Shown piece by piece: positions 1 through 64,000 of a stretch of DNA of 64,000 nucleotides (position 1 is the stretch's first letter; each line of letters begins with the position of its first letter). Source of the DNA: Halapricum salinum (lineage in GTDB: Archaea; Halobacteriota; Halobacteria; Halobacteriales; Haloarculaceae). The stretch lies in assembly GCF_004799665.1 (NCBI RefSeq), contig NZ_CP031310.1, forward strand, positions 1,108,887-1,172,886, written 5' to 3'. The translations under genes and the position numbers were made by a program. The notes beneath the pieces are model-generated. The model saw only the letters and a list, made by a program, of their open reading frames with translations, had not been told where the DNA came from and made no database searches.

Positions 1-621
1 CGTGCAGAACGAACAGCGGTACGGACAGCCCCGGGAGGTTTCGAGTTCCGCCAGCAGGTAGTCGGGATGATTCGGATGCTGTTCGACGATGAAGGCACCG
101 TTGCGCGCCCACCGCGTCTCCTCGGGGATGCCGCGATATCGGGGCTCGAACCCCTCCAAGCCGTTCTCGACCAGATCGAAGACTGCAGCCTCGATATCGG
201 CACCGGCGACGAAGTCGAAGTCCAGGTCGTCGCGCTGGGTTTCGCTGGCGCCGACGTTCTCTTCGCCCACGCCGAAGCGGACTGGGCCGCCCATGATCGA
301 GGTGCCGTCGGCGGTCCAGGCGATCTTGCGCACCTCGTCGGGTTCGGCGGGGGTGCCGCCGACGTACTTGCCGGGGACGGTCATGCCGCCGACGTACACC
401 GTCAGATCGGCGTCGCTCACGTCCCGCCAGCGGGTGGTCTCCTCGCGCAGCGCGTCGATCGTGTGGTAGGTGATCCGTTCGCGTGGGACGCCCGCGTCGA
501 CCAGCGCGCCGGCGACGTATCGAGGATACGTCGAGATGTAGGGAGGGACGCCGAAGTGAGCGGGTTCGTCGACGTAGCCGTCGACGATCGTCACCGAGAG
601 CGCCGCAGGGTCGGTCATCAT
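1..621 (-). CDS. Radical SAM protein, 5' part (C-terminus outside window)
   Basis: The reading frame is open from the ATG at 621 to the window edge (207 codons). The N-terminal about 190 residues look like a B12-binding-type nucleotide fold domain (starts MTDPAALSVTIVDGY). The last residues carry SRGCPYRCSFC, the CxxxCxxC loop that binds the 4Fe-4S cluster of radical SAM enzymes. The N-terminal domain plus radical SAM order is typical of a conserved haloarchaeal family of about 550 residues; its substrate is not known to me. Two ATG codons lie in tandem (621 and 618); I take the first. Truncated only by the window. Confidence 0.85.
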   Translation of the reverse strand, partial: MMTDPAALSVTIVDGYVDEPAHFGVPPYISTYPRYVAGALVDAGVPRERITYHTIDALREETTRWRDVSDADLTVYVGGMTVPGKYVGGTPAEPDEVRKIAWTADGTSIMGGPVRFGVGEENVGASETQRDDLDFDFVAGADIEAAVFDLVENGLEGFEPRYRGIPEETRWARNGAFIVEQHPNHPDYLLAELETSRGCPYRCSFCT

Positions 622-739
622 CCCTGCTTCTCGCTCGACGGCCAAAACGGTGTCTCATGCGAGTCGACGGCCGACAAACTGGGAGTCAGCACCGACGCGA
701 CATGATCGCCAACTATTATTTACGGAGCGTGTTTTCGCC

Positions 740-747
740 TCTATATG
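740..747 (+). promoter_or_regulatory. TATA box for the small membrane protein at 780
   Basis: TCTATATG is the most AT-rich stretch upstream of the ATG at 780; about 36 bases upstream, which would give a leader of a few bases. A second candidate (ATTATTTA) lies at about 714-722. Confidence 0.4.
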
Positions 748-779
748 CAGAGACGTTACGGAGACGTGCGGGTGGGACG

Positions 780-968
780 ATGAACAAGTACGGGGTGTAT
801 CTCGCTGTGGGATTGGCGGTGACTGCTGCACTCGTGGGCGGTCTGATCACTATCAACGGCTCGGTCACCGAACTGATAATGTTGGTTCGGCTCCTCGGGG
901 CGGGAATCGTTCTCGTGGGGCTGTCGGTGGTCACACTTGCGGTCGTCGTCCTCCGACAGCACGATTGA
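780..968 (+). CDS. Small two-helix membrane protein, hypothetical
   Basis: 62 residues starting MNKYGVYLAVGLAV. Two hydrophobic helices (about residues 5-27 and 33-57) with a short polar hairpin between them, ending RQHD. No catalytic or binding motif is visible. It sits 90 bases before the DUF4129 gene on the same strand and could be co-transcribed. The start is the first ATG after a plausible TATA box; the longer open frame upstream has no promoter logic. Function unknown. Confidence 0.6.
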   Translation: MNKYGVYLAVGLAVTAALVGGLITINGSVTELIMLVRLLGAGIVLVGLSVVTLAVVVLRQHD

Positions 969-1058
969 TCCGGACCGATCCCCGAGGATGTGGCTGTCCG
1001 CTTTCCTACCGGTGGAATCTCGAAGAATTTTTCATCCGTTGCTGACAGGGTACGGACA

Positions 1059-1961
1059 GTGGATCGAAAGCGGGTCATCGTCTTCGGGGTGGGACTCGTC
1101 TGTGCACTCACGTTAGCGACGGCCGCAGCGTCTATCGCTTCCGAGTCGTCAGGTTCGTTCGCTGGATCACCGACGGTCGACGTCGAGGGCGGGCTGTTCG
1201 GTGATCTGCTGGGAGCGCTCCAGTTCGACGGCGGTCCGGTCGCGAGCGTGCTGAACGTGCTGGTCTTTCTCCCCGGACTCGTCGGACTGGCGGTCATCGG
1301 CTACGGGATCGCGAACTATCTGGGCGCCGCGGAGATGGCTGGGCCAGTGGTGATGGTCCTGTTTGGGCTGGCTGCGATGGCGCTGTTCCCGATGGCGAGC
1401 GTCAGCCAGGATTTTCTGCGGAAGGCGGAGGGAACAAGCGGCGAACTGGCCCCGACTGTCGAGTCGGCGGTCAGCAGTGGTCCCGAGATCACGGTGTTTC
1501 TGACTCCACTGGTCGGGCTCGTCGTACTCGTCGGCCTGGGCGTCGCCGCGGTGGTGTTGACGCGCGGAGACGAACCCGAGGACCCGTCGACGGAGCCGAC
1601 GGAGCTGCGAGAGATGCGCGATCTCCAGGGGGTCGGTGCGGCCGCCGGCCGCGCTGCCGAGGAACTGGCGGCCGACGAATCGTTCGAGAACGCAGTCTAC
1701 GAGGCCTGGACGCGGATGACGCGGTCGCTGTCGGTCGAGAACCCAGAGACGACGACGCCCGGCGAGTTCGCCGACCACGCCGTCGCGGCCGGAGTCGATC
1801 CCGGCGATGTCGAGGAACTGACGCGGCTGTTCGAGGTCGTCCGGTACGGACAGACACCGGTCACCGACGACCGCCGTGAACGTGCCCGGTCGGCACTCGA
1901 ACGGATCGAGGCGACCTACGCGGGGGACGACGGGACCGACACGAGGGAGCACGATGAGTAA
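1059..1961 (+). CDS. DUF4129 domain membrane protein
   Basis: 300 residues from a GTG start that gives MDRKRVIVFGVG. There is an N-terminal signal-anchor helix (about 5-25), two central membrane helices (about 68-115), one more near 150-175, then a cytosolic acidic C-terminal domain. The segment from about 205 to 290 (YEAWTRMTRSL..TPGEFADHAV..LFEVVRYG) is the DUF4129 signature. In haloarchaea this family sits in a cluster with DUF58 and MoxR genes and is thought to belong to a cell-surface or protein-maturation system; no reaction is established. The stop overlaps the next start by 8 bases, so translation is coupled. Confidence 0.8.
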   Translation: MDRKRVIVFGVGLVCALTLATAAASIASESSGSFAGSPTVDVEGGLFGDLLGALQFDGGPVASVLNVLVFLPGLVGLAVIGYGIANYLGAAEMAGPVVMVLFGLAAMALFPMASVSQDFLRKAEGTSGELAPTVESAVSSGPEITVFLTPLVGLVVLVGLGVAAVVLTRGDEPEDPSTEPTELREMRDLQGVGAAAGRAAEELAADESFENAVYEAWTRMTRSLSVENPETTTPGEFADHAVAAGVDPGDVEELTRLFEVVRYGQTPVTDDRRERARSALERIEATYAGDDGTDTREHDE

Positions 1962-4008
1962 GTCACTGTTCGACGAGGCGTCGGTCGAGGGAGACGAGGA
2001 ACCGTACCGGTACGAACCCGCCGACGCTGACGAGAAAGCAGATGACGAGACCGTCGAATCGACCACGGAATCGCGGTTGGCGACCCGGCCGGTCCTGGCG
2101 TTGCTCACCGGCGCGGCGTTCTGTCTGGTCGGGCTGGTCGTCGGCGTCGGCTCGCTTCCGGGGTCGTCGCCGACCCTCGAAGTGTTCGTCGTCCCGACGA
2201 TCGGCGTCGTGGCCGTGCTCTTCGGCCTGGGCTGGCTCGCAGACCAGTTCGGCGGGGCGGGCGGCGGTGTGGATCTTCCGGCAGTCGAACGGATCGAGAC
2301 GGTCGTTCCCGGAGCCGACATCGACGAGACGCTCGCGGCCGAGCGAGCTTCGCGAGCACCGTACAGCGAACGGACAGCAGTGCGAAAGCGACTCCGGCAG
2401 GTCGTGCTCGCGGCGCTGCAGAAGGCCGGTCACGACCCCGAACGGGCCGAACAGTTGCTCGACGAGGAGGCCTGGACCGACGACCCGCGCGCGGCGTCGT
2501 TTTTCACTATCTCGGGGGCGACAGCTTCACGCATGGCCCGGATAACTGAGCGGGTACGCACCCGAATCCGGCGGCTACTCGGCCGTGACTCGCCGTTCGG
2601 GCGCGACGCCAGATACACGGTCGACGCGGCGGCCGAGTTGGTCAGCGTCGGTGAGCGGGCGTGGAACGACCCCGAGAATCCGGACGTGATCGACGAGACG
2701 GCAGCGGAGACGCGGCGGACCCGCGACCTGCAGCCGGGCCTGGTAGCGACACAGCGCGTCCGACTGGTCGGCGGTCTCGTCCTGGTTGCGGTCGGAGTTG
2801 GGATCGCGCTCCAGCAGCCGGCGCTACTGCTGGTCGGGGCCGTCGGGACGGGCGTGCTCGCACACCGGTACGCCGGTGGCGTTCCCGACCCCGACCTGCA
2901 CGTCAGGCGGACCGTCGCGGCCGAGGACCCGGACCCAGGTGATGTCGTGACTGTCACCGTGACTGTCGAGAACACGGGCGAGTCGACGCTGTTCGACCTC
3001 CGACTGGTCGACGGCGTCCCGCCGACGCTGGAAGTAGTCGACGGGTCGCCCCGCCGGTACACCGGTCTCAGACCGGGCGCGAGTGAGACGATCAGCTACG
3101 ACGTGACCGTCGAGTCCGGCCAGCATACGTTCGACCCGCTGGGCGTCGTCGCTCGCAGCGCCAGCGGGGCGGTCGAGCGAGCACTGACTGTCGGGGTCGA
3201 TGGCGAGACGATGCTCACGTGCGAGACGTCGCCGACGCCCGACGTCGAGCGGCCGATCTCGGCGACGGTCGATCGCACGGTCGGGAGCGTCGTGACCGAC
3301 ACGGGCGGGGCGGGCGTCGAGTTCCACTCCGTCCGGGAGTACCGCTCGGGCGACCCGCTGCGGCGGATCGACTGGCGGCAACTCGCGAAAGGGGGTGAGC
3401 TGGCGACGAGGCAGTTCAGCGTCGAGCGCTCGACGACGGTCGTACTCGTCGTCGATACGCGAGCCGAGGCATTCGTCGCATCCGGGCCGGACGCACCCAC
3501 GGCCGTCGATCGGAGCGTTCACGCCGCCGCCAGCATCGTCCACGAGTTGCTCTACAGCAACGACCGGGTCGGGCTGGCGACGGTCGGCCCCCAGCGGTGC
3601 TGGGTCGACCCGCGCGGCGGGGCGAGCCAGTGGCCGCTGCTCAAGGAGGCATTCTCGACTCACGAGGCGTTCGTCTACCCCACTGGCGAAGAACGATTCC
3701 TGCGGTTGAGTACGCTCCACTGGCTGGAGACGCGGATTCCCGACGGCGCGCAACTGGTCTTTTTCTCGCCGCTGACCGACGACGGGGGACTGCAGATCGC
3801 ACGAGGACTGCAGGCCCGTGGCTACCCGCTCTCGGTCGTGAGCCCGCGAGTGACCGGCACGGAGTCGCCAGGCCGGCTCGTCGCTCACCTCGAACGACAG
3901 CTCCGGCTGTCGCGGCTGCGCCAGTGTGGTCTCTGGGCGGCCGATTGGCGGGCTGACGAGCCTCTCGGTGCCGCGTTCGACCGTACCGAACGCCGGAGGC
4001 AACGATGA
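1954..4008 (+). CDS. DUF58 domain protein with an extra N-terminal domain
   Basis: 684 residues. Residues about 1-265 hold two membrane helices (about 48-68 and 75-95) and a charged soluble part; this resembles a protein usually encoded separately between the DUF4129 and DUF58 genes. From about 275 the DUF58 protein begins: two helices, a beta-rich CARF-like extracellular domain (VTVTVENTGESTLFDLRL), then the DUF58 core with RRIDWRQLAKGGELATRQF and a vWA-like fold (VVLVVDTRAEAF). DUF58 proteins are partners of MoxR AAA ATPases, but no MoxR gene lies in the window. Overlaps its neighbours by 8 and 4 bases. The fusion reading is an inference from order and length. Confidence 0.75.
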   Translation: MSKSLFDEASVEGDEEPYRYEPADADEKADDETVESTTESRLATRPVLALLTGAAFCLVGLVVGVGSLPGSSPTLEVFVVPTIGVVAVLFGLGWLADQFGGAGGGVDLPAVERIETVVPGADIDETLAAERASRAPYSERTAVRKRLRQVVLAALQKAGHDPERAEQLLDEEAWTDDPRAASFFTISGATASRMARITERVRTRIRRLLGRDSPFGRDARYTVDAAAELVSVGERAWNDPENPDVIDETAAETRRTRDLQPGLVATQRVRLVGGLVLVAVGVGIALQQPALLLVGAVGTGVLAHRYAGGVPDPDLHVRRTVAAEDPDPGDVVTVTVTVENTGESTLFDLRLVDGVPPTLEVVDGSPRRYTGLRPGASETISYDVTVESGQHTFDPLGVVARSASGAVERALTVGVDGETMLTCETSPTPDVERPISATVDRTVGSVVTDTGGAGVEFHSVREYRSGDPLRRIDWRQLAKGGELATRQFSVERSTTVVLVVDTRAEAFVASGPDAPTAVDRSVHAAASIVHELLYSNDRVGLATVGPQRCWVDPRGGASQWPLLKEAFSTHEAFVYPTGEERFLRLSTLHWLETRIPDGAQLVFFSPLTDDGGLQIARGLQARGYPLSVVSPRVTGTESPGRLVAHLERQLRLSRLRQCGLWAADWRADEPLGAAFDRTERRRQR

Positions 4009-4535
4009 CTGAAACGTACGAGTCGAGGCGGAACGCCGACGCCGGGGCGACGACCGACGAGTACACACCGTCGACGGCAGGAATCGGTCTGACGGTGGCA
4101 GTCGGTCTGTTCGGAGCGGTGAGTACACTCCTGGCGGGCGTCTGGCTCGGGCTGGCCGGCGTCGTACTCGCGGGCAGCGGTGTCTATCGAGGGTCGCGAC
4201 AGCTCCTGGGCGTCGGCGTCGTCGTGCTGTTCGGTAGCGTCGTCGTGGCCGGGTTACTGTCGGTTCCTGGCGTCGTGCTGGTCCCGGCGATGGTGGGGAC
4301 GGTACTTGCGTGGGACGTCGGCGAGAACGCGGTCACCGTTGGTGAGCAGTTCTCCGCGGCGGCCGAGACCTGGCGCGGCGAGCTGGTGCACGCTACCGTC
4401 AGCGCGCTCGTCGTCACGTTGTTCGCCGTCGGCGCGTTCGCCGTCTACACGATCTCGACCGGCGGCTACCCGCTCGCAGCGGTGGCGCTGGCTGTCGTCG
4501 GCGCGCTAGTCGTACTCGTTGGGCTCGGTCGCTGA
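4005..4535 (+). CDS. DUF7519-like membrane protein, end of the DUF4129-DUF58 operon
   Basis: 176 residues. A polar N-terminus of about 25 residues is followed by five or six hydrophobic helices (TAGIGLTVAVGLFGAVS, VWLGLAGVVLAG, LLGVGVVVLFGSVVV, and a C-terminal pair) and a polar stretch around VGENAVTVGEQFSAAAETWRGE. The start ATG overlaps the DUF58 stop (ATGA), so it belongs to the same operon. Position and topology match the small membrane protein that closes this cluster in haloarchaea; the family name is from memory of that context. Function unknown. Confidence 0.7.
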   Translation: MTETYESRRNADAGATTDEYTPSTAGIGLTVAVGLFGAVSTLLAGVWLGLAGVVLAGSGVYRGSRQLLGVGVVVLFGSVVVAGLLSVPGVVLVPAMVGTVLAWDVGENAVTVGEQFSAAAETWRGELVHATVSALVVTLFAVGAFAVYTISTGGYPLAAVALAVVGALVVLVGLGR

Positions 4536-4583
4536 AGCGGGAGAACAGACTGGACGCGGGCGGACGGGCCTGCGCGGTCGCCG

Positions 4584-4730
4584 TTATGTGCCTACCTCGA
4601 GGGCGTAGTTCGACTGTACCCACGCGTCGGGGTTGTCCCGGTCGTAGATCATCGTCTCGCCGTCGCCGGTCTCGATGGCGGCGTACCGTTCGTCTTCCGT
4701 CACTTGCTCGCTCGCGTCGTTCGTGGTCAT
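4584..4730 (-). CDS. DUF7331-like small acidic protein
   Basis: 48 residues, start MTTNDASEQVTEDERYAA, ending in YDRDNPDAWVQSNYALEVGT. The NPDAW(V/I)QSD/N ending is typical of a very small conserved haloarchaeal family; nothing is known of its role. The ATG at 4730 is chosen over longer in-frame extensions because a TATA-like TAAATAAT lies about 25 bases upstream, so the mRNA would be leaderless. That TATA box lies inside an inverted repeat (see 4742-4767). Confidence 0.75.
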   Translation of the reverse strand: MTTNDASEQVTEDERYAAIETGDGETMIYDRDNPDAWVQSNYALEVGT

Positions 4731-5046
4731 AGTTCGATCCGGTGTGGCATTATTTAGCACACCACACGTGTCTGTTCCTTTGCGACCGGTCGATAAAACC
4801 TTTCTGGCTGTGGCAGCGTTCGCGTCGGGTGGTCCAGGGAGATACCGGGGCAAAACCGACAGCAAACGCGGGGAATCCCGCTGCCGTCACGCGCTCGTCT
4901 GACGTGACTTTAAGTTCAATCGCAGACACCGACTCGATGGGCGCGCACCACCGGCTTCGGTATGCCTCCCATCCTCCCAGCGCGCCCGGGCACCCATTAC
5001 CACCCCTCTCGTTTCCCTTTCTCTCGGGTGGTTCGACGACGCCACC
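4731..5046. other. Intergenic region, no gene seen
   Basis: 316 bases between the start of the DUF7331-like gene and the stop of trkA, both minus strand. Apart from the promoter at 4742-4767 I see only a pyrimidine-rich stretch (about 4985-5030) and no convincing small frame, tRNA or repeat. Confidence 0.5.
4742..4767 (-). promoter_or_regulatory. Promoter with palindromic operator for the gene at 4730
   Basis: GTGTGG at 4742-4747 and CCACAC at 4762-4767 are a perfect 6-bp inverted repeat with a 14-base centre that contains the TATA element (TAAATAAT on the minus strand). Repressors in archaea commonly bind palindromes that cover TATA; this is inference from position only. Confidence 0.45.
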
Positions 5047-5706
5047 TCACGCGCTCGCGCCGAGCCCCTGCCGGACCTGCTGGAGCGTGTCGGGATCGGT
5101 CATCACGGCGATGCTGTCACCGGGTTCGATCGTCGTCTGTGGCAGCGGGATCGACATCGGTTCGTTCTCGCGACCGTGGGCGTAGATCCGGGCGTTGCCG
5201 GGGAGTTCGACCTCGACGACGCGCCGGCCCACGATATCTGCGTCTTCGGGGACGTCGATGGTCGCGACCGAGAGCTGTTCGGTCAGATCGGCCAGGACGT
5301 TGAAGTTGCCGCCGAGCAGCGCGGTCTTGGCCCCTGCCGCGCCGAGTTGTTCGGGGTAGATCACCTCGTCGACTTCGCCGGCGTACTTCTCGTAGATCTC
5401 CTGGCGATAGTCTTCGTCGATGCGCATGACCGTCCGCGCACCGTAGTGCTTGGCGATCATACACGCCGAGAAGTTGACGTTGAGGTCGCCCGAGAGCGCG
5501 CCGATGGCGTCGGCATCAGCGACGCCGGCCGCTTCGAGTAGCGACTCGTCGTCACCGCTGCCCTCGTAGGCTTCGAATCCCTCTTTGTGGGCGCGTTCGA
5601 CCTTTTTGGGATCGATCTCGACGATCGCGACGTCGTGGCCCTCGCTGCCGAGGATCCGCGCAGTGCGCATGCCGACCCGACCGAATCCGACGATGACGAA
5701 CTTCAT
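5047..5706 (-). CDS. trkA: TrkA-type K+ uptake regulator (RCK-N and RCK-C)
   Basis: 219 residues. Residues 1-120 form a Rossmann RCK-N domain with the dinucleotide loop GFGRVGMRTA and the acidic end of the second strand (IVEID). Residues about 140-215 form the RCK-C ligand domain (IVGRRVVEVELPGNARIYAHGR, then PGDSIAVMTDPDTL). Such proteins gate Trk/Ktr potassium channels at the inner face of the membrane in response to NAD(H) or ATP. Start chosen at MKFVIVGFGR because the fold begins at once; the longer frame adds an unrelated tail. No channel subunit is adjacent. Confidence 0.9.
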   Translation of the reverse strand: MKFVIVGFGRVGMRTARILGSEGHDVAIVEIDPKKVERAHKEGFEAYEGSGDDESLLEAAGVADADAIGALSGDLNVNFSACMIAKHYGARTVMRIDEDYRQEIYEKYAGEVDEVIYPEQLGAAGAKTALLGGNFNVLADLTEQLSVATIDVPEDADIVGRRVVEVELPGNARIYAHGRENEPMSIPLPQTTIEPGDSIAVMTDPDTLQQVRQGLGASA

Positions 5707-5773
5707 GCGTGTGGGGTACGCCAGCATGGGTAAAAACACTAGGCCCCTCCGGTACGTCTGGAGACGACCGCGA

Positions 5774-6655
5774 TCAGTCCTCGCGGCGGTCGGTCTCCTG
5801 ATCGGTGCCGGACTCGCCGGCGACTGGTTTGAGGATGTACTTCCCGCTGTTGCCGGCTTTGTGGACCGTGATGTCGAAGACGAAGTCCACGCTGGTGTTC
5901 GGGCCGAGCGTAAACGGTTTGTTGAGTTTCAGCCGCCCGCTCGGGAGCTTGACCCGCTGGTCGCTCCCGTCCGTCAGCGTTGCGTTAATCTCGCCGACGA
6001 CCAGCCGGACCTGCGTGTACTCGCCGGCCGGCACCGAGAAGTTCTCCAGCAGCGTCGCGTTCGCGCCCTGCAACTCGGTCAGGTCGATCGACGTCCCGTT
6101 GACTTCACGGGTGATCCAGCGCCCCTCGCCCTCGCTGTCGTCGTCATCGTCCGCACTCGCTGCTGACTCACTCTCTTCTTCACGCTCCTCGTCGGTTTCC
6201 GACTCGCCCTCTTCGTCGGCGTCGTCGTCCTCGCTTTCGTCGTCCTCGACAGTCTCAGCGTCGTCATCCTGGGCAGCAGCGGCCGCCATTCCGGGCGTCG
6301 TCGTGGCCGTAAGCACCGGCGTCGCTTCGGCGGTCATCTCTGTCGTGGTCGGCTCTGGGGTCACCGTGCCCGTCGGCTCCTCGTCGGAACCGTTGCCGGC
6401 GTAGTGGAACTGGACTTCCGTGACGGTGACGTTCAGGTATCTGAAGTCGTCGATGTCGTTCGGGTCGTCGCTGAGGTAGAACGCGACCGTTCCCGACTGG
6501 GTGCCGTCACCCGTCTCTCCGGGTGTGTCGGCGGTCGAGTCGTCGGCTGGCCCGCCCTCGGTCGGGGCGGCGCTGTCGGTTCCGGGGCCCGCGCCGGCAC
6601 AGCCGGCGAGGACGAGCATCGTCGCGACGGCCGCGAGGAGGACTGTTCTGCGCAT
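5774..6655 (-). CDS. DUF4382 lipoprotein with a long acidic insertion
   Basis: 293 residues. The N-terminus is a signal peptide with a lipobox (VLAGC, Cys about 18), so the protein should be exported and lipid-anchored, followed by a Ser/Thr/Gly linker. The DUF4382 beta sandwich starts at about 56 (GTVAFYLSDDPNDIDDF..LNVTVTEVQFHY) and resumes at about 185 (IDLTELQGANATLLENFSVPAGEYTQVRLVV). Between them lie about 90 residues of Thr/Pro and then Asp/Glu/Ser-rich low complexity. Role unknown; the family is carbohydrate-binding-like. The frame continues far upstream but the lipobox fixes the start. Confidence 0.85.
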   Translation of the reverse strand: MRRTVLLAAVATMLVLAGCAGAGPGTDSAAPTEGGPADDSTADTPGETGDGTQSGTVAFYLSDDPNDIDDFRYLNVTVTEVQFHYAGNGSDEEPTGTVTPEPTTTEMTAEATPVLTATTTPGMAAAAAQDDDAETVEDDESEDDDADEEGESETDEEREEESESAASADDDDDSEGEGRWITREVNGTSIDLTELQGANATLLENFSVPAGEYTQVRLVVGEINATLTDGSDQRVKLPSGRLKLNKPFTLGPNTSVDFVFDITVHKAGNSGKYILKPVAGESGTDQETDRRED

Positions 6656-6772
6656 AACTAGAGAAGGTGAGTGCAGTCTGAAGGCCGTTGTGGCCGATCT
6701 GACAGTCGGCCTGCATTCGCGACCCGCGATTCGAAGGGCGTTTACTACGCGGCGACCGAGCAATGGCACACG

Positions 6773-7696
6773 ATGCGCGTGACGTTTCTGGGAACCAGCG
6801 GCGCCGTCCCGACGGTCGAGCGCAACCCCTCGGCCGTCCTCCTCCGGCGAGAGGGCGAGCGCCTCCTGTTCGACTGCGGCGAGGGCACCCAGCGCCAGAT
6901 GATGCGCTACTCGACCGGCTTCGGGATCAGCCACATCTTCGTCACGCACCTCCACGCCGACCACGTCCTCGGGATTCCCGGCTTGCTCCAGACGCTCGAT
7001 TTCAACGACCGGACCGAGCCGCTGGCTATCCACGCTCCGCAGGGGACGCGCAGGCGGCTCGAAGACCTGATCACGGCCGCCGGCGACCGCCCGACCTACC
7101 CGCTTCGCATCAATCAGGTCCAGCCCGGCGAGACCGTCCTCGACCGCGAGGACTACCGCGTCGAGGCCTTCGAGACCGACCACCGGACGACCTCGGTCGG
7201 CTACGCGCTCGTCGAAGACGACCGCAAGGGGCGGTTCGACCGCGAAAAGGCAGAGGAAGAGCTGGGCTTGCCGCCCGGGCCGGAGTATTCGAAACTCCAC
7301 GCCGGCGAGCCGGTCGAGCACGACGGACGGACGATCAGGCCCGAGCAAATCGTCGGCCCGCCCCGCCCCGGACGCCGAGTCGTCTACACCGGCGACACGC
7401 GGCCGACAGCGGCGACGGTCGAAGCCGCCACCGATGCCGATCTGTTGATCCACGAGGCCACCTTCGCCGAGGACCGTCGCGACCGCGCTGGCCAGACGGG
7501 CCACACGACCGCCAAACAGGCCGCCGAACTGGCCAACCGGGCCGGCGCGAAACAGCTCGTCCTGACGCACATCTCCACGCGCTACGCCGGCAACAGCGAC
7601 CAGCTCGAACGCGAAGCCCGCGAGGTCTTCGAGGGCGACCACGCCGAGGTCGCCGACGACGGTCTGAAACTGGACGTCCCGTTCCCGAGCGAGTGA
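6773..7696 (+). CDS. rnz: Ribonuclease Z (tRNA 3' processing)
   Basis: 307 residues, full length for the archaeal enzyme. It is a metallo-beta-lactamase fold: FLGTSGAVPT at the start, the zinc motif HLHADH at about 60-65, GDTRP at about 205, and a late histidine in LTHISTRY near 265. The exosite arm typical of tRNase Z is the segment EEELGLPPGPEYSKLHAGEPV. It cuts pre-tRNAs after the discriminator base. The start MRVTFLGTSG is the usual one for the family. It is monocistronic, divergent from the DUF4382 gene. Confidence 0.95.
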   Translation: MRVTFLGTSGAVPTVERNPSAVLLRREGERLLFDCGEGTQRQMMRYSTGFGISHIFVTHLHADHVLGIPGLLQTLDFNDRTEPLAIHAPQGTRRRLEDLITAAGDRPTYPLRINQVQPGETVLDREDYRVEAFETDHRTTSVGYALVEDDRKGRFDREKAEEELGLPPGPEYSKLHAGEPVEHDGRTIRPEQIVGPPRPGRRVVYTGDTRPTAATVEAATDADLLIHEATFAEDRRDRAGQTGHTTAKQAAELANRAGAKQLVLTHISTRYAGNSDQLEREAREVFEGDHAEVADDGLKLDVPFPSE

Positions 7697-7720
7697 GAAC
7701 GCCACGTCCGGCAGGCACCC

Positions 7721-8791
7721 TCACTCCGCGACCAGCGGACAGAGCGGATCGCTGCCGAACGGATCGCCGGTCGCGGCGTGGGCACGTGATCGGGAGCCGC
7801 CACACAGGTCGCGATACTCGCAGTCGCCGCAGGGGCCCGAGAACGTCTCGGGGTCGCGCAGCCGTTCGAACAGCGGCGCGTCGCGGTACAGTTCGACGAG
7901 ACTCTGTTCCCGAACGGAGCCGGCAGACTCGGGGAGGAACCCGGAGGGATAGACCCGGCCACGGTGGCTGACGAAGACGAACCCCGATCCCGCACGGGTC
8001 GAGCCGACGGTGACGTCGCCGTCGATCTCGCGGGCGACTCGGCGGTACTGGGGCGCTTCGACGGTGATCACCCGATAAGGGACCTCTCGCTGGTGGCGAT
8101 AGAGCCAGGCCAGTACCTCGTCGGCTTCAGTGGGAGACAGCTGGTCGAGGTCGGCACCCCGGCCCGTGGGCACGAGGAAGAATACCTCCCACATAGCCGC
8201 ACCCAGTCGCGAGACGTGCTCGGCGATCCCGGGGAGGCCGGTGACGGTCGTCGCAGTGACAGTCGTGTTGATCTGGATCGAGAGGCCGGCCTCGCGGGCC
8301 CACTCGGCCGCGCGCTGGATCCGCTCGTAGCTCCCGGACTCCCCACGAAAGGTGTCGTGACTGTCCGCGTCCGGGCCGTCCAGCGAGAGGGCCATCCGAC
8401 GGACGCCAGCTTCGGCAAACCGCTCGACGACGTCCCGGGTGAGATTCCCGGTCGGGGCCGGCGTGACCGCCGTCGGGAGGCCGCGCTCGTCGGCGTAGTC
8501 CAGTAGTTCGAACAGGTCCGGTCGTTCGAGGGGGTCGCCACCCGAGAAGACCAGGACGGGCGCGGGATGGCCGAACGATGCGACCTGATCGATCACCGTC
8601 CTGGCCTCCCCGGTCGTCAGTTCGTCGGGGTCGCGTTCGGGTTGGGCCTCCGCCCGGCAGTGGTCACACTCCAGCCCGCAGGCCTGCGTGGTCTCCCAGG
8701 AGACGATCAGCGGCGTTCGGGCGAAATCGCGGGCGACCGGCGAGCCGCCGGGGTGGCCGTCCGTCTCCGCCCCGTGGTGGTCGTGTCTCAT
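7721..8791 (-). CDS. Radical SAM/SPASM protein, TIGR04053-like
   Basis: 356 residues. The radical SAM motif is CGLECDHCRAEA (about 38-49); GGDPLERPDLFEL is the SAM-binding GGE-like strand. The C-terminal SPASM cluster cysteines are in CGDCEYRDLCGG and the final DPLC. The pattern (WETTQAC, RAEAQPERDP, FFLVPTGRG, YPSGFLPESAG) matches the TIGR04053 family known to me, relatives of which act in heme or peptide modification; the substrate here is unknown. It is convergent with rnz, 24 bases apart. Confidence 0.85.
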   Translation of the reverse strand: MRHDHHGAETDGHPGGSPVARDFARTPLIVSWETTQACGLECDHCRAEAQPERDPDELTTGEARTVIDQVASFGHPAPVLVFSGGDPLERPDLFELLDYADERGLPTAVTPAPTGNLTRDVVERFAEAGVRRMALSLDGPDADSHDTFRGESGSYERIQRAAEWAREAGLSIQINTTVTATTVTGLPGIAEHVSRLGAAMWEVFFLVPTGRGADLDQLSPTEADEVLAWLYRHQREVPYRVITVEAPQYRRVAREIDGDVTVGSTRAGSGFVFVSHRGRVYPSGFLPESAGSVREQSLVELYRDAPLFERLRDPETFSGPCGDCEYRDLCGGSRSRAHAATGDPFGSDPLCPLVAE

Positions 8792-8888
8792 GGCCGTCCC
8801 TCACGGCCGTGTAGTGCTGTGTGTTCGGGGGATTCCCACTCGCTGGGACACCAGCACGCTTACAGCCCCCTCTCACCACGGGTCGTAC

Positions 8889-9263
8889 ATGAGCCGAGGA
8901 CTCACAGACCCGATCGTCCGTCGCGAGCTGGGCGCCTCGGTTTCGAACGCACTCGTCGGCGTCTTGCTGGCGCTGGTCGTCGGCATCGCGCCGACGCTCA
9001 CGTGGCTGGTCCCGGTCGTCGCCGGGTTCGCCTTCGGCGTCGCGGCCGTCACCGATCGCGCTCCCGGCGGGATGGGGCTCTCGTACTCGGTGATCGCGCT
9101 CGCCGCGCTGCTGTTCGCGGGGCTGTGGCTCACCGGGCGACCAATCCTCGGGGCCATCCCGCTGGTGCTTTTCGGGACCGCCCTCGGGTTCGGCGGCAAT
9201 CGACTCGTCTTCGGTCTGCTCCTTCCGGTCCCGGAATCGCGTCGGGCGCACGTACGCGAGTGA
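8889..9263 (+). CDS. Four-helix membrane protein, hypothetical
   Basis: 124 residues from the ATG at 8889 (MSRGLTDPIVRREL). A short basic N-terminus is followed by four hydrophobic helices with GA- and GG-rich packing (ALVVGIAPTLTWLVPVV, FAFGVAAVTD, VIALAALLFAGLWL, IPLVLFGTALGFGGN). No ligand motif. It is divergent from the radical SAM gene and 48 bases upstream of the DUF460 gene. Function not recognised. Confidence 0.65.
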   Translation: MSRGLTDPIVRRELGASVSNALVGVLLALVVGIAPTLTWLVPVVAGFAFGVAAVTDRAPGGMGLSYSVIALAALLFAGLWLTGRPILGAIPLVLFGTALGFGGNRLVFGLLLPVPESRRAHVRE

Positions 9264-9311
9264 CCCAGCCCCGCAAGAGGTTTATATCGATTCGAGACCC
9301 TACGTGGAGGC

Positions 9312-11297
9312 GTGAGCACGCGAACAAGTGCCCTCGACGCGCTCGTCTTCGGGGTGGACGTCCAGAGTGGGGACGTCCGCGGCGACGCACCCTCCTACGC
9401 ACTCGTGGTCTTCGACGGCGAGTCGATCGACCGCGACGTCGTCTCTCACCGGAAGCTCCGGCGGCTGATCGACAGCGAGGAGCCCGCCATCGTCGCCACG
9501 GACAACATGTACGAACTGGCCAGCGACAAGGACGCGCTGGTCCACTTCCTCCGTAACCTTCCTGCAGGGACCAGACTCGTGCAAGTGACCGGTGACGAGC
9601 GACCCGAACCCCTTTCGAGAGTTGCCAAGCGCCACGGCGTCCCCTACGGCAAGGACCCGATGGACGAGGCCGAGGCCGCCGCCCGTCTCGCGGCCGCCAA
9701 CGTCGGCTACGAGGTCTCGGCGTTTACGAACACGACCGAAGTCAAGGTCGCCCGCGGGCGCTCGACCGGCGGTGGAGGGGGCTGGTCGGAGGATCGATAC
9801 ACCCGCAAGATTCACGGCGCAGTCAAGACAACAGCGAGGGAGGTCGAATCCGAACTGGACGACGCCGGCCTCGAATACGAGAAAGACGTGACCGAGAAGT
9901 ACGGCGGCTATTCGAACGCCATCTTCGAGGTCGAGGGGCGTCCCCAGGACATCCCCGTCAGCGAGCACCGCAGCGGTGACACCCGAATCGAGATCGAACG
10001 CGAGCGCCGGGACGGCATCGAGTTCCGCCCCCTGGCCAAGCGTCGGGATCACGTTCTCGTCGGGATGGACCCCGGGACGACGACCGCCGTGGCCATCGTC
10101 GGCCTCGACGGTGAGGTGCTGGACGTCTACTCCACCCGGACGGACGACGCCGCCGCAGTCACGGAGTGGATCGTCGAGCGCGGCCGCCCGGTCGTCGTCG
10201 CCGCCGACGTCGAGCCGATGCCCAACACCGTCGAGAAGCTGCGACGGAGCTTCGACGCCGCGGGCTGGATCCCCGACTCCGATCTACCTGTGGACGAGAA
10301 ACAGCACCGCACGCGCGAGGTGGCCTACGACAACGACCACGAACGTGACGCGCTGGCCGCCGCCCTCTACGCCTACGACGACCACGAGGACCAGATCGAC
10401 CGCATCGCGAGCAAGGTCCCGCCGCAGGAGGAGGTGGGGCCGATCGTCGCGGACGTGATCGCGGGCGAGCACTCCGTCGAGAGCGCGCTGGAGGCCCGGA
10501 ACGAAGACGACGGCAGCGGGAGCGACGCGGAATCGAAGGGGCCCGAACCGCGGGAACTCACCGACGAGGAGAAGAAGATCAAGCGCCTCGAGGCACGGGT
10601 CGAGCGCCTGGAGTCGCACGCTGACGATCTCAAGGACACCATCTCGCAGAAGAACGACCAGATTCAGGAGTACGAGCAGAAACTGAAAGAGGCTCGTAGT
10701 CAGGAGCGCACCGAGGCGCGAAAGCGCCGGGAAGTCACCCGTCTCGAACGCGAGAACGATCGGCTGGAACGCGAACTCGACGAAGAGCGTGATCGCGTCG
10801 AGGAACTCGAAGGCAAATTAGAGCGGCTCAAGGCGCTCTGGAAGCTGGATCACTCGAACTTCGCGGACGTCTCGGAGAAACAGGAGGGGCTCGTCCCCGT
10901 CAAAGTGGTCGAGAAGTTCACGACCGAAGCCATCCGGGACGCCGAGGAGCGCTTCGGCCTCGCCCGGGACGACATCATCATGTTCCGGGACGCGACCGGG
11001 GCCGGCGAGTCGACCGCCGAGCGACTCGCTGAGATCGAACCCCGGCTCGTGCTTCGCAACGGTGGACTCTCCGACGCCTCCGACGAGGTGCTGTTCGAGG
11101 AGCGCGTTCCGGTGGCGGATGCGGAAAAAGTCACAGTCCAGGAGGTCGACGAACTCGCTGTCGCGCGCGAACGCGAGGTCGAGGACGCCATCGACGACTG
11201 GGACGACTGGGTCGAAGAACGCAAGGAAGAGCGCAACAAGGAGATGGTCGACCAGATCATCAGCGAACACCGGGCGTCGGATCGCGGCGAGGGCTGA
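9312..11297 (+). CDS. DUF460 protein: RNase H-like fold plus long coiled coil
   Basis: 661 residues from a GTG start. The N-terminal 120 residues and the central segment from about 245 (LVGMDPGTTTAVAIVGLDG, then VVVAADVEPMPNTVEKL and DNDHERDALAAALYAY) have the RNase H-like/RuvC-like arrangement with acidic residues at the ends of strands. Residues about 415-510 are a charged heptad coiled coil, and the C-terminus is acidic. This is the archaeal DUF460 family; nuclease or nucleic-acid binding is inferred from the fold, with no known substrate. The frame begins 11 bases after a TATA-like TTTATATC. Confidence 0.85.
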   Translation: MSTRTSALDALVFGVDVQSGDVRGDAPSYALVVFDGESIDRDVVSHRKLRRLIDSEEPAIVATDNMYELASDKDALVHFLRNLPAGTRLVQVTGDERPEPLSRVAKRHGVPYGKDPMDEAEAAARLAAANVGYEVSAFTNTTEVKVARGRSTGGGGGWSEDRYTRKIHGAVKTTAREVESELDDAGLEYEKDVTEKYGGYSNAIFEVEGRPQDIPVSEHRSGDTRIEIERERRDGIEFRPLAKRRDHVLVGMDPGTTTAVAIVGLDGEVLDVYSTRTDDAAAVTEWIVERGRPVVVAADVEPMPNTVEKLRRSFDAAGWIPDSDLPVDEKQHRTREVAYDNDHERDALAAALYAYDDHEDQIDRIASKVPPQEEVGPIVADVIAGEHSVESALEARNEDDGSGSDAESKGPEPRELTDEEKKIKRLEARVERLESHADDLKDTISQKNDQIQEYEQKLKEARSQERTEARKRREVTRLERENDRLERELDEERDRVEELEGKLERLKALWKLDHSNFADVSEKQEGLVPVKVVEKFTTEAIRDAEERFGLARDDIIMFRDATGAGESTAERLAEIEPRLVLRNGGLSDASDEVLFEERVPVADAEKVTVQEVDELAVAREREVEDAIDDWDDWVEERKEERNKEMVDQIISEHRASDRGEG

Positions 11298-11335
11298 TCG
11301 AAACGGATTTTCCACAGCCGGCGGGCCTTCCGGAT

Positions 11336-11569
11336 ATGCTTCCGCCACCGTTCCACTCGATGTCGCCGTCGCTCCTTGCGGTGTTCAGCCTGCCCGTGAT
11401 CGTTCTCCTGGGGACGATCTTCGGCGGGATCGGCTACGCCGTCTACCGCGATGCTCAGGGTCGCGAAGTCGGCCCGCCCGAACTGTGGGGTGTGCTGCTC
11501 CCGAGTCTGCTAGCTGCGGGCGTGGTTCCGGGGATCGTCGCCGGGATCGGCTATCTTGTCGTGCGGTAG
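11336..11569 (+). CDS. Small membrane protein, hypothetical
   Basis: 77 residues. Two hydrophobic helices (about 15-35 and 53-75) connected by a polar loop YRDAQGREVGPPELWG. Start at 11336 or at the internal Met nine codons later. It sits between the DUF460 gene and lpdA on the same strand with short gaps. No recognisable family. Confidence 0.55.
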   Translation: MLPPPFHSMSPSLLAVFSLPVIVLLGTIFGGIGYAVYRDAQGREVGPPELWGVLLPSLLAAGVVPGIVAGIGYLVVR

Positions 11570-11622
11570 GCACGCCGACGGTTGCCCCCCGAGTTATGTG
11601 CCCGCCGCCCCACCACCCGAAT

Positions 11623-13038
11623 ATGGTCGTCGGAGACGTCACGACAGGGACGGACGTACTGGTGATCGGCGCGGGCCCAGGCGGCTACGTCGCCGCGATC
11701 CGCGCCGCACAGCTCGATCTCGACGTCACACTGGTCGAGAAGGACGCCTACGGCGGGACCTGCCTCAACTACGGGTGTATTCCGTCGAAGGCACTTATAT
11801 CTGCCACCGACCGCGCGCACGACGTGCGCGAGGCAGAACACATGGGAATCTACGCCGACCCCGCCGTGGACGTGGCGGCGATGAACGAGTGGAAAGACGG
11901 CGTCGTCACGCGACTCACCCGCGGGGTCGAGGGTCTCTGCAAGCGCGCCGGTGTGAATCTCGTCGAGGGTCGCGCGGAGTTCGCCGGTGAGAACCAGGCC
12001 CGGATCGTCCACCTCGGCGAGGGCGAGGGCTCTGAAACCGTGGAATTCGAACACGCCATCGTCTCCACAGGAAGCAAACCGATCGAACTCCCCGGACTCG
12101 AATTCGACGGCGAGCGCGTCCTCACTTCCCGCGACGTGCTCGCGCTGGAGTCGCTGCCGGAGTCGATGATCGTCGTCGGCGCGGGCTACATCGGGATGGA
12201 ACTGGCGACCGTGCTGGCGAAACTCGGGACCGACGTGACCGTACTGGAGATGGAAGACGACGTCCTTCCGGGCTACGAGGACGACGTCAGCAAAGTCGTG
12301 AGAGAACGGGCCGAAGACCTCGGCATCGAATTCCGATTCGGGCTGGCTGCGAGCGGAGCCGAGCGTACGGGCGACAGCATCAGAGTCGAGGCAACGGACG
12401 AGGACGACGAGCACACTGCCTTCGAAGGTGACAAATCGCTCGTCGCGGTCGGTCGCCAGCCCGTGACGGACACGCTGAACCTCGACGCAGTGGGACTCGA
12501 ACCCGATGAGCGAGGGTTCCTGGAGACCGACGAGCAGTGCCGGACGGACGTCGAGCACATCTTCGCGGTGGGTGACGTCGCTGGCGAGCCGATGCTGGCA
12601 CACAAAGCGAGCGCCGAGGGCGAGGTCGCCGCCGAAGTGATCGCCGGCGAGCCCGCGGGCATGGATCAACAGGCCGTGCCGGCGGTGGTCTTCACGGACC
12701 CCGAGATCGGCACCGTCGGGATGACCGAAGCCGAGGCCGAGGCGGCGGGCTTCGAGGTGATCGCCGAGACGGCCCCGCTCCGCGGGAACGGACGGGCGCT
12801 GACACTCGACGATCGTGAGGGGTTCGTCCGGATCGTCGCCGACAGCGAGGACGGGTTCGTTCTGGGGGCCCAGATCGTCGCGCCGGAGGCCTCGGAGTTG
12901 CTGGCGGAACTGGGGCTAGCAGTCGAGATGGGCGCACGACTGGAAGACGTCGCCGCGACGATCCACAGCCACCCGACGCTCTCGGAGGCCGTGGCGGAGG
13001 CGGCCAAAGGCGCACTCGGGCGGGCGATCCACTACTGA
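11623..13038 (+). CDS. lpdA: Dihydrolipoyl dehydrogenase (E3)
   Basis: 471 residues. FAD-binding GAGPGGYVAAIRAAQ at about 15, the redox-active disulfide GGTCLNYGCIPSK at about 46-58, the NAD-binding GAGYIGMELATVLAKLG at about 182, FAD contact VFAVGD-like IFAVGDV at about 310, and the active-site His-Glu pair in HSHPTLSEAVAEA near the C-terminus. It reoxidises lipoyl groups of 2-oxoacid dehydrogenase complexes. An ATG 27 bases upstream is possible, but MVVGDVTTGTDVLVIG is the usual haloarchaeal start. No E1/E2 genes are adjacent. Its stop overlaps the convergent flavin protein gene by 7 bases. Confidence 0.95.
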   Translation: MVVGDVTTGTDVLVIGAGPGGYVAAIRAAQLDLDVTLVEKDAYGGTCLNYGCIPSKALISATDRAHDVREAEHMGIYADPAVDVAAMNEWKDGVVTRLTRGVEGLCKRAGVNLVEGRAEFAGENQARIVHLGEGEGSETVEFEHAIVSTGSKPIELPGLEFDGERVLTSRDVLALESLPESMIVVGAGYIGMELATVLAKLGTDVTVLEMEDDVLPGYEDDVSKVVRERAEDLGIEFRFGLAASGAERTGDSIRVEATDEDDEHTAFEGDKSLVAVGRQPVTDTLNLDAVGLEPDERGFLETDEQCRTDVEHIFAVGDVAGEPMLAHKASAEGEVAAEVIAGEPAGMDQQAVPAVVFTDPEIGTVGMTEAEAEAAGFEVIAETAPLRGNGRALTLDDREGFVRIVADSEDGFVLGAQIVAPEASELLAELGLAVEMGARLEDVAATIHSHPTLSEAVAEAAKGALGRAIHY

Positions 13039-13505
13039 TCTCTCGATTCCATCTCGGCAGCTAGCCCCGTGTGCTTGATCCCGGTCACCTCGTCCACGTC
13101 GAGTGCGTAGATCTTGACGTTCCGTGACGGGCTCGCGATCTGGAACAGCTCGGGTCGCCACGCGCCTTCGAGCACCTCACCCAGGTCTCCCCAGCGGTGC
13201 GGCGGAATCTTGCGGAACTCCCCCTCGAGAAGAACACTCCGCCAGTTGAACCTCGTCTCGGCACTGTAGACCAGAAAACTGGCTCGCTCAGAGTGGTCGG
13301 TCAGTCGCTCCTTGCGACTCTCGTCGCCGAGGAGGTAGGTGAAATACAGCGACTCACCGTCGTAGCCGTACGACAGCGGGAGCAGATATGGCACCGGACC
13401 ATCTATCAGTCCCAGGACACCGACCGACTGGCTGTCGAGAAACGTGTCGATCTCCTCGCGCCGCATCGTTTCGAGGCCGTAGGGCTTGAGCTCCGGAACC
13501 GTCAT
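13032..13505 (-). CDS. Pyridoxamine 5'-phosphate oxidase-family flavin-binding protein
   Basis: 157 residues with the split-barrel FMN-binding fold: ETMRREEIDTFLDSQSVGVLGL, then PYLLPLSYGYDGESLYF and TRFNWRSVLLEGEFRKI. Proteins of this kind bind FMN or F420 and act as oxidases or small-molecule reductases; true PdxH is unlikely at this length. Start taken at MTVPELKPYG; an ATG-like start six codons upstream is possible. Convergent overlap with lpdA. Confidence 0.75.
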   Translation of the reverse strand: MTVPELKPYGLETMRREEIDTFLDSQSVGVLGLIDGPVPYLLPLSYGYDGESLYFTYLLGDESRKERLTDHSERASFLVYSAETRFNWRSVLLEGEFRKIPPHRWGDLGEVLEGAWRPELFQIASPSRNVKIYALDVDEVTGIKHTGLAAEMESRDQ

Positions 13506-13615
13506 ACAGTACGTTCGAGCCAAGTCATGAAAACCATCTATTCGATTGTCAGTGTGTGAGAACTGTTCAGCGACGTCTCGCCACTTCTCCCAAAGAGCTA
13601 TAACAGAATACGCTA

Positions 13616-13635
13616 ATATTAGTAATATCTAATAT
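13616..13635 (+). promoter_or_regulatory. Palindromic operator over the arsR start
   Basis: ATATTAG at 13616-13622 and CTAATAT at 13629-13635 are perfect inverted 7-mers separated by TAATAT, overlapping the arsR start codon at 13634. A TATA-like stretch (CTATAACAG) lies near 13599-13607. The position fits autorepression by the ArsR protein; binding is inferred. Confidence 0.6.
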
Positions 13636-13972
13636 GGGCGCAGAGAGTGAGCGAGAAACGACGTGTTGTGAGACAGTCGGACGAGTCGACGCCGAGGCGC
13701 TCGCGACGGACGTGCAGTTGCTCTCGGCGATGGGCAACGATACGCGCTACGAACTGTTGCGGCGGATCGCTGGAGCCGATGGAGAGGTCTGTGTCTGTGA
13801 CCTCGAAGCCGCAGTGGGTGTGAGCCAAAGCGCGGTCAGTCAGGCGCTCTCGCGGCTCTATACGGCTGGCCTCGTGACGCGTCGCAAGGAGTCGAACTGG
13901 CGGTACTACGGGCTGACCGAAGACGCGCAGGTCCTGCTTGCCGCACTCGATCAGATCAGGGGTGAAGACTGA
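13634..13972 (+). CDS. arsR: ArsR-type metalloregulatory repressor
   Basis: 112 residues. A winged helix-turn-helix: DVQLLSAMGNDTRYELLRRI, the metal-site helix with VCVCDLEAA (CxC at about 53-55, the classical As(III) site), recognition helix VSQSAVSQALSRLYTAGLV, and a wing RKESNWRYYGL. An extra Cys pair lies at residues 11-12 (TCCETV). It should repress the arsR-arsM unit and leave DNA on arsenite binding. Its stop overlaps the arsM start by one base. Confidence 0.9.
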   Translation: MGAESERETTCCETVGRVDAEALATDVQLLSAMGNDTRYELLRRIAGADGEVCVCDLEAAVGVSQSAVSQALSRLYTAGLVTRRKESNWRYYGLTEDAQVLLAALDQIRGED

Positions 13973-14739
13973 TGACCGACGACGACGAGACTCGCCAGAT
14001 CGTCCGGGAGCGCTACGCCGAGACTGCCAGTGAGGGGTGCTGTGGCGGGGGTGTGGAGGCAGCAGCGCGAGCGGTCGGCTACGACGACAGCGAAATCGCA
14101 GCCGTCGACGGCGAGGCCAACCTGGGACTCGGGTGTGGCAATCCGACCGCCATCGCGAATCTGGCAGCGGGCGAGACGGTCCTCGATCTCGGTTCGGGGG
14201 GTGGCTTCGACTGTCTGCTCGCCGGCCGGGAAGTCGGCCCCGACGGGCAGGTCATCGGCGTCGACATGACGCCCGAGATGGTCGAGAAAGCTCGCGGGAA
14301 CGCCCGCGAAAACGACGCCGAGCACGTCGAGTTCCGCCTCGGCGAGATCGAACACCTTCCGGTGGCGGACGAGACGGTCGAGGTGATCATCTCCAACTGT
14401 GTCGTCAATCTCTCGCCCGCGAAGAGACAGGTCTACCAGGAGGCGTTTCGAGTGCTCCGGCCCGGCGGCCGGGTGGCGATCTCCGATCCGGTTGTGGTCG
14501 GGGACCTTCCCGACGGTGTCCGGGACGATCCGGGCTCGCTGGCGGGCTGTATCAGTGGGGCCGAATCGCCAGAACGTCACCGCGAGCTACTCGCAGCTGC
14601 GGGGTTCGAGGCTATCGAGATCACCGTCGATCCAGAGAGTAGCGACGCCATCGACGAGTGGCACGAGACGTACGACCTCGGTGGCTCGTTGCTCTCAGCC
14701 CGGATCGAAGCCAGAAAACCGCCTGCAGACGATACCTGA
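13972..14739 (+). CDS. arsM: Arsenite S-adenosylmethionine methyltransferase
   Basis: 255 residues. Class I methyltransferase with SAM loop VLDLGSGGGFDCLLAG (about 64) and IGVDMTPEMVEKA. The ArsM-specific cysteines are present: EGCCGGG at about 22, LGLGCGNP at about 48, SNCVVNLSP at about 143 and GCISGA at about 190. It methylates As(III) to volatile or less retained species in the cytosol. Translationally coupled to arsR. The downstream side is followed directly by a remnant of a second hisH tail. Confidence 0.9.
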   Translation: MTDDDETRQIVRERYAETASEGCCGGGVEAAARAVGYDDSEIAAVDGEANLGLGCGNPTAIANLAAGETVLDLGSGGGFDCLLAGREVGPDGQVIGVDMTPEMVEKARGNARENDAEHVEFRLGEIEHLPVADETVEVIISNCVVNLSPAKRQVYQEAFRVLRPGGRVAISDPVVVGDLPDGVRDDPGSLAGCISGAESPERHRELLAAAGFEAIEITVDPESSDAIDEWHETYDLGGSLLSARIEARKPPADDT

Positions 14740-14796
14740 CTACCGCTCGACGCAGTACTCGACGAAGTTCTGGAGAATTCGCAGTCCCGTCTCGCC
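14740..14796 (-). pseudogene. Remnant of a second hisH 3' end
   Basis: 57 bases that translate (minus strand) to GETGLRILQNFVEYCVER followed by TAG, matching the C-terminus of the intact hisH at 15002-15058 (GETGLQILQNFVEYCVER, TAA). 50 of 57 bases agree. Of five differing sense codons four are synonymous, which is the pattern of divergence between functional genes rather than of random decay. The similarity stops abruptly at 14796, where a hairpin element begins. Confidence 0.8.
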
Positions 14797-15001
14797 ACAC
14801 CACTTTTTCCTCCTCGGGTTTCCTCGGGCCTGGGGCCCTGCGGGAACCCCTCTCTGCTCACGGCGGCGAAGCCGCCGTTCGCATGGTATGCGAGAGCTTT
14901 GCTCTCGCACTAGTCAGAAAAACGTGGGGAAAACTGCCGGACGCTCCTTTACAGTCACGTCCGGTGAAACACCTCACTTCGTTCGGTGTACGCTTGCCCT
15001 C
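14797..15001. repeat. Modular hairpin element A
   Basis: Starts with CCACTTTTTCC and CTCGGGTTTCCTCG, then three strong stems: 14860-14878 (8 bp, loop GAA), 14889-14909 (9 bp, loop TTT) and 14937-14964 (7 bp). Linkers GTGAGCAGA / TTCGCATGGT (on either strand), AAAAACGTGGGGAAAA and CGTCCGGTGAAAC recur in the elements at 47.4, 51.0 and 53.35 kb while the stem sequences differ. It fills the convergent gap between arsM and hisH. Confidence 0.7.
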
Positions 15002-15652
15002 TTACCGCTCGACGCAGTACTCGACGAAGTTCTGCAGGATCTGGAGCCCCGTCTCGCCGCTCTTTTCGGGGTGAAACTGCGTCCCGAAGACGTTGCCAGC
15101 GTCGTTGGCCACGACGCTGGCGAACTCGGTGCCGTAGTCCGTCGCGGCGACGACGGCATCACTGTCTTCGGGGTCGGCGTAGTAGGAGTGGACGAAATAG
15201 GCGTACTCGCCATCGACGCCCTCCACGAGGGGGTGCTCGCGCTGGACGTCCAGTTCGTTCCAGCCCATGTGGGGAATCTTCTTCTCGCCCGTGAAGCGGC
15301 GGTTTGCCCCCGGGATCAGGTCCAGCCCTTCGACGTCACCCTCGCCGGCGTGGTCGGCTTCCTCGCTCGTGGTCAACAGCATCTGCATCCCGAGACAGAT
15401 CCCGAAGAGCGGTTTGCCCTCGGCGGCGAGATCGACGAGTGTCTCCCGGAAGGGGCCGGCGTTGTCCATGCCCTCGGAGAACGCGCCGACACCGGGAAGG
15501 ACGACACCATCGGCCGCGTCGAAGTCGGCGGGGTCCTCGCTCAACGCGACGCTCGCGCCGGCGCGTTCGAGTCCGCGCGTGACGCTGCGGAGGTTCCCGA
15601 GGCCGTAGTCGACGACGACCACCTCGGCGGCAGTCTGGCGAGTCGTGCTCAT
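15002..15652 (-). CDS. hisH: Imidazole glycerol phosphate synthase, glutaminase subunit
   Basis: 216 residues. Class I glutamine amidotransferase with the oxyanion motif GVGAFSEGM, nucleophile Cys in GICLGMQMLL (about 88) and the His-Glu pair in GTQFHPEKSG near the end. It supplies ammonia to HisF in histidine synthesis; hisF is not in the window, and hisE lies 38 kb away, so the pathway genes are dispersed. The ATG at 15652 gives a short polar lead before VVVVDYGLGNL. Confidence 0.93.
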   Translation of the reverse strand: MSTTRQTAAEVVVVDYGLGNLRSVTRGLERAGASVALSEDPADFDAADGVVLPGVGAFSEGMDNAGPFRETLVDLAAEGKPLFGICLGMQMLLTTSEEADHAGEGDVEGLDLIPGANRRFTGEKKIPHMGWNELDVQREHPLVEGVDGEYAYFVHSYYADPEDSDAVVAATDYGTEFASVVANDAGNVFGTQFHPEKSGETGLQILQNFVEYCVER

Positions 15653-15757
15653 ACGCCTGCTTGGTGGAGTACGCTGAAGGCCCTTTCCGTTCGCGCCACG
15701 TCTTGCCGCCTCGGAGCCGACACGAGCAGAGACCTGCGGCTACCGTACTGGTTCGAT

Positions 15758-15763
15758 AAAAAA
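15758..15763 (-). terminator. T-run terminator after the DUF1931 gene
   Basis: A run of six T on the minus strand, 21 bases after the stop of the histone-like gene, in the form typical of archaeal intrinsic termination. Confidence 0.45.
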
Positions 15764-15783
15764 GCGAGGGTCGAGTGCCCGAC

Positions 15784-15951
15784 TTACAGGTCGCGCGGCT
15801 GGACCGTCTTGCGGTCGTTGGCCTCGGCGCGTCGCGCTGCGTCTTCGAGCAGCTCGTCGACTTCCTCGTCGAGGGCATCGTAGAAGTCCGAGGCGACGTT
15901 CATGTCATCGAGCGCTTCCTTGACGGCGGCTTTGACGATTAGGTCTGCCAT
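15784..15951 (-). CDS. DUF1931 single-domain histone-fold protein
   Basis: 55 residues: MADLIVKAAVKEAL, a helix DDMNVASDFYDALDEEVDELLEDAARRAEANDR, then KTVQPRDL. The order short helix, long helix, short strand with RKT(V/I)QPRDL matches the histone fold, and the family DUF1931 is widespread in haloarchaea. A DNA-binding role is inferred from the fold; the surface is very acidic. It is too short for most gene finders. A strong TATA box lies at 15975-15985 and a T-run terminator follows. Confidence 0.85.
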   Translation of the reverse strand: MADLIVKAAVKEALDDMNVASDFYDALDEEVDELLEDAARRAEANDRKTVQPRDL

Positions 15952-15974
15952 ACAGGGCAGCTATTCCAGAGGGT

Positions 15975-15985
15975 GATTTATAAAC
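15975..15985 (-). promoter_or_regulatory. TATA box of the DUF1931 gene
   Basis: TTTATAAA, itself palindromic, is centred 29 bases upstream of the ATG at 15951, so the transcript should be leaderless. Confidence 0.65.
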
Positions 15986-16045
15986 GTTCCCGTTTGTCCC
16001 CGCTCTCGGGGCCGCTCGCGGCGGTTTGCGACCCCGATTGCCGGA

Positions 16046-16056
16046 AAATATAAAAA
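16046..16056 (+). promoter_or_regulatory. TATA box of larB
   Basis: AAATATAAAAA is centred about 33 bases upstream of the ATG at 16085, predicting a leader of only a few bases and supporting that start over the one five codons upstream. Confidence 0.6.
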
Positions 16057-16084
16057 GCGATGGGGCGGAGTGGCCCCAACACGA

Positions 16085-16852
16085 ATGCGCGACCTCCTCG
16101 AAGCCGTCGCCGCGGGCGAGCTCAGCCCCGAGGCGGCACAGGCACAGCTCCAGGGCTACGTCGTCGGCGAGTCCGGCCGTTTCGACGCGACCCGCGAGAC
16201 CAGAAGCGGCGTCCCCGAAGCAGTCCTCGCGGAGGGCAAGACACCCACGGAAGTCGCCGATCTGATAGCGACGGGCCTGGAGACGACCGGGCGCGCGATC
16301 GCGACGCGCCTCACCCCCGACCACCGCGAGGCAGTCCACGACCACCTCGACGAGAGCCACCCCGGGGCAACCATCGAGGACGACCAGCGCGCGCGAACGC
16401 TCGTCGCGCGCGCTCCCGACTTCGAGAGCCCGAATCTCGACGCCACGGTCGGCGTCGTCACCGCGGGCACGAGCGACGCGATCCCCGCCGGAGAAGCCAC
16501 GACGCTCCTCGAAGAGATGGGTGCGTCCGTCGAGCGAATCGACGACATCGGCGTGGCCTCGCTGGCCCGTATGCTCGACCAGCTCGGCGTGCTCCGCGAG
16601 CAGGACGTTCTGATCGTCGCAGCCGGCCGCGAAGGTGCACTACCCACCGTGATCGCCGGCCTCGTGGACGTCCCCGTCATCGGACTCCCAGTCTCGACTG
16701 GCTACGGCCACGGCGGCGAAGGTGAGGCTGCACTCTCGGGAATGGTACAGTCCTGCACTGCGCTCTCGGTCGTGAACGTCGACGCGGGGTTCACCGCGGG
16801 CGCACAGGCCGGCCTGATCGCCAGACAGCTCGACGACGCCCGGGAGTCGTGA
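16085..16852 (+). CDS. larB: LarB: pyridinium-3,5-biscarboxylic acid mononucleotide synthase
   Basis: 255 residues. The N-terminal about 110 residues are the LarB-specific helical part (MRDLLEAVAAGELSPEAA..GVPEAVLAEGKTP). The rest is an AIR carboxylase (PurE-like) domain with GVVTAGTSDAIPAGEA, VLIVAAGREGALPTVIAGL and GLPVSTGYGHGGEGEAAL. In the known pathway LarB makes the precursor of the nickel-pincer cofactor. larC and larE are not in the window. It looks monocistronic. Confidence 0.88.
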   Translation: MRDLLEAVAAGELSPEAAQAQLQGYVVGESGRFDATRETRSGVPEAVLAEGKTPTEVADLIATGLETTGRAIATRLTPDHREAVHDHLDESHPGATIEDDQRARTLVARAPDFESPNLDATVGVVTAGTSDAIPAGEATTLLEEMGASVERIDDIGVASLARMLDQLGVLREQDVLIVAAGREGALPTVIAGLVDVPVIGLPVSTGYGHGGEGEAALSGMVQSCTALSVVNVDAGFTAGAQAGLIARQLDDARES

Positions 16853-16967
16853 TCGTCTGTGTCACTCGTTCTCGATCCTGAAGCGTTCGCATACCCAATT
16901 ATGTTGGGGCAACGGTATTCCCGATACGTATCCAAAGAAACGTGCCGGGAACGTCCGGTGGTGACGA

Positions 16968-17117
16968 ATGCCAAAGTGCAATCATTGCGGCGCGCACGTG
17001 TCGGACCAGTTCGCACGCGTGTTCGCCGACGAATTCGGCGACGTTCGCGCGTGCCCGAATTGCTCAGCGAACGCCGGAATCGCAGAAGTATCGCGAGAGC
17101 GAACCCGCGAGGCGTGA
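16968..17117 (+). CDS. Very small zinc-ribbon protein, DUF7563-like
   Basis: 49 residues: [34 protein letters not shown]. Two CxxC knuckles (residues 4-7 and about 29-32) form a zinc ribbon. Such mini-ribbon proteins are common and conserved in haloarchaea and some affect colony or biofilm traits; no specific role can be assigned. It ends five bases before the GIY-YIG gene, so the two are probably co-transcribed. Confidence 0.75.
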
Positions 17118-17121
17118 ATCG

Positions 17122-17373
17122 ATGACGGGGGACCACCACGTGTACGTCCTCGAATGTGCGGACGAGACGCTCTACACCGGATACACCACCGACGTCGACA
17201 GACGTCTGGCCGAGCACGAGGCCGGTGACGGAGCGAAGTACACACGTGGCCGGACCCCCGTCGAACTCGTTCACGTCGAATCCTACGCGAGCCGCAGCGA
17301 CGCCATGTCCCGCGAATACGAGATCAAACAGCTCTCACGCGCCCAGAAAGAGCGACTCGTAGAGTCGAAGTAG
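17122..17373 (+). CDS. GIY-YIG nuclease-family protein
   Basis: 83 residues. The motif [17 protein letters not shown] is the GIY-YIG pair (here VYV and YTG), followed by the conserved Arg in [10 protein letters not shown] and Glu in [15 protein letters not shown]. This is the short single-domain UvrC/YhbQ-like form, probably a DNA structure-specific endonuclease. It follows the zinc-ribbon gene by four bases. Confidence 0.88.
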
Positions 17374-17407
17374 GAACCGTAGCGACATCGACGCCCAGTG
17401 ACGACGC

Positions 17408-18148
17408 CTACTCCAGTGACGTCAGCGTGATATTACGGGCCTCGTAGTCCTCGAAGTACGCGCCGGTCCCGCCCATAGTGACGCGGCCGTCGTCGGTGTA
17501 GCCGATGAGTCCGATCTCGCCGAAGAAGGAGTTCGTACTCGGATCGACGAAGCTCTGGCGAGTCGCGGTGAGTTGTCCCTGGAGGGATTCCCAGGTGTCG
17601 TCTTCCTCGGCAGGTGCTTCTCGAACGTCCGCATCGAAACCAATCTTGTTCTCTTCGCGGAGATGCAGCGTCGCGTTCAGAGCCGCATCCCGGAGATTGG
17701 CACACTCGTAGGGTAGGTCTCGCGCGGGCGTGACGTAGACTTCCTCGCCGTTGTCCCACTGCTGGGACATGAACTGCAACATCGCCATCCCGTAGAGACG
17801 CTCGGTATCGTACTCCAGGCCGACGACGTCTTCCTCCTCGTCGGGCTCTAACAGCTGGCCGACGACGCCGCGCTCGTGGTCGACGCTGACCATAGTATCG
17901 AGTTCCTGCTCCCACGCCCGGACCAGCGTCGCCGTGGTCTCGTAGTCGTACTCGGCAGCCGCCTCGGGGTCGCTATACAGACAGAGCGCGATGAACGTGC
18001 CGCTCTGATAGCACTGTTCGAGGCTGTCCTCGATCCGCTCTAACATCTTCGGCTGGGTCGCGATCAACACCTCGCTGTTGGCCGACTCCAGCTGTTCGCG
18101 GACACTGCGCACCAGCGCGTCGTTCGTCGTGAGTTGGTCGACTTTCAT
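17408..18148 (-). CDS. TrmB-like effector-binding domain protein lacking a DNA-binding part
   Basis: 246 residues. Residues 1-80 have the phospholipase-D-like pattern of the TrmB middle domain (VREQLESANSEVLIATQPKMLERIEDSLEQCYQSG..IALCLYS). The C-terminal part matches the TrmB ligand domain (FFGEIGLIGYTDDGRVTMGG). The usual N-terminal winged helix is absent. A TATA-like CTTATTCG lies about 35 bases upstream of the chosen ATG, which argues the short form is real. It may sense a sugar-like ligand for a partner. It is divergent from the transducer gene. Confidence 0.7.
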   Translation of the reverse strand: MKVDQLTTNDALVRSVREQLESANSEVLIATQPKMLERIEDSLEQCYQSGTFIALCLYSDPEAAAEYDYETTATLVRAWEQELDTMVSVDHERGVVGQLLEPDEEEDVVGLEYDTERLYGMAMLQFMSQQWDNGEEVYVTPARDLPYECANLRDAALNATLHLREENKIGFDADVREAPAEEDDTWESLQGQLTATRQSFVDPSTNSFFGEIGLIGYTDDGRVTMGGTGAYFEDYEARNITLTSLE

Positions 18149-18284
18149 TCCGCGGATACGCTCGCCTTCTCCGAGCGAACGAATAAGCGTTGCCGTGCCA
18201 GTATCGATTCTGGTTCCCGCCCCGGTGCTGACCGGCCGACAATCAACGACCACCGCCGATCAGACCTGATAATCACGGACACGC

Positions 18285-18293
18285 TTTATGTAT
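18285..18293 (+). promoter_or_regulatory. TATA box of the transducer gene
   Basis: TTTATGTAT is centred 27 bases before the ATG at 18315; it predicts a leaderless transcript and decides the start over an upstream ATG nine codons earlier. Confidence 0.65.
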
Positions 18294-18314
18294 GGTGGCG
18301 TGCAACGTCCGCCA

Positions 18315-19757
18315 ATGGCCGCGAGCACTGGACGGGTTCTGGTCGTCTGCCGACCGGACAACGAACGGGAGGTCCTCGAGACGATCGAACCGGCGACGGG
18401 CACGGTTCCGGTCGAGACCGTCTCGTCGATCCCCGAGGCCGAATCGGCTCTCGAAACGGGACAGGTCACCTGTATCGTCTCCTTCATCGAAGTCAGAGAC
18501 GAGCGGGGCAACGAGTGGATCAGCGGGATCAAATTCTACGAACGGGTCGCCGACCGCGAAGAGAACGTCCCGTTCGTCCTCATCTCCGAGACGGGCAACG
18601 AAGACATCGTCGAGACCGCTCTCGACGCGGGAGTTTCGAACCTCGTCCGGCCCTGGCCGGGCGAGCGCGCCGAGCGCGACCTCACCGAGGCCGTCGAGCA
18701 GATCGTCACCCGGCGGCGGATCTTTACGACTGTAGACGCCGTCACGCAGGGCAACCTCGACGTCCGCGTCGACGCCTCGGATCTGGAAGGGGACTTCCGG
18801 GAGATCGCGATGGGGATCAACCGGATGATCGACTCCATCCAGGCAGACGTCAACCGCCGCGAGGACGTCGCACACGATCTGGAAGGGTCGATCCAGGAGC
18901 TTCGCTCGCGATCTGAACAGGTGGCCGACAGCTCCGCGGAGATCACCGACGCGACCGAGGACATGACCACGCGGATCGAACAGGCCAACGACGAGGTCTC
19001 GACGCTGTCGGCGACCGTCGAAGAGATCGCCTCGACCTCCGACGAGGTCGCGAAGACCAGCGAACAGGCCGTCGACGCCGCCGACACCGGCCAGGAGTCC
19101 GCCGAGAGCGCCATGGACGCCATGGAGAACATCGACGAAGCCGCCACCGAAGTCGCGGAAGACGTCCGCAGCCTCCAGCAGCGCGTCGACGAGATCGACG
19201 AGATCGTCGAGTTGATCAACGACATCGCCGACCAGACCAACATCCTCGCGCTGAACGCCAACATCGAGGCCGCACGCGCCGGCGAGGCCGGCTCCGGGTT
19301 CGCCGTCGTCGCCAACGAGGTCAAGAACCTCGCGATGGAGGCCCAGGACCACGCCGAGACGATCGAGCGGATGCTCGACGGCGTCCAAGAAGACACCGAG
19401 ACCACCGTCGAGAGCCTCGAAGAGGCGACCGACGAGATCGAGACGGGCGTCGAAGAGGTCGAGTCGACGATGGACGCCCTCGACGAGATCGCCGAGACCA
19501 TCAGGGACGCGACCACCGGGATCGAAGAGGTCGCGAGCGCGACCGACGACCAGGCGGCTTCGGCCGCGGAGGTCGCCTCGATGATGGACGACATCGCCGA
19601 GATGGCCGACGAGACGGCCGACGAGATCCGCGAGATCGCCGACGCAAACGGCGAACAGGTCCAGGAGATCGGCCAGATCGAACAGTCCATGCGACGGCTC
19701 GTCGAGGACGAGCAGGCGGAGAGCGAAGCCCGCGTCAGTGCGGGAACGACGGATTAG
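18315..19757 (+). CDS. Cytoplasmic methyl-accepting transducer with a degenerate receiver domain
   Basis: 480 residues, no membrane helix. Residues about 5-125 have a response-regulator receiver fold (GRVLVVCRPDNEREVLETI..PFVLISETGNEDIVETALDAG), but the acidic pocket is CRPD and the phospho-acceptor strand reads CIVSFIEVR where haloarchaeal receivers have VSD. A HAMP-like segment follows (about 140-175). The signalling coiled coil has the transducer tip DIADQTNILALNANIEAARAG at about 305 and Glu/Gln-rich methylation heptads. It should dock CheA/CheW and bias the archaellum motor. Confidence 0.85.
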   Translation: MAASTGRVLVVCRPDNEREVLETIEPATGTVPVETVSSIPEAESALETGQVTCIVSFIEVRDERGNEWISGIKFYERVADREENVPFVLISETGNEDIVETALDAGVSNLVRPWPGERAERDLTEAVEQIVTRRRIFTTVDAVTQGNLDVRVDASDLEGDFREIAMGINRMIDSIQADVNRREDVAHDLEGSIQELRSRSEQVADSSAEITDATEDMTTRIEQANDEVSTLSATVEEIASTSDEVAKTSEQAVDAADTGQESAESAMDAMENIDEAATEVAEDVRSLQQRVDEIDEIVELINDIADQTNILALNANIEAARAGEAGSGFAVVANEVKNLAMEAQDHAETIERMLDGVQEDTETTVESLEEATDEIETGVEEVESTMDALDEIAETIRDATTGIEEVASATDDQAASAAEVASMMDDIAEMADETADEIREIADANGEQVQEIGQIEQSMRRLVEDEQAESEARVSAGTTD

Positions 19758-19826
19758 GCGGCAGGTGGGGGTGGGTCACGGGCCAGTGACGGCAGCTTTT
19801 TGCTCGCGGACGGAGCACGTCTGAGT

Positions 19827-21212
19827 ATGGGAGACGACGCTGACGCGATCACGTTCGGGACCGACGGCTGGCGGGCGACACTGGACGTCTTCACCGAACC
19901 GCGGGTCCGGATGGTGGGACAGGCCGTCGCGACGTACCTCGAAGAGACGGGTCAGGACGCGCCCGTCGCCGTCGGCTACGACGCACGCGAAACCTCGCGC
20001 GGCTTCGCCGAGGAACTCGCGCGAACGCTGGCGGGAAATGGCTTCGATGTCCTGTTGAGCGCCGAGGACTGCCCGACGCCCGTGGTAGGCTGGACCGTCC
20101 GCGATCGGGACCTCGCGGGCGCGCTGATGGTCACGGCCAGTCACAACCCACCGGAGTACAACGGCGTGAAGTTCGTGCCTGACGAGGGCGCACCCGCCCT
20201 GCCCGAGGACACCGATCGGTTGGAAGACCTGCTGGCCGAACCCGATCCCGTCGACGAATCGGAGTACGGCACGATCACCGAGGAGGATCTGGTCGAACCC
20301 TATCTCGAACACGCTCTCGAGTACGTCGATACCGACCTCTCGGGGCTCACAGTCGCCTACGACGCCATGCACGGCAGCGGCCGCGAGGCGACCCCGGACC
20401 TGCTCGAACGCGCCGGTGCCGAAGTCACCGAACTTCGCTGTTCGCTCGACCCCGAGTTCGGCGGGACGCCGCCCGAACCCGAGGCCGAACGCCTCGAAGA
20501 ACTGATCGACACAGTCCAAGCCGGCGAGGCCGATCTGGGGATCGCCAACGACGGCGACGCAGACCGGATCGCCGTCGTCACCCCCGAGGCGGGATTCCTC
20601 GACCCGAGCCTCCAGTACGCAGTACTGTACGACTACCTGCTCGAAGACGACTCGGGACCCGCAGTCCGAACGGTCTCGACGTCCAGTATCATCGACAAGG
20701 TCGCGCGCGCCCACGGCGAGGAAATCGTCGAGACCGCCGTCGGCTTCAAGTGGGTCGCCCAGGCCATGAAAGAGCACGACGCCCTGATGGGCGGGGAAGA
20801 ATCGGGTGGATTCGGCCTGACCGACCACCTGCGAAACAAAGACGGCGTCCTGATCGGGCTGCTGGCCGCTGCCGCGGAGGCCGAACAGTCCTTCGACGAC
20901 CGGATCGCCGCGATCCACGACGACCATGGAAAAGTCCACCAGGACCGCATCAGCGTCGCGTGCCCGGACGATCGCAAGCAGCCCGTTCTGGACGAGCTCG
21001 ACGGCTCGCTGCCCGAGATCGTCGCCGGCGCGGAGGTGGACCGGATCAACACCGTCGACGGCTTCAAGATCACCTTCGTCGACGACAACTGGCTGCTCAT
21101 CCGACCCAGTGGTACGGAACCCAAACTCCGGGTCTACGCCGAGGCCGACTCACTCGACCGCGTCGAAGAACTGCTCGAAGCAGGGCGCGAACTGGTCGAG
21201 CCGCTGGTCTGA
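19827..21212 (+). CDS. pgm: Phosphoglucomutase/phosphomannomutase
   Basis: 461 residues, normal for the archaeal alpha-D-phosphohexomutase. Phosphoserine loop TASHNPPEYNG at about 109, metal loop DGDADR at about 243, sugar-binding GEESGG at about 325 and phosphate-binding RPSGTEPKLR at about 430. It interconverts hexose 1- and 6-phosphates in glycan and glycogen metabolism. The start MGDDADAITFGTDGWRA is the usual one. Convergent with the acetyltransferase gene, 10 bases apart. Confidence 0.92.
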   Translation: MGDDADAITFGTDGWRATLDVFTEPRVRMVGQAVATYLEETGQDAPVAVGYDARETSRGFAEELARTLAGNGFDVLLSAEDCPTPVVGWTVRDRDLAGALMVTASHNPPEYNGVKFVPDEGAPALPEDTDRLEDLLAEPDPVDESEYGTITEEDLVEPYLEHALEYVDTDLSGLTVAYDAMHGSGREATPDLLERAGAEVTELRCSLDPEFGGTPPEPEAERLEELIDTVQAGEADLGIANDGDADRIAVVTPEAGFLDPSLQYAVLYDYLLEDDSGPAVRTVSTSSIIDKVARAHGEEIVETAVGFKWVAQAMKEHDALMGGEESGGFGLTDHLRNKDGVLIGLLAAAAEAEQSFDDRIAAIHDDHGKVHQDRISVACPDDRKQPVLDELDGSLPEIVAGAEVDRINTVDGFKITFVDDNWLLIRPSGTEPKLRVYAEADSLDRVEELLEAGRELVEPLV

Positions 21213-21222
21213 TTCGGTTCTG

Positions 21223-21603
21223 TTATTCGACTATCCATACGCCTCGGTAGCGCTCGGCAGTCACGGGTTCAATCTCGAATCCCAGCGACTCGTAGAACGG
21301 CCGCACGCGATCACCAAACTCGGCGACTGCGCGGTCGTTGCGGTTCAGCAGTGCCTCGACCAGCGCCGTGCCGATCCCCTGGGCCTGCCGGCGCTTGCGC
21401 ACGGCGATCGCTTCTATTCGAACGCCCGACTCCGCGGGTACGCAGACCGCAGCCCCCAGCAGTCGTCTCTCCTCGACGGCGACGACCGCGCAACCACTCG
21501 CGACGCTCTCGCGGGCCAGCTCACGGTCGGTTTCGAGTGCAGCGGCGTCGAGCACCTGCAAGACGTCGTCGATATCGTCGCGAGTCGCCGTCCGGGTCTG
21601 CAT
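21223..21603 (-). CDS. GNAT-family N-acetyltransferase
   Basis: 126 residues. Begins TRTATRDDIDDVLQVLDAA, has the acetyl-CoA loop VRKRRQAQGIGTALVEALL (R/Q-x-x-G-x-G/A) at about 75, and ends FYESLGFEIEPVTAERYRGVWIVE. The acceptor substrate cannot be told. Its ATG overlaps the stop of the upstream peroxiredoxin gene by one base, so the two form an operon. Confidence 0.85.
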   Translation of the reverse strand: MQTRTATRDDIDDVLQVLDAAALETDRELARESVASGCAVVAVEERRLLGAAVCVPAESGVRIEAIAVRKRRQAQGIGTALVEALLNRNDRAVAEFGDRVRPFYESLGFEIEPVTAERYRGVWIVE

Positions 21604-22094
21604 TACTGTGCCTCGTCGATTCGGTCCAGAAAGTCGTCGATACTCGGTCGGTCGAACGTCGAGCGACCGCTGTGGGTCCAGACGATCTCAGGGTCGTCGC
21701 GAACGTCGAGCAGGACGGCCTCGGGCATCCGGCCCAGGAAGTCACTCCACTTGCCCAGGATACCGAATCGGACGGGCTGATCGTAGGCGTCGCCGACGGT
21801 CGCCTCGGGATCGGCCAGCAACGGGAAGGGGAGGTCGTACTGAGCCTGCCAGGTCGCGACCTCCTCGGGGGAGTCGGGGACGATCGAGACGACGGCCGCA
21901 TTTCGAGATCGAAACTCCTCGTAACGATCCCGGACCTGCCGGACCTGCTTGCGGCAGTTCGTACAGTAGTAGTCGCGCTGGAGCAACACGAGCAGGAAGT
22001 CGAGGTTCTCCGCGGCGACGAACTCGCCGAAGGTGAACGGATCGGGGCCCGAACCGACGTTCGGGAGGCTCACGTCGGGAAGTGGGGGCGACAT
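21603..22094 (-). CDS. Peroxiredoxin / AhpC-TSA-like redoxin
   Basis: 163 residues with thioredoxin fold. The N-terminal redox motif is YYCTNCRKQVRQVRDRY (CxxC at about 44-47) followed by VSIVPDSPEEVATWQAQYDLPFPLLADPEA, characteristic of AhpC/TSA proteins. The CxxC spacing is closer to a bacterioferritin-comigratory/thioredoxin-like variant than to a typical 2-Cys enzyme. It probably reduces peroxides or protein disulfides. Translationally coupled to the acetyltransferase gene. Confidence 0.8.
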   Translation of the reverse strand: MSPPLPDVSLPNVGSGPDPFTFGEFVAAENLDFLLVLLQRDYYCTNCRKQVRQVRDRYEEFRSRNAAVVSIVPDSPEEVATWQAQYDLPFPLLADPEATVGDAYDQPVRFGILGKWSDFLGRMPEAVLLDVRDDPEIVWTHSGRSTFDRPSIDDFLDRIDEAQ

Positions 22095-22126
22095 CGGCTT
22101 TCTCTAGCGGCCCCGGATACAAGATC

Positions 22127-22225
22127 CTTAGCCGCCCTGGACCAGTCGCACCAGTGCGGCTGCCTTAGCCGCCCTGGACCAGTCGCACCAGTGCGGCTGC
22201 CTTAGCCGCCCTGGACCAGTCGCAC
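22127..22225. repeat. 37-bp tandem copies of the samp2 3' end
   Basis: Units start at 22127, 22164 and 22201 (period 37). Two full copies are identical; the third agrees for 25 bases and is the real 3' end of samp2. Each unit contains the last codons of samp2 (LVQGG and stop on the minus strand) plus a CAGCCGCACTGG spacer. Confidence 0.9.
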
Positions 22226-22402
22226 GACCCGGACTTCCTCGACCTCGACCGGCTGGTCCTCGGGGACTGGACGGCCGTCGACCATGAACGACACCTGGTG
22301 CTGGCTGTAGTCGGTCGGCTCCAGCAGGTCGGCGTAGGTCGCCTCGTCGTCGACCTCGATCTCGTAGGTCGTGTCTCCGATCACGTCGACGGTCACGCGC
22401 AT
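22202..22402 (-). CDS. samp2: Ubiquitin-like small archaeal modifier SAMP2
   Basis: 66 residues with the beta-grasp pattern: [59 protein letters not shown]. Length, the GRPVPEDQ turn and the terminal Gly-Gly match Haloferax SAMP2. The protein is activated by UbaA and joined to lysines of targets, and the same system thiolates wobble uridines of tRNA. The ATG at 22402 is chosen because the longer frame consists only of the 63-bp repeat translated. Confidence 0.9.
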
Positions 22403-22443
22403 GGATAGACGGTACGCACGAGCAGGTATGAGCGTGTCGCTGG

Positions 22444-22740
22444 CTCGCGGATCGTCCCTCCCCGCTCGCCCGTTTCGAGACGCTCCCTCTGGTCGCGTCT
22501 CGCTACCTCGCGGGTCGTCCCTCCCCGCTCGCACGTTTCGAGACGCTCCCTCTGGTCGCGTCTCGCTACCTCGCGGGTCGTCCCTCCCCGCTCGCACGTT
22601 TCGAGACGCTCCCTCTGGTCGCGTCTCGCTACCTCGCGGGTCGTCCCTCCCCGCTCGCACGTTTCGAGACGCTCCCTCTGGTCGCGTCTCGCTACCTCGC
22701 GGATCGTCCCTCCCCGCTCGCTCGCCCCGAGGACTCCCTG
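22444..22740. repeat. 63-bp tandem repeat between samp2 and rfcS
   Basis: Units start at 22444, 22507, 22570, 22633 and 22696; the first four are nearly identical and the fifth is diverged after 25 bases. Each contains the hairpin CGAGACGC / GCGTCTCG. The fifth keeps a hairpin with other bases (CGAGGAC / GTCCTCG), that is a compensated change. The array occupies most of the 385 bases between the two divergent starts; the rfcS TATA box lies just after it. Confidence 0.9.
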
Positions 22741-22756
22741 CGGTCGTCCTCGCGGG

Positions 22757-22765
22757 CTTTATACC
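22757..22765 (+). promoter_or_regulatory. TATA box of rfcS
   Basis: CTTTATACC is centred 27 bases upstream of the ATG at 22788, directly after the repeat array; a leaderless transcript is expected. Confidence 0.65.
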
Positions 22766-22787
22766 CAACCGGGGCCTCACCTCGACC

Positions 22788-25700
22788 ATGAGCGAGGCCG
22801 ACTCTGAGTCGCGGGCGGGCCGGGAGGAAGTCTGGATCGAGAAGTACCGCCCCCAGCGACTGGCAGACGTCGCAGGCCACGAAGGAATTATCGAGCGCCT
22901 GCAAAGCTACGTCGACCGCAACGACCTGAGCCACATGTTATTTTCAGGTCCAGCAGGTACTGGAAAGTGTATCAAAGGTGAAACGCCAGTACTGACGAGT
23001 ACAGGACTTTCGCGAATCGAGGACGTCGTCGGCGATTCCGACGGTTTCGAGTCTGCCCCATCGTCTCTTCGTGTCCTCTCACTCAGAGACGACGGCGAGT
23101 TCGAATACACATCACCCTCTCACGTCTACAGTGACTCGACTGAGACTAGTATCAAAATCACCAGCAGAGACGGTGCGGACGTCACCACTACTCCCGAGCA
23201 TCGGTATCTGGTACTCGACAACGACGGCCTCTCGTGGCGTCAGGCCGCCGACCTCGACGAGGGTGATCGGATCGTCCGCCCGCTTCGAGCGCCACTCCCC
23301 GAACCGAAATCGGAGCTCGATTGGATCTCTGCAATGGACGGTGAACGGACACTCATCCACCTCACAGAGGAGTTCGCACAACAATACGAGATTCCGCCCG
23401 AAGAACAGTTCGTCGGCCAGAAGAAAACGATCGTCCGAGGACTGCGATCCGGACAGGAGCCAGCGACGATCGCAGCCGGCTCGGAGATAACCCGCAAGTA
23501 TGCCACCGCGGTCCGGCGTCGGGTCGACTCGTCAGTGTTCGACGCACAGAACACTATCTGTTCGCTGTCGTATCTCCGCGATCTCGACGTCTCGCGCTCG
23601 GATCTCGAATCCAACGTCGTCGCGATCCAGCGTGTCTCGCCGTCGAACGGCGAGCGATCGCCGCCGGTCGCTCCAGTCTGGGAGGTGACGCCCGAACTCG
23701 GGGAGTTCCTCGGACTCGCAGTGAGTGAAGCTCGGATCGAGAGCGGGCGCATCAAGTTCTACAACACGGACGATCGACTGCTCGACCGCTTCGAGTCACA
23801 CGCGGAGACACTCTTCGATCTGGAACCGAAGCGGGGAACACAGAAAGAGGTCCCGTACGTCAGCGTCAACACACGGTCGCTCACGGCGTTCCTCGAATCG
23901 TGTTTTGACGTCTTCGCTTCGAAAATGGGTACCCAGGACGCTATCGGAAGCCGATTTCTCCGTGCGGACGCAGAGACGAGAGCGGCCTTTCTCCGCGCAG
24001 TGTTCGATTCCGAGGCATACGTATCCAGCAATGGGATCATCGAACTCACGCAGAAAGACGGCGACCTGATCACGCTACTGTCGTACTTGCTTTCCGGGTT
24101 CGGGATTCCGAGCCGTCGGAAATCCGAACACAAGCGTGCCACCAACGGATCCAATACCGACCGCGAATACGAGACGTTGCTCGTGTCCGGTGCGTCGCAT
24201 CTCGCGCGGTTTGAAGACGAGATTGGGTTCTCTATCGACGAAAAACGTGAGACGCTGGCCCACCACGCGTCAAAATCCGGGAACCCGAACCACGACACGA
24301 TGCCGGTCCAGACAGCGGTCGAGGAACTATGTGCAGAACTCAACCTGTCGAAATCGGAATTGGTCCCGAAGTCGCTGAACCCGGAAACGCCCGGCCGGGA
24401 GCTGTATCGAGAGGTTCTCGACGATGTCGTCGACGCCGCCTCAGAACGACTCGAAGCCGCACAGGAAGTCAAACGCTCACTTGCCGCGGTGCGGTCGGAG
24501 GTTCAGCGTGTCTCTGCAGTTCCAGCGCAGTGGTCGCAGTCACGAACGGGGCTCACAAGCGAGTCGACGAAGTCGGTCGTGGCCGAGTCCACAGGTGTCA
24601 GTGCGTATCGGCTCGGAGAATACGGTGCGGGTGAACGGACTCCGTACGCGAATCGAACACTCAGTCTCCTCGACGAACTCGAAGCGGCAGCAGTTCCGGA
24701 TATCGAGCGAGTAAAACAGACGCTTCGAGAGGCAGTCGAGTCACTCTCGATAGAATACAACACAATCGCTGAGGGGACCCACTTCCGTGGGACGGACGTC
24801 ATCAACCTCCTCAATAACGACGATCACGCGGTGAAATCTCTCACCCGGTTCGAGACCGTCGCAACCCGAATCGACGAGGTTGCGTCCGAGATGTTGTCGA
24901 CGAAGGGGATCGAATTACTCTCGGTGCTCGATACACTCGCGACATCCGAACTGTACTTCGACGAAGTGACCGACGTGGAGATCGTGGAGGAATCGACGCA
25001 GGTCTACGACCTCACGGTGCCCGATCATCGTAACTACATCGCTGGAGCAGTCCCGACGGTCATGCACAACACGACCTCCGCCATGGCCATCGCCAAGGAA
25101 CTCTACGGCGAGGACTGGCAGGACAACTTCCTCGAACTGAACGCCTCCGACCAGCGCGGGATCGACGTCGTCCGGGATCGGGTCAAGAGCTTCGCCCGCA
25201 CGTCGTTTGGCGGCTACGAGTACCGAATTATCTTCCTCGACGAGGCAGACGCGCTTACGTCTGATGCGCAAGCAGCGCTCCGCCGGACGATGGAGCAGTT
25301 CTCGAACAACGTCCGCTTTATCCTCTCGTGTAACTACTCCAGTCAGATCATCGATCCCATCCAGTCGCGCTGTGCCGTCTTCCGGTTCTCGCCGCTGGGC
25401 GACGAGGCGATAGAGGAACAGGTCCGCCGGATCGCAGAGGCCGAAGACATCGAAGTGACCGAGGACGGCGTCGACGCGCTGGTCTACGTCGCCGGTGGCG
25501 ACATGCGCAAGGCGATCAACGGCCTGCAAGCGGCGTCGGTGACGGGATCGATCGTCGACGAGGACGCCGTCTTCGAGATTACCTCGACCGCACGCCCGGA
25601 AGAGATCACCGCGATGGTCGAGAAGGCCATCGATGGCGACTTTACCGCCGCGCGCTCGGATCTCGACACGCTCCTCACCGACCAGGGAATCGCCGGCGGG

Positions 25701-25868
25701 GACGTGCTCGACCAGATCCACCGCTCTGTCTGGGAGTTCGACGTCGACGATCGGGCCGCCGTCCGGATTCTGGACCGCGTCGGCGAGGCCGACTACCGGA
25801 TCACCGAAGGTGCGAACGAGCGCATCCAGTTAGAAGCACTGTTAGCGTCGCTAGCGCTGGACGAGTGA
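22788..25868 (+). CDS. rfcS: Replication factor C small subunit, interrupted by an intein
   Basis: 1026 codons encoding 325 extein and 701 intein residues. The extein is a normal clamp loader subunit: [17 protein letters not shown], Walker A GPAGTGK (residues 54-60) with the intein placed directly after its Lys, [13 protein letters not shown] after it, Walker [11 protein letters not shown], and the arginine-finger SRC motif in [13 protein letters not shown]. With RfcL it loads PCNA at primer ends. Splicing must restore the P-loop, so the clamp loader is inactive until then. The start follows a TATA box at the correct distance; the longer upstream frame is the tandem repeat. Confidence 0.95.
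22968..25070 (+). mobile_element. Intein in the RFC P-loop, with LAGLIDADG-type endonuclease
   Basis: 701 residues from Cys1 ([13 protein letters not shown]) to the terminal His-Asn (VPTVMHN), followed by Thr+1. Block B is [13 protein letters not shown]. The endonuclease repeats are [14 protein letters not shown] and [13 protein letters not shown], where the catalytic positions are Glu instead of Asp but still acidic. Two helix-turn-helix-like stretches lie outside the core ([14 protein letters not shown] and [22 protein letters not shown]). Block F is [15 protein letters not shown]. Codon choice is visibly less GC-biased than in the extein. The site is a known RFC intein insertion point. Confidence 0.92.
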
Positions 25869-26291
25869 TCAGTGGACGACTGTCTCGATTTCCTGAACGG
25901 ATTCGAAATCAGCGTCGCCCGTGTGGAGTGCAGTGCAGTCGAGTAACCCGGCTGTGGCGATGTGGATCGCGTCAGCATAGGAGAGTTCGTTGTCGCGGCG
26001 CTCGTAGTATTTTGATCGAAGCCGGGACGCGTACAACGAAATCTCTGCGGACACGGGGACGATGTGGATCGCATCGAAGTCTTCGATCGCACTCGTGACA
26101 AGATCCGCAGTCGTTCGGTCGACCTCTCGGCTGAGGATGTAGTCGATCTCCGTCAGTGCGATCGTCGACACTGCACCACCATCGGCCAGTGCGTCGTCGA
26201 TGCTCTTGCGCGCACCTGTCCACTGGTCACCCCGAAGTCCATACTCCAGCCAGACCCACGAGTCGAGATAGATCACGGGAGACGCTTCCAC
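25869..26291 (-). CDS. vapC: PIN-domain ribonuclease toxin, VapC-like
   Basis: 140 residues. PIN-domain acidic residues are seen in VIYLDSWVWLEY (Asp about 10), STIALTEIDYI (Glu about 48), LSYADAIHIATAGL (Asp about 106) and LHTGDADFE (Asp about 125). VapC toxins cut tRNA or rRNA; the target here is unknown. Its start overlaps the end of the AbrB-type gene by 19 bases, the layout of a toxin-antitoxin operon, and its stop abuts the convergent rfcS stop. Confidence 0.85.
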   Translation of the reverse strand: MEASPVIYLDSWVWLEYGLRGDQWTGARKSIDDALADGGAVSTIALTEIDYILSREVDRTTADLVTSAIEDFDAIHIVPVSAEISLYASRLRSKYYERRDNELSYADAIHIATAGLLDCTALHTGDADFESVQEIETVVH

Positions 26292-26524
26292 TGTTCTCGC
26301 TCTCGTTCGATCAACTCCTGGGCGTTTAGTTCGAGCGACGCCGCACGCTGCTGTGCCGCATCGAGTCGATCCATCGGCTCAGCCGGCACACCGACGAGAC
26401 GCACACCCCCCTCCTCGTCGAAGCGGAACAGGACTTTCTCGCCCGGCTCGATGTCGAGCTGCTCGCGAACCTCTTTGGGAATCGTGAGTTGTCCCTTGCT
26501 CGTGACGGTTGCTTCGTATGACAT
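26273..26524 (-). CDS. vapB: AbrB/MazE-type antitoxin, VapB-like
   Basis: 83 residues. Swapped-hairpin DNA-binding domain MSYEATVTSKGQLTIPKEVREQLDIEPGEKVLFRF, then a C-terminal helix (DAAQQRAASLELNAQELIERE) that would wrap the toxin. It should neutralise the PIN-domain protein and repress the operon. The upstream 90 bases are AT-rich (TTTCTCGCATTCTATATAAACC) and contain the likely promoter near 26558-26566. Confidence 0.85.
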   Translation of the reverse strand: MSYEATVTSKGQLTIPKEVREQLDIEPGEKVLFRFDEEGGVRLVGVPAEPMDRLDAAQQRAASLELNAQELIEREREQWKRLP

Positions 26525-26612
26525 TCGCCAATTCTCCTTACGAAAAATTTTCTCGCATTCTATATAAACCCTCGCTGGCGGTCTGCAGTAGAGCTATCGG
26601 CGGGACTGCTCG

Positions 26613-28736
26613 TCACTCGCAATCGCCAACGCCGTCCCTGGTGCTCAGCAGCGCGGCGGCCAACCAGATGGCGAGTCCCGCGGCCCCAGCACCCAGACCC
26701 GGGCCGCTCCCCTGCCCGCTCGGACCCGTCGTCCTCGGTTCGGAGAACGTCTCAGTGGGCGTAGTGGTCGACGTGACCGTGCCGACCCGTACTGCCGTCC
26801 TCGTCTCACCGACGCCGACTTCGGAGCTACCCGCCGCGTCCAGCGTGACGGTCGTCGTGACCTCGGTTGTGGAGTCGCTGCCGAGGACGACGATCACCGT
26901 ACCGACCCGGCGACCGTCGACGGTGATCGGCATGGTCGCCCTGGCTGGCCGCTCGGCCGGATTGTTGATCGTCGCAGTGACCGACACCGTCGCGCCCGGA
27001 TCGACCGACTGTGGCGTCACGGAGACGGACTCGACGGTCACGTTCCGGACGGGCTCGACGACCGCGACGGACAACTGTGCGGTCGGATTGTTGCCGAAGA
27101 CGGCGACGAATCGATTCGTCGACCCGACGGAGACGTCGAACGGATGGGTCCACGTCCACCCAGCCGGGAGATATCCCGAGACGCGCCGTCTGTCCGCCGC
27201 CTCGCGAGGCGTCGTCCGGAAGGTGACGTCGTACTCGCCAGGTGCGTCGCCGTCGTTGCGGACGACCCCGTCGACGACCAGTCGCTCGCCGGGGAGCAAC
27301 TGCAGCGGCGATCCCTCGGCGGTGAGATTCCGCGTCCAGTTCGGGCCGACGGCCCGTGGATTCCGAAATTCGTACTCGAACCGGGCCGTCTCGTAGCCGA
27401 AGCGGCGTTCGTGGACAGACTGTGTCCACGGCTCCGGAGTCGCTGTCGTCGTGACGTACCGTCGGGCCGCCTCGCCCACGCCGGGTGAACTCACGTTCGC
27501 GACCGCCCGGGCGAACGTCTCAGCGTCGACAGTGCCGTCGTGTCGCTGCAATCGTCGAATCGCGTCGGCGAGCGTGTGGTCGCCGTCGCTGGCGGCGCGG
27601 ATCCGCAGGTCGAGTCTCCCCAGTACGAGCGCGCCCTTCTGGTAGTCCGACTCGTAGTTCCAGGTGCTTCGATTGGCGAGCCGGACGCTGGTGTGGGTGG
27701 TCCCCTGTTCGAGCGTCGACCGGAACTCGTCGAAACCGATCAGCCGCTGGCGAAGCGAGGCCTCGGCCGCGTAGTAGGTCGCCAGCGCCTCGGTGAGCCA
27801 GGCCATGCTCCGGCCTGTGGCGATCGACTCGCGGGTGTGGACGTACTCGTGGATCCAGACGTTGCCGGCCGTCCGGACTCGCGCGCTGTCCCGGACCCAG
27901 AACGTCCGCGGCCCGGTCGCCGTCCCCGATATCGCCCAGTCTACTGTCGAGGGTGCGACCAGCCCCGTGACAGTCTCGTCTCGGCCGCCGATCCTGATCT
28001 CCCGGGAAGCGTTAGTCAGCGTCTCGAGCACGCGTCGCGGATCGTCGGCCATTGCCGCCGCCAGCGGGACGACCAGCCGGATGGTCTGGTCGCCAGCCCA
28101 CGTCTCGTAACTGCGGTACGGCCCGAGATAGACGAAGCCGTCTGTCACGACACCCTCGCCCGCGACTGTGTAGGACTCGACGACAGCCGTCTGTCCGTGT
28201 CTGATGCGCGTGACGCCGGGTGCGTAGCTCACGGGCGCACGCGGCGGCGAGAGAATCGCCCACTCGCCCGTGTCTGCCGCCGTGACGCCCGCCCCGAGGA
28301 ACGCGTCAGTCGACTCGTTGACAGCCAGATGATAGGTGAAACTCGGCCGGTCGGTCCGGCCGTCCCAGCGGTACTCGTCGCCGCGCCGTTCGAACCCCTC
28401 GGTCTCCAGCACCGTCACCGCCTCACGGGAGTCGATCCCGAGTAATACCACGTCGTCGGGATTCCTGACGGTCGCCTCGACAGTGATAGTGCCGGTGTTG
28501 TCGGGCGCGACTGAGAGCTCCATCTCGACGTGGAGTTCGTTCTCGGCCTGACCCGTCGTCGCGACAGGTGACGACCACTGTCGATCCGCCGCCGCTGTCG
28601 CCGGGGGCTGCTGGTCGACACCCGACAGCGGTTGCTCGGACGGCCGGATCGCTGCCCCGGCTGGCAGGGCCGCGCTCGCGAGTATCCCTACGACGAAGAC
28701 GGCCAACAGGACGCGACTACCCGGACGCCGCTCCAT
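26613..28736 (-). CDS. Secreted, membrane-anchored gluzincin metallopeptidase
   Basis: 707 residues. Signal peptide (VLLAVFVVGILASAALPAGA), a beta-rich domain to about 270, then the zinc site IHEYVHTRE (HExxH at 296-300) with the third ligand Glu in WLTEALATYYAAEA about 20 residues on, as in M1/M61 gluzincins. The C-terminal half has adhesion-like CARDB/NEW3 repeats (VVRNDGDAPGEYDVTF, TATINNPAERPARATM), a Thr/Gly/Pro-rich linker and a final membrane helix (AAGLAIWLAAALL). It should act on the outer cell face. The cleavage target is unknown. No neighbour is obviously linked. Confidence 0.8.
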   Translation of the reverse strand: MERRPGSRVLLAVFVVGILASAALPAGAAIRPSEQPLSGVDQQPPATAAADRQWSSPVATTGQAENELHVEMELSVAPDNTGTITVEATVRNPDDVVLLGIDSREAVTVLETEGFERRGDEYRWDGRTDRPSFTYHLAVNESTDAFLGAGVTAADTGEWAILSPPRAPVSYAPGVTRIRHGQTAVVESYTVAGEGVVTDGFVYLGPYRSYETWAGDQTIRLVVPLAAAMADDPRRVLETLTNASREIRIGGRDETVTGLVAPSTVDWAISGTATGPRTFWVRDSARVRTAGNVWIHEYVHTRESIATGRSMAWLTEALATYYAAEASLRQRLIGFDEFRSTLEQGTTHTSVRLANRSTWNYESDYQKGALVLGRLDLRIRAASDGDHTLADAIRRLQRHDGTVDAETFARAVANVSSPGVGEAARRYVTTTATPEPWTQSVHERRFGYETARFEYEFRNPRAVGPNWTRNLTAEGSPLQLLPGERLVVDGVVRNDGDAPGEYDVTFRTTPREAADRRRVSGYLPAGWTWTHPFDVSVGSTNRFVAVFGNNPTAQLSVAVVEPVRNVTVESVSVTPQSVDPGATVSVTATINNPAERPARATMPITVDGRRVGTVIVVLGSDSTTEVTTTVTLDAAGSSEVGVGETRTAVRVGTVTSTTTPTETFSEPRTTGPSGQGSGPGLGAGAAGLAIWLAAALLSTRDGVGDCE

Positions 28737-28804
28737 AGCCTCACGATACCGGGCCGGCTGCCATCAACCTCTCGGTGGCCTCACTGGCGAAGCGACCCAC
28801 GCGC

Positions 28805-30952
28805 TCACGCCGCCAGGACGACCGCGTTTGCGACCGAAATCGTCGTCCCCTCGGCGACCGGCTCGCCGGTGACGAGGTCGGTTTCGCCGACGGGCCCGGA
28901 GAGTTCGACCTCGGCCGTTCCCTCGCCGAAGTGCAGGACGACGACGAGTCGCTGCTCGCCGTCGTCGCGGGCAAACGCCGTCACGCGCTCGTCGTCGCCC
29001 ACACTGACGTCGCAGTCGACGGCTTCGACCGACCCGTCGACCAGCGCCGCCGTCGACGCCCGGAGGTCGATCAGCGACTTAACTCGCCGCGAGAGTGCGC
29101 GGTCGCCGTTCACCCAGTTCATGTCCGCTCTCGTCTCCCGGAGACCGGTCTCCTGGCCGTAGTAGACCATCGGAACGCCCGGGAGCGCGAACGTCGCCGT
29201 CACCGCGGCGACGAGTGCGTCGCGGCCGCACTCCTCGACGTAGCGGTCCTCGTCGTGATTGTCGACGTAGCGCATGGGGACGTAGTCCTCTCGGATTCCG
29301 TCGACAGCGGGGCTCTCCGCAACGTCGAGCAAATCGTCGGCGGGCCGCTCGCCGCGGCCAATCTCCCGCAGCCCGTAGTAGTGGCCGGTGTCGTAGTGCA
29401 GGTCGAACTCCAGTTCGCCGTAGTGAGGGTCCCGCGGGACGGTTTCGTCCAGCAACAGAAAGTCGCCATCGACGGCGCTGTGTTCGGTCTTGACGCGCTG
29501 GCGGACCTCTTTCCAGAAACCGTGAGGGACGCCCCAGGCGACGTCACACCGGAAGCCGTCGACCGTGTCGGCCCACTCGTCGACGATGTCGAGAACGTGC
29601 TCGCGGACGGCCAGGGAGTCGTAGTTCAGGTTGGGGAGCGTCCACCAGTCGAAGTAGTGGTCGTAGACCCGTTCGACATCGCCGGTCGACTGCTCGCGTA
29701 CGTCCTCAGAGACGAACGCATCGTCGGCGTCGACCCAGGTGAACCAGTCATCGTACTCGGCCACGCCACGGGCGCTCTGCTGGAAAGCCGGGTGCTCGCG
29801 GGAGGTGTGGTTGATCACCAGATCGAACAGGACGTGAATTCCCGCGTCGTGACACGAGTCGACGAACGACTCGAAGTCCGCCCGGGTCCCGAGATCAGGC
29901 GCAACGTCGAAGTAGTCGACGATGTCGTAGCCGTGCGGGCCGTGCTCGGCGTCCTCGCCCTGGGCCGCGCTCCGGGATTCGAGGATGGGCGTCAGCCAGA
30001 GCACGTCGATCCCCAGCCACTCCAGATAGGGGACCCGTTCTTCGAGGCGCTCGAACGTGACGCCCGAATCGCCGACGAACGAGCGGACGTAGATCTCGTA
30101 CATCGTCGCGCCGTCGAGCCACTCTGGCGGTTCGTTCGGCCGGGCGACACTGCCATCGGATTCGATCCGGACGGTGTCGCTGACGCCGGGGCGCTCGCCG
30201 ACTGTCACGGCGTGGACTCGCAACTGATCGTCGACGGCGTCGAGCGAGCAGCGTGCCTCGTGGCCGTCGACTGTGAGGCCGTCGCCGGACGCCTCACTCG
30301 CGCTGGCCGAGGCGCATAGCGCCTCGCGATCCCGGTCGTCCACGTAGAACTCGACGTCCAGATCCTCGGGGTCGGCGTCGCTGTGCGGTCCCGGCATGGC
30401 ATCGGCCTCGATCACGATCTCCTCGTCGTCGGCGCTCGATTCGACCCTCGCGTCGAGTCGAACCCGGGGTCGTTCGGGACCGTCGACGACGATGCTCCCC
30501 CAGTCCCCACCCATGAAGTCGTCGCCGACGGTGATCGCGTAGTTGTATCGGCCCGGCGACACGTCGTCCTCGTAGACGTAGGTGTCGTCGATCAGTTCGG
30601 GCTCGAGTTCGCCCACCCGAAAGTCGTTGAACGTCGTCGTCACCCACACGTCCCCTGGATCGTGCTCGGGCAATTCGGCGGCGTCGTATTCCAGACGAAA
30701 CGGGCGGGTGACGTCTTCGAACGCCCGAACGGTGAGTTCGTGCGTGCCGTCCGGAGCGCCGAGTTCGAGGCGATAGACGCCGGGTTCGTCGGGCACGAGG
30801 TGTTCGACCGCGCTATTGCCGACGGTCGCCTCGCTGTCGTCGGGGCGCTCGGCGATCGACCAGGCGAAGTCGGCGTCGGACTCGGGTCGTCGGGGCGCGA
30901 GTTCCACGTCGTCGCCGACGGTGACGAACCGCGGGGGGCCGGGATGGTGCAT
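28805..30952 (-). CDS. GH13-family alpha-amylase-like glycosidase
   Basis: 715 residues, no signal peptide, very acidic, so intracellular. Residues 1-270 are beta-sandwich modules (carbohydrate-binding-like). The (beta/alpha)8 barrel begins MYEIYVRSFVGDSG; conserved GH13 regions are VLFDLVINHTS, GFRCDVAWGVP (nucleophile Asp), FLLLDETVP (acid/base Glu) and YVDNHDEDR (transition-state Asp). A C-terminal beta domain follows. It likely acts on maltodextrins or glycogen. I take MHHPGPPRFVTVGD as start; a GTG eight codons upstream is the alternative. Confidence 0.85.
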   Translation of the reverse strand: MHHPGPPRFVTVGDDVELAPRRPESDADFAWSIAERPDDSEATVGNSAVEHLVPDEPGVYRLELGAPDGTHELTVRAFEDVTRPFRLEYDAAELPEHDPGDVWVTTTFNDFRVGELEPELIDDTYVYEDDVSPGRYNYAITVGDDFMGGDWGSIVVDGPERPRVRLDARVESSADDEEIVIEADAMPGPHSDADPEDLDVEFYVDDRDREALCASASASEASGDGLTVDGHEARCSLDAVDDQLRVHAVTVGERPGVSDTVRIESDGSVARPNEPPEWLDGATMYEIYVRSFVGDSGVTFERLEERVPYLEWLGIDVLWLTPILESRSAAQGEDAEHGPHGYDIVDYFDVAPDLGTRADFESFVDSCHDAGIHVLFDLVINHTSREHPAFQQSARGVAEYDDWFTWVDADDAFVSEDVREQSTGDVERVYDHYFDWWTLPNLNYDSLAVREHVLDIVDEWADTVDGFRCDVAWGVPHGFWKEVRQRVKTEHSAVDGDFLLLDETVPRDPHYGELEFDLHYDTGHYYGLREIGRGERPADDLLDVAESPAVDGIREDYVPMRYVDNHDEDRYVEECGRDALVAAVTATFALPGVPMVYYGQETGLRETRADMNWVNGDRALSRRVKSLIDLRASTAALVDGSVEAVDCDVSVGDDERVTAFARDDGEQRLVVVLHFGEGTAEVELSGPVGETDLVTGEPVAEGTTISVANAVVLAA

Positions 30953-30994
30953 ATCCGTAGCTGTCCCCTCGGACACTTACCTTTTCCTCGACGA

Positions 30995-31594
30995 TCAGCC
31001 GGCCGGGTTCGGCTCGAACTGCCGGCCGACCAGCACGAGACTGCCGAGCAACAGCAGGACCGACAGCGGAAGCAGGAACTCGAACAGCGTCAGCATGGTA
31101 CTGGAGGCCTGAATCCCGAACGCGAGGAAGACGACCGGGCCACAGCAGGCGCTGCCCGACAGGAGCGCCGGCACCGACGCGACCAGCGGCGTCGAGCGCT
31201 CGCCGATCCCACAGGAAGCGGGCTGGCGCCAGACGAGCGTCGTCAGCGCCATGTTCAAGCCGACGAGGACGGCGACGCCCAGTCCGATGACGGTGTTGAA
31301 CGAGAACAGGTAGGTGAGCGGACCCAGTCGGACGCGCGCGACCGGCCGATAGGACAGCGGCCCCAGCGCCGGCTCGAAGAACTTCGAGAGCGGGTCCGCG
31401 ACGACGAAGACATCCCAGCCGCCCAGGCCCGGCGCGAGGTGGCCGAGCGCGTAGAGATACGCCAGCAGGTAGCCGACGGAGGTCACCACCAGCACAGCGA
31501 GCCCGTCCCGCCTCCCTAGTGCTGCGCCGAGACCGGCCCGCGTCCGCGAGAGTGCGCCGGGCACGGCGCTCGGGGGAAGGGCGTGCTCAGGCAT
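30995..31594 (-). CDS. Polytopic membrane protein of unknown function
   Basis: 199 residues with about five membrane helices (LAVLVVTSVGYLLAYLYALG, LTYLFSFNTVIGLGVAVLVGLNMALTTLV, LLSGSACCGPVVFLAFGIQ, LFEFLLPLSVLLLLGSLVLV). A Cys pair in SACCGPV and one in ASCGIG lie at membrane edges. Its start overlaps the end of the DUF3179 gene by 8 bases, so they are translationally coupled. The pairing suggests a shared role at the membrane, possibly involving metal or redox chemistry; no direct evidence. Confidence 0.75.
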   Translation of the reverse strand: MPEHALPPSAVPGALSRTRAGLGAALGRRDGLAVLVVTSVGYLLAYLYALGHLAPGLGGWDVFVVADPLSKFFEPALGPLSYRPVARVRLGPLTYLFSFNTVIGLGVAVLVGLNMALTTLVWRQPASCGIGERSTPLVASVPALLSGSACCGPVVFLAFGIQASSTMLTLFEFLLPLSVLLLLGSLVLVGRQFEPNPAG

Positions 31595-32762
31595 AGACGG
31601 TGGTCCAGGGGTAGAAGCCGCTCCAGGCGAACCACATCGCGTCGAAGGTGTGGATGCGTTCGAGCGGCAGCGCGTCCGGGTCGTACGCTTCGCCATCCCC
31701 GGCTCCCGTCTCTCGAACCGTCTCGCCCGCGTGCTCGAATGACAGTTCCTCGGGGTTTCGATAGACGTAGCCCGTGTCGAGTCGCGGGTCTGAGACCGCG
31801 AGAACGGGCGTCTCACAGAGCCGTCCCTCCATCAGTCGCTCGTCGAGCAACCGTTCCTTGCGGAACGCGACGGCCCCGCGGGGCGTTCGAGCACCCAGGA
31901 AGACCTCTTTCGGGTGGAAGCGGTCGTTCTCGTTGAGCTCGGGAAAGAGCGTGTTCTCGCGCACGTAGTACCCATTCTTGGGGTTGTACGCGCCATAGGG
32001 ATCCTGGGCGTAGTTGCGCGCGGAGCCCGTCTCGGTCGTGAGCACGCGCGTGTCTGGATACGCGCTCCGCCACTGCTCCCAGGTCGTCCAGACCACGCGG
32101 AACTCCCGCAGCGAAACGGCCGGCGGGTCCTCGTTCCAGGGTCCCGGAATCGCCGTCGCCAGAACCTGCGGCCACCACGCCTCGCTCGCCCGATCGTACA
32201 TGATCAGGTTGTTGTTGATCAGCCGGCCCGAGACGCCGAAGGTCGTCTCACCGCGTTCGAACCCCAGTACCGTGCCAGTCAGCGGGCAGTAGGTAACCGC
32301 GACCGGATTCCCGGCGATCCGGTCGTTGACGATCTCGTGATGGACGAGGATGTTCTGCGGATAGGCCTTCGCCTCGCCGTCTCGTGCGAGTCCGAAGACC
32401 GGATCGCCGTCATCGAGGAAGTCGATCCCGTCGACGCCCGCAAACTGGGGGTCGTCGATCGCGGGGATGCCGTCCTTCGAGGGGCCGCCGTGAGTGGCCT
32501 CCGACCGCAGTGCCGACGGGTCGAGTGGCAACGGAAGGGGATCGGTGGCTGTCGGGACTGCCACGTCGCTGGCAGCGCCGACCGTTCTGGGCTCGACACA
32601 GCCGTTCTCGTCGCTCGCCGTCGGCCCGTCGCCGTTCCCCCCGCCGTTCCCGTTCTCCCCGCCGGGGTCGTAGTTGCCCCCGCCGCTGTCGCCGGTCCCG
32701 CAGCCGGCGAGTGCGCCAGCCCCGGCGACCGCGAGGTACCGCCGTCGCGTGAGTCGGTTCAT
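31587..32762 (-). CDS. DUF3179 lipoprotein
   Basis: 391 residues. A twin-arginine-like start (MNRLTRRRYLAVAGAGALAGC) with a lipobox Cys at 21, a Gly/Asn-rich linker, then the DUF3179 domain: YPQNILVHHEIVND, PVAVTYCPLTGTVLGFER, GVSGRLINNNLIMYDRASEAWWPQVLATAIPG. The conserved His pair and Cys suggest a metal site. Exported, probably by Tat, and lipid-anchored. Function of the family is not established. The downstream membrane-protein gene overlaps its stop. Confidence 0.85.
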   Translation of the reverse strand: MNRLTRRRYLAVAGAGALAGCGTGDSGGGNYDPGGENGNGGGNGDGPTASDENGCVEPRTVGAASDVAVPTATDPLPLPLDPSALRSEATHGGPSKDGIPAIDDPQFAGVDGIDFLDDGDPVFGLARDGEAKAYPQNILVHHEIVNDRIAGNPVAVTYCPLTGTVLGFERGETTFGVSGRLINNNLIMYDRASEAWWPQVLATAIPGPWNEDPPAVSLREFRVVWTTWEQWRSAYPDTRVLTTETGSARNYAQDPYGAYNPKNGYYVRENTLFPELNENDRFHPKEVFLGARTPRGAVAFRKERLLDERLMEGRLCETPVLAVSDPRLDTGYVYRNPEELSFEHAGETVRETGAGDGEAYDPDALPLERIHTFDAMWFAWSGFYPWTTVYA

Positions 32763-32830
32763 CGTCTGTACTGAGGGCGAGCGCGAACCTAAGCGTTCAG
32801 CGGCCGTGCGAACGTGACACACGATCACAG

Positions 32831-32875
32831 GCACACGAGAGCGCGCCAACGGGGCACACGCGAGCGCGCCAACGG
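32831..32875. repeat. Two 22-bp direct repeats upstream of alaS
   Basis: 32831-32852 and 32854-32875 are identical except for one base (core GAGCGCGCCAACGG). They lie just before the alaS promoter (ATTTAGG near 32881) and could be regulator sites or a simple tandem duplication. Confidence 0.7.
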
Positions 32876-32911
32876 AACTGATTTAGGCGCGGGCGGGGCA
32901 AGAATACGCTA

Positions 32912-35749
32912 ATGAGCGACCTCAGCGAGGAATACCGGCTCGACTATTTCGAGGAGCACGGGTTCCGACGCGCCGAGTGTCCGGAGTGTGGGGATCACTT
33001 CTGGACGCTCGACCCCGAGCGTGAGACCTGCGGCGAACCGCCCTGTGAGGAGTACAGTTTCATCGACGACCCCGGCTTCGAGGAGGACTTCGAACTGGGC
33101 GAGATGCGCGAGGCGTTCCTCAGCTACTTCGAGGACCGCGATCACACCCGTATCGACCCCTACCCCGTCGCCGCGAATCGCTGGCGCGACGACGTCCTGC
33201 TCACGCAGGCGTCGATCTACGACTTCCAGCCGCTGGTCACGAGCGGGACGACTCCGCCGCCGGCCAACCCCCTCTGTATCAGCCAGCCCTGCATCCGGAT
33301 GCAGGACATCGACAACGTGGGTAAGACGGGCCGGCACACCATGGCCTTCGAGATGATGGCCCACCACGCGTTCAACGCCAAAGAGGAGGTCGGCGACGAG
33401 TACGCCTACGAGGGCGAGGTCTACTGGAAAGAAGAGTGTGTCCAGTACTGTATCGAGTTGTTCGAGGAGCTGGGTGCCGACCCCGCCGACGTGACGCTGA
33501 TCGAGGACCCGTGGGTCGGCGGCGGCAACGCCGGGCCGGCCTTCGAGGTCATCTACAAGGGCGCCGAACTGGCGACGCTCGTGTTCATGCAGTTCGAAGA
33601 GGATCCCGACGGCGACTACGAGATCAAGGGTGACACCTACTCCGAGATGGACACCTACATCGTCGACACCGGCTACGGCCTCGAACGCTGGACCTGGGTC
33701 TCCCAGGGCACTCCTACTGTGTACGAGGCGGTCTACCCCGATATGATCGACTTCCTCACCGACAACGCCGGGGTCGATCTGAGCGACGAAGAGGAAGCCA
33801 TCGTCCACGACGCCGCCCGTCTGTCCGGCAATCTCGACATCGACGACGTCGACGACGTCGAAGCTGCGCGCGGCGACATCGCCGACGAACTCGGCGTCGA
33901 GGTCGAGTCCCTGCGTGACCTCGTCGAACCGCTCGAAGACGTCTACGCCATCGCGGATCACTGCCGCACGCTGGCGTACATGCTCGGGGACGGCATCGTC
34001 CCGAGCAACGTCGGGTCGGGCTATCTGGCGCGGATGGTCCTCCGCCGGACCAAGCGGCTGGTCGACAACGTCGGCGTGGACGCACCGCTTGACGAACTGG
34101 TCGACATGCAGGCCGAACGGCTTGGCTACACCAACCGCGACACGATCCGTGACATGGTTCGGACGGAAGTCGAGAAGTACAGGGAAACCCTCGACCGCGG
34201 GAGCCGCCGCGTCCGCCAGCTGGCCGAGGAGTACGCCGAGAAAGGTGAGCCGATTCCCGTCCGTGAGCTGATCGAGCTGTACGACTCCCACGGCATCCAG
34301 CCGGACATGGTCGAAGAGATCGCCGCAGAGCACGCCGTCGCCGTCGAGACGCCGGACGACTTCTACTCGCTCGTGGCCGAGCGACACGGCGGTGGGCAGG
34401 CCTTCGAGGAGGAGGACGGACTCGGGTACGCCGACCGCATCGCCGAACTCCCCGAGACTGACAAGCTCTACTACGACGACCAGCAGCGCACCGACTTCGA
34501 GGCAGTCGTCCTCGAAGTGTTCGAGCGTGACGACGAGACCTTCGACGTCGTGCTCGACCAGACGATGTTCTACCCCGAGGGCGGTGGCCAACCCCCGGAC
34601 CACGGGACCCTCTCGACGGACGACGTCACCGCCGAAGTGAGCGACGTCCAGATCTACGACGGCGTAGTCGTTCACACCACCGACGAAGACCCCGGCAAGG
34701 GCGAGTTCGTCCGCGGGCAGATCGACGCGACGCGACGCCGTCGCCTGATGCGACACCACACCGCCACGCACGTCGTCATCCACAGCGCCCGGCAGATCCT
34801 CGGCGAGCACATCCGGCAGGCCGGCGCCCAGAAGGGCACCGAGTCGGCGAGAATCGACGTCAGCCACTACGAGTCGATCACGCGCGAGGAGGTCAAAGCG
34901 ATCGAACACCGCGCCAACGACCTCGTCATGGACAACATTCCCGTCAACCAGTCGTGGCCCCACCGCCACGAGGCCGAGGAGGAACACGGCTTCGACCTCT
35001 ACCAGGGCGGGATCCCGCCGGGCGAACAGATCCGCCTCATCCAGGTCGGCGAGGACGTGCAGGCCTGCGGTGGCACGCACGTCGCCCGCACTGGTGACAT
35101 CGGCGCGATCAAGATTCTCAATACGGAGCGCGTCCAGGACGGCGTCATCCGGATCACCTTCGCCGCGGGCGACGCCGCTGTCGACGCGACCCAGCGGACC
35201 GAAGACGCCCTTTACGAGGCCGCCGAGACGCTCGACGTCAGTCCCGAGGAAGTCCCCGAAACCGCCGAACGGTTCTTCGAGGAGTGGAAGGCCCGCGGCA
35301 AGGAGATCGACGACCTCAAAGAACAGCTCGCGGAAGCCCGCGCCAGCGGCGGCGCGGACGCCGAAGAAGTCGAGGTGGCGGGGACGACGGCAGTGATCCA
35401 GCGGATCGACGCCGACATGGACGAACTCCGCGCACAGGCCAACGCCATCGTCGAACAGGGATCGATCGCCGTGCTCGGCGGCGTTGCGCGCAGCGCAACG
35501 GGCAGTGCGAGCGGGACGGAGTCCGGCGAGCAGGAGGGTGCGGACGGCGCGACGTTCGTCGTGGCGGTGCCCGACGGCGTCGAGGTCAACGCCGGCCAGG
35601 TCGTCGGCGAACTCGCGGGGCGGGTGGGCGGCGGCGGTGGCGGCCCGCCCGATTTCGCCCAGGGTGGCGGCCCCGACGCCGAGAAGCTCGACGACGCGCT
35701 GGCCGAGGCGGGAGAGATTCTGCAGGGACTGACCGCCTCCGAAGAGTAG
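32912..35749 (+). CDS. alaS: Alanyl-tRNA synthetase, archaeal type
   Basis: 945 residues. The archaeal N-terminal extension with a zinc-like [15 protein letters not shown] is followed by the class II catalytic core ([36 protein letters not shown]). The editing domain has RHHTATH and [10 protein letters not shown], the zinc-binding HxxxH and CxxxH sites that clear mischarged Ser/Gly. The C-terminal DHHA1-like part ends [19 protein letters not shown] Ser/Gly/Glu-rich stretch at about 856-872, encoded over a strong palindrome, looks like an extra insertion. Monocistronic. Confidence 0.95.
35482..35500. repeat. Hairpin inside alaS
   Basis: CGTTGCGC and GCGCAACG form an 8-bp perfect stem with a GCA loop within coding sequence. 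The stem-and-triloop form is like those of the intergenic hairpin elements in this window, and it marks the start of a low-complexity insertion in AlaRS. Confidence 0.6.
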
Positions 35750-35804
35750 CGGGATTCTGAGCGCCGCGCGGAACCTCGAAGCGAAGAGCCTCCGAGAGAA
35801 CGGT

Positions 35805-36551
35805 CTACTGCTCGTCCAGCACTACGGGCACTCCGGACGACGCCACGTCGGCCGCGAAGGCCTTCGAATCGATCTCCTGGGTCGAGAAGGTGTTGTAGTG
35901 CACAGGCAAGACGAGCCGCGGATCGATCGTCGCCGCGAGTTTCGCAGCCTCGTGGCGGTCCATCGTGAAGCGCTGGCCGATCGGCGGACAGAACAGCGAG
36001 CAGTCGATCGTTCGATGGCCGGGCAGGACATCGGTATCGCCGGGGTAGAGCACCCGCGTCCCGTCGACGTTCAGAACGTAGCCACAGCCGAAGCCCTCCG
36101 GATGATAGGGCGTGCCGTCGGGACGCGTGTTCGGCCCGTCCTCGACGTTGTAGGCGGGGATCGACCACACTGTCACGTCGCCCACTTCGAGCGAATCTTT
36201 CGTGCCGACTCGGCGAATCTCGTAGGGCAGTTCTTCGAGCGTCGGGAGGTCTCGACCCGGGGCCTGGGCGTCGATACCCTCGTAGGCAACGATCGTCGCG
36301 TCCTCGCTGGCGACACGTTCGATGCCGTCGGGGTCGTAGTGGTGGATGTGCGTGACGACGACGACGTCGCCGTCCTGGGCGCGGTAGTCGCGACTCGGTG
36401 GGTGGCGAATGTCTTCTGAGTCGGGTTCCCACTCGCCGGTGAGGACGCCGTAGCGGCCAGGATCGATGTAGACGACGACGTCCTCGGCAGCGAGTCGCAA
36501 GGTGGCGTAGCCGAGCCAGTCGACGGTGAGACCCTCGTGTCGGACCGTCAT
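35805..36551 (-). CDS. Metallo-beta-lactamase-fold hydrolase (UlaG-like)
   Basis: 248 residues. Starts LTVDWLGYATLRLAAEDVVVYIDPG; the metal motif is THIHHYDPDGIERV (HxHxxDxD, here H-I-H-H-Y-D), with later ligands in YPGDTDVLPG and LPVHYNTFST. The layout resembles UlaG/L-ascorbate-6-phosphate lactonase-like proteins, though the real substrate is unknown. The ATG at 36551 follows directly on an upstream ACA-rich leader. Same strand as the DICT gene upstream, 40 bases apart, so they may share a transcript. Confidence 0.8.
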   Translation of the reverse strand: MTVRHEGLTVDWLGYATLRLAAEDVVVYIDPGRYGVLTGEWEPDSEDIRHPPSRDYRAQDGDVVVVTHIHHYDPDGIERVASEDATIVAYEGIDAQAPGRDLPTLEELPYEIRRVGTKDSLEVGDVTVWSIPAYNVEDGPNTRPDGTPYHPEGFGCGYVLNVDGTRVLYPGDTDVLPGHRTIDCSLFCPPIGQRFTMDRHEAAKLAATIDPRLVLPVHYNTFSTQEIDSKAFAADVASSGVPVVLDEQ

Positions 36552-36591
36552 TGTACACGATACAGGCTCGCAATCACATAAGTCGGCTGTT

Positions 36592-37356
36592 TCACTCGAC
36601 GTACGTCCGGTCGATGTATGCCAGCACGTCGTCGACGACGGCCGCCTCGAAGGTCCAGAACCCCTCGTACTCGTTGTCCCCGGTCTCGACGGCGACCAGT
36701 GCGGCCTTGCGATCGTCGTCGCCGTCACCGTCGTGGACGACGAACCACGTGTTGGGTATCTCGCCGTCATCACGAGCGTGGATAGTCACGTCCTGGCCGA
36801 AGGGATCGTCCCAGTCACCGTGGCCGTAGACGTGGACGTCGACGCCACGATCGACTAGCTGGCGGTAGGCTTCGGTCGTGCCGCGCTCGTCGGTGATCCG
36901 GGAGAGTTCCTGAAAGCCGGTGTGGAGGACGCCACCGCCGGTCTCGTGAGCCATCGCCTCGACGTGGCGGGAGATGTGGATCAACAGGAACTTGCGCTTG
37001 CCGGCGACCGAGAAGGTGACCTCGTCGAGATTGGCGACCACGTCGGGCGTGTCGATGTCCTCCAGCGTACGGGTGCCGGTGACGTACAGATCGGAGTTGA
37101 CCATCAGCAGCGACCGTTCGACGTCCTGCAGCGGCGAGGTCGCGATCGCCGGCTGCTGCTCGTCGTGAAGGAGCATCACGTCGGCCGGCCCGGCCGGATC
37201 GCCGCTCGTCTCGGTGACCTCGACCGAGTCGGCGTCGAACATCGACTCGACCATCCGCTGGATCGGGTCGACCTCCGCGCGATTGATCACCGTGAGAGAC
37301 TTCTCACGGTCCTCGACCCGGTCGACGAACCTGGCGAAACTGTCCGCACGAACCAT
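36592..37356 (-). CDS. DICT sensory-domain protein
   Basis: 254 residues, soluble. Pattern SLTVINRAEVDPIQRMVESMF, then a long sensor with HISRHVEAMAHETGGGVLHTGFQEL and DVHVYGHGDWDDP, matching the DICT domain found next to two-component and cyclase proteins and in haloarchaeal light or redox signalling. No output domain is present. The start MVRADSFARF is supported by a TATA box (37381-37390) at 30 bases; the ATG nine codons upstream would overlap it. Confidence 0.75.
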   Translation of the reverse strand: MVRADSFARFVDRVEDREKSLTVINRAEVDPIQRMVESMFDADSVEVTETSGDPAGPADVMLLHDEQQPAIATSPLQDVERSLLMVNSDLYVTGTRTLEDIDTPDVVANLDEVTFSVAGKRKFLLIHISRHVEAMAHETGGGVLHTGFQELSRITDERGTTEAYRQLVDRGVDVHVYGHGDWDDPFGQDVTIHARDDGEIPNTWFVVHDGDGDDDRKAALVAVETGDNEYEGFWTFEAAVVDDVLAYIDRTYVE

Positions 37357-37380
37357 GCGCGAGTAGGTCGACGACTCGGC

Positions 37381-37390
37381 CATAAATATC
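37381..37390 (-). promoter_or_regulatory. TATA box of the DICT gene
   Basis: GATATTTATG on the minus strand, centred 30 bases before the ATG at 37356. Confidence 0.55.
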
Positions 37391-37454
37391 TTCGCCGCCG
37401 AATCTCGCTTACGAAACCGGAATTCACAGGGTCGCCGCCCATCTATCGCCAGAC

Positions 37455-38234
37455 ATGCCGACCGCACACAACGGCGACGTCGCGCTCCACTACGCGACCG
37501 CCGGCGATGGCGAGCCGATCGTCTGCTGTGGAGCCGCCGGCCTCGGAGCCTGGCAGTGGAGCTATCTCACGACGCCGCTGGCCCGCGAACACGAAGTCGT
37601 GGTGTGGGACTACCGCGGGACAGGCGACTCCGACGCGCCCGGCGGCGAGTACACCTTCGAGGACCTCGTGGGCGATCTGGACGCCGTCTGCAGCGACCAC
37701 GGCGCCCGATCGATCCACCTCCTCGGCGCCGGACTGGGCGGGATGGTCGCCGTCGAGTACGCCCGCCGGTCGGGCCGGGTCGAGTCCCTCGGGCTGGTCG
37801 GGACGCCGATCTCGGGCGCAAACGTCGATCGCGACGCGCTCGAACGCTTGCGGGCACCCCGGGACGACTCCGACGCCCTCCGCGAGTCGCTCCGAGCCGG
37901 ACTCACGCCCGAGACGATCGACGCCTATCCCGAGGAGATCGACCGGATCGTGGGCTGGCGACGCGAGGACGACGCCTCACAGGTGGGGTGGGACGGCCAG
38001 GTGGCGGCCATGCTTGCCGGCGACCTCGACGATCTGTACGAAGTGACGACGCCGGCGCTGGTCTTCGAGGGCGTCGCGGATCGGATCGTCGACCCCGGAA
38101 CCGGCGAGCGACTCGCGAACGAACTCCCGCGCGGGGAGTACCGCCCGGTCGAGAGCGGCCATCTCGTCCACGTCGAGGAGCCACAGGTCGTCGCCGACGA
38201 ACTGCTTTCGTGGCTCGACGCCCAGCGAGAGTGA
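37455..38234 (+). CDS. Alpha/beta-hydrolase-fold protein lacking the nucleophile
   Basis: 259 residues. The fold is clear: CCGAAGLGAWQWSYL in the oxyanion region, VVWDYRGTGDSDAPGG, acid residue in VFEGVADRIVDPGTG and catalytic-type His in VESGHLVHVEEPQ. The nucleophile elbow reads LLGAGLGGMVAVEYA: the serine expected at residue 93 is Gly (codon GGA). So a usual Ser hydrolase reaction is not possible; it may be a binding protein, lyase-like or pseudoenzyme. No operon partner is evident. Confidence 0.82.
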   Translation: MPTAHNGDVALHYATAGDGEPIVCCGAAGLGAWQWSYLTTPLAREHEVVVWDYRGTGDSDAPGGEYTFEDLVGDLDAVCSDHGARSIHLLGAGLGGMVAVEYARRSGRVESLGLVGTPISGANVDRDALERLRAPRDDSDALRESLRAGLTPETIDAYPEEIDRIVGWRREDDASQVGWDGQVAAMLAGDLDDLYEVTTPALVFEGVADRIVDPGTGERLANELPRGEYRPVESGHLVHVEEPQVVADELLSWLDAQRE

Positions 38235-38345
38235 GCACTGGCCGGCCCGCACGACTGCGGGCGTTCTCGGCGTCGCATCCGAGAGCACGGCAGGTACTGC
38301 CGCCGGCTGGAGGGTTTTTCAGTGGGGAAGACATTGCAGTGAGTG

Positions 38346-39053
38346 ATGAGTCGCCCGCGAATCGCGTTGCTCAACGCCGCCCACGACGGGGCCGACAACA
38401 GCCGGAACTTCCGGCGGGAACTCGACGCCGAGGTCGTCGAGTTCGACGTCGTTTCCGGTGAGCTTCCCGACGGCTTCGGCTTCGACGCCGGGGTCGTCAC
38501 GGGCTCGCGAGCCTCCGTCTACTGGGACGAACCGTGGATCGCCGACCTGCAATCGTGGGTCGGCGAGGCGATCGACCGCGATCTATCCTTCCTGGGCGTG
38601 TGTTTCGGCCACCAGTTGCTTGCGGACGTCTGTGGCGGCACTGTCGAGGCGATGGGCGAGTACGAGATCGGCTACCGGACCGTCGAACACCGCGGCTCGC
38701 GGCTGTTCGAGGGGGTCGATTCGGAGTTTACGGTCTTTACGACCCATTCGGACAGTGTGGTCGAACTCCCGCCTGGCGCGGAACTGCTGGCCGAAAACGA
38801 CTACGGCGTCCACGGCTTTCGCAAGGGCGAGGTGTACGGGGTCCAGTTCCACCCCGAGTACGACACCGCCACTGCCGAATCAGTGACCCGTGGCAAGGAC
38901 CTCGATCCCGAGCGCAAACAGCGCGTGCTCGAGGGAATCGATCCCGCGACCTACCGACGGGCCTGTGCGGCCAAGCGGTTGTTCGAGAACTTCGTCACGA
39001 TCGTCGACGAGCGGACGGTGACCGCTGCGCCTCGTGCTGCGGCCGACGATTGA
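38346..39053 (+). CDS. Class I glutamine amidotransferase-like protein
   Basis: 235 residues. GATase fold with VVTGSRASVYWDEPWI, the nucleophile Cys in GVCFGHQLLADVCGG (about 80) and the His-Glu pair in GVQFHPEYDT (about 172). This is the stand-alone GuaA/HisH-like group often called GMP synthase-related or gamma-glutamyl peptidase-like; the amide acceptor is unknown. Start at 38346 after a GTG in tandem. Convergent with a 46-residue membrane protein gene. Confidence 0.85.
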   Translation: MSRPRIALLNAAHDGADNSRNFRRELDAEVVEFDVVSGELPDGFGFDAGVVTGSRASVYWDEPWIADLQSWVGEAIDRDLSFLGVCFGHQLLADVCGGTVEAMGEYEIGYRTVEHRGSRLFEGVDSEFTVFTTHSDSVVELPPGAELLAENDYGVHGFRKGEVYGVQFHPEYDTATAESVTRGKDLDPERKQRVLEGIDPATYRRACAAKRLFENFVTIVDERTVTAAPRAAADD

Positions 39054-39057
39054 GGGC

Positions 39058-39198
39058 CTACCGGTTGTAGATCGCGAACGCGAACGGGAGCGACGCGAAC
39101 AGCGTGATGATCCCGAAGATCGGTGAGAGCAGTAGCACGAAGAGGTTCATCACGGCGACGATCCCCAGCGCGAGGAGTTTCTGGCCGAGCGAGAGCAT
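39058..39198 (-). CDS. 46-residue membrane protein
   Basis: MLSLGQKLLALGIVAVMNLFVLLLSPIFGIITLF and a short tail FAIYNR: two hydrophobic helices around a Pro. No homology is claimed beyond the two-helix pattern. The frame lies between two same-strand or convergent genes with a normal gap and ends four bases from the amidotransferase stop. Below the length most gene tools report. Confidence 0.55.
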   Translation of the reverse strand: MLSLGQKLLALGIVAVMNLFVLLLSPIFGIITLFASLPFAFAIYNR

Positions 39199-39233
39199 AC
39201 GTCCAGACCCACGAGACAGTCAGATGAAACTTT

Positions 39234-39743
39234 CTATTCTCCCGGCTGGACTCGCGTGCCGAGCGGCCGAAGTGGCTGGGTGAGCCTGTGTGCCACCAGC
39301 AACGACGCGACGGCGAGGACGATGACCACACCCTCGATCGGGGTGGTGAGCAGGCCGAGCGAGACGATCAACGTCGTCGCACAGGCGGGCGGATGTCGGG
39401 TGTCGGTCGCGACCATCCCGACAGCGGTCAGCACGAGTGCGAGCGAACCGCTGGCGACCAGCGCGAGCGCGGCCGTCGACCCGCCGACCCTCGTCGCGAC
39501 GGCCCCGTCGGCCAGCAGGTGGTAGGTCGCCATCCCGGCCAGCACGCCGATCGCGTGCCCGCCGAGGACGCGCCGTGGCGCCGCCGTCGCCGAGTCGGGA
39601 GACATCGCGAGGACGAACGCCGACGGGCCGAGACTCGGGAACAGAAACGGCAACCCCGTCAGATAGACGAACGCACCGGGGACGACCAGGAGTGCACCAC
39701 TGGTCGCTCCGACCGACAACGACGCGGACAGTCGCTCGTTCAT
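39234..39743 (-). CDS. HPP-family membrane protein
   Basis: 169 residues with four or five helices. The HPP family marker is present: RHPPACATTLIVSLG (about 114-128), plus LGPSAFVLAMSPDSATAAPRRVLGGHAIGVLAG. HPP proteins are inner-membrane transporters or sensors; some bind nitrite in chloroplast relatives. The ATG at 39743 is preferred; a GTG precedes it. It reads in the same direction as the 46-residue gene. Confidence 0.82.
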   Translation of the reverse strand: MNERLSASLSVGATSGALLVVPGAFVYLTGLPFLFPSLGPSAFVLAMSPDSATAAPRRVLGGHAIGVLAGMATYHLLADGAVATRVGGSTAALALVASGSLALVLTAVGMVATDTRHPPACATTLIVSLGLLTTPIEGVVIVLAVASLLVAHRLTQPLRPLGTRVQPGE

Positions 39744-40056
39744 CACTCCTGGTCTGTCGAGTCCGACCGAAAAGCCCGTCGGATCGGATCGGGACGAGTT
39801 CTCTCAAACGACCGATTTCGGGCCGCCACAGCCCGCTATCTCGCCCTTCCGATTCGATCAGTCGGTCGGATAGACGACCAGGAGACTGCCCTTCGACAAC
39901 TCGTTTCGACGCCTCTCCCACGGATGGTCGACGATCAACGCCGAAGACGTGAGATCGACAACCGCCCCTCGAAGGGGACACGTCGTTTCGGCTCGACGTC
40001 CCTCTCGGCCAGCAAACTTACTTTACTGATGCCCGAGACGTCATGCACGAACGATC
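39744..40056. other. Intergenic region, divergent promoters
   Basis: 313 bases between the HPP gene (minus) and the coiled-coil gene (plus). A TATA-like ACTTTACTG near 40020 may serve the plus gene. A Pro/Arg-rich open frame over the stretch is an artefact of GC richness. I see no repeat or RNA. Confidence 0.5.
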
Positions 40057-40917
40057 ATGAGCGACGAGGACGAGACAACCCATCCTTTCGAGGAGGCGGC
40101 GGGAGACACAGACGACAGTGACGACACCGATCCGATCGGGAGCGCCACGGTCGAATCCGACGACGAGACCGATCCGATCGACGACACCGACATGACAGAC
40201 GACGGGGAGACCGGGGGAATACAGACGAAATCCGACAGCGACGACGACCGCGAACGCGAACTCGAAAAGTGGGAGGACCGGCTCGATCAGCGTGAAGAAG
40301 GGCTGGATCTCCGGGCCGAGAAGCTCAAAGACCGGGCCGAGGAGCTAGACCAGCGCGAGGCCGACATCGAGACCGAGCGTGCGAACCTCGAAGACTGGCG
40401 CGCTGACCTCGACGACTGGGAAGCCCAGCTCGAACAGCGCGAACAGGATCTGGACGACCGAGAGGCGGCGATCCGCGAACGCGAGACTGAACTGGCCGAG
40501 CGTGCGGCCGACCTCGACGAGAAAGAACAGACGCTACACACCTACGTCAGTGACAATCTCGGCGACGTCGACGCGAAGATAACCGACGCCGTCCGTGAGT
40601 CGATCGGCCGGGCCATGCAGGACATCGAACCCGGCAAAGCCGAGGTCGACCAGGAGTCGGTCGATCAAACTGTCTCCTCGGCGATCGACTCGGCGATGGC
40701 CGACCACAAGAAGGGGCGGTTCGGTACCCCCGGCAACGTCGTCTTCGGGCTGCTCGGGCTGGCGCTGGTCGCCGGTGGCGTCTCGGTCGTCTTCCTGGCC
40801 GAGTCCGCGAACCTCACTTCGCTGTTCGCGGAACCGATGTACAACTACGGGGCTGCCGCCGCGCTCGTGCTCGTCGGACTCGCCGTCAACATCACCGCTG
40901 CCGCCGGCCGTCTGTGA
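40057..40917 (+). CDS. Coiled-coil membrane protein of unknown function
   Basis: 286 residues. An acidic disordered N-terminus (about 1-62) is followed by a long charged coiled coil (about 65-165) built of repeats such as DLDDREAAIRERETELAERAADLDEKEQ, then a mixed segment and two C-terminal membrane helices (VVFGLLGLALVAGGVSVVFLA and AAAALVLVGLAVNITAA). The coil would project into the cytosol. It could tether or organise something at the membrane; no partner is recognised. Confidence 0.75.
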   Translation: MSDEDETTHPFEEAAGDTDDSDDTDPIGSATVESDDETDPIDDTDMTDDGETGGIQTKSDSDDDRERELEKWEDRLDQREEGLDLRAEKLKDRAEELDQREADIETERANLEDWRADLDDWEAQLEQREQDLDDREAAIRERETELAERAADLDEKEQTLHTYVSDNLGDVDAKITDAVRESIGRAMQDIEPGKAEVDQESVDQTVSSAIDSAMADHKKGRFGTPGNVVFGLLGLALVAGGVSVVFLAESANLTSLFAEPMYNYGAAAALVLVGLAVNITAAAGRL

Positions 40918-40988
40918 GGACGTGACTACCAGTGGGTGACCGTCGCTGCCGGCGGGACAGTTTTGGTCCGTGATACCCATGTACAGGT

Positions 40989-42161
40989 ATGCTCGACTAC
41001 CTCGACCTGCAGGCCGATCTCTCGGGCGAAGATCAGATGATCCGCCACACCGCCCGGGAGTTCGTCGCCGAGCACGTCACCCCCGATATCGGGGCGCTCT
41101 TCGAGGACGGTCGATTCCCCGAGACGCTCGTCACACGGATGGGCGAGTTAGACTTCTACGGCCCGAACCTGGACTGGGGCGACCTCCCGAACGTCTCCGA
41201 GACCGCGTATGGACTCCTGTTACAGGAACTCGAAGCCGGTGACTCGGGCGTGCGCTCGATGGCCAGCGTCCAGGGCGCGCTCGTGATGTATCCCATCCAC
41301 GAGTACGGCAGCGAGGCCCAGCGCGAACGCTGGCTCCCGGATCTCGCGTCGGGAGAGGCCGTCGGCTGTTTCGGCCTGACCGAACCCGAGCACGGCTCTG
41401 ATCCGGCCAGCATGGAGACCACGGCGACGCCGGACGGTGACGGCTTCCGGCTATCGGGAACCAAGACCTGGATCACCAATTCGCCGATCGCGGACGTGGC
41501 GCTCGTTTGGGGGCGGATCGACGACGACGCAGATCGAGACGACGCCGGCGAGATCCGCGGCTTCCTCGTCGAGACCGATCTCGATGGTGTGGAGACGCCC
41601 GCGATCGATGGCAAGCTCTCGATGCGCGTCTCCGAGACCGGTCAGATTCACCTCCAGGACGTGTTCGTTCCCGCTGAGGCGATGCTGCCGGACGTGCAGG
41701 GGATGAAGGGGCCGCTATCCTGCCTGACGCAGGCCCGCTACGGCATCGCCTGGGGCGCAGTCGGGGTCATGCGCGACTGCTTCGAGACCGCTCGCGAGTA
41801 CGCGACCGACCGCGAGCAGTTCGACCGCCCGATCGCCGCGACGCAACTCCAGCAGGAGAAGCTGGCGGAGATGGCGACCAAGATCACGACGAGCCAGACG
41901 CTCGTGTTCCGTCTCGCGGAATTGAAAGAACGGGGCGACCTCCGGCCACAGCAGGTGTCGATGGCCAAACGCCAGAACGTCCGGGCCGCACGCGAGGTCG
42001 CCCGGACGGCCCGCGAGATGCTCGGCGGCAACGGCATCACGACCGACTACTCGCCGATGCGCCACCTCGCGAACGTCGAAACAGTGTACACCTACGAAGG
42101 GACTCACGACATCCACTCGCTGATCCTCGGCGAGGATCTCACCGGGTTCTCGGCGTTCTGA
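40989..42161 (+). CDS. Acyl-CoA dehydrogenase, glutaryl-CoA dehydrogenase-like
   Basis: 390 residues. FAD acyl-CoA dehydrogenase fold with FGLTEPEHGSDPASMETTA, GTKTWITNSPIADVALVWGR, and the base Glu in NVETVYTYEGTHDIHSLILGEDLTGFSAF near the C-terminus. The SVQGALVMYPIHEYGSEAQR stretch and the YEGTHDIH ending match glutaryl-CoA dehydrogenases more than short-chain enzymes. It could serve lysine, tryptophan or dicarboxylate breakdown. No ETF gene is nearby. Convergent with the glucosidase gene. Confidence 0.85.
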   Translation: MLDYLDLQADLSGEDQMIRHTAREFVAEHVTPDIGALFEDGRFPETLVTRMGELDFYGPNLDWGDLPNVSETAYGLLLQELEAGDSGVRSMASVQGALVMYPIHEYGSEAQRERWLPDLASGEAVGCFGLTEPEHGSDPASMETTATPDGDGFRLSGTKTWITNSPIADVALVWGRIDDDADRDDAGEIRGFLVETDLDGVETPAIDGKLSMRVSETGQIHLQDVFVPAEAMLPDVQGMKGPLSCLTQARYGIAWGAVGVMRDCFETAREYATDREQFDRPIAATQLQQEKLAEMATKITTSQTLVFRLAELKERGDLRPQQVSMAKRQNVRAAREVARTAREMLGGNGITTDYSPMRHLANVETVYTYEGTHDIHSLILGEDLTGFSAF

Positions 42162-42176
42162 TGGGGCTTCGGGCGG

Positions 42177-43937
42177 CTACTGGGTCCGGTAGACTCGGGC
42201 TTCCCAGGGATCGAGCTCCAGTGGCTCCGCGTGGCCGTCGCCGTTGGTCCTGTCGTGGGTGTCGAGGACAAGTGAGGGCTCGGGTCCGAGATCCAGCCCG
42301 CCGACCGTCGCCGACTCGCTCGACCAGTTGAGCACCACGACGGCACGCTGCTCGCCGAGGGTACGCTCGTAGGCCCACACTCTGTCGTGGTGAGGGACCA
42401 GCAGGCCGTACTCGCCGTAGACCAGCAGGTCCGAGTCGCTCCGGAGGTCGATCAGGTCGCGGTAGTGATGCCACACGGAGTCGGGATCCTCTCGGGCGGC
42501 TTCGACGTTGATCTCGGTGTGGTTGGGGTTGACCGCGAGCCACGGCTCACCGTCGGTGAAGCCCGCCTGCGCGTCGTCGCTCCACTGCACGGGTGTCCGA
42601 GCGTTGTCCCGACAGCGGTAGCGGACGATGTCTTTCACGCGCTGGAACCCCTCATCTTCCAGGGCGACCCGTTCGAGTTCGGTCAGCGACCGCGAGCGAG
42701 CGTCGTCGAGGATGAACCGGATTCGCCCTCGTGTCTCGGCGTCGCGGATCTGGTCGATCCGCTCGAAGGGAAAGTTCGTCATCCCGATCTCGTCGCCCTG
42801 CAGGAGGTAGGGGGTCCCCTGCAACGTGAACAGAAAGGTCGCGAGCAGTTTCGCGGATTCGCGGCGATAGTGCTGGGCGTCGCCCCAGCGAGAGACGATC
42901 CGAGGCCAGTCGTGGGTCCCGAGGAAGATCGTGTTCCAGGCCTCGCTATCTTCGAGTTCGCGCTGCCAGCGCGAGATGACGTCCCGCAAGTCCCCGACCG
43001 ACCAGTCGCCGACCTCCCACCAGCCGCCGTCCGAGCGGAAGTCGAGCATCATGTGCTCGTAGTGAAAGACCATGCTCATCCCGCCGTTGTCGGGGTGGCA
43101 GAATCGCTTTGCTCGTTCTGGGTCGGCGTCGATACACTCCCCGACGGTCATGGCGTCGTAGTTGCCGTAGGTCTCGTCGTGGAGTTCGTCGAGGTAGTCG
43201 TGGACTCGCGGCCCGTTGGTATGGTGTTCCATGCCCGTCCAGCCGCCGGGGTGGCCGTCGGGCAACTCGGGATTCTTCGAGATGAGGTTGATCACGTCCA
43301 TCCGGAAGCCGTCGATACCCTTCGAGAGCCACCAGTCGACCATGTCGTAGACGTCTCCTCTGACCTCCGGATTCTCCCAGTTGAGGTCGGGCTGTTTCGA
43401 GTGAAAGAGGTGCAGGTAGTACTGCCCGCGGTCGACGTCGTAGGTCCAGGCCGGCCCGCCGAAACTGGAGGTCCAGTTGTTCGGGAGGCCCCCGCCCGTG
43501 GAGCGCCACCAGTAGTAGTCGTCGTAACCGTCTTCGCCGCGCTTCGACTTGGCGAACCACTCGTGTTCGTCGGAGGTGTGGTTCACGACGAGGTCCATGA
43601 TGAGGCGCATGTCGCGGTCGTGCATCCCCTCCAGCAGTTCTTCCCAGTCGTCCATGCAGCCGTATTCGTCGTGGATGGCCCGGTAGTCACGGATGTCGTA
43701 GCCGCCGTCGACCTGCGGGGAGTCGTAGACAGGGTTGAGCCAGACGACGTCGACACCGAGGTCGTCAAGGTAGTCCAGTTTCTGGATGATACCGCGGATG
43801 TCGCCGATCCCGTCGCCGTTCGAATCGTTGAAACTCCGGGGGTAGATCTGGTAGACGAATCCTTCTTTCCACCAGGCGCGTTCCTCCTCGGGGACGAGGT
43901 CGGTCGGTCGCGTGCCCGAATCGGGCTCGGTCGCCAT
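42177..43937 (-). CDS. malA: GH13 alpha-glucosidase / oligo-1,6-glucosidase-like
   Basis: 586 residues, no signal. It has the GH13_23-type start WWKEGFVYQIYPRSFNDSNGDGIGDIRG, calcium or structural MDLVVNHTSDEHEWF, nucleophile in GIDGFRMDVINLISK, acid Glu in AMTVGECIDADP and transition-state Asp in LGTHDWPRIVSR. The last pattern is usually NHDQPR; the Thr-His-Asp-Trp variant keeps the His-Asp pair. It releases glucose from maltose, maltodextrin or isomaltose in the cytosol. Sits opposite the acyl-CoA dehydrogenase gene. Confidence 0.88.
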   Translation of the reverse strand: MATEPDSGTRPTDLVPEEERAWWKEGFVYQIYPRSFNDSNGDGIGDIRGIIQKLDYLDDLGVDVVWLNPVYDSPQVDGGYDIRDYRAIHDEYGCMDDWEELLEGMHDRDMRLIMDLVVNHTSDEHEWFAKSKRGEDGYDDYYWWRSTGGGLPNNWTSSFGGPAWTYDVDRGQYYLHLFHSKQPDLNWENPEVRGDVYDMVDWWLSKGIDGFRMDVINLISKNPELPDGHPGGWTGMEHHTNGPRVHDYLDELHDETYGNYDAMTVGECIDADPERAKRFCHPDNGGMSMVFHYEHMMLDFRSDGGWWEVGDWSVGDLRDVISRWQRELEDSEAWNTIFLGTHDWPRIVSRWGDAQHYRRESAKLLATFLFTLQGTPYLLQGDEIGMTNFPFERIDQIRDAETRGRIRFILDDARSRSLTELERVALEDEGFQRVKDIVRYRCRDNARTPVQWSDDAQAGFTDGEPWLAVNPNHTEINVEAAREDPDSVWHHYRDLIDLRSDSDLLVYGEYGLLVPHHDRVWAYERTLGEQRAVVVLNWSSESATVGGLDLGPEPSLVLDTHDRTNGDGHAEPLELDPWEARVYRTQ

Positions 43938-44060
43938 ACACTCGTCACGCAGAGCAGCGGTAAATATGGTCGGCTTACTGTCGATAGTTCGATCCTACCG
44001 CTCGTCGAAGACACGGTCGGAACCGGCCGGACTTTTGTCGGCGGCCCCGGTAGCACGACC

Positions 44061-44804
44061 ATGCACCTCGCGGAGGCCACCTGGACCGACGCCGACGACC
44101 TGGAGACCGACCTCGCGCTCCTTCCAACTGGGAGCACCGAACAGCACGGCCCTCACGCCCCGATGGGGACCGACGCACTCAGTGCCGAGACGATCGCGAG
44201 CGAGGCCGCCGCCCGATTCGACGGCGAGGTCGTCGTCGCGCCGACCGTTGCCGTGGGCGTCTCCGAGGAACACCGCCACTTCACGGGCTCGCTGTGGGTC
44301 AGCGAGGACACCTTTCGATCCTACATCCGCGACACCGTCGCCAGCCTCGCCAGTCACGGCTGGGAGCGCGTGGTCGTCGTCAACGGCCACGGCGGCAACA
44401 CCGACGCGCTCCGGGAGGTCTGCGGGGCGATCACCCGGCAGGACGACGCCTACGCCGTTCCCTGGACGTGGTTCGACGCGCTCGACTTCGAGGAGTATGG
44501 AGTCGACCTCGGCCACGGTGGCCCGGCCGAGACGGCGTTCGTCCAGGCTGTGCGGTCCGACCTCGTGCGAGAAGAGCGGTTCGACGAGGCCGCCACGGGC
44601 GCGGGCGACGCCTTCGGGGAGTTCGAGCAGGGGTCGAATCTGGCCTACGACTTCGCGGAGTTTTCCGAGACCGGCAACATCGGCGATCCGTCCGATGGCG
44701 ACGCACAGCTGGGCGAGCAGTTGCTCGCGGACGCGACCGAGTCGCTGGTCGCGCTGCTGGAAACCGTCAGCGAGCGCGATCTGACGCGGCCGGCCCACCG
44801 CTGA
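44061..44804 (+). CDS. Creatininase-family amidohydrolase, possible ArfB
   Basis: 247 residues. Metal-site motifs LLPTGSTEQHGPHAPMGTDAL (Glu about 28, His 30, Asp 37), VNGHGGNTDALREV and LGHGGPAETAF. The family includes creatininase and the archaeal formamide hydrolase ArfB of riboflavin and F420 synthesis. Haloarchaea need ArfB and this length and motif set fit, but an assignment needs a tree. Start at 44061 is the first ATG after a 120-base gap from the divergent glucosidase gene; the huge upstream frame is antisense to that gene. Confidence 0.8.
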   Translation: MHLAEATWTDADDLETDLALLPTGSTEQHGPHAPMGTDALSAETIASEAAARFDGEVVVAPTVAVGVSEEHRHFTGSLWVSEDTFRSYIRDTVASLASHGWERVVVVNGHGGNTDALREVCGAITRQDDAYAVPWTWFDALDFEEYGVDLGHGGPAETAFVQAVRSDLVREERFDEAATGAGDAFGEFEQGSNLAYDFAEFSETGNIGDPSDGDAQLGEQLLADATESLVALLETVSERDLTRPAHR

Positions 44805-44835
44805 GTTGGGCGCTGTCCAGTCGTCGCGGCGAGGA

Positions 44836-45240
44836 TCAGTCCTCGTCGTCGTCCGCGGCGTCTTCGAGGGCGCTCTTGATCGCCGGGATCGTCCCCGTGA
44901 GGTCGCCGACGGCCTCGTGAGCGTCCTCGATGTCTTCGATCAGGTCTTCGACCTCGGCGATTGCGTCCTCGAGGTCGTCGGCGTCCTCGAAAGCGTCGGC
45001 ACGCTTGCCCATGGTGTACCACTTCTTGGCGTCGCGCAGGGCGCCTTCTGCGTCACCGACGTCCAGGGCGTTCTTCAGGCCGTTGAGCACGCCCAGCGTG
45101 TTGTCGGCGTCGGTCTCCCAGACCGAATCGGCGTCCGGGAGCGCGTCACGCGCTTCGTCGAGGCTGTCCTCGACGTCGGCTCGCATGTCGCTCGCGGCCT
45201 CGTCGAACAGTTCGTCGTCGTCGAGCGTCGCCTGGCTCAT
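44836..45240 (-). CDS. DUF5790-like acidic helical protein
   Basis: 134 residues, pI extremely low, mostly helical with heptad-like ELFDEAASDMRADVEDSLDEA and EDADDLEDAIAEVEDLIEDIEDAHEAVGDL. The segment VWETDADNTLGVLNGLKNALDVGDAE with AKKWYTMGKRADAFED is the recognisable core of a conserved haloarchaeal family. Function unknown. Convergent with the creatininase gene and downstream of the membrane protein gene. Confidence 0.75.
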   Translation of the reverse strand: MSQATLDDDELFDEAASDMRADVEDSLDEARDALPDADSVWETDADNTLGVLNGLKNALDVGDAEGALRDAKKWYTMGKRADAFEDADDLEDAIAEVEDLIEDIEDAHEAVGDLTGTIPAIKSALEDAADDDED

Positions 45241-45295
45241 ACTGTGCGATTCGACACCACGCACCCTAAAGGATTGCCCGAAAGTGAAAGTGAAA

Positions 45296-46351
45296 TCAAC
45301 CCGATGGGGTGCTGTCGAATTCGTCCTCGATCGGGGGTCGGATCTCGCCCAGCACGTCGAAGTCGGACTCGACGTCGCCGACGAACAGCAGCGCGAAGTA
45401 GCGGTGGAACGACTGGATCGGGACGTACACGAGCGCGCTGACCAGCGCGACGGCGAGGAAGAACACCAGTGCGAGCACGACGATCCCGGCGACGACGGGA
45501 GCGGTGAGCGTTCCGTTGAGGATCGCACCCAGCCCGAACAGAAGGCCGACGATGACGAACGGGATAGCCAGCACGACCGCGACGATGGCGATGGCGATGC
45601 CCCCGGCGATCGACGTGGCGATCCGCAGGCCAAAGGCGAGAATCACGTAGACGGCGTACTGCTTCCACTCGGCTTTGATCGTCGGCCAGAGGTGGCTCCA
45701 GCCCGCGAGGACGCCACACTCCCGGGCCAGCATGACCGGCACGACGAACTCGGTGGTGAAGCCGTGGATCAACACCAGCGGGATGCCGAAGACGATCCCC
45801 GCGAGTACGAGCAGGCCGATCCCGACCGCGATCTGTGAGCCGGTGATCGTCGGATCGCCCCCATCAAGAAGGGTCGTGATCGGCTCCCAGAACAACGCCA
45901 GTGCGAGCCCGACGAAGACGGCGAGCACGACGAACAACAGCGCGAGTCGGAACGACAGCAACCGGAGTCCGCGGCCCCTGTGCCGGCCGAAACCGCGGCG
46001 GATCGAGAGCGACTGCTCGCCCAGCGCTTCGACGAACACGAACTCCATGGTCGAACCGATCCAGGCGAAGACGAGCCACACCAGAAACAGTACCACGGCG
46101 ATACCGGCCAGGAGGGCGATGATTTCGCCGGGGATCGACGGCACGTCGACGGAGGTGCCGGTGCCGGGGACCGACGCAGCCGTCGAGGGACCGTTCGAGA
46201 CCGACGTGCCGACGTTGCCGCCGCCCGAACCCAGGCCGAGGAAGAACACGACGACGGCCAGCCGTGCCCACAGCCCGAACTCGAAGGGAAACAGCAGCGA
46301 TCGCGTCAGCGAGACGGCGTCGTCGATCCGCTCGATTGCATACCACGCCAT
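45296..46351 (-). CDS. Polytopic membrane protein, DUF7544-like
   Basis: 351 residues with about eight hydrophobic helices. It starts MAWYAIERIDDAVSLTRSLLFPFEFGLWARLAVVVFFLG, has a Ser/Gly/Thr-rich extracellular loop, then FVFVEALGEQSLSIRRGFGRHRGRGLRLLSFRL, a motif characteristic of haloarchaeal DUF4013-like proteins. A soluble tail ends EIRPPIEDEFDSTPSG. A TATA-like TTTTTTAGG precedes the ATG by about 25 bases. Function unknown; an assembly or transport role is possible. Confidence 0.75.
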   Translation of the reverse strand: MAWYAIERIDDAVSLTRSLLFPFEFGLWARLAVVVFFLGLGSGGGNVGTSVSNGPSTAASVPGTGTSVDVPSIPGEIIALLAGIAVVLFLVWLVFAWIGSTMEFVFVEALGEQSLSIRRGFGRHRGRGLRLLSFRLALLFVVLAVFVGLALALFWEPITTLLDGGDPTITGSQIAVGIGLLVLAGIVFGIPLVLIHGFTTEFVVPVMLARECGVLAGWSHLWPTIKAEWKQYAVYVILAFGLRIATSIAGGIAIAIVAVVLAIPFVIVGLLFGLGAILNGTLTAPVVAGIVVLALVFFLAVALVSALVYVPIQSFHRYFALLFVGDVESDFDVLGEIRPPIEDEFDSTPSG

Positions 46352-46410
46352 ATTGGTCCTGCGAGCGCCTGCCTAAAAAAGACCGACCGCGAGTTTCCCG
46401 GTGTGAAACG

Positions 46411-46752
46411 CTACTCGACCCGGTCGAGCGCCATCAGCGGATACCCATCGTCCATCTCCATCCGTGCGACGACCTCGCTGTCCTCGTAGTCGACGACGAT
46501 CTCCACCTCGGCGAACCGGCCCGTGAACTCGGTGTAGTCTGCCGGTCCCTCCGAGAGGGCGGCTTCGAGTTCCTCGCGCCGGATCTCGACCGTGACGGCC
46601 TCGCAGTAGGGCTGGTTCTCGATGGCTTCTTCCATCGCGGTCGCCAGCGAGTCCGCACTGTCGAGACTGATCGGCGTGCCGGCGAACTGGTGGTAGAGCG
46701 ATCCGAACTTGATCCCGGCCTCGAAACAGGCCTGCTCGGCGTCGGTGGGCAT
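46411..46752 (-). CDS. mptD: Archaeal dihydroneopterin aldolase
   Basis: 113 residues. The signature EQACFEAGIKFGSLYHQFAGTPISL and MEEAIENQPYCEAVTVEI are those of the archaeal MptD family (formerly DUF372), unrelated in sequence to bacterial FolB. It cleaves dihydroneopterin in the route to methanopterin or folate; haloarchaea make a folate-type cofactor. The protein is full length for the family. TATA box CTAATATG at 46775-46784 gives a leaderless mRNA. Confidence 0.82.
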   Translation of the reverse strand: MPTDAEQACFEAGIKFGSLYHQFAGTPISLDSADSLATAMEEAIENQPYCEAVTVEIRREELEAALSEGPADYTEFTGRFAEVEIVVDYEDSEVVARMEMDDGYPLMALDRVE

Positions 46753-46774
46753 ACCGTCTCTCTGTCGGCGGCGT

Positions 46775-46784
46775 CTAATATGTG
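46775..46784 (-). promoter_or_regulatory. TATA box of mptD
   Basis: CATATTAG on the minus strand, centred 27 bases upstream of the ATG at 46752. Confidence 0.55.
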
Positions 46785-46791
46785 TGCCGTC

Positions 46792-47160
46792 CTACCGGAG
46801 CTTCCAGAGCAGCGATCTGAGTTTGTAGCTCAGTGATCCGTTCTGGTAGCCGCGCCAGCCGCTCATCCCCCCGCGAAGCGTGGCCGCGTCGTAGCCCTCA
46901 CCGTCGAGCAGCCGCGTGGCTCGCTTCGCGACGATTCCCATCTTGCAGACGACGACCACGTCTCGGTCGCCCGGGATCTCGTCCAACCGCGCTCGCAACG
47001 TGGACTCGTCGCCGCTCCGCAGGTCGTCGTAGACGGGGACGTTGCTGCTCCCCTCGATCGCACCGGCCCGATAGTTCGATTCGGGGCGGATGTCCAGCAC
47101 GAACGGGTCCTCTCCCGAAGCGAGACGGTCGTCGAGTTCGTCCGGACGGAGTTTGCTCAT
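46792..47160 (-). CDS. Rhodanese-like sulfurtransferase domain protein
   Basis: 122 residues. Rhodanese fold: LRPDELDDRLASGEDPFVLDIRPESNYRAGAIEGSSNVP, then the active loop VVVCKMGIVAKRATRLL with the Cys at about 75, and GGMSGWRGYQNGSL. It transfers sulfane sulfur or acts in thiosulfate or tRNA thiolation; partner unknown. The C-terminus is basic (YKLRSLLWKLR). It is on the same strand as engB, separated by the hairpin element B. Confidence 0.85.
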   Translation of the reverse strand: MSKLRPDELDDRLASGEDPFVLDIRPESNYRAGAIEGSSNVPVYDDLRSGDESTLRARLDEIPGDRDVVVVCKMGIVAKRATRLLDGEGYDAATLRGGMSGWRGYQNGSLSYKLRSLLWKLR

Positions 47161-47340
47161 CAGTTCGATGTTGGAACGGACGGGCAAAACCGCGGTGGTT
47201 CGGCACTGGTCCAGAGAAGTGGCGCACGCTGTCGGCTGTCCGGGCAGCCGACAGCAGCGTGCGAGGGATGAGTCCACAACCATAGGGAGTGGACGAATCG
47301 GCTGGGGAGGCGTGTGGCGGTCGCGGTGCTGTAGCGGTGC

Positions 47341-47541
47341 GGGAGTCGCCAGCGTACGCGCCGCAGGCGCGTTTTTCCGTCAGAGCGAAGCTCTGACGAC
47401 GTTCACGTCGTTGCACTCCGTGAACCCCCGGAATCGCCCTGAGAAGGCGATTCCGGCCTTTTTCCCCAAGTTTTTCGGCCGATGGGTTCCCGCAGCGAGC
47501 GTCGTGGCGCTCGCGAGGAAACCCGAGGCCGAAAAAGTGGT
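47341..47541. repeat. Modular hairpin element B
   Basis: On the minus strand it begins right after the engB stop with ACCACTTTTTCGG, CTCGGGTTTCCTCG, then GCGGGAACCC and AAAAACTTGGGGAAAA. Stems: 47356-47372 (7 bp, loop GCA), 47378-47398 (9 bp, loop GAA), 47401-47425 (7 bp), 47428-47456 (11 bp) and 47495-47514 (7 bp). Linkers are shared with elements A, C and D while stems differ. It fills most of the 381-base gap between engB and the rhodanese gene. Confidence 0.75.
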
Positions 47542-48165
47542 TCAGAAGAACTTGAACAGATCGTCCCGATTCGCTTCGTGCAAGTGTTCACGAACGGCCT
47601 CGTTCAGGGCCGCGATGTTGCCGCGCTTGGCCGAGATGGGTGCGATGGTGTCTTGCCACTGCTTCCAGGGGGGATACATGCCGAGTCGCTCGGCGAGGTC
47701 GTTCAGCCGGTCGTCCTCGTCGTCGACCTTGTCCATCTTGTTGACGGCGACCACAGGAGAAACGCCGACGTCCTGCAAGAAGTGGAACATCTCGACGTCG
47801 TGGGGGATCTCGTCCTCGCCCGAGTGGCGGTCGATGATGTCGATCACACTTTTTCCGTCGACGACGAGAATCCCCACCAGAATCTTCTCGGCGTTCGATT
47901 CGACGTAGCGTACCACGTCGGTCTTGATATCTTCGCGGACGTCCTCGGGGACGCCTTTCATGAAGCCAAAGCCCGGCAGGTCGGTCAGGACGAAGTCCTC
48001 GCTGGTCCAGTCGTAGTGGTTGGGCGACCGGGTCACGCCGGGGCGCTGACCCGTATTAAAGGTGTGGCCAGTGAGTTCGCGCATCAGGGTGGACTTGCCG
48101 ACGTTCGACCGCCCGAGGAGGACGACTTCGGCGTCGCGGTCCGGCCGCGTCTCGAACATACCCAT
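47542..48165 (-). CDS. engB: EngB-family GTPase
   Basis: 207 residues. G1 [12 protein letters not shown]3 DLPGFGF, G4 [10 protein letters not shown]5 PISAKRGNI; short TrmE-Era-EngA-like class. In bacteria EngB assists assembly of the large ribosomal subunit; archaeal proteins of this group are less studied. The chosen ATG at 48165 ([18 protein letters not shown]) could also be two codons later. It is divergent from a small membrane protein gene. Confidence 0.88.
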
Positions 48166-48219
48166 CCTAACCCGTCGAGAGCGAAAAGACTGTCTTGTTG
48201 GGCTTCGAGGCCCGAGACG

Positions 48220-48525
48220 ATGTCGCTCGGTCGGACCATCGGCTACGGCCTGCTCGCGCTCGTCGACGCAGTCGTCGCGACGGTCGTCGCGGTCTTTCTC
48301 AGCGGGTTCGGCCTTCTCGGTGTCGCACCCAGCGCCGAGTCTGCGGTCACGATCGCTCTGGGGATCGGTGCGGCGACGTTCGTGGCGACGCTGCTGGCGA
48401 GCACGATCAGCCACTACCGCGGGGGCAAACCCTTCGCGTTCACCCGACTCTCGAAAGTCGTCGTGAAGTACACCCTCTTCTATTCGCCGTGGGTGGTCTG
48501 GCGGCGCCGCAATCAACGTCGCTGA
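48220..48525 (+). CDS. Small membrane protein, hypothetical
   Basis: 101 residues with three hydrophobic stretches ([41 protein letters not shown], and the C-terminal aromatic [18 protein letters not shown]) and a basic end. No binding motif is visible. Start ATG at 48220. Ends five bases from the convergent pilin-like gene. Confidence 0.6.
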
Positions 48526-48530
48526 CCCGC

Positions 48531-49556
48531 TTACTCCATCGCCGTCGTCAGCACCCGGACTTCCTCGTCGTCGAAGGCAGTGTAGTAGAGTCTGATCTCG
48601 TCGATCTCGCCGTCGAGATAATCGCCGTCGAACTCGACGTCCTTGCCGATCGTCAGGTCGCCCATGCTGATCTCGCCGCTGTAGTCGCCGGTGCTCGCCT
48701 TCTCGCCGTCGACGTAGAGGGTGTGTTCGCTCCCGTCGAACGTCCCGACGAGGACCTGGCGCGTCCCCGCTTGCGTTCCGGTCCCAAAGATCTGTTCGTC
48801 CTGATTGCCACCCGCTTTGTCGACGCTGAAGACGGGACTGTAGTCGTCGCCGGCGGAACAGGTCCCGCTCGGGACCTGTGCGTTCGAGCACGGTTTCAAC
48901 TCGACCAGCCAGTTGTCGTCGGCGCTCTTGTGCTCGAGCAGTTCCTGTTTCTGGCTCCCGTCGTCGGTCCGGTAGGTGACGGCGACGGTAAACTGATCGA
49001 CGCTGTCGACCGGTGTATCGAAGTCGTCGACGGCCACGTAGTCGCCCGACCCATCGAACGCGAGTGAACGTGCCTGCCACGCGGGATCGCCCTGCAGCGC
49101 GCCGTCGTTGCCGTTGCCCGAGCGATCGACCAGAGTCGGCCCGCTCCCGGCCCCGAACGTGTAGTACGCGATGAAGTTGCCGATCTCTTCGCGGTCGTCG
49201 ATCGCTCTGTCGACCAGCACCGACTGCTCGCCGTCTCGCGAGACGACAGCGAGGCGGTCGCCGGGGGCGGTCGGGACCAGGACGGATTTCCCCGCAGATC
49301 CCTCGTCGAAGGTCGCGACCGGGCGGCCGTTCAACTGCACGGAAACGTCAGTCCCGATAGCCGTCGCGGTCATGCGGAGGCCGACCGGCGTCTGTTCGTA
49401 CTCGAACGACGCCTCCGCGGTGGGTGCGCCGACACCGTCGAGAAACGTCAGCGACAGCGTTACCAGGACGACGCCGATGACGATCGCGACGCCGACGAGC
49501 AGGACGTTGCCCACTACTGGGGTCACGGCTCGATCGTCACCGGTGGCGAGAGTCAT
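48531..49556 (-). CDS. Type IV pilin-like protein with a LamG/concanavalin-like domain
   Basis: 341 residues. The start [27 protein letters not shown] has the archaeal class III signal (charged, then AVTPVVG and a hydrophobic helix), which the prepilin peptidase PibD would cut. From about 115 ([29 protein letters not shown]) the sequence follows the LamG jelly roll: [55 protein letters not shown]. It could be a minor pilin or surface adhesin that binds glycans. TATA box TTTATTCG at 49581-49590 supports the ATG. Confidence 0.8.
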
Positions 49557-49642
49557 CGACTCGTCAGTATGCGCTCCGATCGAATAAAGACTCTCTCCAC
49601 TGACCCGTCGGTTATTTGCCCGCGCCGGCCGATCCAAAAGGC

Positions 49643-50926
49643 GTGCGACTCCTGCAGGTGACCATCCCCGCGGGCAAGCGCCAGGCCATCGAGCGGGCGC
49701 TCGACGACGAGGGCGTCGACTACGTGCTGACCGAGGAGACCAGCAACCGGGAGTACACCGCCGTCGCGTACGTCCCGGTCCCGACCGCTGCCGTCGAGCC
49801 GGTGCTGGAGCGGTTGCGCGAGGCCGGGCTGGACGACCAGGCCTACACCGTCATCGTCGAGGCCAACACAGTCATCTCCCAGCACTTCGAGGAACTCCAG
49901 GACCGCTACGCCGAGGAGGAAGACGAAGAGCGGATCGCTCGCGAGGAACTCCGCTCGAAAGCCGGGGAACTGGTCCCCAGCAGGGTCAACTACGTCCTGT
50001 TGACGATGGTCAGCGCGATCATCGCGACGGCCGGCCTGCTGCTGGACTCGCCGGCGGTCATCGTCGGCTCGATGGTAATCGCGCCGCTGATCGGCCCGGC
50101 AATGGCCGCCAGCGTCGGCACCGTCCTCGACGAACACGACCTGTTCACGCAGGGGACGATCCTGCAGGTCGGCGGGCTCGTCCTGGCGGTCGCCAGCGCC
50201 GCCGTGTTCGCGTTTCTGGTCCGGACTGGACTGTTGATTCCACCGGGTACTGAAATTACGGCGATCCCCTCGATCCGCGAGCGTCTCCTGCCGGATTTCC
50301 TCTCACTGGCGGTCGCGCTCGGGGCGGGAATCGCCGGCGTCGTCAGCCTGACAGCGGGCGTCTCGACGGCACTGGTCGGCGTCATGATCGCCGTGGCGCT
50401 CATCCCGCCGGCCGCCACGGTCGGAATCGGGATCGCCTGGGGCCAGCCGATGGTCAGCCTCGGTGCGGGGATCCTGACGCTAGTCAACGTCCTCTCGATC
50501 AATCTGGCGGCCATCGCGCTGCTGTGGTATCGCGGCTACCAGCCCAGCGAGTGGTTCAAGATTCGTGGTGTGCGCCAGACGGCGCTGCGCCGCGCGGCCT
50601 TTCTCGTCGCCTCGATCGCGCTGCTGTCGGTCTTTCTTGGTGTCGTCACCTACGACTCCTACCAGCAGGCGACGACCGAGCAGACCATCGACGACACCGT
50701 CGCCCAGACGCTCGCCGAGTACGATGACGCGAGCTACGAGTCGCTCCGAATCGACTACTCCGAGGGCGTCGTCCTCCGTGAGCCACGGCAGGTCGTCGTC
50801 ACCGTCGGGCTCCCGCCGGACGGCACGCCACCGGATCTCGCCAGCAAGCTCGACGCGCGGATCGAAGCCGCGATCGACGCCGAAATCACGACAGACGTCC
50901 ACTACGTCACCGTCCAGTCGGCGTGA
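49643..50926 (+). CDS. DUF389 / TIGR00341 membrane protein
   Basis: 427 residues from a GTG start (VRLLQVTIPAGKRQAIERAL). N-terminal cytosolic ACT-like domain to about 110, then six or so helices with MVIAPLIGPAMAASVGTVLDEHDL, TAGVSTALVGVMIAVALIPPAATVGIGIAWG and LVNVLSINLAAIALLW, which is the DUF389 core. A C-terminal soluble domain (YESLRIDYSEGVVL) lies on the outside. No transport substrate is known. Followed by a hairpin cluster (element D). Confidence 0.85.
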   Translation: MRLLQVTIPAGKRQAIERALDDEGVDYVLTEETSNREYTAVAYVPVPTAAVEPVLERLREAGLDDQAYTVIVEANTVISQHFEELQDRYAEEEDEERIAREELRSKAGELVPSRVNYVLLTMVSAIIATAGLLLDSPAVIVGSMVIAPLIGPAMAASVGTVLDEHDLFTQGTILQVGGLVLAVASAAVFAFLVRTGLLIPPGTEITAIPSIRERLLPDFLSLAVALGAGIAGVVSLTAGVSTALVGVMIAVALIPPAATVGIGIAWGQPMVSLGAGILTLVNVLSINLAAIALLWYRGYQPSEWFKIRGVRQTALRRAAFLVASIALLSVFLGVVTYDSYQQATTEQTIDDTVAQTLAEYDDASYESLRIDYSEGVVLREPRQVVVTVGLPPDGTPPDLASKLDARIEAAIDAEITTDVHYVTVQSA

Positions 50927-50927
50927 A

Positions 50928-51050
50928 CTACCCCACCCTACTTCGCTCACCGCAGACGCGGTTCGCTCGTTGAGGGTAGCGTGGGACCTCGGTCCCACGG
51001 ACCATGCGAACGGGCCTGCGGCCCGTGAGCAGATGGGGCTTTGATGTGGA
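50928..51050. repeat. Modular hairpin element D
   Basis: Contains stems 50949-50962 (5 bp), 50981-50998 (7 bp, loop CTCG) and 51010-51026 (7 bp, loop TGC), the first inside an outer CTACCC / GGGTAG pairing. The linker ACCATGCGAAC before, and GTGAGCAGATGGGG after, the last stem also occur in element A (opposite strand) with a different stem between them. Confidence 0.65.
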
Positions 51051-51121
51051 CTCCCGGCGATTAGTCAGCAGGCTCCACCTCGAAAACGCTGAAAATCGAT
51101 TCGGTGCAGCTATTCTGACCG

Positions 51122-52177
51122 CTACTCTTCGAAAGGAAGTTCGGGCTCGTAGTCGATGGCGTCGACTGCGGCGTGCAGCACGGTCTGGACGTTCTCGTCT
51201 TCGGTGACGCTCATGTAGTAGTCGGCCTCGACTTCACGCGAGCGGTCGGCCTTGTTGCAGACCGTCAGCACGGGCGCCTCGTCGAACTGCTTGACGAGCG
51301 CGTCGCGGAGTTCGAGTTGGACTTCGATGGGGTAGCCACACTCCCCGCTGGCGTCGACGAGGACCAGCACGCAGTCGGCCAGGTGCTCCAGTGCACTCAC
51401 GGCCTGGCTCTCGATCTGGTTGCGATCCTCCGGCGGGCGGTCGAGCAGCCCTGGCGTGTCCACGAGCTGATAGCGAACGTGGTCGCGCATCGCGGACCGG
51501 TCGGTCCGCGCTGATTCGGCGGACAGGTCCGCCCCCTCGAAGTGCCCGACGTTGATCTCGGTAGTAGTAAAGGGGTAGGAGTTGATCTCGTTGCTCGCGC
51601 GCGTCACGCTGTTGACGAACGACGATTTCCCGACGTTGGGGTAGCCCGCGACGACGATGGTCGGCTCGTCCGGTTTGATGTCCGGGAGGTCACGCAGGGC
51701 CTCGCGCGCCGCCGCGATAGCCAGCAGCGAGTCTTCGACCTGTTCGACGACGTCCGCGAGTCGTGCGAAGGCCTGCTTGCGGAGTTTGCGTGCGTGATCG
51801 ACGTCGTTGGCGTTGCGGAGCTTGGAGTGATATTCGCCGCGGATGTCGGCACACTTCCGGGAGGCCCAGGTGACCTCCGAGAGGTGCTGGCGGAGTGCGC
51901 CCGTTCCACGCTTTTCCTCGTTGCCGATGGCCGTCTCCCCGGCGATGACGGCGTCGGCGAGATCGGTATAGAAGGGGTCCAGATCGTCGAAGTCCGGCCA
52001 CTCGGTGACGACGTTTTCCAGATTATCCGAAAGGATGTTGGCGGCGGTCTGGAGCATCGACGACTGGGCGTCGAAGCCCTCCTTGGCCCGCCCGGCACGG
52101 GAGGCCCGCGAGAAGGCTTTGTCGACGAGTTCCGACGATCGCGGGGTCGTCGGGAGGTTCTCGAACGGTTGGCTCAT
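51122..52177 (-). CDS. NOG1-family GTP-binding protein
   Basis: 351 residues. N-terminal helical domain of about 175 residues (FENLPTTPRSSELVDKAFSRASRA) then G1 AGYPNVGKSSFVNS, G2 TT in FTTTEINVG, G3 DTPGLLD and G4 NKADR. This is the archaeal NOG1 form without the eukaryotic tail and probably acts in 50S subunit maturation. The start follows the ASCH-like gene promoter region on the other strand. Confidence 0.9.
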   Translation of the reverse strand: MSQPFENLPTTPRSSELVDKAFSRASRAGRAKEGFDAQSSMLQTAANILSDNLENVVTEWPDFDDLDPFYTDLADAVIAGETAIGNEEKRGTGALRQHLSEVTWASRKCADIRGEYHSKLRNANDVDHARKLRKQAFARLADVVEQVEDSLLAIAAAREALRDLPDIKPDEPTIVVAGYPNVGKSSFVNSVTRASNEINSYPFTTTEINVGHFEGADLSAESARTDRSAMRDHVRYQLVDTPGLLDRPPEDRNQIESQAVSALEHLADCVLVLVDASGECGYPIEVQLELRDALVKQFDEAPVLTVCNKADRSREVEADYYMSVTEDENVQTVLHAAVDAIDYEPELPFEE

Positions 52178-52272
52178 TGGCCACTCCTACCGGGCCAGGC
52201 CGGAAAAGGACCGCGAAACGGGCGCGCGAGCGGACAGAAACGATTTTTCCCCCGCGCCGGTAACGCCCGGAC

Positions 52273-52602
52273 ATGGCTCAGCACGACGTCGACGATATCG
52301 TCCCGCCCGGGCTAGTACAGCGACGCGTCATGATGGGGCGAGTCAGCCAGGTCCATCGCCCCGACCGGCCTGCCGAGGAAGGCGACATCTTCGAGATCAA
52401 CGGCGCGACCTACGAGATCACCGACGTCACCGAACGGACAGTCTCGGATGTCGGGATGGGTGACGCCCGGACGGAGGCGGCCAGTTCGCTCGGGGAATTC
52501 CGCGAGCGAATGGTGATGATCGACTCCGACTTCGAGTGGGTCCCCGACAGCGTCCTGTATCGCTACCAGTTCAAACGGAAGCTCCCGAGCGACGAGGACT
52601 AG
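52273..52602 (+). CDS. ASCH-like domain protein (first copy)
   Basis: 109 residues. Pattern LVQRRVMMGRVSQVHRPDRPAEEGDIFEINGATYEITDVTERTV is that of ASCH/PUA-like barrels (G-x-x-x-x-H-R, then EGD and YEITDV). ASCH domains bind RNA or nucleosides. The same motif occurs in the gene at 52997, and a cold-shock gene lies between them. Specific ligand unknown. Confidence 0.7.
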   Translation: MAQHDVDDIVPPGLVQRRVMMGRVSQVHRPDRPAEEGDIFEINGATYEITDVTERTVSDVGMGDARTEAASSLGEFRERMVMIDSDFEWVPDSVLYRYQFKRKLPSDED

Positions 52603-52640
52603 GCCGGTCCGGTGGTCGTGGTAACGCGACACTCGCAAGC

Positions 52641-52649
52641 CTTACATAT
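52641..52649 (+). promoter_or_regulatory. TATA box of the cold-shock gene
   Basis: CTTACATAT, centred about 28 bases upstream of the ATG at 52674, predicts a leaderless mRNA. Confidence 0.5.
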
Positions 52650-52673
52650 CCCCCGCTCTTCCAGACAAAGGCA

Positions 52674-52868
52674 ATGGCAACCGGTACGGTTGATTTCTTC
52701 AACGACACAGGCGGTTACGGTTTCATCGAGACTGAAGACGCGGACGAAGACGTTTTCTTCCACATGGAGGACGTTGGCGGTCCGGACCTCGAAGAAGGAC
52801 AGGAGATCGAATTCGACATCGAGCAGGCCCCCAAGGGTCCGCGCGCGACTAACGTCGTCCGACAGTAG
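52674..52868 (+). CDS. cspA: Cold-shock domain protein
   Basis: 64 residues, full CSD: MATGTVDFFNDTGGYGFIETEDADEDVFFHMEDV. RNP1 is GYGFIET and RNP2 is VFFHM; the Lys/aromatic surface is reduced by acidic adaptation. CSPs bind single-stranded nucleic acid and melt RNA structure. It has its own promoter. The nearest neighbours are the two ASCH-like genes. Confidence 0.93.
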   Translation: MATGTVDFFNDTGGYGFIETEDADEDVFFHMEDVGGPDLEEGQEIEFDIEQAPKGPRATNVVRQ

Positions 52869-52996
52869 ATTCGCACTATCGCTTCACGGCGATTCCGTTT
52901 TTATCGACGCCACAGGTGAGAGCGACAGCGCTGTCCACCCGGACGGTCGCTGCCGCGGAGCCATCGCTTTTGTCGACGCGGCCCGAACAATCGGCC

Positions 52997-53311
52997 ATGA
53001 CTCACCGAGACGCGACCGAGATTCTCCCTGGCGAGCACCTGATCGAGAAGGTCCACAGCGGCGAGATCACGCAGATGCACCGCGGGCAGGCCTACGCCGA
53101 GGAGGGCGACACTTTCGACATCGACGGCGATACCTTCGAAGTGACCGACGTGACCGAGCGGACGCTGGGCGATCTCACCGACGAAGACGCACAGCGCGAG
53201 GGGTCGCCTGATCTCGAGCACTACAAGAAACGTCTCCAGCACGCCCACGACACGTTCGAGTGGGACGACGACAGCGAGGTCGTTCGGCATCGGTTCGAGC
53301 GAGTGGAGTGA
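52997..53311 (+). CDS. ASCH-like domain protein (second copy)
   Basis: 104 residues. LIEKVHSGEITQMHRGQAYAEEGDTFDIDGDTFEVTDVTERTLGDL parallels the protein at 52273 (shared GD(T/I)F..I, EVTDVTERT). About 30 percent identity by eye across the barrel. A second ASCH-like copy, so likely an old duplication. Its stop is followed directly by element C. Confidence 0.72.
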   Translation: MTHRDATEILPGEHLIEKVHSGEITQMHRGQAYAEEGDTFDIDGDTFEVTDVTERTLGDLTDEDAQREGSPDLEHYKKRLQHAHDTFEWDDDSEVVRHRFERVE

Positions 53312-53400
53312 GACCACTTTTTACTCCTCGGGTGGCCTCGCTCCCGTCCGGTGAAACGTCCCGCTTTTCGAGATTCCTCGCTCTGCTCGGAATCTCGTTA
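53312..53400. repeat. Modular hairpin element C
   Basis: Begins one base after the ASCH stop: GACCACTTTTTACTCCTCGGGTGGCCTCG, then CGTCCGGTGAAAC, and a 9-bp stem at 53369-53397 (CGAGATTCC / GGAATCTCG). It is a shortened version of element A that keeps the head and the CGTCCGGTGAAAC linker. It fills the convergent gap to hisE. Confidence 0.68.
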
Positions 53401-53691
53401 TCACCGTCGCTCAGCCAACTCCGCCCGCAGATCCTCCAGATCCATGTCCTTCATCGACAGCAACACCAGCATGTGATAGACGATGTCGGCACTCTCGTAG
53501 GCGATCTCCTCGCGGTCGTCGTCTTTGGCGGCGAGGACGAGTTCGGTCATCTCCTCACCCAGTTTTTCGAGGACCGCGTTCTCGCCTTTCTCGTGGGTGA
53601 ACAGCGAGGTCGTATAGGAGTCTTCAGGGAGGTTCTCCTTGCGGTCCTCGATCACCGCGAACACCTCGTCGAGCACGTCTGCGTCAGTCAT
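53401..53691 (-). CDS. hisE: Phosphoribosyl-ATP diphosphatase
   Basis: 96 residues with the all-alpha MazG-like fold: VFAVIEDRKENLPEDSYTTSLFTHEKGENAVLEKLGEEMTELVLAAK and DREEIAYESADIVYHMLVLL. The E-K-x-x-E-E and E-x-x-D residues bind Mg. It makes phosphoribosyl-AMP, the second step of histidine synthesis. hisH is 38 kb away. The frame continues upstream, but MTDADVLDEVFAVIED is the usual start. Confidence 0.9.
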   Translation of the reverse strand: MTDADVLDEVFAVIEDRKENLPEDSYTTSLFTHEKGENAVLEKLGEEMTELVLAAKDDDREEIAYESADIVYHMLVLLSMKDMDLEDLRAELAERR

Positions 53692-53779
53692 ACCCGGGGC
53701 GAGGTGGCGGGTGGACAAAAACCCCGTCAGTCCGTGATTCCACAAAGAATTTAGCCGTGCTTGTCGGCCCGTGAACACG

Positions 53780-54445
53780 ATGGCTCCGAGTCGCTCCCGT
53801 CTCGTGCTGGCATGTGGAGTGCTGGTACTCCTGACTTCGGTGGGGGCCGCCGCCGTCGACGGCCAGGCCAACGCGTACGGGTTTCGAGCGCAGCCGGACA
53901 CGACTGTCAGTCACTCGGAGGCGTCCCAGCCAGTCGAGACGTATTCGTTCGAGTCACTCTCCCCGGAGACACAGGCGGTGGTCCGGCAGGCCATCGGAGA
54001 CGATTCATACACACTCGTCACCGTCTCGGATCCTCCATCGGAGTTTACCTATCTCACTGATTACAGTTCGTCTGAGCGCGGCGACTACCACATCCGCTAT
54101 CAGGGGCAGGTGTACCATCTGACCGCCAGCAACTACGGCAGTCTGTTTCGGTTCTTCCGCTCTCTCATTACTATTCTCGTCCCCGGTGTCGTGGTCGGAC
54201 TCCTGCTGGTCGGTCTCAGAGGGTTGACGAAGGGAGCGACGCACTCACTGGTCATCGAAGGCGGTGCGATCGGTCTCGGACTCGTCGTGTCCGTCCTCAA
54301 CGTTCGGTGGGTGGTCTCGCTGACTCGCGTCGACCCACTTCCAGAGCCCGCGCTCTGGGAGAGTCACCTCGTCGCAGCGTTGCTGCTCTCGCTCGGAGTC
54401 TGCTGGATTCTACTTCGCGCTCACTCGAAGAAAGCCAGATCGTGA
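53780..54445 (+). CDS. Secreted-type N-terminus with C-terminal membrane helices, hypothetical
   Basis: 221 residues. A signal-like start (RLVLACGVLVLLTSVGAAAV), a soluble beta-rich part of about 100 residues (FESLSPETQAVVRQAIGDD..EFTYLTDYSSSERGDYHIRYQGQVYHLTA) and four helices from about 122 (LITILVPGVVVGLLLVGL). Start ATG at 53780; a GTG at 53771 is possible. The short beta-rich module with DDYHIRYQGQVYHL resembles small halobacterial exported domains. Its 3' end overlaps pdxT by 25 bases on the opposite strand. Confidence 0.65.
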   Translation: MAPSRSRLVLACGVLVLLTSVGAAAVDGQANAYGFRAQPDTTVSHSEASQPVETYSFESLSPETQAVVRQAIGDDSYTLVTVSDPPSEFTYLTDYSSSERGDYHIRYQGQVYHLTASNYGSLFRFFRSLITILVPGVVVGLLLVGLRGLTKGATHSLVIEGGAIGLGLVVSVLNVRWVVSLTRVDPLPEPALWESHLVAALLLSLGVCWILLRAHSKKARS

Positions 54446-54999
54446 ATCCGCGAGTCGCCCGTCAGTTCGGGGTGGAAGGAAGTCCCGAGAACGGGCCCGT
54501 CCCGAACGGCGACCGGGCGGCCGTCCCACGAGGCCAGCACGTCAGCGTCGCCCACCTCGTCGATGACGGGCGCGCGGATGAACACCGCGTGGAAGGGGTC
54601 GTCCAGTCCGTCGACATCCAGGTTCGCCTCGAAGCTGTCCTTCTGCCGGCCGAAGGCGTTGCGCTTGACGCTCACGTCGAGCAGATCCAGGGTATCGACG
54701 CGGTCGTCGTTGGCGTCGCTCGAACAGACGATCAGGCCCGCACACGTGGCCAGAATCGGCTTGCCGGCCTCGACGTGCTCCTGGATCTCGGGGGCGATCC
54801 CCTCCCGATGAAGGAGCCGCGAGATGGTCGTCGACTCGCCGCCCGGGATCGCCAGCAGATCACAGTCCGGGACGATCCCCGACTGGCGGATCTCGACGAC
54901 CTCGGCCGTCTCGCCGTGTGACTGTGCGGCCGATTCGATCGCCCCGGCGTGCTCGCTGACGTCGCCCTGTACGGCCACGACGCCGGCTGTGAGACTCAT
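54421..54999 (-). CDS. pdxT: Pyridoxal 5'-phosphate synthase glutaminase subunit
   Basis: 192 residues. VVAVQGDVSEHAGAIESA, the oxyanion loop IPGGESTTISRLL, nucleophile Cys in LATCAGLIVCSS (about 80), RNAFGRQKDSFEANLDV and the His-Glu pair GTSFHPELTGD. It feeds ammonia to PdxS (not in the window) to make PLP. Standard length and start. Confidence 0.93.
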   Translation of the reverse strand: MSLTAGVVAVQGDVSEHAGAIESAAQSHGETAEVVEIRQSGIVPDCDLLAIPGGESTTISRLLHREGIAPEIQEHVEAGKPILATCAGLIVCSSDANDDRVDTLDLLDVSVKRNAFGRQKDSFEANLDVDGLDDPFHAVFIRAPVIDEVGDADVLASWDGRPVAVRDGPVLGTSFHPELTGDSRIHDLAFFE

Positions 55000-55102
55000 T
55001 GGCGGCCCTAGCCGACCGACTGCGAAAAATGGCTCGTTCCGCTCTGTCCGCCCCGCGGGGTCGAGACTGCTACTCGTCCGGCTGAATTGCCGACCGAGAC
55101 TT

Positions 55103-55225
55103 CTAGTCGTCTGCCGCGGTCGGTTCGCCCGACGCAGCCGTCTCGATCGCCGCCTCGTCCTCGTCGTCTTCGGGCCCCGGCGGTGCCGAGTACATCATTC
55201 CGCGACTGGCGCTGTAGCGTGTCAT
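55103..55225 (-). CDS. 40-residue conserved-looking small protein
   Basis: MTRYSASRGMMYSAPPGPEDDEDEAAIETAASGEPTAADD. The N-terminal half (YSASRGMMYSAPPGPED) looks constrained, the rest acidic and disordered. TTTATG at 55251-55260 on the minus strand lies about 29 bases upstream, a good leaderless promoter, which is the main reason to call it. It sits between pdxT and the divergent PrsW gene. Function unknown. Confidence 0.5.
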   Translation of the reverse strand: MTRYSASRGMMYSAPPGPEDDEDEAAIETAASGEPTAADD

Positions 55226-55250
55226 TGCCTCCACTGGGCCCGTCACGTCA

Positions 55251-55260
55251 CATAAACCCA
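55251..55260 (-). promoter_or_regulatory. TATA box of the 40-residue gene
   Basis: GGGTTTATG on the minus strand, 29 bases upstream of the ATG at 55225. Confidence 0.45.
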
Positions 55261-55338
55261 CCCCTGAAATACATAATGTTCTTTAGCCACATACTAGGGC
55301 GGGCAAAGTCATTAGGGTCGAGGGTCCGTGGTCGGTAC

Positions 55339-56340
55339 ATGGACAGACGGCGGGATCCGGTCCAGGCGCGAAACGACGAGGGGCTCGATCTGTACGACGT
55401 CGTCGACTGGGAGCAGCGGACGGCACTTGACTCGCTCGCGGTCGCGCTCCACCGGGCGATTCTCTACACGGCGCGGGCGTTCGTCGTCGTGCTCGCGCTG
55501 TTCATCCTGCTCGGCGAGGTCGCGCTGGGGACGCTCGGGAGTCTGACCGAGCCCTGGATCGGGACGCTCGTGGTGCTGTCGGCCGTCCCCGCGCTCGGAT
55601 TGGCGGTGTTCGTCTGGCGGACCGACATCACGACACCAGAACCGCTGTCGCTGCTCGTCGGGACCTTCCTGCTCGGCGTGCTCTTTGCGGGCTTCGCCGG
55701 CGTGCTCAACTCGATACTGCCGGACATCTTCGCCTCGTTCGGGGTCGAACTCACGCTCGTCGCCTTCTTCTTCCTGGTCGTCGGGCCCGTCGAGGAGTTC
55801 GTGAAGCTCCTGGCCGTCCGGCTCTATCCCTTCAGAGACGACCGCTTCGACGCCGTCATCGACGGTGCGGTCTACGGTGCGGTCGCCGGACTCGGCTTCG
55901 CGACGATCGAGAACGCGATCTACATCACGCGTAACATCGCGGCAGCGGGCGGGGCTCAGAACGTCATACTGGCCGGGACCGGAATCTCTACCGTGCGCGC
56001 GATGGCCGGGCCGGGCCACGTCATCTACTCCGCGTTCGCGGGCTACTACCTCGGGCTCGCGAAGTTCAACCCCGACGACGCCGGCCCGATCGTCCTCAAG
56101 GGACTGCTGATCGCTGCGGTCCTGCACGCCAGTTACAACACGATGACGCTGTTCGCGCCGGATCTGTTCGCCGACCTCGCGGGAACGAACTGGTTCGGCG
56201 GCTTCCTGCTGTTCGTGATCGTCTTCGACGGCGTCTTCGGCTACCTGCTCTACCGGAAACTCCAGGCCTACCGGCTGGCGTACAAACGCGTCCACGACCA
56301 GCTCCAACCCCGGTCCGAGCCGACCGAGTTCGACGCCTGA
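55339..56340 (+). CDS. PrsW-family intramembrane metalloprotease
   Basis: 333 residues with about nine membrane helices. The PrsW motifs are complete: EExxK in GPVEEFVKLLAV (about 154), the FxxxEN in GFATIENAIYIT (about 188), HxxxS in GPGHVIYSAFAGYYLG (about 233) and HASYNT (about 262). These form an intramembrane metal site in the CAAX-protease-like superfamily. In bacteria PrsW cleaves an anti-sigma factor; the archaeal substrate is unknown. The start gives MDRRRDPVQARNDEG; the longer frame lacks support. Confidence 0.88.
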   Translation: MDRRRDPVQARNDEGLDLYDVVDWEQRTALDSLAVALHRAILYTARAFVVVLALFILLGEVALGTLGSLTEPWIGTLVVLSAVPALGLAVFVWRTDITTPEPLSLLVGTFLLGVLFAGFAGVLNSILPDIFASFGVELTLVAFFFLVVGPVEEFVKLLAVRLYPFRDDRFDAVIDGAVYGAVAGLGFATIENAIYITRNIAAAGGAQNVILAGTGISTVRAMAGPGHVIYSAFAGYYLGLAKFNPDDAGPIVLKGLLIAAVLHASYNTMTLFAPDLFADLAGTNWFGGFLLFVIVFDGVFGYLLYRKLQAYRLAYKRVHDQLQPRSEPTEFDA

Positions 56341-56353
56341 CTCGACTTCCGCG

Positions 56354-56977
56354 CTATTCCTCAGCCGCGCGCTCGACCCAGCCCGGCTGCTGGTCGTCGG
56401 CTTGCAACATCCGCTCGACGTACTTGGCCATCACGTCGACCTCGACGTGGACCGGATCGCCGACCGACTTCTCGCCCAGCGTCGTCACGTCGTAGGTCTC
56501 GGGGATGATCGCCACCTCGATCGAGTCGTCGTTGCGGGCGGCGATCGTCAGCGAGATGCCGTCGATCGCGATCGACCCCTTCTCGACGAGGTACCGGTCC
56601 TGTCCGTCGGGAACCGAGAAGGTAAAACGCCAGTCGTCGCCCACTTCCTCGATGGCGAGAATCTCGGCCGTCGCGTCGACGTGACCCTGCACGAAGTGGC
56701 CGTCGAAGCGCCCGTCAGCCGGGAGCGCACGTTCGAGATTGACGCCGTCACCCTCCGAGATCGTCCCGAAATACGTCCGGTCGAGCGTCTCCTCGGCCAG
56801 GAACACCGAGAACCAGCCCTCGCCGAAGTCTTCGACAGTGAGACACGCGCCCTCGACGGCGATCGACTGTCCTTCAGTCAGTCCCTCGAACGGCGCGTCG
56901 ATCCGGAGGCGGCGGCCGCCTGCCTGATCGTCGATTGCCGATACCGTGCCCGTCGTCTCGACGATACCTGTGAACAT
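56354..56977 (-). CDS. ribE: Riboflavin synthase, alpha-chain type
   Basis: 207 residues made of two lumazine-binding repeats: MFTGIVETTGTVSAID and, from about 96, FVQGHVDATAEILAIEEVGDD. Both repeats carry the substrate loop ( GQSIAVEGACLTVEDF and KGSIAIDGISLTIAARN). It turns two 6,7-dimethyl-8-ribityllumazine into riboflavin. This bacterial-like enzyme is used in haloarchaea instead of the archaeal-type RibC. Stop and start as in the family. Confidence 0.93.
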   Translation of the reverse strand: MFTGIVETTGTVSAIDDQAGGRRLRIDAPFEGLTEGQSIAVEGACLTVEDFGEGWFSVFLAEETLDRTYFGTISEGDGVNLERALPADGRFDGHFVQGHVDATAEILAIEEVGDDWRFTFSVPDGQDRYLVEKGSIAIDGISLTIAARNDDSIEVAIIPETYDVTTLGEKSVGDPVHVEVDVMAKYVERMLQADDQQPGWVERAAEE

Positions 56978-57083
56978 GTCCGCTCCTTCGAACCGCTGGG
57001 GCGAAAGGGTTCCCGTTCGATCCCGGAGAGTGAGAACGGCTCACGACGCTGGGCTTTTGTCCCTCGGTGGCCAACTCCGGGCG

Positions 57084-57329
57084 ATGGCGCAGGGAATCTT
57101 CGATACGTTCCAGCAGATGGGCGCGATCTTCATCGCAGTTATGCTCGCGCTCCCGGGAGTGGACTTTCTGCTGTTGCAGGGCGAGCCAGCCACCGGAGCG
57201 GCGCTGCTCGGACTCGCTGCCGTCGTCCTGCTGGTCTCGAAGTACGTCTCGACGCCCGGCGACGCGGCCGGCGGGCTCGGCCAGCGGATCGTCGGCTGGG
57301 TCGTGAAACCGCCCGAAGACGACGACTAG
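57084..57329 (+). CDS. Small membrane protein, DUF7533-like
   Basis: 81 residues: MAQGIFDTFQQMGAIFIAVMLALPGVDFLLLQGEPATGAALLGLAAVVLLVSKYV and a soluble tail STPGDAAGGLGQRIVGWVVKPPEDDD. Two helices with a hairpin QGEPATG. The pattern GVDxLLxG..GAAFL..LTTPxD recurs in a haloarchaeal family that I know only as a domain of unknown function. Ends one base before the convergent hsp20 stop. Confidence 0.65.
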   Translation: MAQGIFDTFQQMGAIFIAVMLALPGVDFLLLQGEPATGAALLGLAAVVLLVSKYVSTPGDAAGGLGQRIVGWVVKPPEDDD

Positions 57330-57758
57330 CTACTCGACCGGGATCGACCGACTGTCCTCGTCGGGCGTCTGTTTTGGCAGCGTCACAGTGAGGACGCCGT
57401 TGTCGTAGCCGGCGCTCGTCTCCCCGTCTTCGACCGCGTCGGGCAGTGAAATCGTCCGTTCGATCGACTCCTGCGTTCGCTCACGCCGGACGTAGACCCC
57501 TTCTTCTGTCTCTTCAGTTTCGCTCTCGCGCTCTGCGTAGAGGTGGAGCGTCCGCTCGTCGTTCAGCGTCACCTCGATATCGTCTGTCTCGTAGCCCGGC
57601 AGGTCGGCGACGACGACGATCGCGTCGCCCTCGTCGCGAACGTCGACGGCGATGGCCCCCATACTCCCGAGTTCGACCGGGTCGAACTCGGCGAACTGGT
57701 CGCTCAGACGGTCGAACATCCGCTCGATGTCGTCGAAGGGATTGGATCTAGATGTCAT
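57330..57758 (-). CDS. Hsp20 small heat-shock protein
   Basis: 142 residues. Alpha-crystallin domain: GAIAVDVRDEGDAIVVVADLPGYETDDIEVTLNDERTLHLYA, RRERTQESIERTISLPDAVE, and the closing GYDNGVLTVTLPKQ. The C-terminal IPV motif (SIPVE) that links dimers into oligomers is intact. It holds unfolding proteins in the cytosol. The start MTSRSNPFDDIERMFDRL is standard. Confidence 0.93.
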   Translation of the reverse strand: MTSRSNPFDDIERMFDRLSDQFAEFDPVELGSMGAIAVDVRDEGDAIVVVADLPGYETDDIEVTLNDERTLHLYAERESETEETEEGVYVRRERTQESIERTISLPDAVEDGETSAGYDNGVLTVTLPKQTPDEDSRSIPVE

Positions 57759-57825
57759 ACCTGGGTGACAGTACGACGGCCCGGAACTTACTGTTTGTGG
57801 CGAGAGGACAGAATTCGGGTGTCGA

Positions 57826-58632
57826 CTACGAGACGACGTGTTCGGTGTCGTACGATCCCAGCCGCTTGACCCAGCCGTCTTCGGCCAGGGCTTCGATCTC
57901 TGCGAGTGCGCCCTGGGTCCGATCCTCGTAGAGCCCAGCTTGAAAGTCGACGTGGAAGACGTAGTCGCCGAGACGCTCGCCGCTCGGACGAGATTCGAGT
58001 CGCGAGAGGTTGATGTCACGCTCGGCGAACGGCTCCAGCAGTTTGAGCAGGAGACCGGGATAGTCGGAGTTGGGATAGATGACGATCGAGGTCTTCCCAC
58101 CGGCCTCCGAGCGGTCGCTGGCGGGGCCGATCGCGACGAAGCGGGTCGCGTTGGAGGTCTGATCCTGGATGTCCTCGGCGAGTACCTGGAGGTCACCCTG
58201 GACGTTGTCGGGGTGGGCGATCGCGGCAATCGAGGGGTCGTCGAGCGCGCGCTGGACTCCGCGAGCAGTGGAGGCGACAGCTTCGAGTTCGACGTCGGGG
58301 TAGTGTTCGTCGAGGTAGCCCCGGCACTGCGCGAGCGCCTGGGCGTGGCTGGCGATCGTCTCGAAACTCTGGTCGTGAGCCAGCAGCGCGTGGCGGATCG
58401 GCGTGATGATCTCGCGGACGACCGCGACGTCGTACTCGGCGAGGGCGTCGAGGCTCTCGGTGACGCTGCCCTCGATGCTGTTCTCGATGGGGATGACCCC
58501 GCGGTCGTACTCGCCGTTGGCGACCGCCTGGACGATCTTGGTGACCGACTCGGTGAAGGCGATGTCCTCGGAGACGGCCGTCGCCGCGCGGTGTGAGTAG
58601 GTCCCGCTCGGCCCGAGCGTGAGCGTCTGCAT
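57826..58632 (-). CDS. pheA: Prephenate dehydratase
   Basis: 268 residues. PDT domain: LGPSGTYSHRAATAV, PIENSIEGSVTESLDAL, HALLAHDQ and the catalytic SNATRFVAIG (T-R-F). From about 190 the ACT regulatory domain TSIVIYPNSDYPGLLLKLLEPFAERDINLSRLESRPSGERLGDYVFHVDFQA, which would bind phenylalanine. The stand-alone PDT-ACT form is normal for archaea. Confidence 0.93.
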   Translation of the reverse strand: MQTLTLGPSGTYSHRAATAVSEDIAFTESVTKIVQAVANGEYDRGVIPIENSIEGSVTESLDALAEYDVAVVREIITPIRHALLAHDQSFETIASHAQALAQCRGYLDEHYPDVELEAVASTARGVQRALDDPSIAAIAHPDNVQGDLQVLAEDIQDQTSNATRFVAIGPASDRSEAGGKTSIVIYPNSDYPGLLLKLLEPFAERDINLSRLESRPSGERLGDYVFHVDFQAGLYEDRTQGALAEIEALAEDGWVKRLGSYDTEHVVS

Positions 58633-58673
58633 ACCCCTCGATACCTCGGCTCACGTGAAAAACCACCCGGTGT

Positions 58674-58991
58674 CTACGCGGTGAGCAACACGATCCCCGC
58701 GAGTGTCATGTAGAGACCGACGAGCCCCCCGACGAGTCCGATCACCAGCAGCACTCTCTCGGAGAGATCCGGCGTCGACAGCCGATCGGAGTCAGTCACG
58801 ACGAGTCCGCCGATCGCGACCAGCGTCGTCCCCATGACGAGCTGGATCAGCGACAGCGTCGGGAGCTGCGAGCCGTTGACGAACTGTCCCAGGCCGTAGC
58901 AGACGTTTCCGACACCCAGAACGAACACGCCAGCACCGTAGACGAACCGCGGCGAGAATCGATCGGAGAGTCGCCCGTCCGGGAGTGCCAT
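58674..58991 (-). CDS. Four-helix membrane protein, hypothetical
   Basis: 105 residues: four hydrophobic segments (FVYGAGVFVLGVGNVCYGLGQFV, TLSLIQLVMGTTLVAIGGLVV, VLLVIGLVGGLVGLYMTLAGIVLLTA) after a polar start ALPDGRLSDRFSPR. No motif. Lies 42 bases before pheA on the same strand. Unknown function. Confidence 0.55.
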   Translation of the reverse strand: MALPDGRLSDRFSPRFVYGAGVFVLGVGNVCYGLGQFVNGSQLPTLSLIQLVMGTTLVAIGGLVVTDSDRLSTPDLSERVLLVIGLVGGLVGLYMTLAGIVLLTA

Positions 58992-59060
58992 ATCTGCGGA
59001 TGTCGCGGGCCAATCATAAATCCCGACTGTTCCAGTTCGCCTCCGCGCTCACTCGACGGC

Positions 59061-59110
59061 GTAGCCCCCTCTGGCAGAGCGGCCGTCGATCAGGGGTTGC
59101 CAGTGGCTAC
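59061..59110. other. Stable hairpin in the gap after the Rrf2-like gene
   Basis: GTAGCC / GGCTAC (6 bp) outside and CTGGC / GCCAG (5 bp) inside a 23-base loop, separated by a CCCT bulge. It may be a terminator of the regulator gene or part of a leader of the gene at 58991. No tRNA features. Confidence 0.4.
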
Positions 59111-59168
59111 CGGACGGCAGGCGCGCGGAAAAGTGCTGTCTCGTCGTTCGAGACTGGTGGAGCCGGCC

Positions 59169-59212
59169 CAGTGTTCGGTTCTCAGTGTTCGGGTTCTCAG
59201 TGTTCGGGTTCT
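59169..59212. repeat. 15-bp tandem copies of the Rrf2-like gene 3' end
   Basis: Three units of CAGTGTTCGG(G)TTCT at 59169-59182, 59183-59197 and 59198-59212. The last includes the stop codon and final codons (EEPEH) of the gene; the other two lie beyond the stop, the furthest with one base missing. Confidence 0.85.
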
Positions 59213-59730
59213 TCGACCGGCGCGCGCATGTCGTCGATGACCAGCACGAGCACGTTGTTCGTCTCGTCTTTGCCGTCGATCGTGCCGATGATCTGCAGCT
59301 TCGACGATGGGGTCGGACCGGCAGTGATCGTATCGCCCGGCTCGAACTCCGCCATCGACCCGCGGAGGTAGATCTCCGCGCGGCACTTCTCGGGGTGGTG
59401 GACGCTCGTGAGATTGATCTCGGTCACGTTGGCGTCTTCGACGTACTCGTTGTTGTGATAGAGCGCGACTTCGGCAGCCTTCTCGATATCCTGGATCTCC
59501 AGGGCGTCGTAGGCTTTGGCGGTCGGCTTGTAGCCGCCTTTCGGACCGGGGACGCCTTCGACCAGCTGCAGCGCCTTGAGGCTCTGCATCTGGTTGCGGA
59601 TCGTCCCCGCACTGCGACCGATCTCGTCGGCGATCTTCTCGCCTTTGACCGCGCTGTCGCTCTCGCGGTAGCTGTTGACCAGTTCCTGCAGGATCGTCTG
59701 CTGACTCGTGGTGAGTTCGATTCCCGACAT
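59197..59730 (-). CDS. Rrf2-like transcriptional regulator (TrpY-like)
   Basis: 177 residues. N-terminal winged helix: LTTSQQTILQELVNSYRESDSAVKGEKIADEIGRSAGTIRNQMQSLKALQLVEGVPGPKGGYKPT (wing GPKGGY). The C-terminal half (YLRGSMAEFEPGDTITAGPTPSSKLQIIGTIDGKDETNNVLVLVIDDMR) is a small OB-like sensor. This belongs to the haloarchaeal Rrf2-type family. Effector unknown. A TATA-like GTTTAGG lies about 33 bases upstream. Confidence 0.82.
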   Translation of the reverse strand: MSGIELTTSQQTILQELVNSYRESDSAVKGEKIADEIGRSAGTIRNQMQSLKALQLVEGVPGPKGGYKPTAKAYDALEIQDIEKAAEVALYHNNEYVEDANVTEINLTSVHHPEKCRAEIYLRGSMAEFEPGDTITAGPTPSSKLQIIGTIDGKDETNNVLVLVIDDMRAPVEEPEH

Positions 59731-59844
59731 GGTTGGTAGTTCCTAGCTCCAGACCGACGGCCTAAACTGTTGTCGTCTCCAGGCGAGCGTCCCGACACGA
59801 CCTGCGTGGTGCTATTCGAACCCCTGATCGTTGTCTCGCTACAC

Positions 59845-60903
59845 TCGATAAATTGCTATTCGCGATATAGAATCATCGACGACAGAACAGTAGCGTCGAA
59901 ACCGAGTCTGCACTCCGCACGAGTATCGTCCCGAGGATGCTCGTCACCAGCACGTACCTGACCGTGAACGCGGGGATTGTCTCCAAGAGAGCGGGGGGTC
60001 GTCCCAGCAGTGGCAAGGAACGCCGCGATGACGAGCGAGAACTCGCCTCGCGGTGTGAGCGCACAGCCGAAGCGAATCGATCGGTGCCTGTCCAGTCCGT
60101 AGGCGCGGCCAGCGAGGAATCCACTCCCCCAGTTGTCCCGACGTGGTCACGACGCTGGCGACGAGCACGAACCCGAGTACGTCGGCCACTACTCCGGGAT
60201 TGGTCTGCAAGCCGACCACGAGAAAGAACATCGCGGCGAAGAGGTCCCGGACGGGGACGGCGAGTCGTTCGGTGTGGCTGGTTCGACCGAAGGCCGTTCC
60301 GACCAGAAACGCGGCGACGGCCTCGCTCACGCCGACCGTCAGCCCAGCGCCGGCGACGACAGCACCGACACCGAGCAAGAAGAGCTCGGCCGAGTCCGTG
60401 GTGAACAGCCGCCCCAGCACACCAGAGCCATAGTACGCCGCAGCGAGCAGTACCACCAAAAAGAGGACCGACTGGGCGATCGAGAACGCGACCGCCGACG
60501 AGAAAGACCGACAACACCGCGAACCCCAGGGCCGTCAGGATGTCTTCGATGACGATCACGCCGAGGATCTCGTCGCTCTCGGGGTTGGCGATCAACTCGA
60601 GATCGATGAGTGACTTCGCGATGCTGACCGTCGAGGAGTTGAACACGATGAGAGCGATGAACGCGGCCTCCAACCACGTGAAACCGAACGCCAACCCCAG
60701 TGCGAAACCGACCGGCAAGCTGATCCCGACATCCATCGCGCCGGCGCGGGCGAACCCGACGCGGTTCGAGAACAGCTGGTCGAGACTCAACTCCAGCCCG
60801 ACGAAAAACAGCAGCAGGACGACGCACAGATCAGCCAGCACCTGAACGAGACCAGCGTTCTCGACGACAGGCACATTGTATATCGCAAATATTGATTTAT
60901 CGA
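59845..60903. mobile_element. 1.06-kb inverted-repeat module holding an antiporter fragment
   Basis: Ends are imperfect 29-bp inverted repeats, 59845-59873 and 60875-60903, sharing 24 of 29 positions (outer TCGATAAAT, middle TATT, inner GCGATATA). No transposase or integrase is inside; only a decayed antiporter fills it. No target duplication is seen. It lies between the Rrf2-like gene and ridA. Whether it is a MITE-type element, an inversion module or something else is not settled. Confidence 0.65.
59873..60875 (-). pseudogene. Cation:proton antiporter (CPA2/Kef-like), frameshifted fragment
   Basis: Reading in three frames gives a continuous CPA2 antiporter: VLADLCVVLLLFFVGLELSLDQLF, FIALIVFNSSTVSIAKSLIDLEL, SDEILGVIVIEDILTALGF (a conserved ED pair), then, in other frames, FLVVLLAAAYYGSGVLGRLF..AVAAFLVGTAFGRTSH, GFLAGRAYGL..LTPRGEFSLVIAAFL, and PALLETIPAFTVRYVLVTSILGT. 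Frame changes lie near 60500, 60125 and 59995, the last two at runs of G/C. The N-terminal first helices are absent, and both ends run into the inverted repeats. Not functional. Confidence 0.85.
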
Positions 60904-60931
60904 AGGTGTGCGTGCGTTCGAGGGGACAGAG

Positions 60932-60940
60932 TTTTATATC
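60932..60940 (+). promoter_or_regulatory. TATA box of ridA
   Basis: TTTTATATC is centred 27 bases upstream of the ATG at 60963 and lies just outside the inverted-repeat module. Confidence 0.65.
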
Positions 60941-60962
60941 GCTGCCGGACGCCCTGTAGGGC

Positions 60963-61340
60963 ATGAAACGGATCGTTTCGACCGACGACGCACCGGCCGC
61001 GGTCGGCGCGTACAGCCAGGCGACCGAAACTGACGACCTGATCTTTACCGCGGGGCAGATCCCGCTGACGCCCGACGGCGACCTGCTCGACCACACCGAC
61101 GTCGACGTCCAGACCGAGCAGGCGCTGGAAAACGTCCAGGCTATCCTTTCGGAGGCAGGCGCGGGCATGGACGACGTCCTGAAGGTCACCGTCTACATGA
61201 CCGACGTCGAGAAGTTCGAGGCGATGAACCAGACCTACGAGACGTTCTTCGAGAGCGAGCCGCCGGCCCGCAGTGCGGTCGAAGTGGCGGCTCTCCCGAA
61301 GGAGGTCGACATCGAGATCGAGGCCGTCGCGACGAAATGA
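60963..61340 (+). CDS. ridA: RidA enamine/imine deaminase
   Basis: 125 residues, typical trimeric Rid fold: MKRIVSTDDAPAAVGAYSQATETDDLIFTAGQIPL, QTEQALENVQAILSEAGAGMDDVLKVTVYMTDV, and RSAVEVAALPKEVDIEIEAVA with the Arg that holds the substrate (about 105). It hydrolyses reactive 2-aminoacrylate made by PLP enzymes. Its stop overlaps the next gene by 4 bases. Confidence 0.95.
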   Translation: MKRIVSTDDAPAAVGAYSQATETDDLIFTAGQIPLTPDGDLLDHTDVDVQTEQALENVQAILSEAGAGMDDVLKVTVYMTDVEKFEAMNQTYETFFESEPPARSAVEVAALPKEVDIEIEAVATK

Positions 61341-61534
61341 CGCCCGACCGAAAGCGAGCGTTGCTGTGGGGCGTGATCGGGGCGCTGGCGTTTCTCGTCC
61401 TGTTGCAGGGCTACGAGCTGTTGGCCGACCGCCGGGTCGACTGGCTCGTGAAGTTTGGGGTCGCGCTGGTCGTCGGCGTCCTCGCCACCGGGACGACCCG
61501 GCTGTTGCAGGGTCGGGTCCCCACGCAGTCCTAG
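61337..61534 (+). CDS. Small two-helix membrane protein
   Basis: 65 residues: RKRALLWGVIGALAFLVLLQGYELLADRR, WLVKFGVALVVGVLATGTTRLLQGRV. Translationally coupled to ridA (ATGA overlap) and convergent-overlapping with the DUF4097 gene stop by 4 bases. Function unknown. Confidence 0.7.
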   Translation: MTPDRKRALLWGVIGALAFLVLLQGYELLADRRVDWLVKFGVALVVGVLATGTTRLLQGRVPTQS

Positions 61535-62340
61535 AGCGGGCGCACTCTGACGTCGCCGTTAGTCGAGACGGCGGTGAGTTCGTCGCCGCCCGATCCGAGC
61601 GTCCCCCGGATGCGCCTGGAGCGATCGACCGACCGTTCGAAGTCCAGGCCGCTGACGCCCACGTCGCCGTTGGTGGTCCGAAGCTCGACCACCGCGTCGA
61701 GGTCCTCGGGGACGGCGACCCGGACGTCGCCGTTCGTGGTCTCGATTCGCGTGTCCCCGCGGATCGACGGGATAGCGACGTCGATGTCGCCGTTGATCGT
61801 CCGCGCCCCATCGAGTCCAGTGATCGAGCGAGTGGTGAGGTCGCCGTTGCCCGAGTGAAGCGTGAGGAAGCCGTCGACGCCGTCGGCGCGGACGTCGCCG
61901 TTGGTCGTCCGAAGCGTGGCATCGCCCGAGATATCGACGACCTGGACGTCGCCGTTGTCGGTGCGGACGCTGTCGACGGGCACGTCCGCGGGCAGATACA
62001 GTGTCAGGTCGACGCTGACGCTCTGGCCGGGCGGCGTGTCGTCGATCGTCTCGACGTGAAACTGTTCGTCTTCGACGCCCGTTCGGACCGTGACTTGGTC
62101 GAACAGGTCGGCCCCGTAGCGGGTCGACTTGCGGATCTCCAGGGTCGCGGTGTCGCCGCCACCGTCTTCGATCCTGACGTCGCCGTTGCGGTTCGTGACC
62201 CGAAGCGGCGCCCCTGCGGGGATCGATACCTCGTCGCTCGTCTGCTCAGATTCCAGGACGCCCGGGAAGGCACAGCCAGCGAGCCCGGTCGCGGCGGCTC
62301 CGCAGGCGAAGAGGACGTGTCGGCGATCGGGATCGACCAT
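61531..62340 (-). CDS. DUF4097 lipoprotein (beta-helix, TNGDV repeats)
   Basis: 269 residues. Lipobox AAATGLAGC with Cys at about 23 after an RR-containing start (DPDRRHVLFACG). From about 45 it is a right-handed beta-solenoid with a repeating (T/N)NGDVR turn, seen at least eight times (VTNRNGDVRI, RTDNGDVQVV, TTNGDVRAD, and so on). DUF4097 proteins are exported beta-helices of unknown binding partner. An exported, lipid-anchored protein. Confidence 0.85.
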   Translation of the reverse strand: MVDPDRRHVLFACGAAATGLAGCAFPGVLESEQTSDEVSIPAGAPLRVTNRNGDVRIEDGGGDTATLEIRKSTRYGADLFDQVTVRTGVEDEQFHVETIDDTPPGQSVSVDLTLYLPADVPVDSVRTDNGDVQVVDISGDATLRTTNGDVRADGVDGFLTLHSGNGDLTTRSITGLDGARTINGDIDVAIPSIRGDTRIETTNGDVRVAVPEDLDAVVELRTTNGDVGVSGLDFERSVDRSRRIRGTLGSGGDELTAVSTNGDVRVRPL

Positions 62341-62414
62341 GGTGGCGGTTCGTCTGAAGTGGTCAAAGGTGTTGTCCTGGGGGTCGTAGACGGCCGAACA
62401 GTAGTCGCTCCGTA

Positions 62415-63782
62415 CTACACGAGCCCGACTTGCATGAGGACGAACAGCAACACGAGCACTACCGCGACAGCACTGCCCGCCACGAGCGGCGGGTTCTCCA
62501 TCGCCTTCTCGTGGGCGGCCATCTGTTCGTACTCGCGGCGGAACTGCTCGCGATTCCGTTCGTCGTAAAAGTACTTCCGTTTCAGCGCGAAGCGCTCGGT
62601 CACCGCACAGCCCGTACAGATCGGCTCCTGCTCGACACGCTCGGTCTTGGTGTGGCTCTCGCAGTTGATCGACCCGCAGTTCTCACAGAAGGTGTAGGTT
62701 TCACCCTGATCGCTCGTCTCACACTGCACACACTCCCTGATCCCGTCTTCGATCGTCGTGTGCGACGGGCCGGCGACGTAGCACTCGTAGGGGTAGCGGT
62801 ACTCCCCGAGCTGGGCTTCGATAGACACCTTCGGGACGTATACCGGATCGATCGACTGGACCGAGATATCCGACTGTTTGGGCTCGCAGATCTTCTCGTA
62901 GTCGACGTTGTTGTCACCCGTGTAGTGGACCGTGTTGGTGTATCGATCCCGTAGCTCGTCGACTACCCAGTCCTTGTATTCTGTTTCAGTCCTGTCGAAG
63001 TGCTCGACGTCGACTCTGTCGAACCGCTGCTCGAACGCCTCGGCGTCCATGTCCACGGCCTGGGCTCGGTTGTTGCGGACGAGACGATCCACCGACGAGG
63101 AGAGGGTGGTCGGTCGACCGCGATCACCGGCGATCGAGATGTCCGCCGTCGTGTCGATGTCGTGGATCACGCCGACGCTCGTCTCGAAGGTGGCGTCGAC
63201 CGCCGCCGAGACCTCCAGCGTCGGTTTGAACACCGCCTCGCAGTGCGTGTCGCCGATCTGCTGTGGATCGAGGTTGTCGATCTCGCGGAACGCCTCGAGA
63301 GCCGGTTTGTCCCGCGGGCCGGTCGGATGAGTCGGGCGGAGCGTCTCCTCGCAGATCACTTCGATCCGGCCGTTGTAGAGGTCGAGTCCGATCTCCTCGC
63401 CGATCTCCCGCAGGTCCGTCCCGTCGAGCAGTTCGATACTCCCGTCGTCACCGCCACGCTGGAGGTCTGCGGCGTATTCTGTGGCCGGATTGGTGAACGT
63501 GCCAGTGGTCACGACGATGCCGCGGCGCGGCCCGTCGTAGTCGAACGTCGACACGGCCGAGTGGAGTTTCTGGATCACTGGCCGGCCGACCCGCGTGGTG
63601 TGTTTACACTCGACGACGACCGCGCGCGTCTGCCCGTCGACGTGCTCTTCCATGATGATGTCCCGGCCTTCGTCGGCCGTCTTCGAGGCCTGGCGGACGT
63701 TTTGATAGCCGAGATTCCGAAAGACGTCCTCCATCAGATCCTCGAATTCGAAGCCCGAGAGGTCGTCCAGCAGTTGCGCCAT
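62415..63782 (-). CDS. Mrr-type nuclease with zinc ribbons and a membrane tail
   Basis: 455 residues. N-terminal restriction-endonuclease-like Mrr_cat domain: FEFEDLMEDVFRNLGYQNV, Asp in DEGRDII, then VVVECKHTTRVGRPVIQKL (PD-(D/E)XK core, E-x-K). A middle region of about 190 residues is not recognised. From about 352 are three CxxC pairs (CVQCETSDQGETYTFCENCGSINCESH and ICTGCAV), two zinc ribbons, then a charged helix and a final membrane segment (VAGSAVAVVLVLLFVLMQVGLV). A membrane-held nuclease, perhaps in defence or DNA turnover. Confidence 0.82.
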   Translation of the reverse strand: MAQLLDDLSGFEFEDLMEDVFRNLGYQNVRQASKTADEGRDIIMEEHVDGQTRAVVVECKHTTRVGRPVIQKLHSAVSTFDYDGPRRGIVVTTGTFTNPATEYAADLQRGGDDGSIELLDGTDLREIGEEIGLDLYNGRIEVICEETLRPTHPTGPRDKPALEAFREIDNLDPQQIGDTHCEAVFKPTLEVSAAVDATFETSVGVIHDIDTTADISIAGDRGRPTTLSSSVDRLVRNNRAQAVDMDAEAFEQRFDRVDVEHFDRTETEYKDWVVDELRDRYTNTVHYTGDNNVDYEKICEPKQSDISVQSIDPVYVPKVSIEAQLGEYRYPYECYVAGPSHTTIEDGIRECVQCETSDQGETYTFCENCGSINCESHTKTERVEQEPICTGCAVTERFALKRKYFYDERNREQFRREYEQMAAHEKAMENPPLVAGSAVAVVLVLLFVLMQVGLV

Positions 63783-63886
63783 CGCTATCGCACCTCAGTT
63801 CCGCAAAGTGAGATTGATCGGCCAGTACCGCAGTTGGGGGGAACGCCAGCCATACTGCGTGATCGTATGAGGCTGTCGACATAACT

Positions 63887-64000
63887 GTGCAGGAGCGATT
63901 TCTCGAACTGAAAGACCGCGTGGGGGCGTCGTCTTCGTCCCTGCCGTTTGCCGGATCTGCGGGAGTTCGACGTCGAAATTGTATCAACGGAATCGCCAGA
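63887..64000 (+). CDS. Possible start of a gene running off the right edge
   Basis: An open frame from GTG (MQERFLELKDRVGASSSSLPFAG) continues without stop to the window end (38 codons). The only support is the open frame and charged start; no good TATA box is visible. It could also be non-coding. Confidence 0.25.
   Translation, partial: MQERFLELKDRVGASSSSLPFAGSAGVRRRNCINGIAR

Follow-up and report, generated by a model that had tools for sequence, protein, structure and literature searches.

A dispersed, covarying palindromic element at gene 3' ends across a haloarchaeal order

We report an order-wide, apparently undescribed family of haloarchaeal palindromic elements which combine a structure conserved across changing sequences, placement at gene 3' ends, T-runs, dispersal among loci and flanking duplications with one fixed edge. 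The explanation we favor, with a probability of roughly 0.55, is that these are dispersed, non-autonomous palindromic elements of the haloarchaeal order that are kept at gene 3' ends as bidirectional terminators. Archaeal termination is thought to require little beyond a T-run, and covarying, dispersed palindromes with T-runs on both strands, found across an order, would represent a distinct class of bidirectional terminators and would contribute to the evolution of 3' ends. The duplications with one fixed edge are a recombination signature that still lacks an explanation. No earlier description was found in the open-access literature on haloarchaeal palindromes, repeats, structured RNAs or bidirectional terminators.

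Conserved core and compensatory changes in the stems

The 68 aligned copies of the core yield the consensus RNNA-CCAC-TTTTT-N-(TCGGGT)-P2-(ACCNCTC)-N-AAAAA-CN-TGG-GGAAAA, a near-palindrome in which stem P1 consists of CCA/TGG, followed by T5/A5 and then by a few covarying pairs. Inward of P1 come an internal loop (TCGGGT/ACCNCTC) and the covarying P2 hairpin, and GGAAAA comes last. Past the core, the variable hairpins P3 and P4 are joined by GTGAAAC, and extra hairpins can be inserted. The shared linker blocks reported in an earlier note on this DNA exist far above chance: the 5' anchor, CCACTTTTTN{2,8}CTCGGGT, has 19 matches in the 3.45-Mb genome, and the 3' anchor of the core, AAAAACNTGGGGAAAA, has 44, compared with none for either pattern reversed.

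The structure that we scored was named after inspection of the 68-copy alignment, and because these copies were picked by fixed motifs, the invariant letters of P1 are no proof of pairing; the evidence comes from P2 and the inner pairs of P1. In the named structure, 93.7% of the cells are paired, compared with 42-62% when the partner is slid, and there are 87 double-change cells, compared with 25 in shuffles (none of 500 shuffles reached 87). Examples of covariation in P2 include GGTTTCC/GGGAACC, GGTGTCC/GGGCACC and GGTATCC/GGGTACC. The second set, 46 hits of the covariance model R1 drawn from other genera (G007, G017, G092, G099, G105, G130 and G264), gave 94.7% paired cells vs 43-59% slid, and 50 double-change cells vs 12, in an alignment that was fitted to the model and hence favours the structure. 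RNAalifold run on the MAFFT alignment returned a weak energy (-1.7 kcal/mol) because the stems differ in length, and the named structure was counted instead. The stems, as proposed earlier, differ in sequence while remaining paired, and are maintained by compensatory change in both the 68 and the 46 aligned copies.

Some copies are associated with additional palindromic modules. At three loci upstream of mcm (L391, L392 and L393), an 80-bp insert (TTCTCGCGAGCG..GACCGYCTTCCC) common to three congeners lies within the GTGG of the 3' arm, so that one palindromic module is nested in another. In family f4 (G099 and G130, loci L221-L228), the element runs past P4 into a conserved tail (GGTGGCGCGCC..GAGGCTGGGGAGG..GGGACTCAAAGGGGCAG) and could, therefore, belong to a larger, composite repeat. 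Another family of palindromes, GGCCTGCCCTTCCCCGGGTCG[stem]CTCCCGGCCACCGC..GCGGTCAGGAAGCGTG..CCGGGGAGG, is often located 60-150 bp downstream of the element (loci L001, L011, L012, L013, L015, L016, L018 and L019).

Elements in the window

The genome is one contig of 3,452,056 bases, in which the window, that is, the whole 64-kb stretch of DNA analyzed here, spans positions 1,108,887-1,172,886. R1 detects two full cores in the window, 14800-14933 on the plus strand and 47460-47540 on the minus strand. Of the four family members put forward in the earlier note, the sites at 14797-15001 and 47341-47541 are full members, whereas 53312-53400 is a half element and 50928-51050 has one hairpin module in common with the family.

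The core of element 1 (R1 39 bits, E 8.7e-07) consists of CCAC-T5, P2, inserted hairpin modules and A5-CGTGGGGAAAA; one of the inserted modules, TGCTCACGG..CGTTCGCATGG, was located by pattern at 14855-14886 (+). The downstream hairpins P3 and P4 (14934-15001, +), delineated by folding and by comparison with other copies, reach the stop codon of the convergent hisH. The neighbors are a methyltransferase gene and hisH itself, which encodes a class-I glutamine amidotransferase. Upstream of the element, there is a 56-bp remnant duplicate of the hisH 3' end (14741-14796, -), a direct repeat of 15003-15058 that ends 3 nt before CCAC. The working copy of the duplicated stretch is 15003-15058 (-), from which the remnant differs at 6 positions, namely, four synonymous changes and one two-base codon change (R/Q).

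The core of element 2 (R1 76.8 bits, E 5.5e-15) starts 1 nt past the stop codon (47542-47544) of an EngB-like GTPase gene and is followed by downstream hairpins (47341-47459, -), as indicated by the fold, which include P3 (GGAATCGCC/GGCGATTCC), found in the same form in many copies, and further modules. The folding z-scores are -6.9 for element 2 and -4.9 for element 1. The half element is a pattern match to the 5' half of the core (CCACTTTTT..CTCGGGTGGCCTCG) at 53314-53340 (+), 2 nt past a stop codon; across 53312-53400, R1 has no match, the core lacks its 3' half, and other hairpins are present. The site at 50928-51050 has no core and no R1 match. The hairpin module that it has in common with element 1, CCATGCGAAC..GTGAGCAGA, was located by pattern at 51002-51031 (-), and the remainder lies outside the family; this module has 5 copies in the genome, 4 of them as inserts inside true elements. 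Each site had been described as beginning at or just beyond a stop codon, which is the case at 47541 and 53314 but not at 14800, where the upstream neighbor is the hisH remnant.

Other repeats were noticed in the window. A separate palindromic structure with nested hairpins (CTACCCCACCC..GATGGGGCTTT; fold z -2.8) occupies 50928-51050, directly past the stop of a DUF389 gene. Four direct repeats with 63-bp spacing, 83-96% alike, are located at 22432-22746, where a 1165-aa reading frame begins, and three 37-bp tandem repeats (CCTTAGCCGCCCTGGACCAGTCGCACCAGTGCGGCTG) at 22126-22236.

Placement at gene 3' ends and potential for termination

The covariance search for 3'-end enrichment, which the earlier note had set as a check, showed strong enrichment. 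When open frames of at least 60 codons were considered, 50 of the 109 copies (46%) started at most 6 nt from a stop codon; for random positions within these loci, the figure was 4.2%. Among the 96 copies with both neighboring genes called by a simple GC3-based heuristic, 51 lie between convergent genes, 23 between genes in the ++ and 19 in the -- orientation, and 3 between divergent genes; the window has 14, 9, 14 and 13 gene pairs of these kinds, respectively. About 30 of the 109 copies neither abut a stop nor carry a duplication. Many orthologous 3' ends lack the element and, therefore, do not need it.

T-runs are present on both strands, CCAC-TTTTT on one, and TTTTCCCC and NG-TTTTT on the other, and T5 is positioned 4-9 nt past the stop. 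An inserted T5C terminated ~95% of transcripts in vivo in Haloferax volcanii (PMC7237163). A polymerase leaving the first gene would meet T5 a few nucleotides past the stop codon, and on the other strand, a polymerase arriving from the convergent gene would run into TTTTCCCC and NG-TTTTT. The T-run would pair with the A-run in transcripts that read through or in DNA that is extruded. Of the termination role suggested earlier, the T-runs are observed directly, and from these we infer stopping activity in both directions. The T-runs alone may do the termination, which would leave the hairpins unexplained.

At two thermosome 3' ends (L182 and L183, family f7), an analogous palindrome with other letters, CTAAATTTTGCTCTGCG[stem]CTCGGCAAAATTTAGT, is located directly past the stop codon and may represent a parallel class of elements.

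Structured RNAs typically combine covarying stems and conserved linkers; this combination, along with the strong folds and the U.G pairs that are common at one position of P2, is compatible with a 3'-UTR element or a small RNA that acts, for instance, on the stability or 3' processing of mRNA, termination being incidental. However, A.C pairs, which would be G.U solely when the opposite strand is read, occur about as often overall (30 AC cells vs 43 GU cells in alignment A1), so that these counts show no strand preference, and with T5 located so close to the stop, most sense transcripts should end ahead of the hairpin. Nor is there an Rfam match: the window has none at the gathering score, and at E<=1, four loci yielded a chance miRNA match only, outside the element. 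Overall, a primary role as RNA appears improbable.

Direct duplications flanking the element

Direct duplications, which were absent from the earlier description, flank about a quarter of the copies. When the 150 bp upstream of each copy were compared with the 400 bp downstream, a direct repeat scoring at least 40 was found for 31 of 108 copies, compared with 1 of 106 for the far-downstream, 2 of 108 for the far-upstream and 2 of 108 for the inverted control. The duplicates are 20 to ~150 bp long. Between the end of the upstream duplicate and CCAC, there are 4 nt in 13 cases and 0-6 nt in 30 of the 31, and the downstream duplicate begins directly past the core or past P3/P4. The duplicated DNA is usually the 3' end of the convergent gene, such as hisH for element 1. 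Upstream of mcm, it is non-coding, and the arrangement of elements (E) and duplicates (D) differs among congeners: D-E-D in G001 and G002, E-D-E-D in G000 and G005, and a single degenerate E in G003. The pattern recurs in other genera, and tandem arrays of element plus duplicate are found at L098, L102, L123 and L034. A duplication and an abutting gene stop occur together in 2 of the 31 copies.

The differences between duplicates are mostly synonymous, 44 to 21 as counted by script, and about 47 to 14 once the doubtful locus L042 was left out and the frame was corrected by hand in L021 and L095. This excess fits later recombination between strains replacing the working gene end, or import of the element together with the gene end. 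The duplications cannot be securely interpreted as simple target-site duplications, given that congeners carry both tandem and deleted states of a single locus. They could have originated either by insertion with a long target duplication, or by tandem duplication of the element with its neighbor followed by loss of one element; under both scenarios, the position of one breakpoint, close to the base of P1, is fixed.

The second of these scenarios is at the center of an explanation that we regard as possible, although with the odds against it, namely, that the element is an ordinary local 3'-end structure multiplying mainly by replication slippage. The hairpin would provoke tandem duplication of the element with the gene end, loss of one element would leave duplicate-element-duplicate, and spread from gene to gene would be rare or would occur via recombination between strains. 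The tandem arrays, the E-D-E-D and D-E-D states at one mcm promoter locus and the mostly synonymous differences, as expected of gene-end replacement by recombination, all are in line with this scheme. However, in several genera and nearly without exception, one breakpoint lies at a fixed place ~4 nt outside P1, for which blind slippage offers no explanation, and neither are identical copies at unrelated loci explained. In the reading as a dispersed terminator, local copies duplicate along with 20-150 bp of adjacent DNA, a pattern in which one breakpoint falls ~4 nt outside P1; a breakpoint fixed in this way points to cutting, arrest of the fork or a template switch where the hairpin has its base, and we infer breakage or template switching there.

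Distribution and dispersal

At E<=0.01 per genome, R1 detected the element in 187 of the 243 genomes of the order, representing 58 of the 77 genera, with up to 19 candidates scored per genome. In a sample of 247 genomes from across the phylum, none from another order contained the exact two-part pattern. It is missing from IMG/VR as well, so that carriage by viruses was rejected; the short pattern alone gave apparent chance hits there, three of which match the model weakly (~27 bits). Carriage by plasmids was similarly rejected, given that element 2 had no match in plasmids.

In G017, two loci that are far apart and have unrelated flanks carry one and the same 185-bp copy (100% identity), and a further pair of copies is 97% identical over 190 bp; the recent identical copies in this genome show no target duplication. 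Several near-identical copies are present in G099, and near-identical multi-copy subfamilies in G099 and G130. Because identical copies have unrelated flanks, copies evidently reach new 3' ends. Presence also varies among congeners. At the hisH locus, the core is found in G000 and G005 but not in G001, G002 or G003, and at one thermosome gene, it is found in G000 and in none of four congeners. At a second thermosome gene, the element is present in G000, G001, G002 and G003, with stems that differ between G000 and G002. The family is, accordingly, dispersed and mobile-looking, as had been surmised, although by sequence it is not the BIME/REP type named as an example.

These observations could also be accounted for by a selfish, MITE- or SMR-like palindromic repeat mobilized in trans by a transposase, in which case the 3'-end bias would reflect selection removing other insertions, and the T-runs and hairpins would be recognition features rather than terminators. 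The identical dispersed copies without long duplications in G017, the near-identical subfamilies in G099 and G130, and the rapid turnover of presence and absence speak for such a repeat. However, at the second thermosome gene, the orthologous copies of the four congeners differ by compensatory changes, which suggests selection in place, the genome lacks a Y1 transposase, and no core was found at the sampled TnpB loci. On balance, we consider a purely selfish repeat rather unlikely.

Three candidate sources of mobility were rejected. For the Y1 (IS200/REP) transposase, PF01797 had no match in the genome, while control genomes were positive. For TnpB/IS605 ends, R1 found no core at 30 TnpB loci in 30 relatives (~1.5-kb flanks, E up to 1). 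For retro-copying of gene-end RNA by a resident enzyme, the reverse transcriptase domain PF00078 had no match in the genome. A more speculative and, in our judgment, unlikely extension of the terminator model is that the terminator propagates itself, the core provoking cutting or template switching at its own base, copying into neighboring gene ends and rebuilding the 3' end by duplication. If true, this would amount to spread without an encoded enzyme and remodeling of 3' ends across a whole archaeal order.

Comparison with known systems

Bacterial REP/BIME are palindromic repeats at gene 3' ends that form tandem arrays, have a possible terminator role and are associated with RAYT transposases. 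The haloarchaeal element resembles them in being palindromic, in its placement at gene 3' ends, tandem arrays and possible terminator role but differs in that no common sequence tag was seen, the core is ~80 bp, and the genome is without a Y1 (RAYT) transposase. MITEs are defined by terminal inverted repeats that match a transposon with its own transposase, and by a short target duplication; here, P1 forms an inverted repeat of the core, but the ends of the element reach beyond P1, and no parent element was found in a search that covered Y1 and TnpB transposases. Integron attC sites, which have core sites and go with an integron integrase, are imperfect palindromes directly past the stop codon; their ends are conserved, some of the bases are extrahelical, and the middle part varies. 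Here the resemblance is structural only, and no cassette arrays were seen.

With the archaeal T-tract terminators of Haloferax volcanii (PMC7237163), the element has in common the T5 close past the stop codon. However, those are plain T-runs, partly with unrelated hairpins (PMC7237163), whereas the element is a palindrome found across the order, in which the linkers are conserved and both strands carry T-runs.

The palindrome-associated transposable elements (PATEs) of haloarchaea and the small mobile repeats (SMR) described in Haloquadratum walsbyi are short, non-coding, transposase-less palindromes (PMC3119063). Like these, the element is dispersed in haloarchaea, has modules nested in one another, and includes recent copies without a short target duplication. 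By their description, PATEs have near-terminal palindromes related to those of IS605-type TnpB transposons, whereas the core is missing at the IS605-type TnpB genes of the 30-locus sample. PATEs also lack target duplications; the recent identical copies in G017 show none, and about a quarter of all copies have flanking duplications of 20-150 bp. The element further differs in its hypervariable stems with compensatory change, its 3'-end placement, the T-runs on both strands and the length of the flanking duplications. Transposase-less palindromic repeats are a known kind of element, and what is new on top of that is the flanking duplications with a fixed edge.
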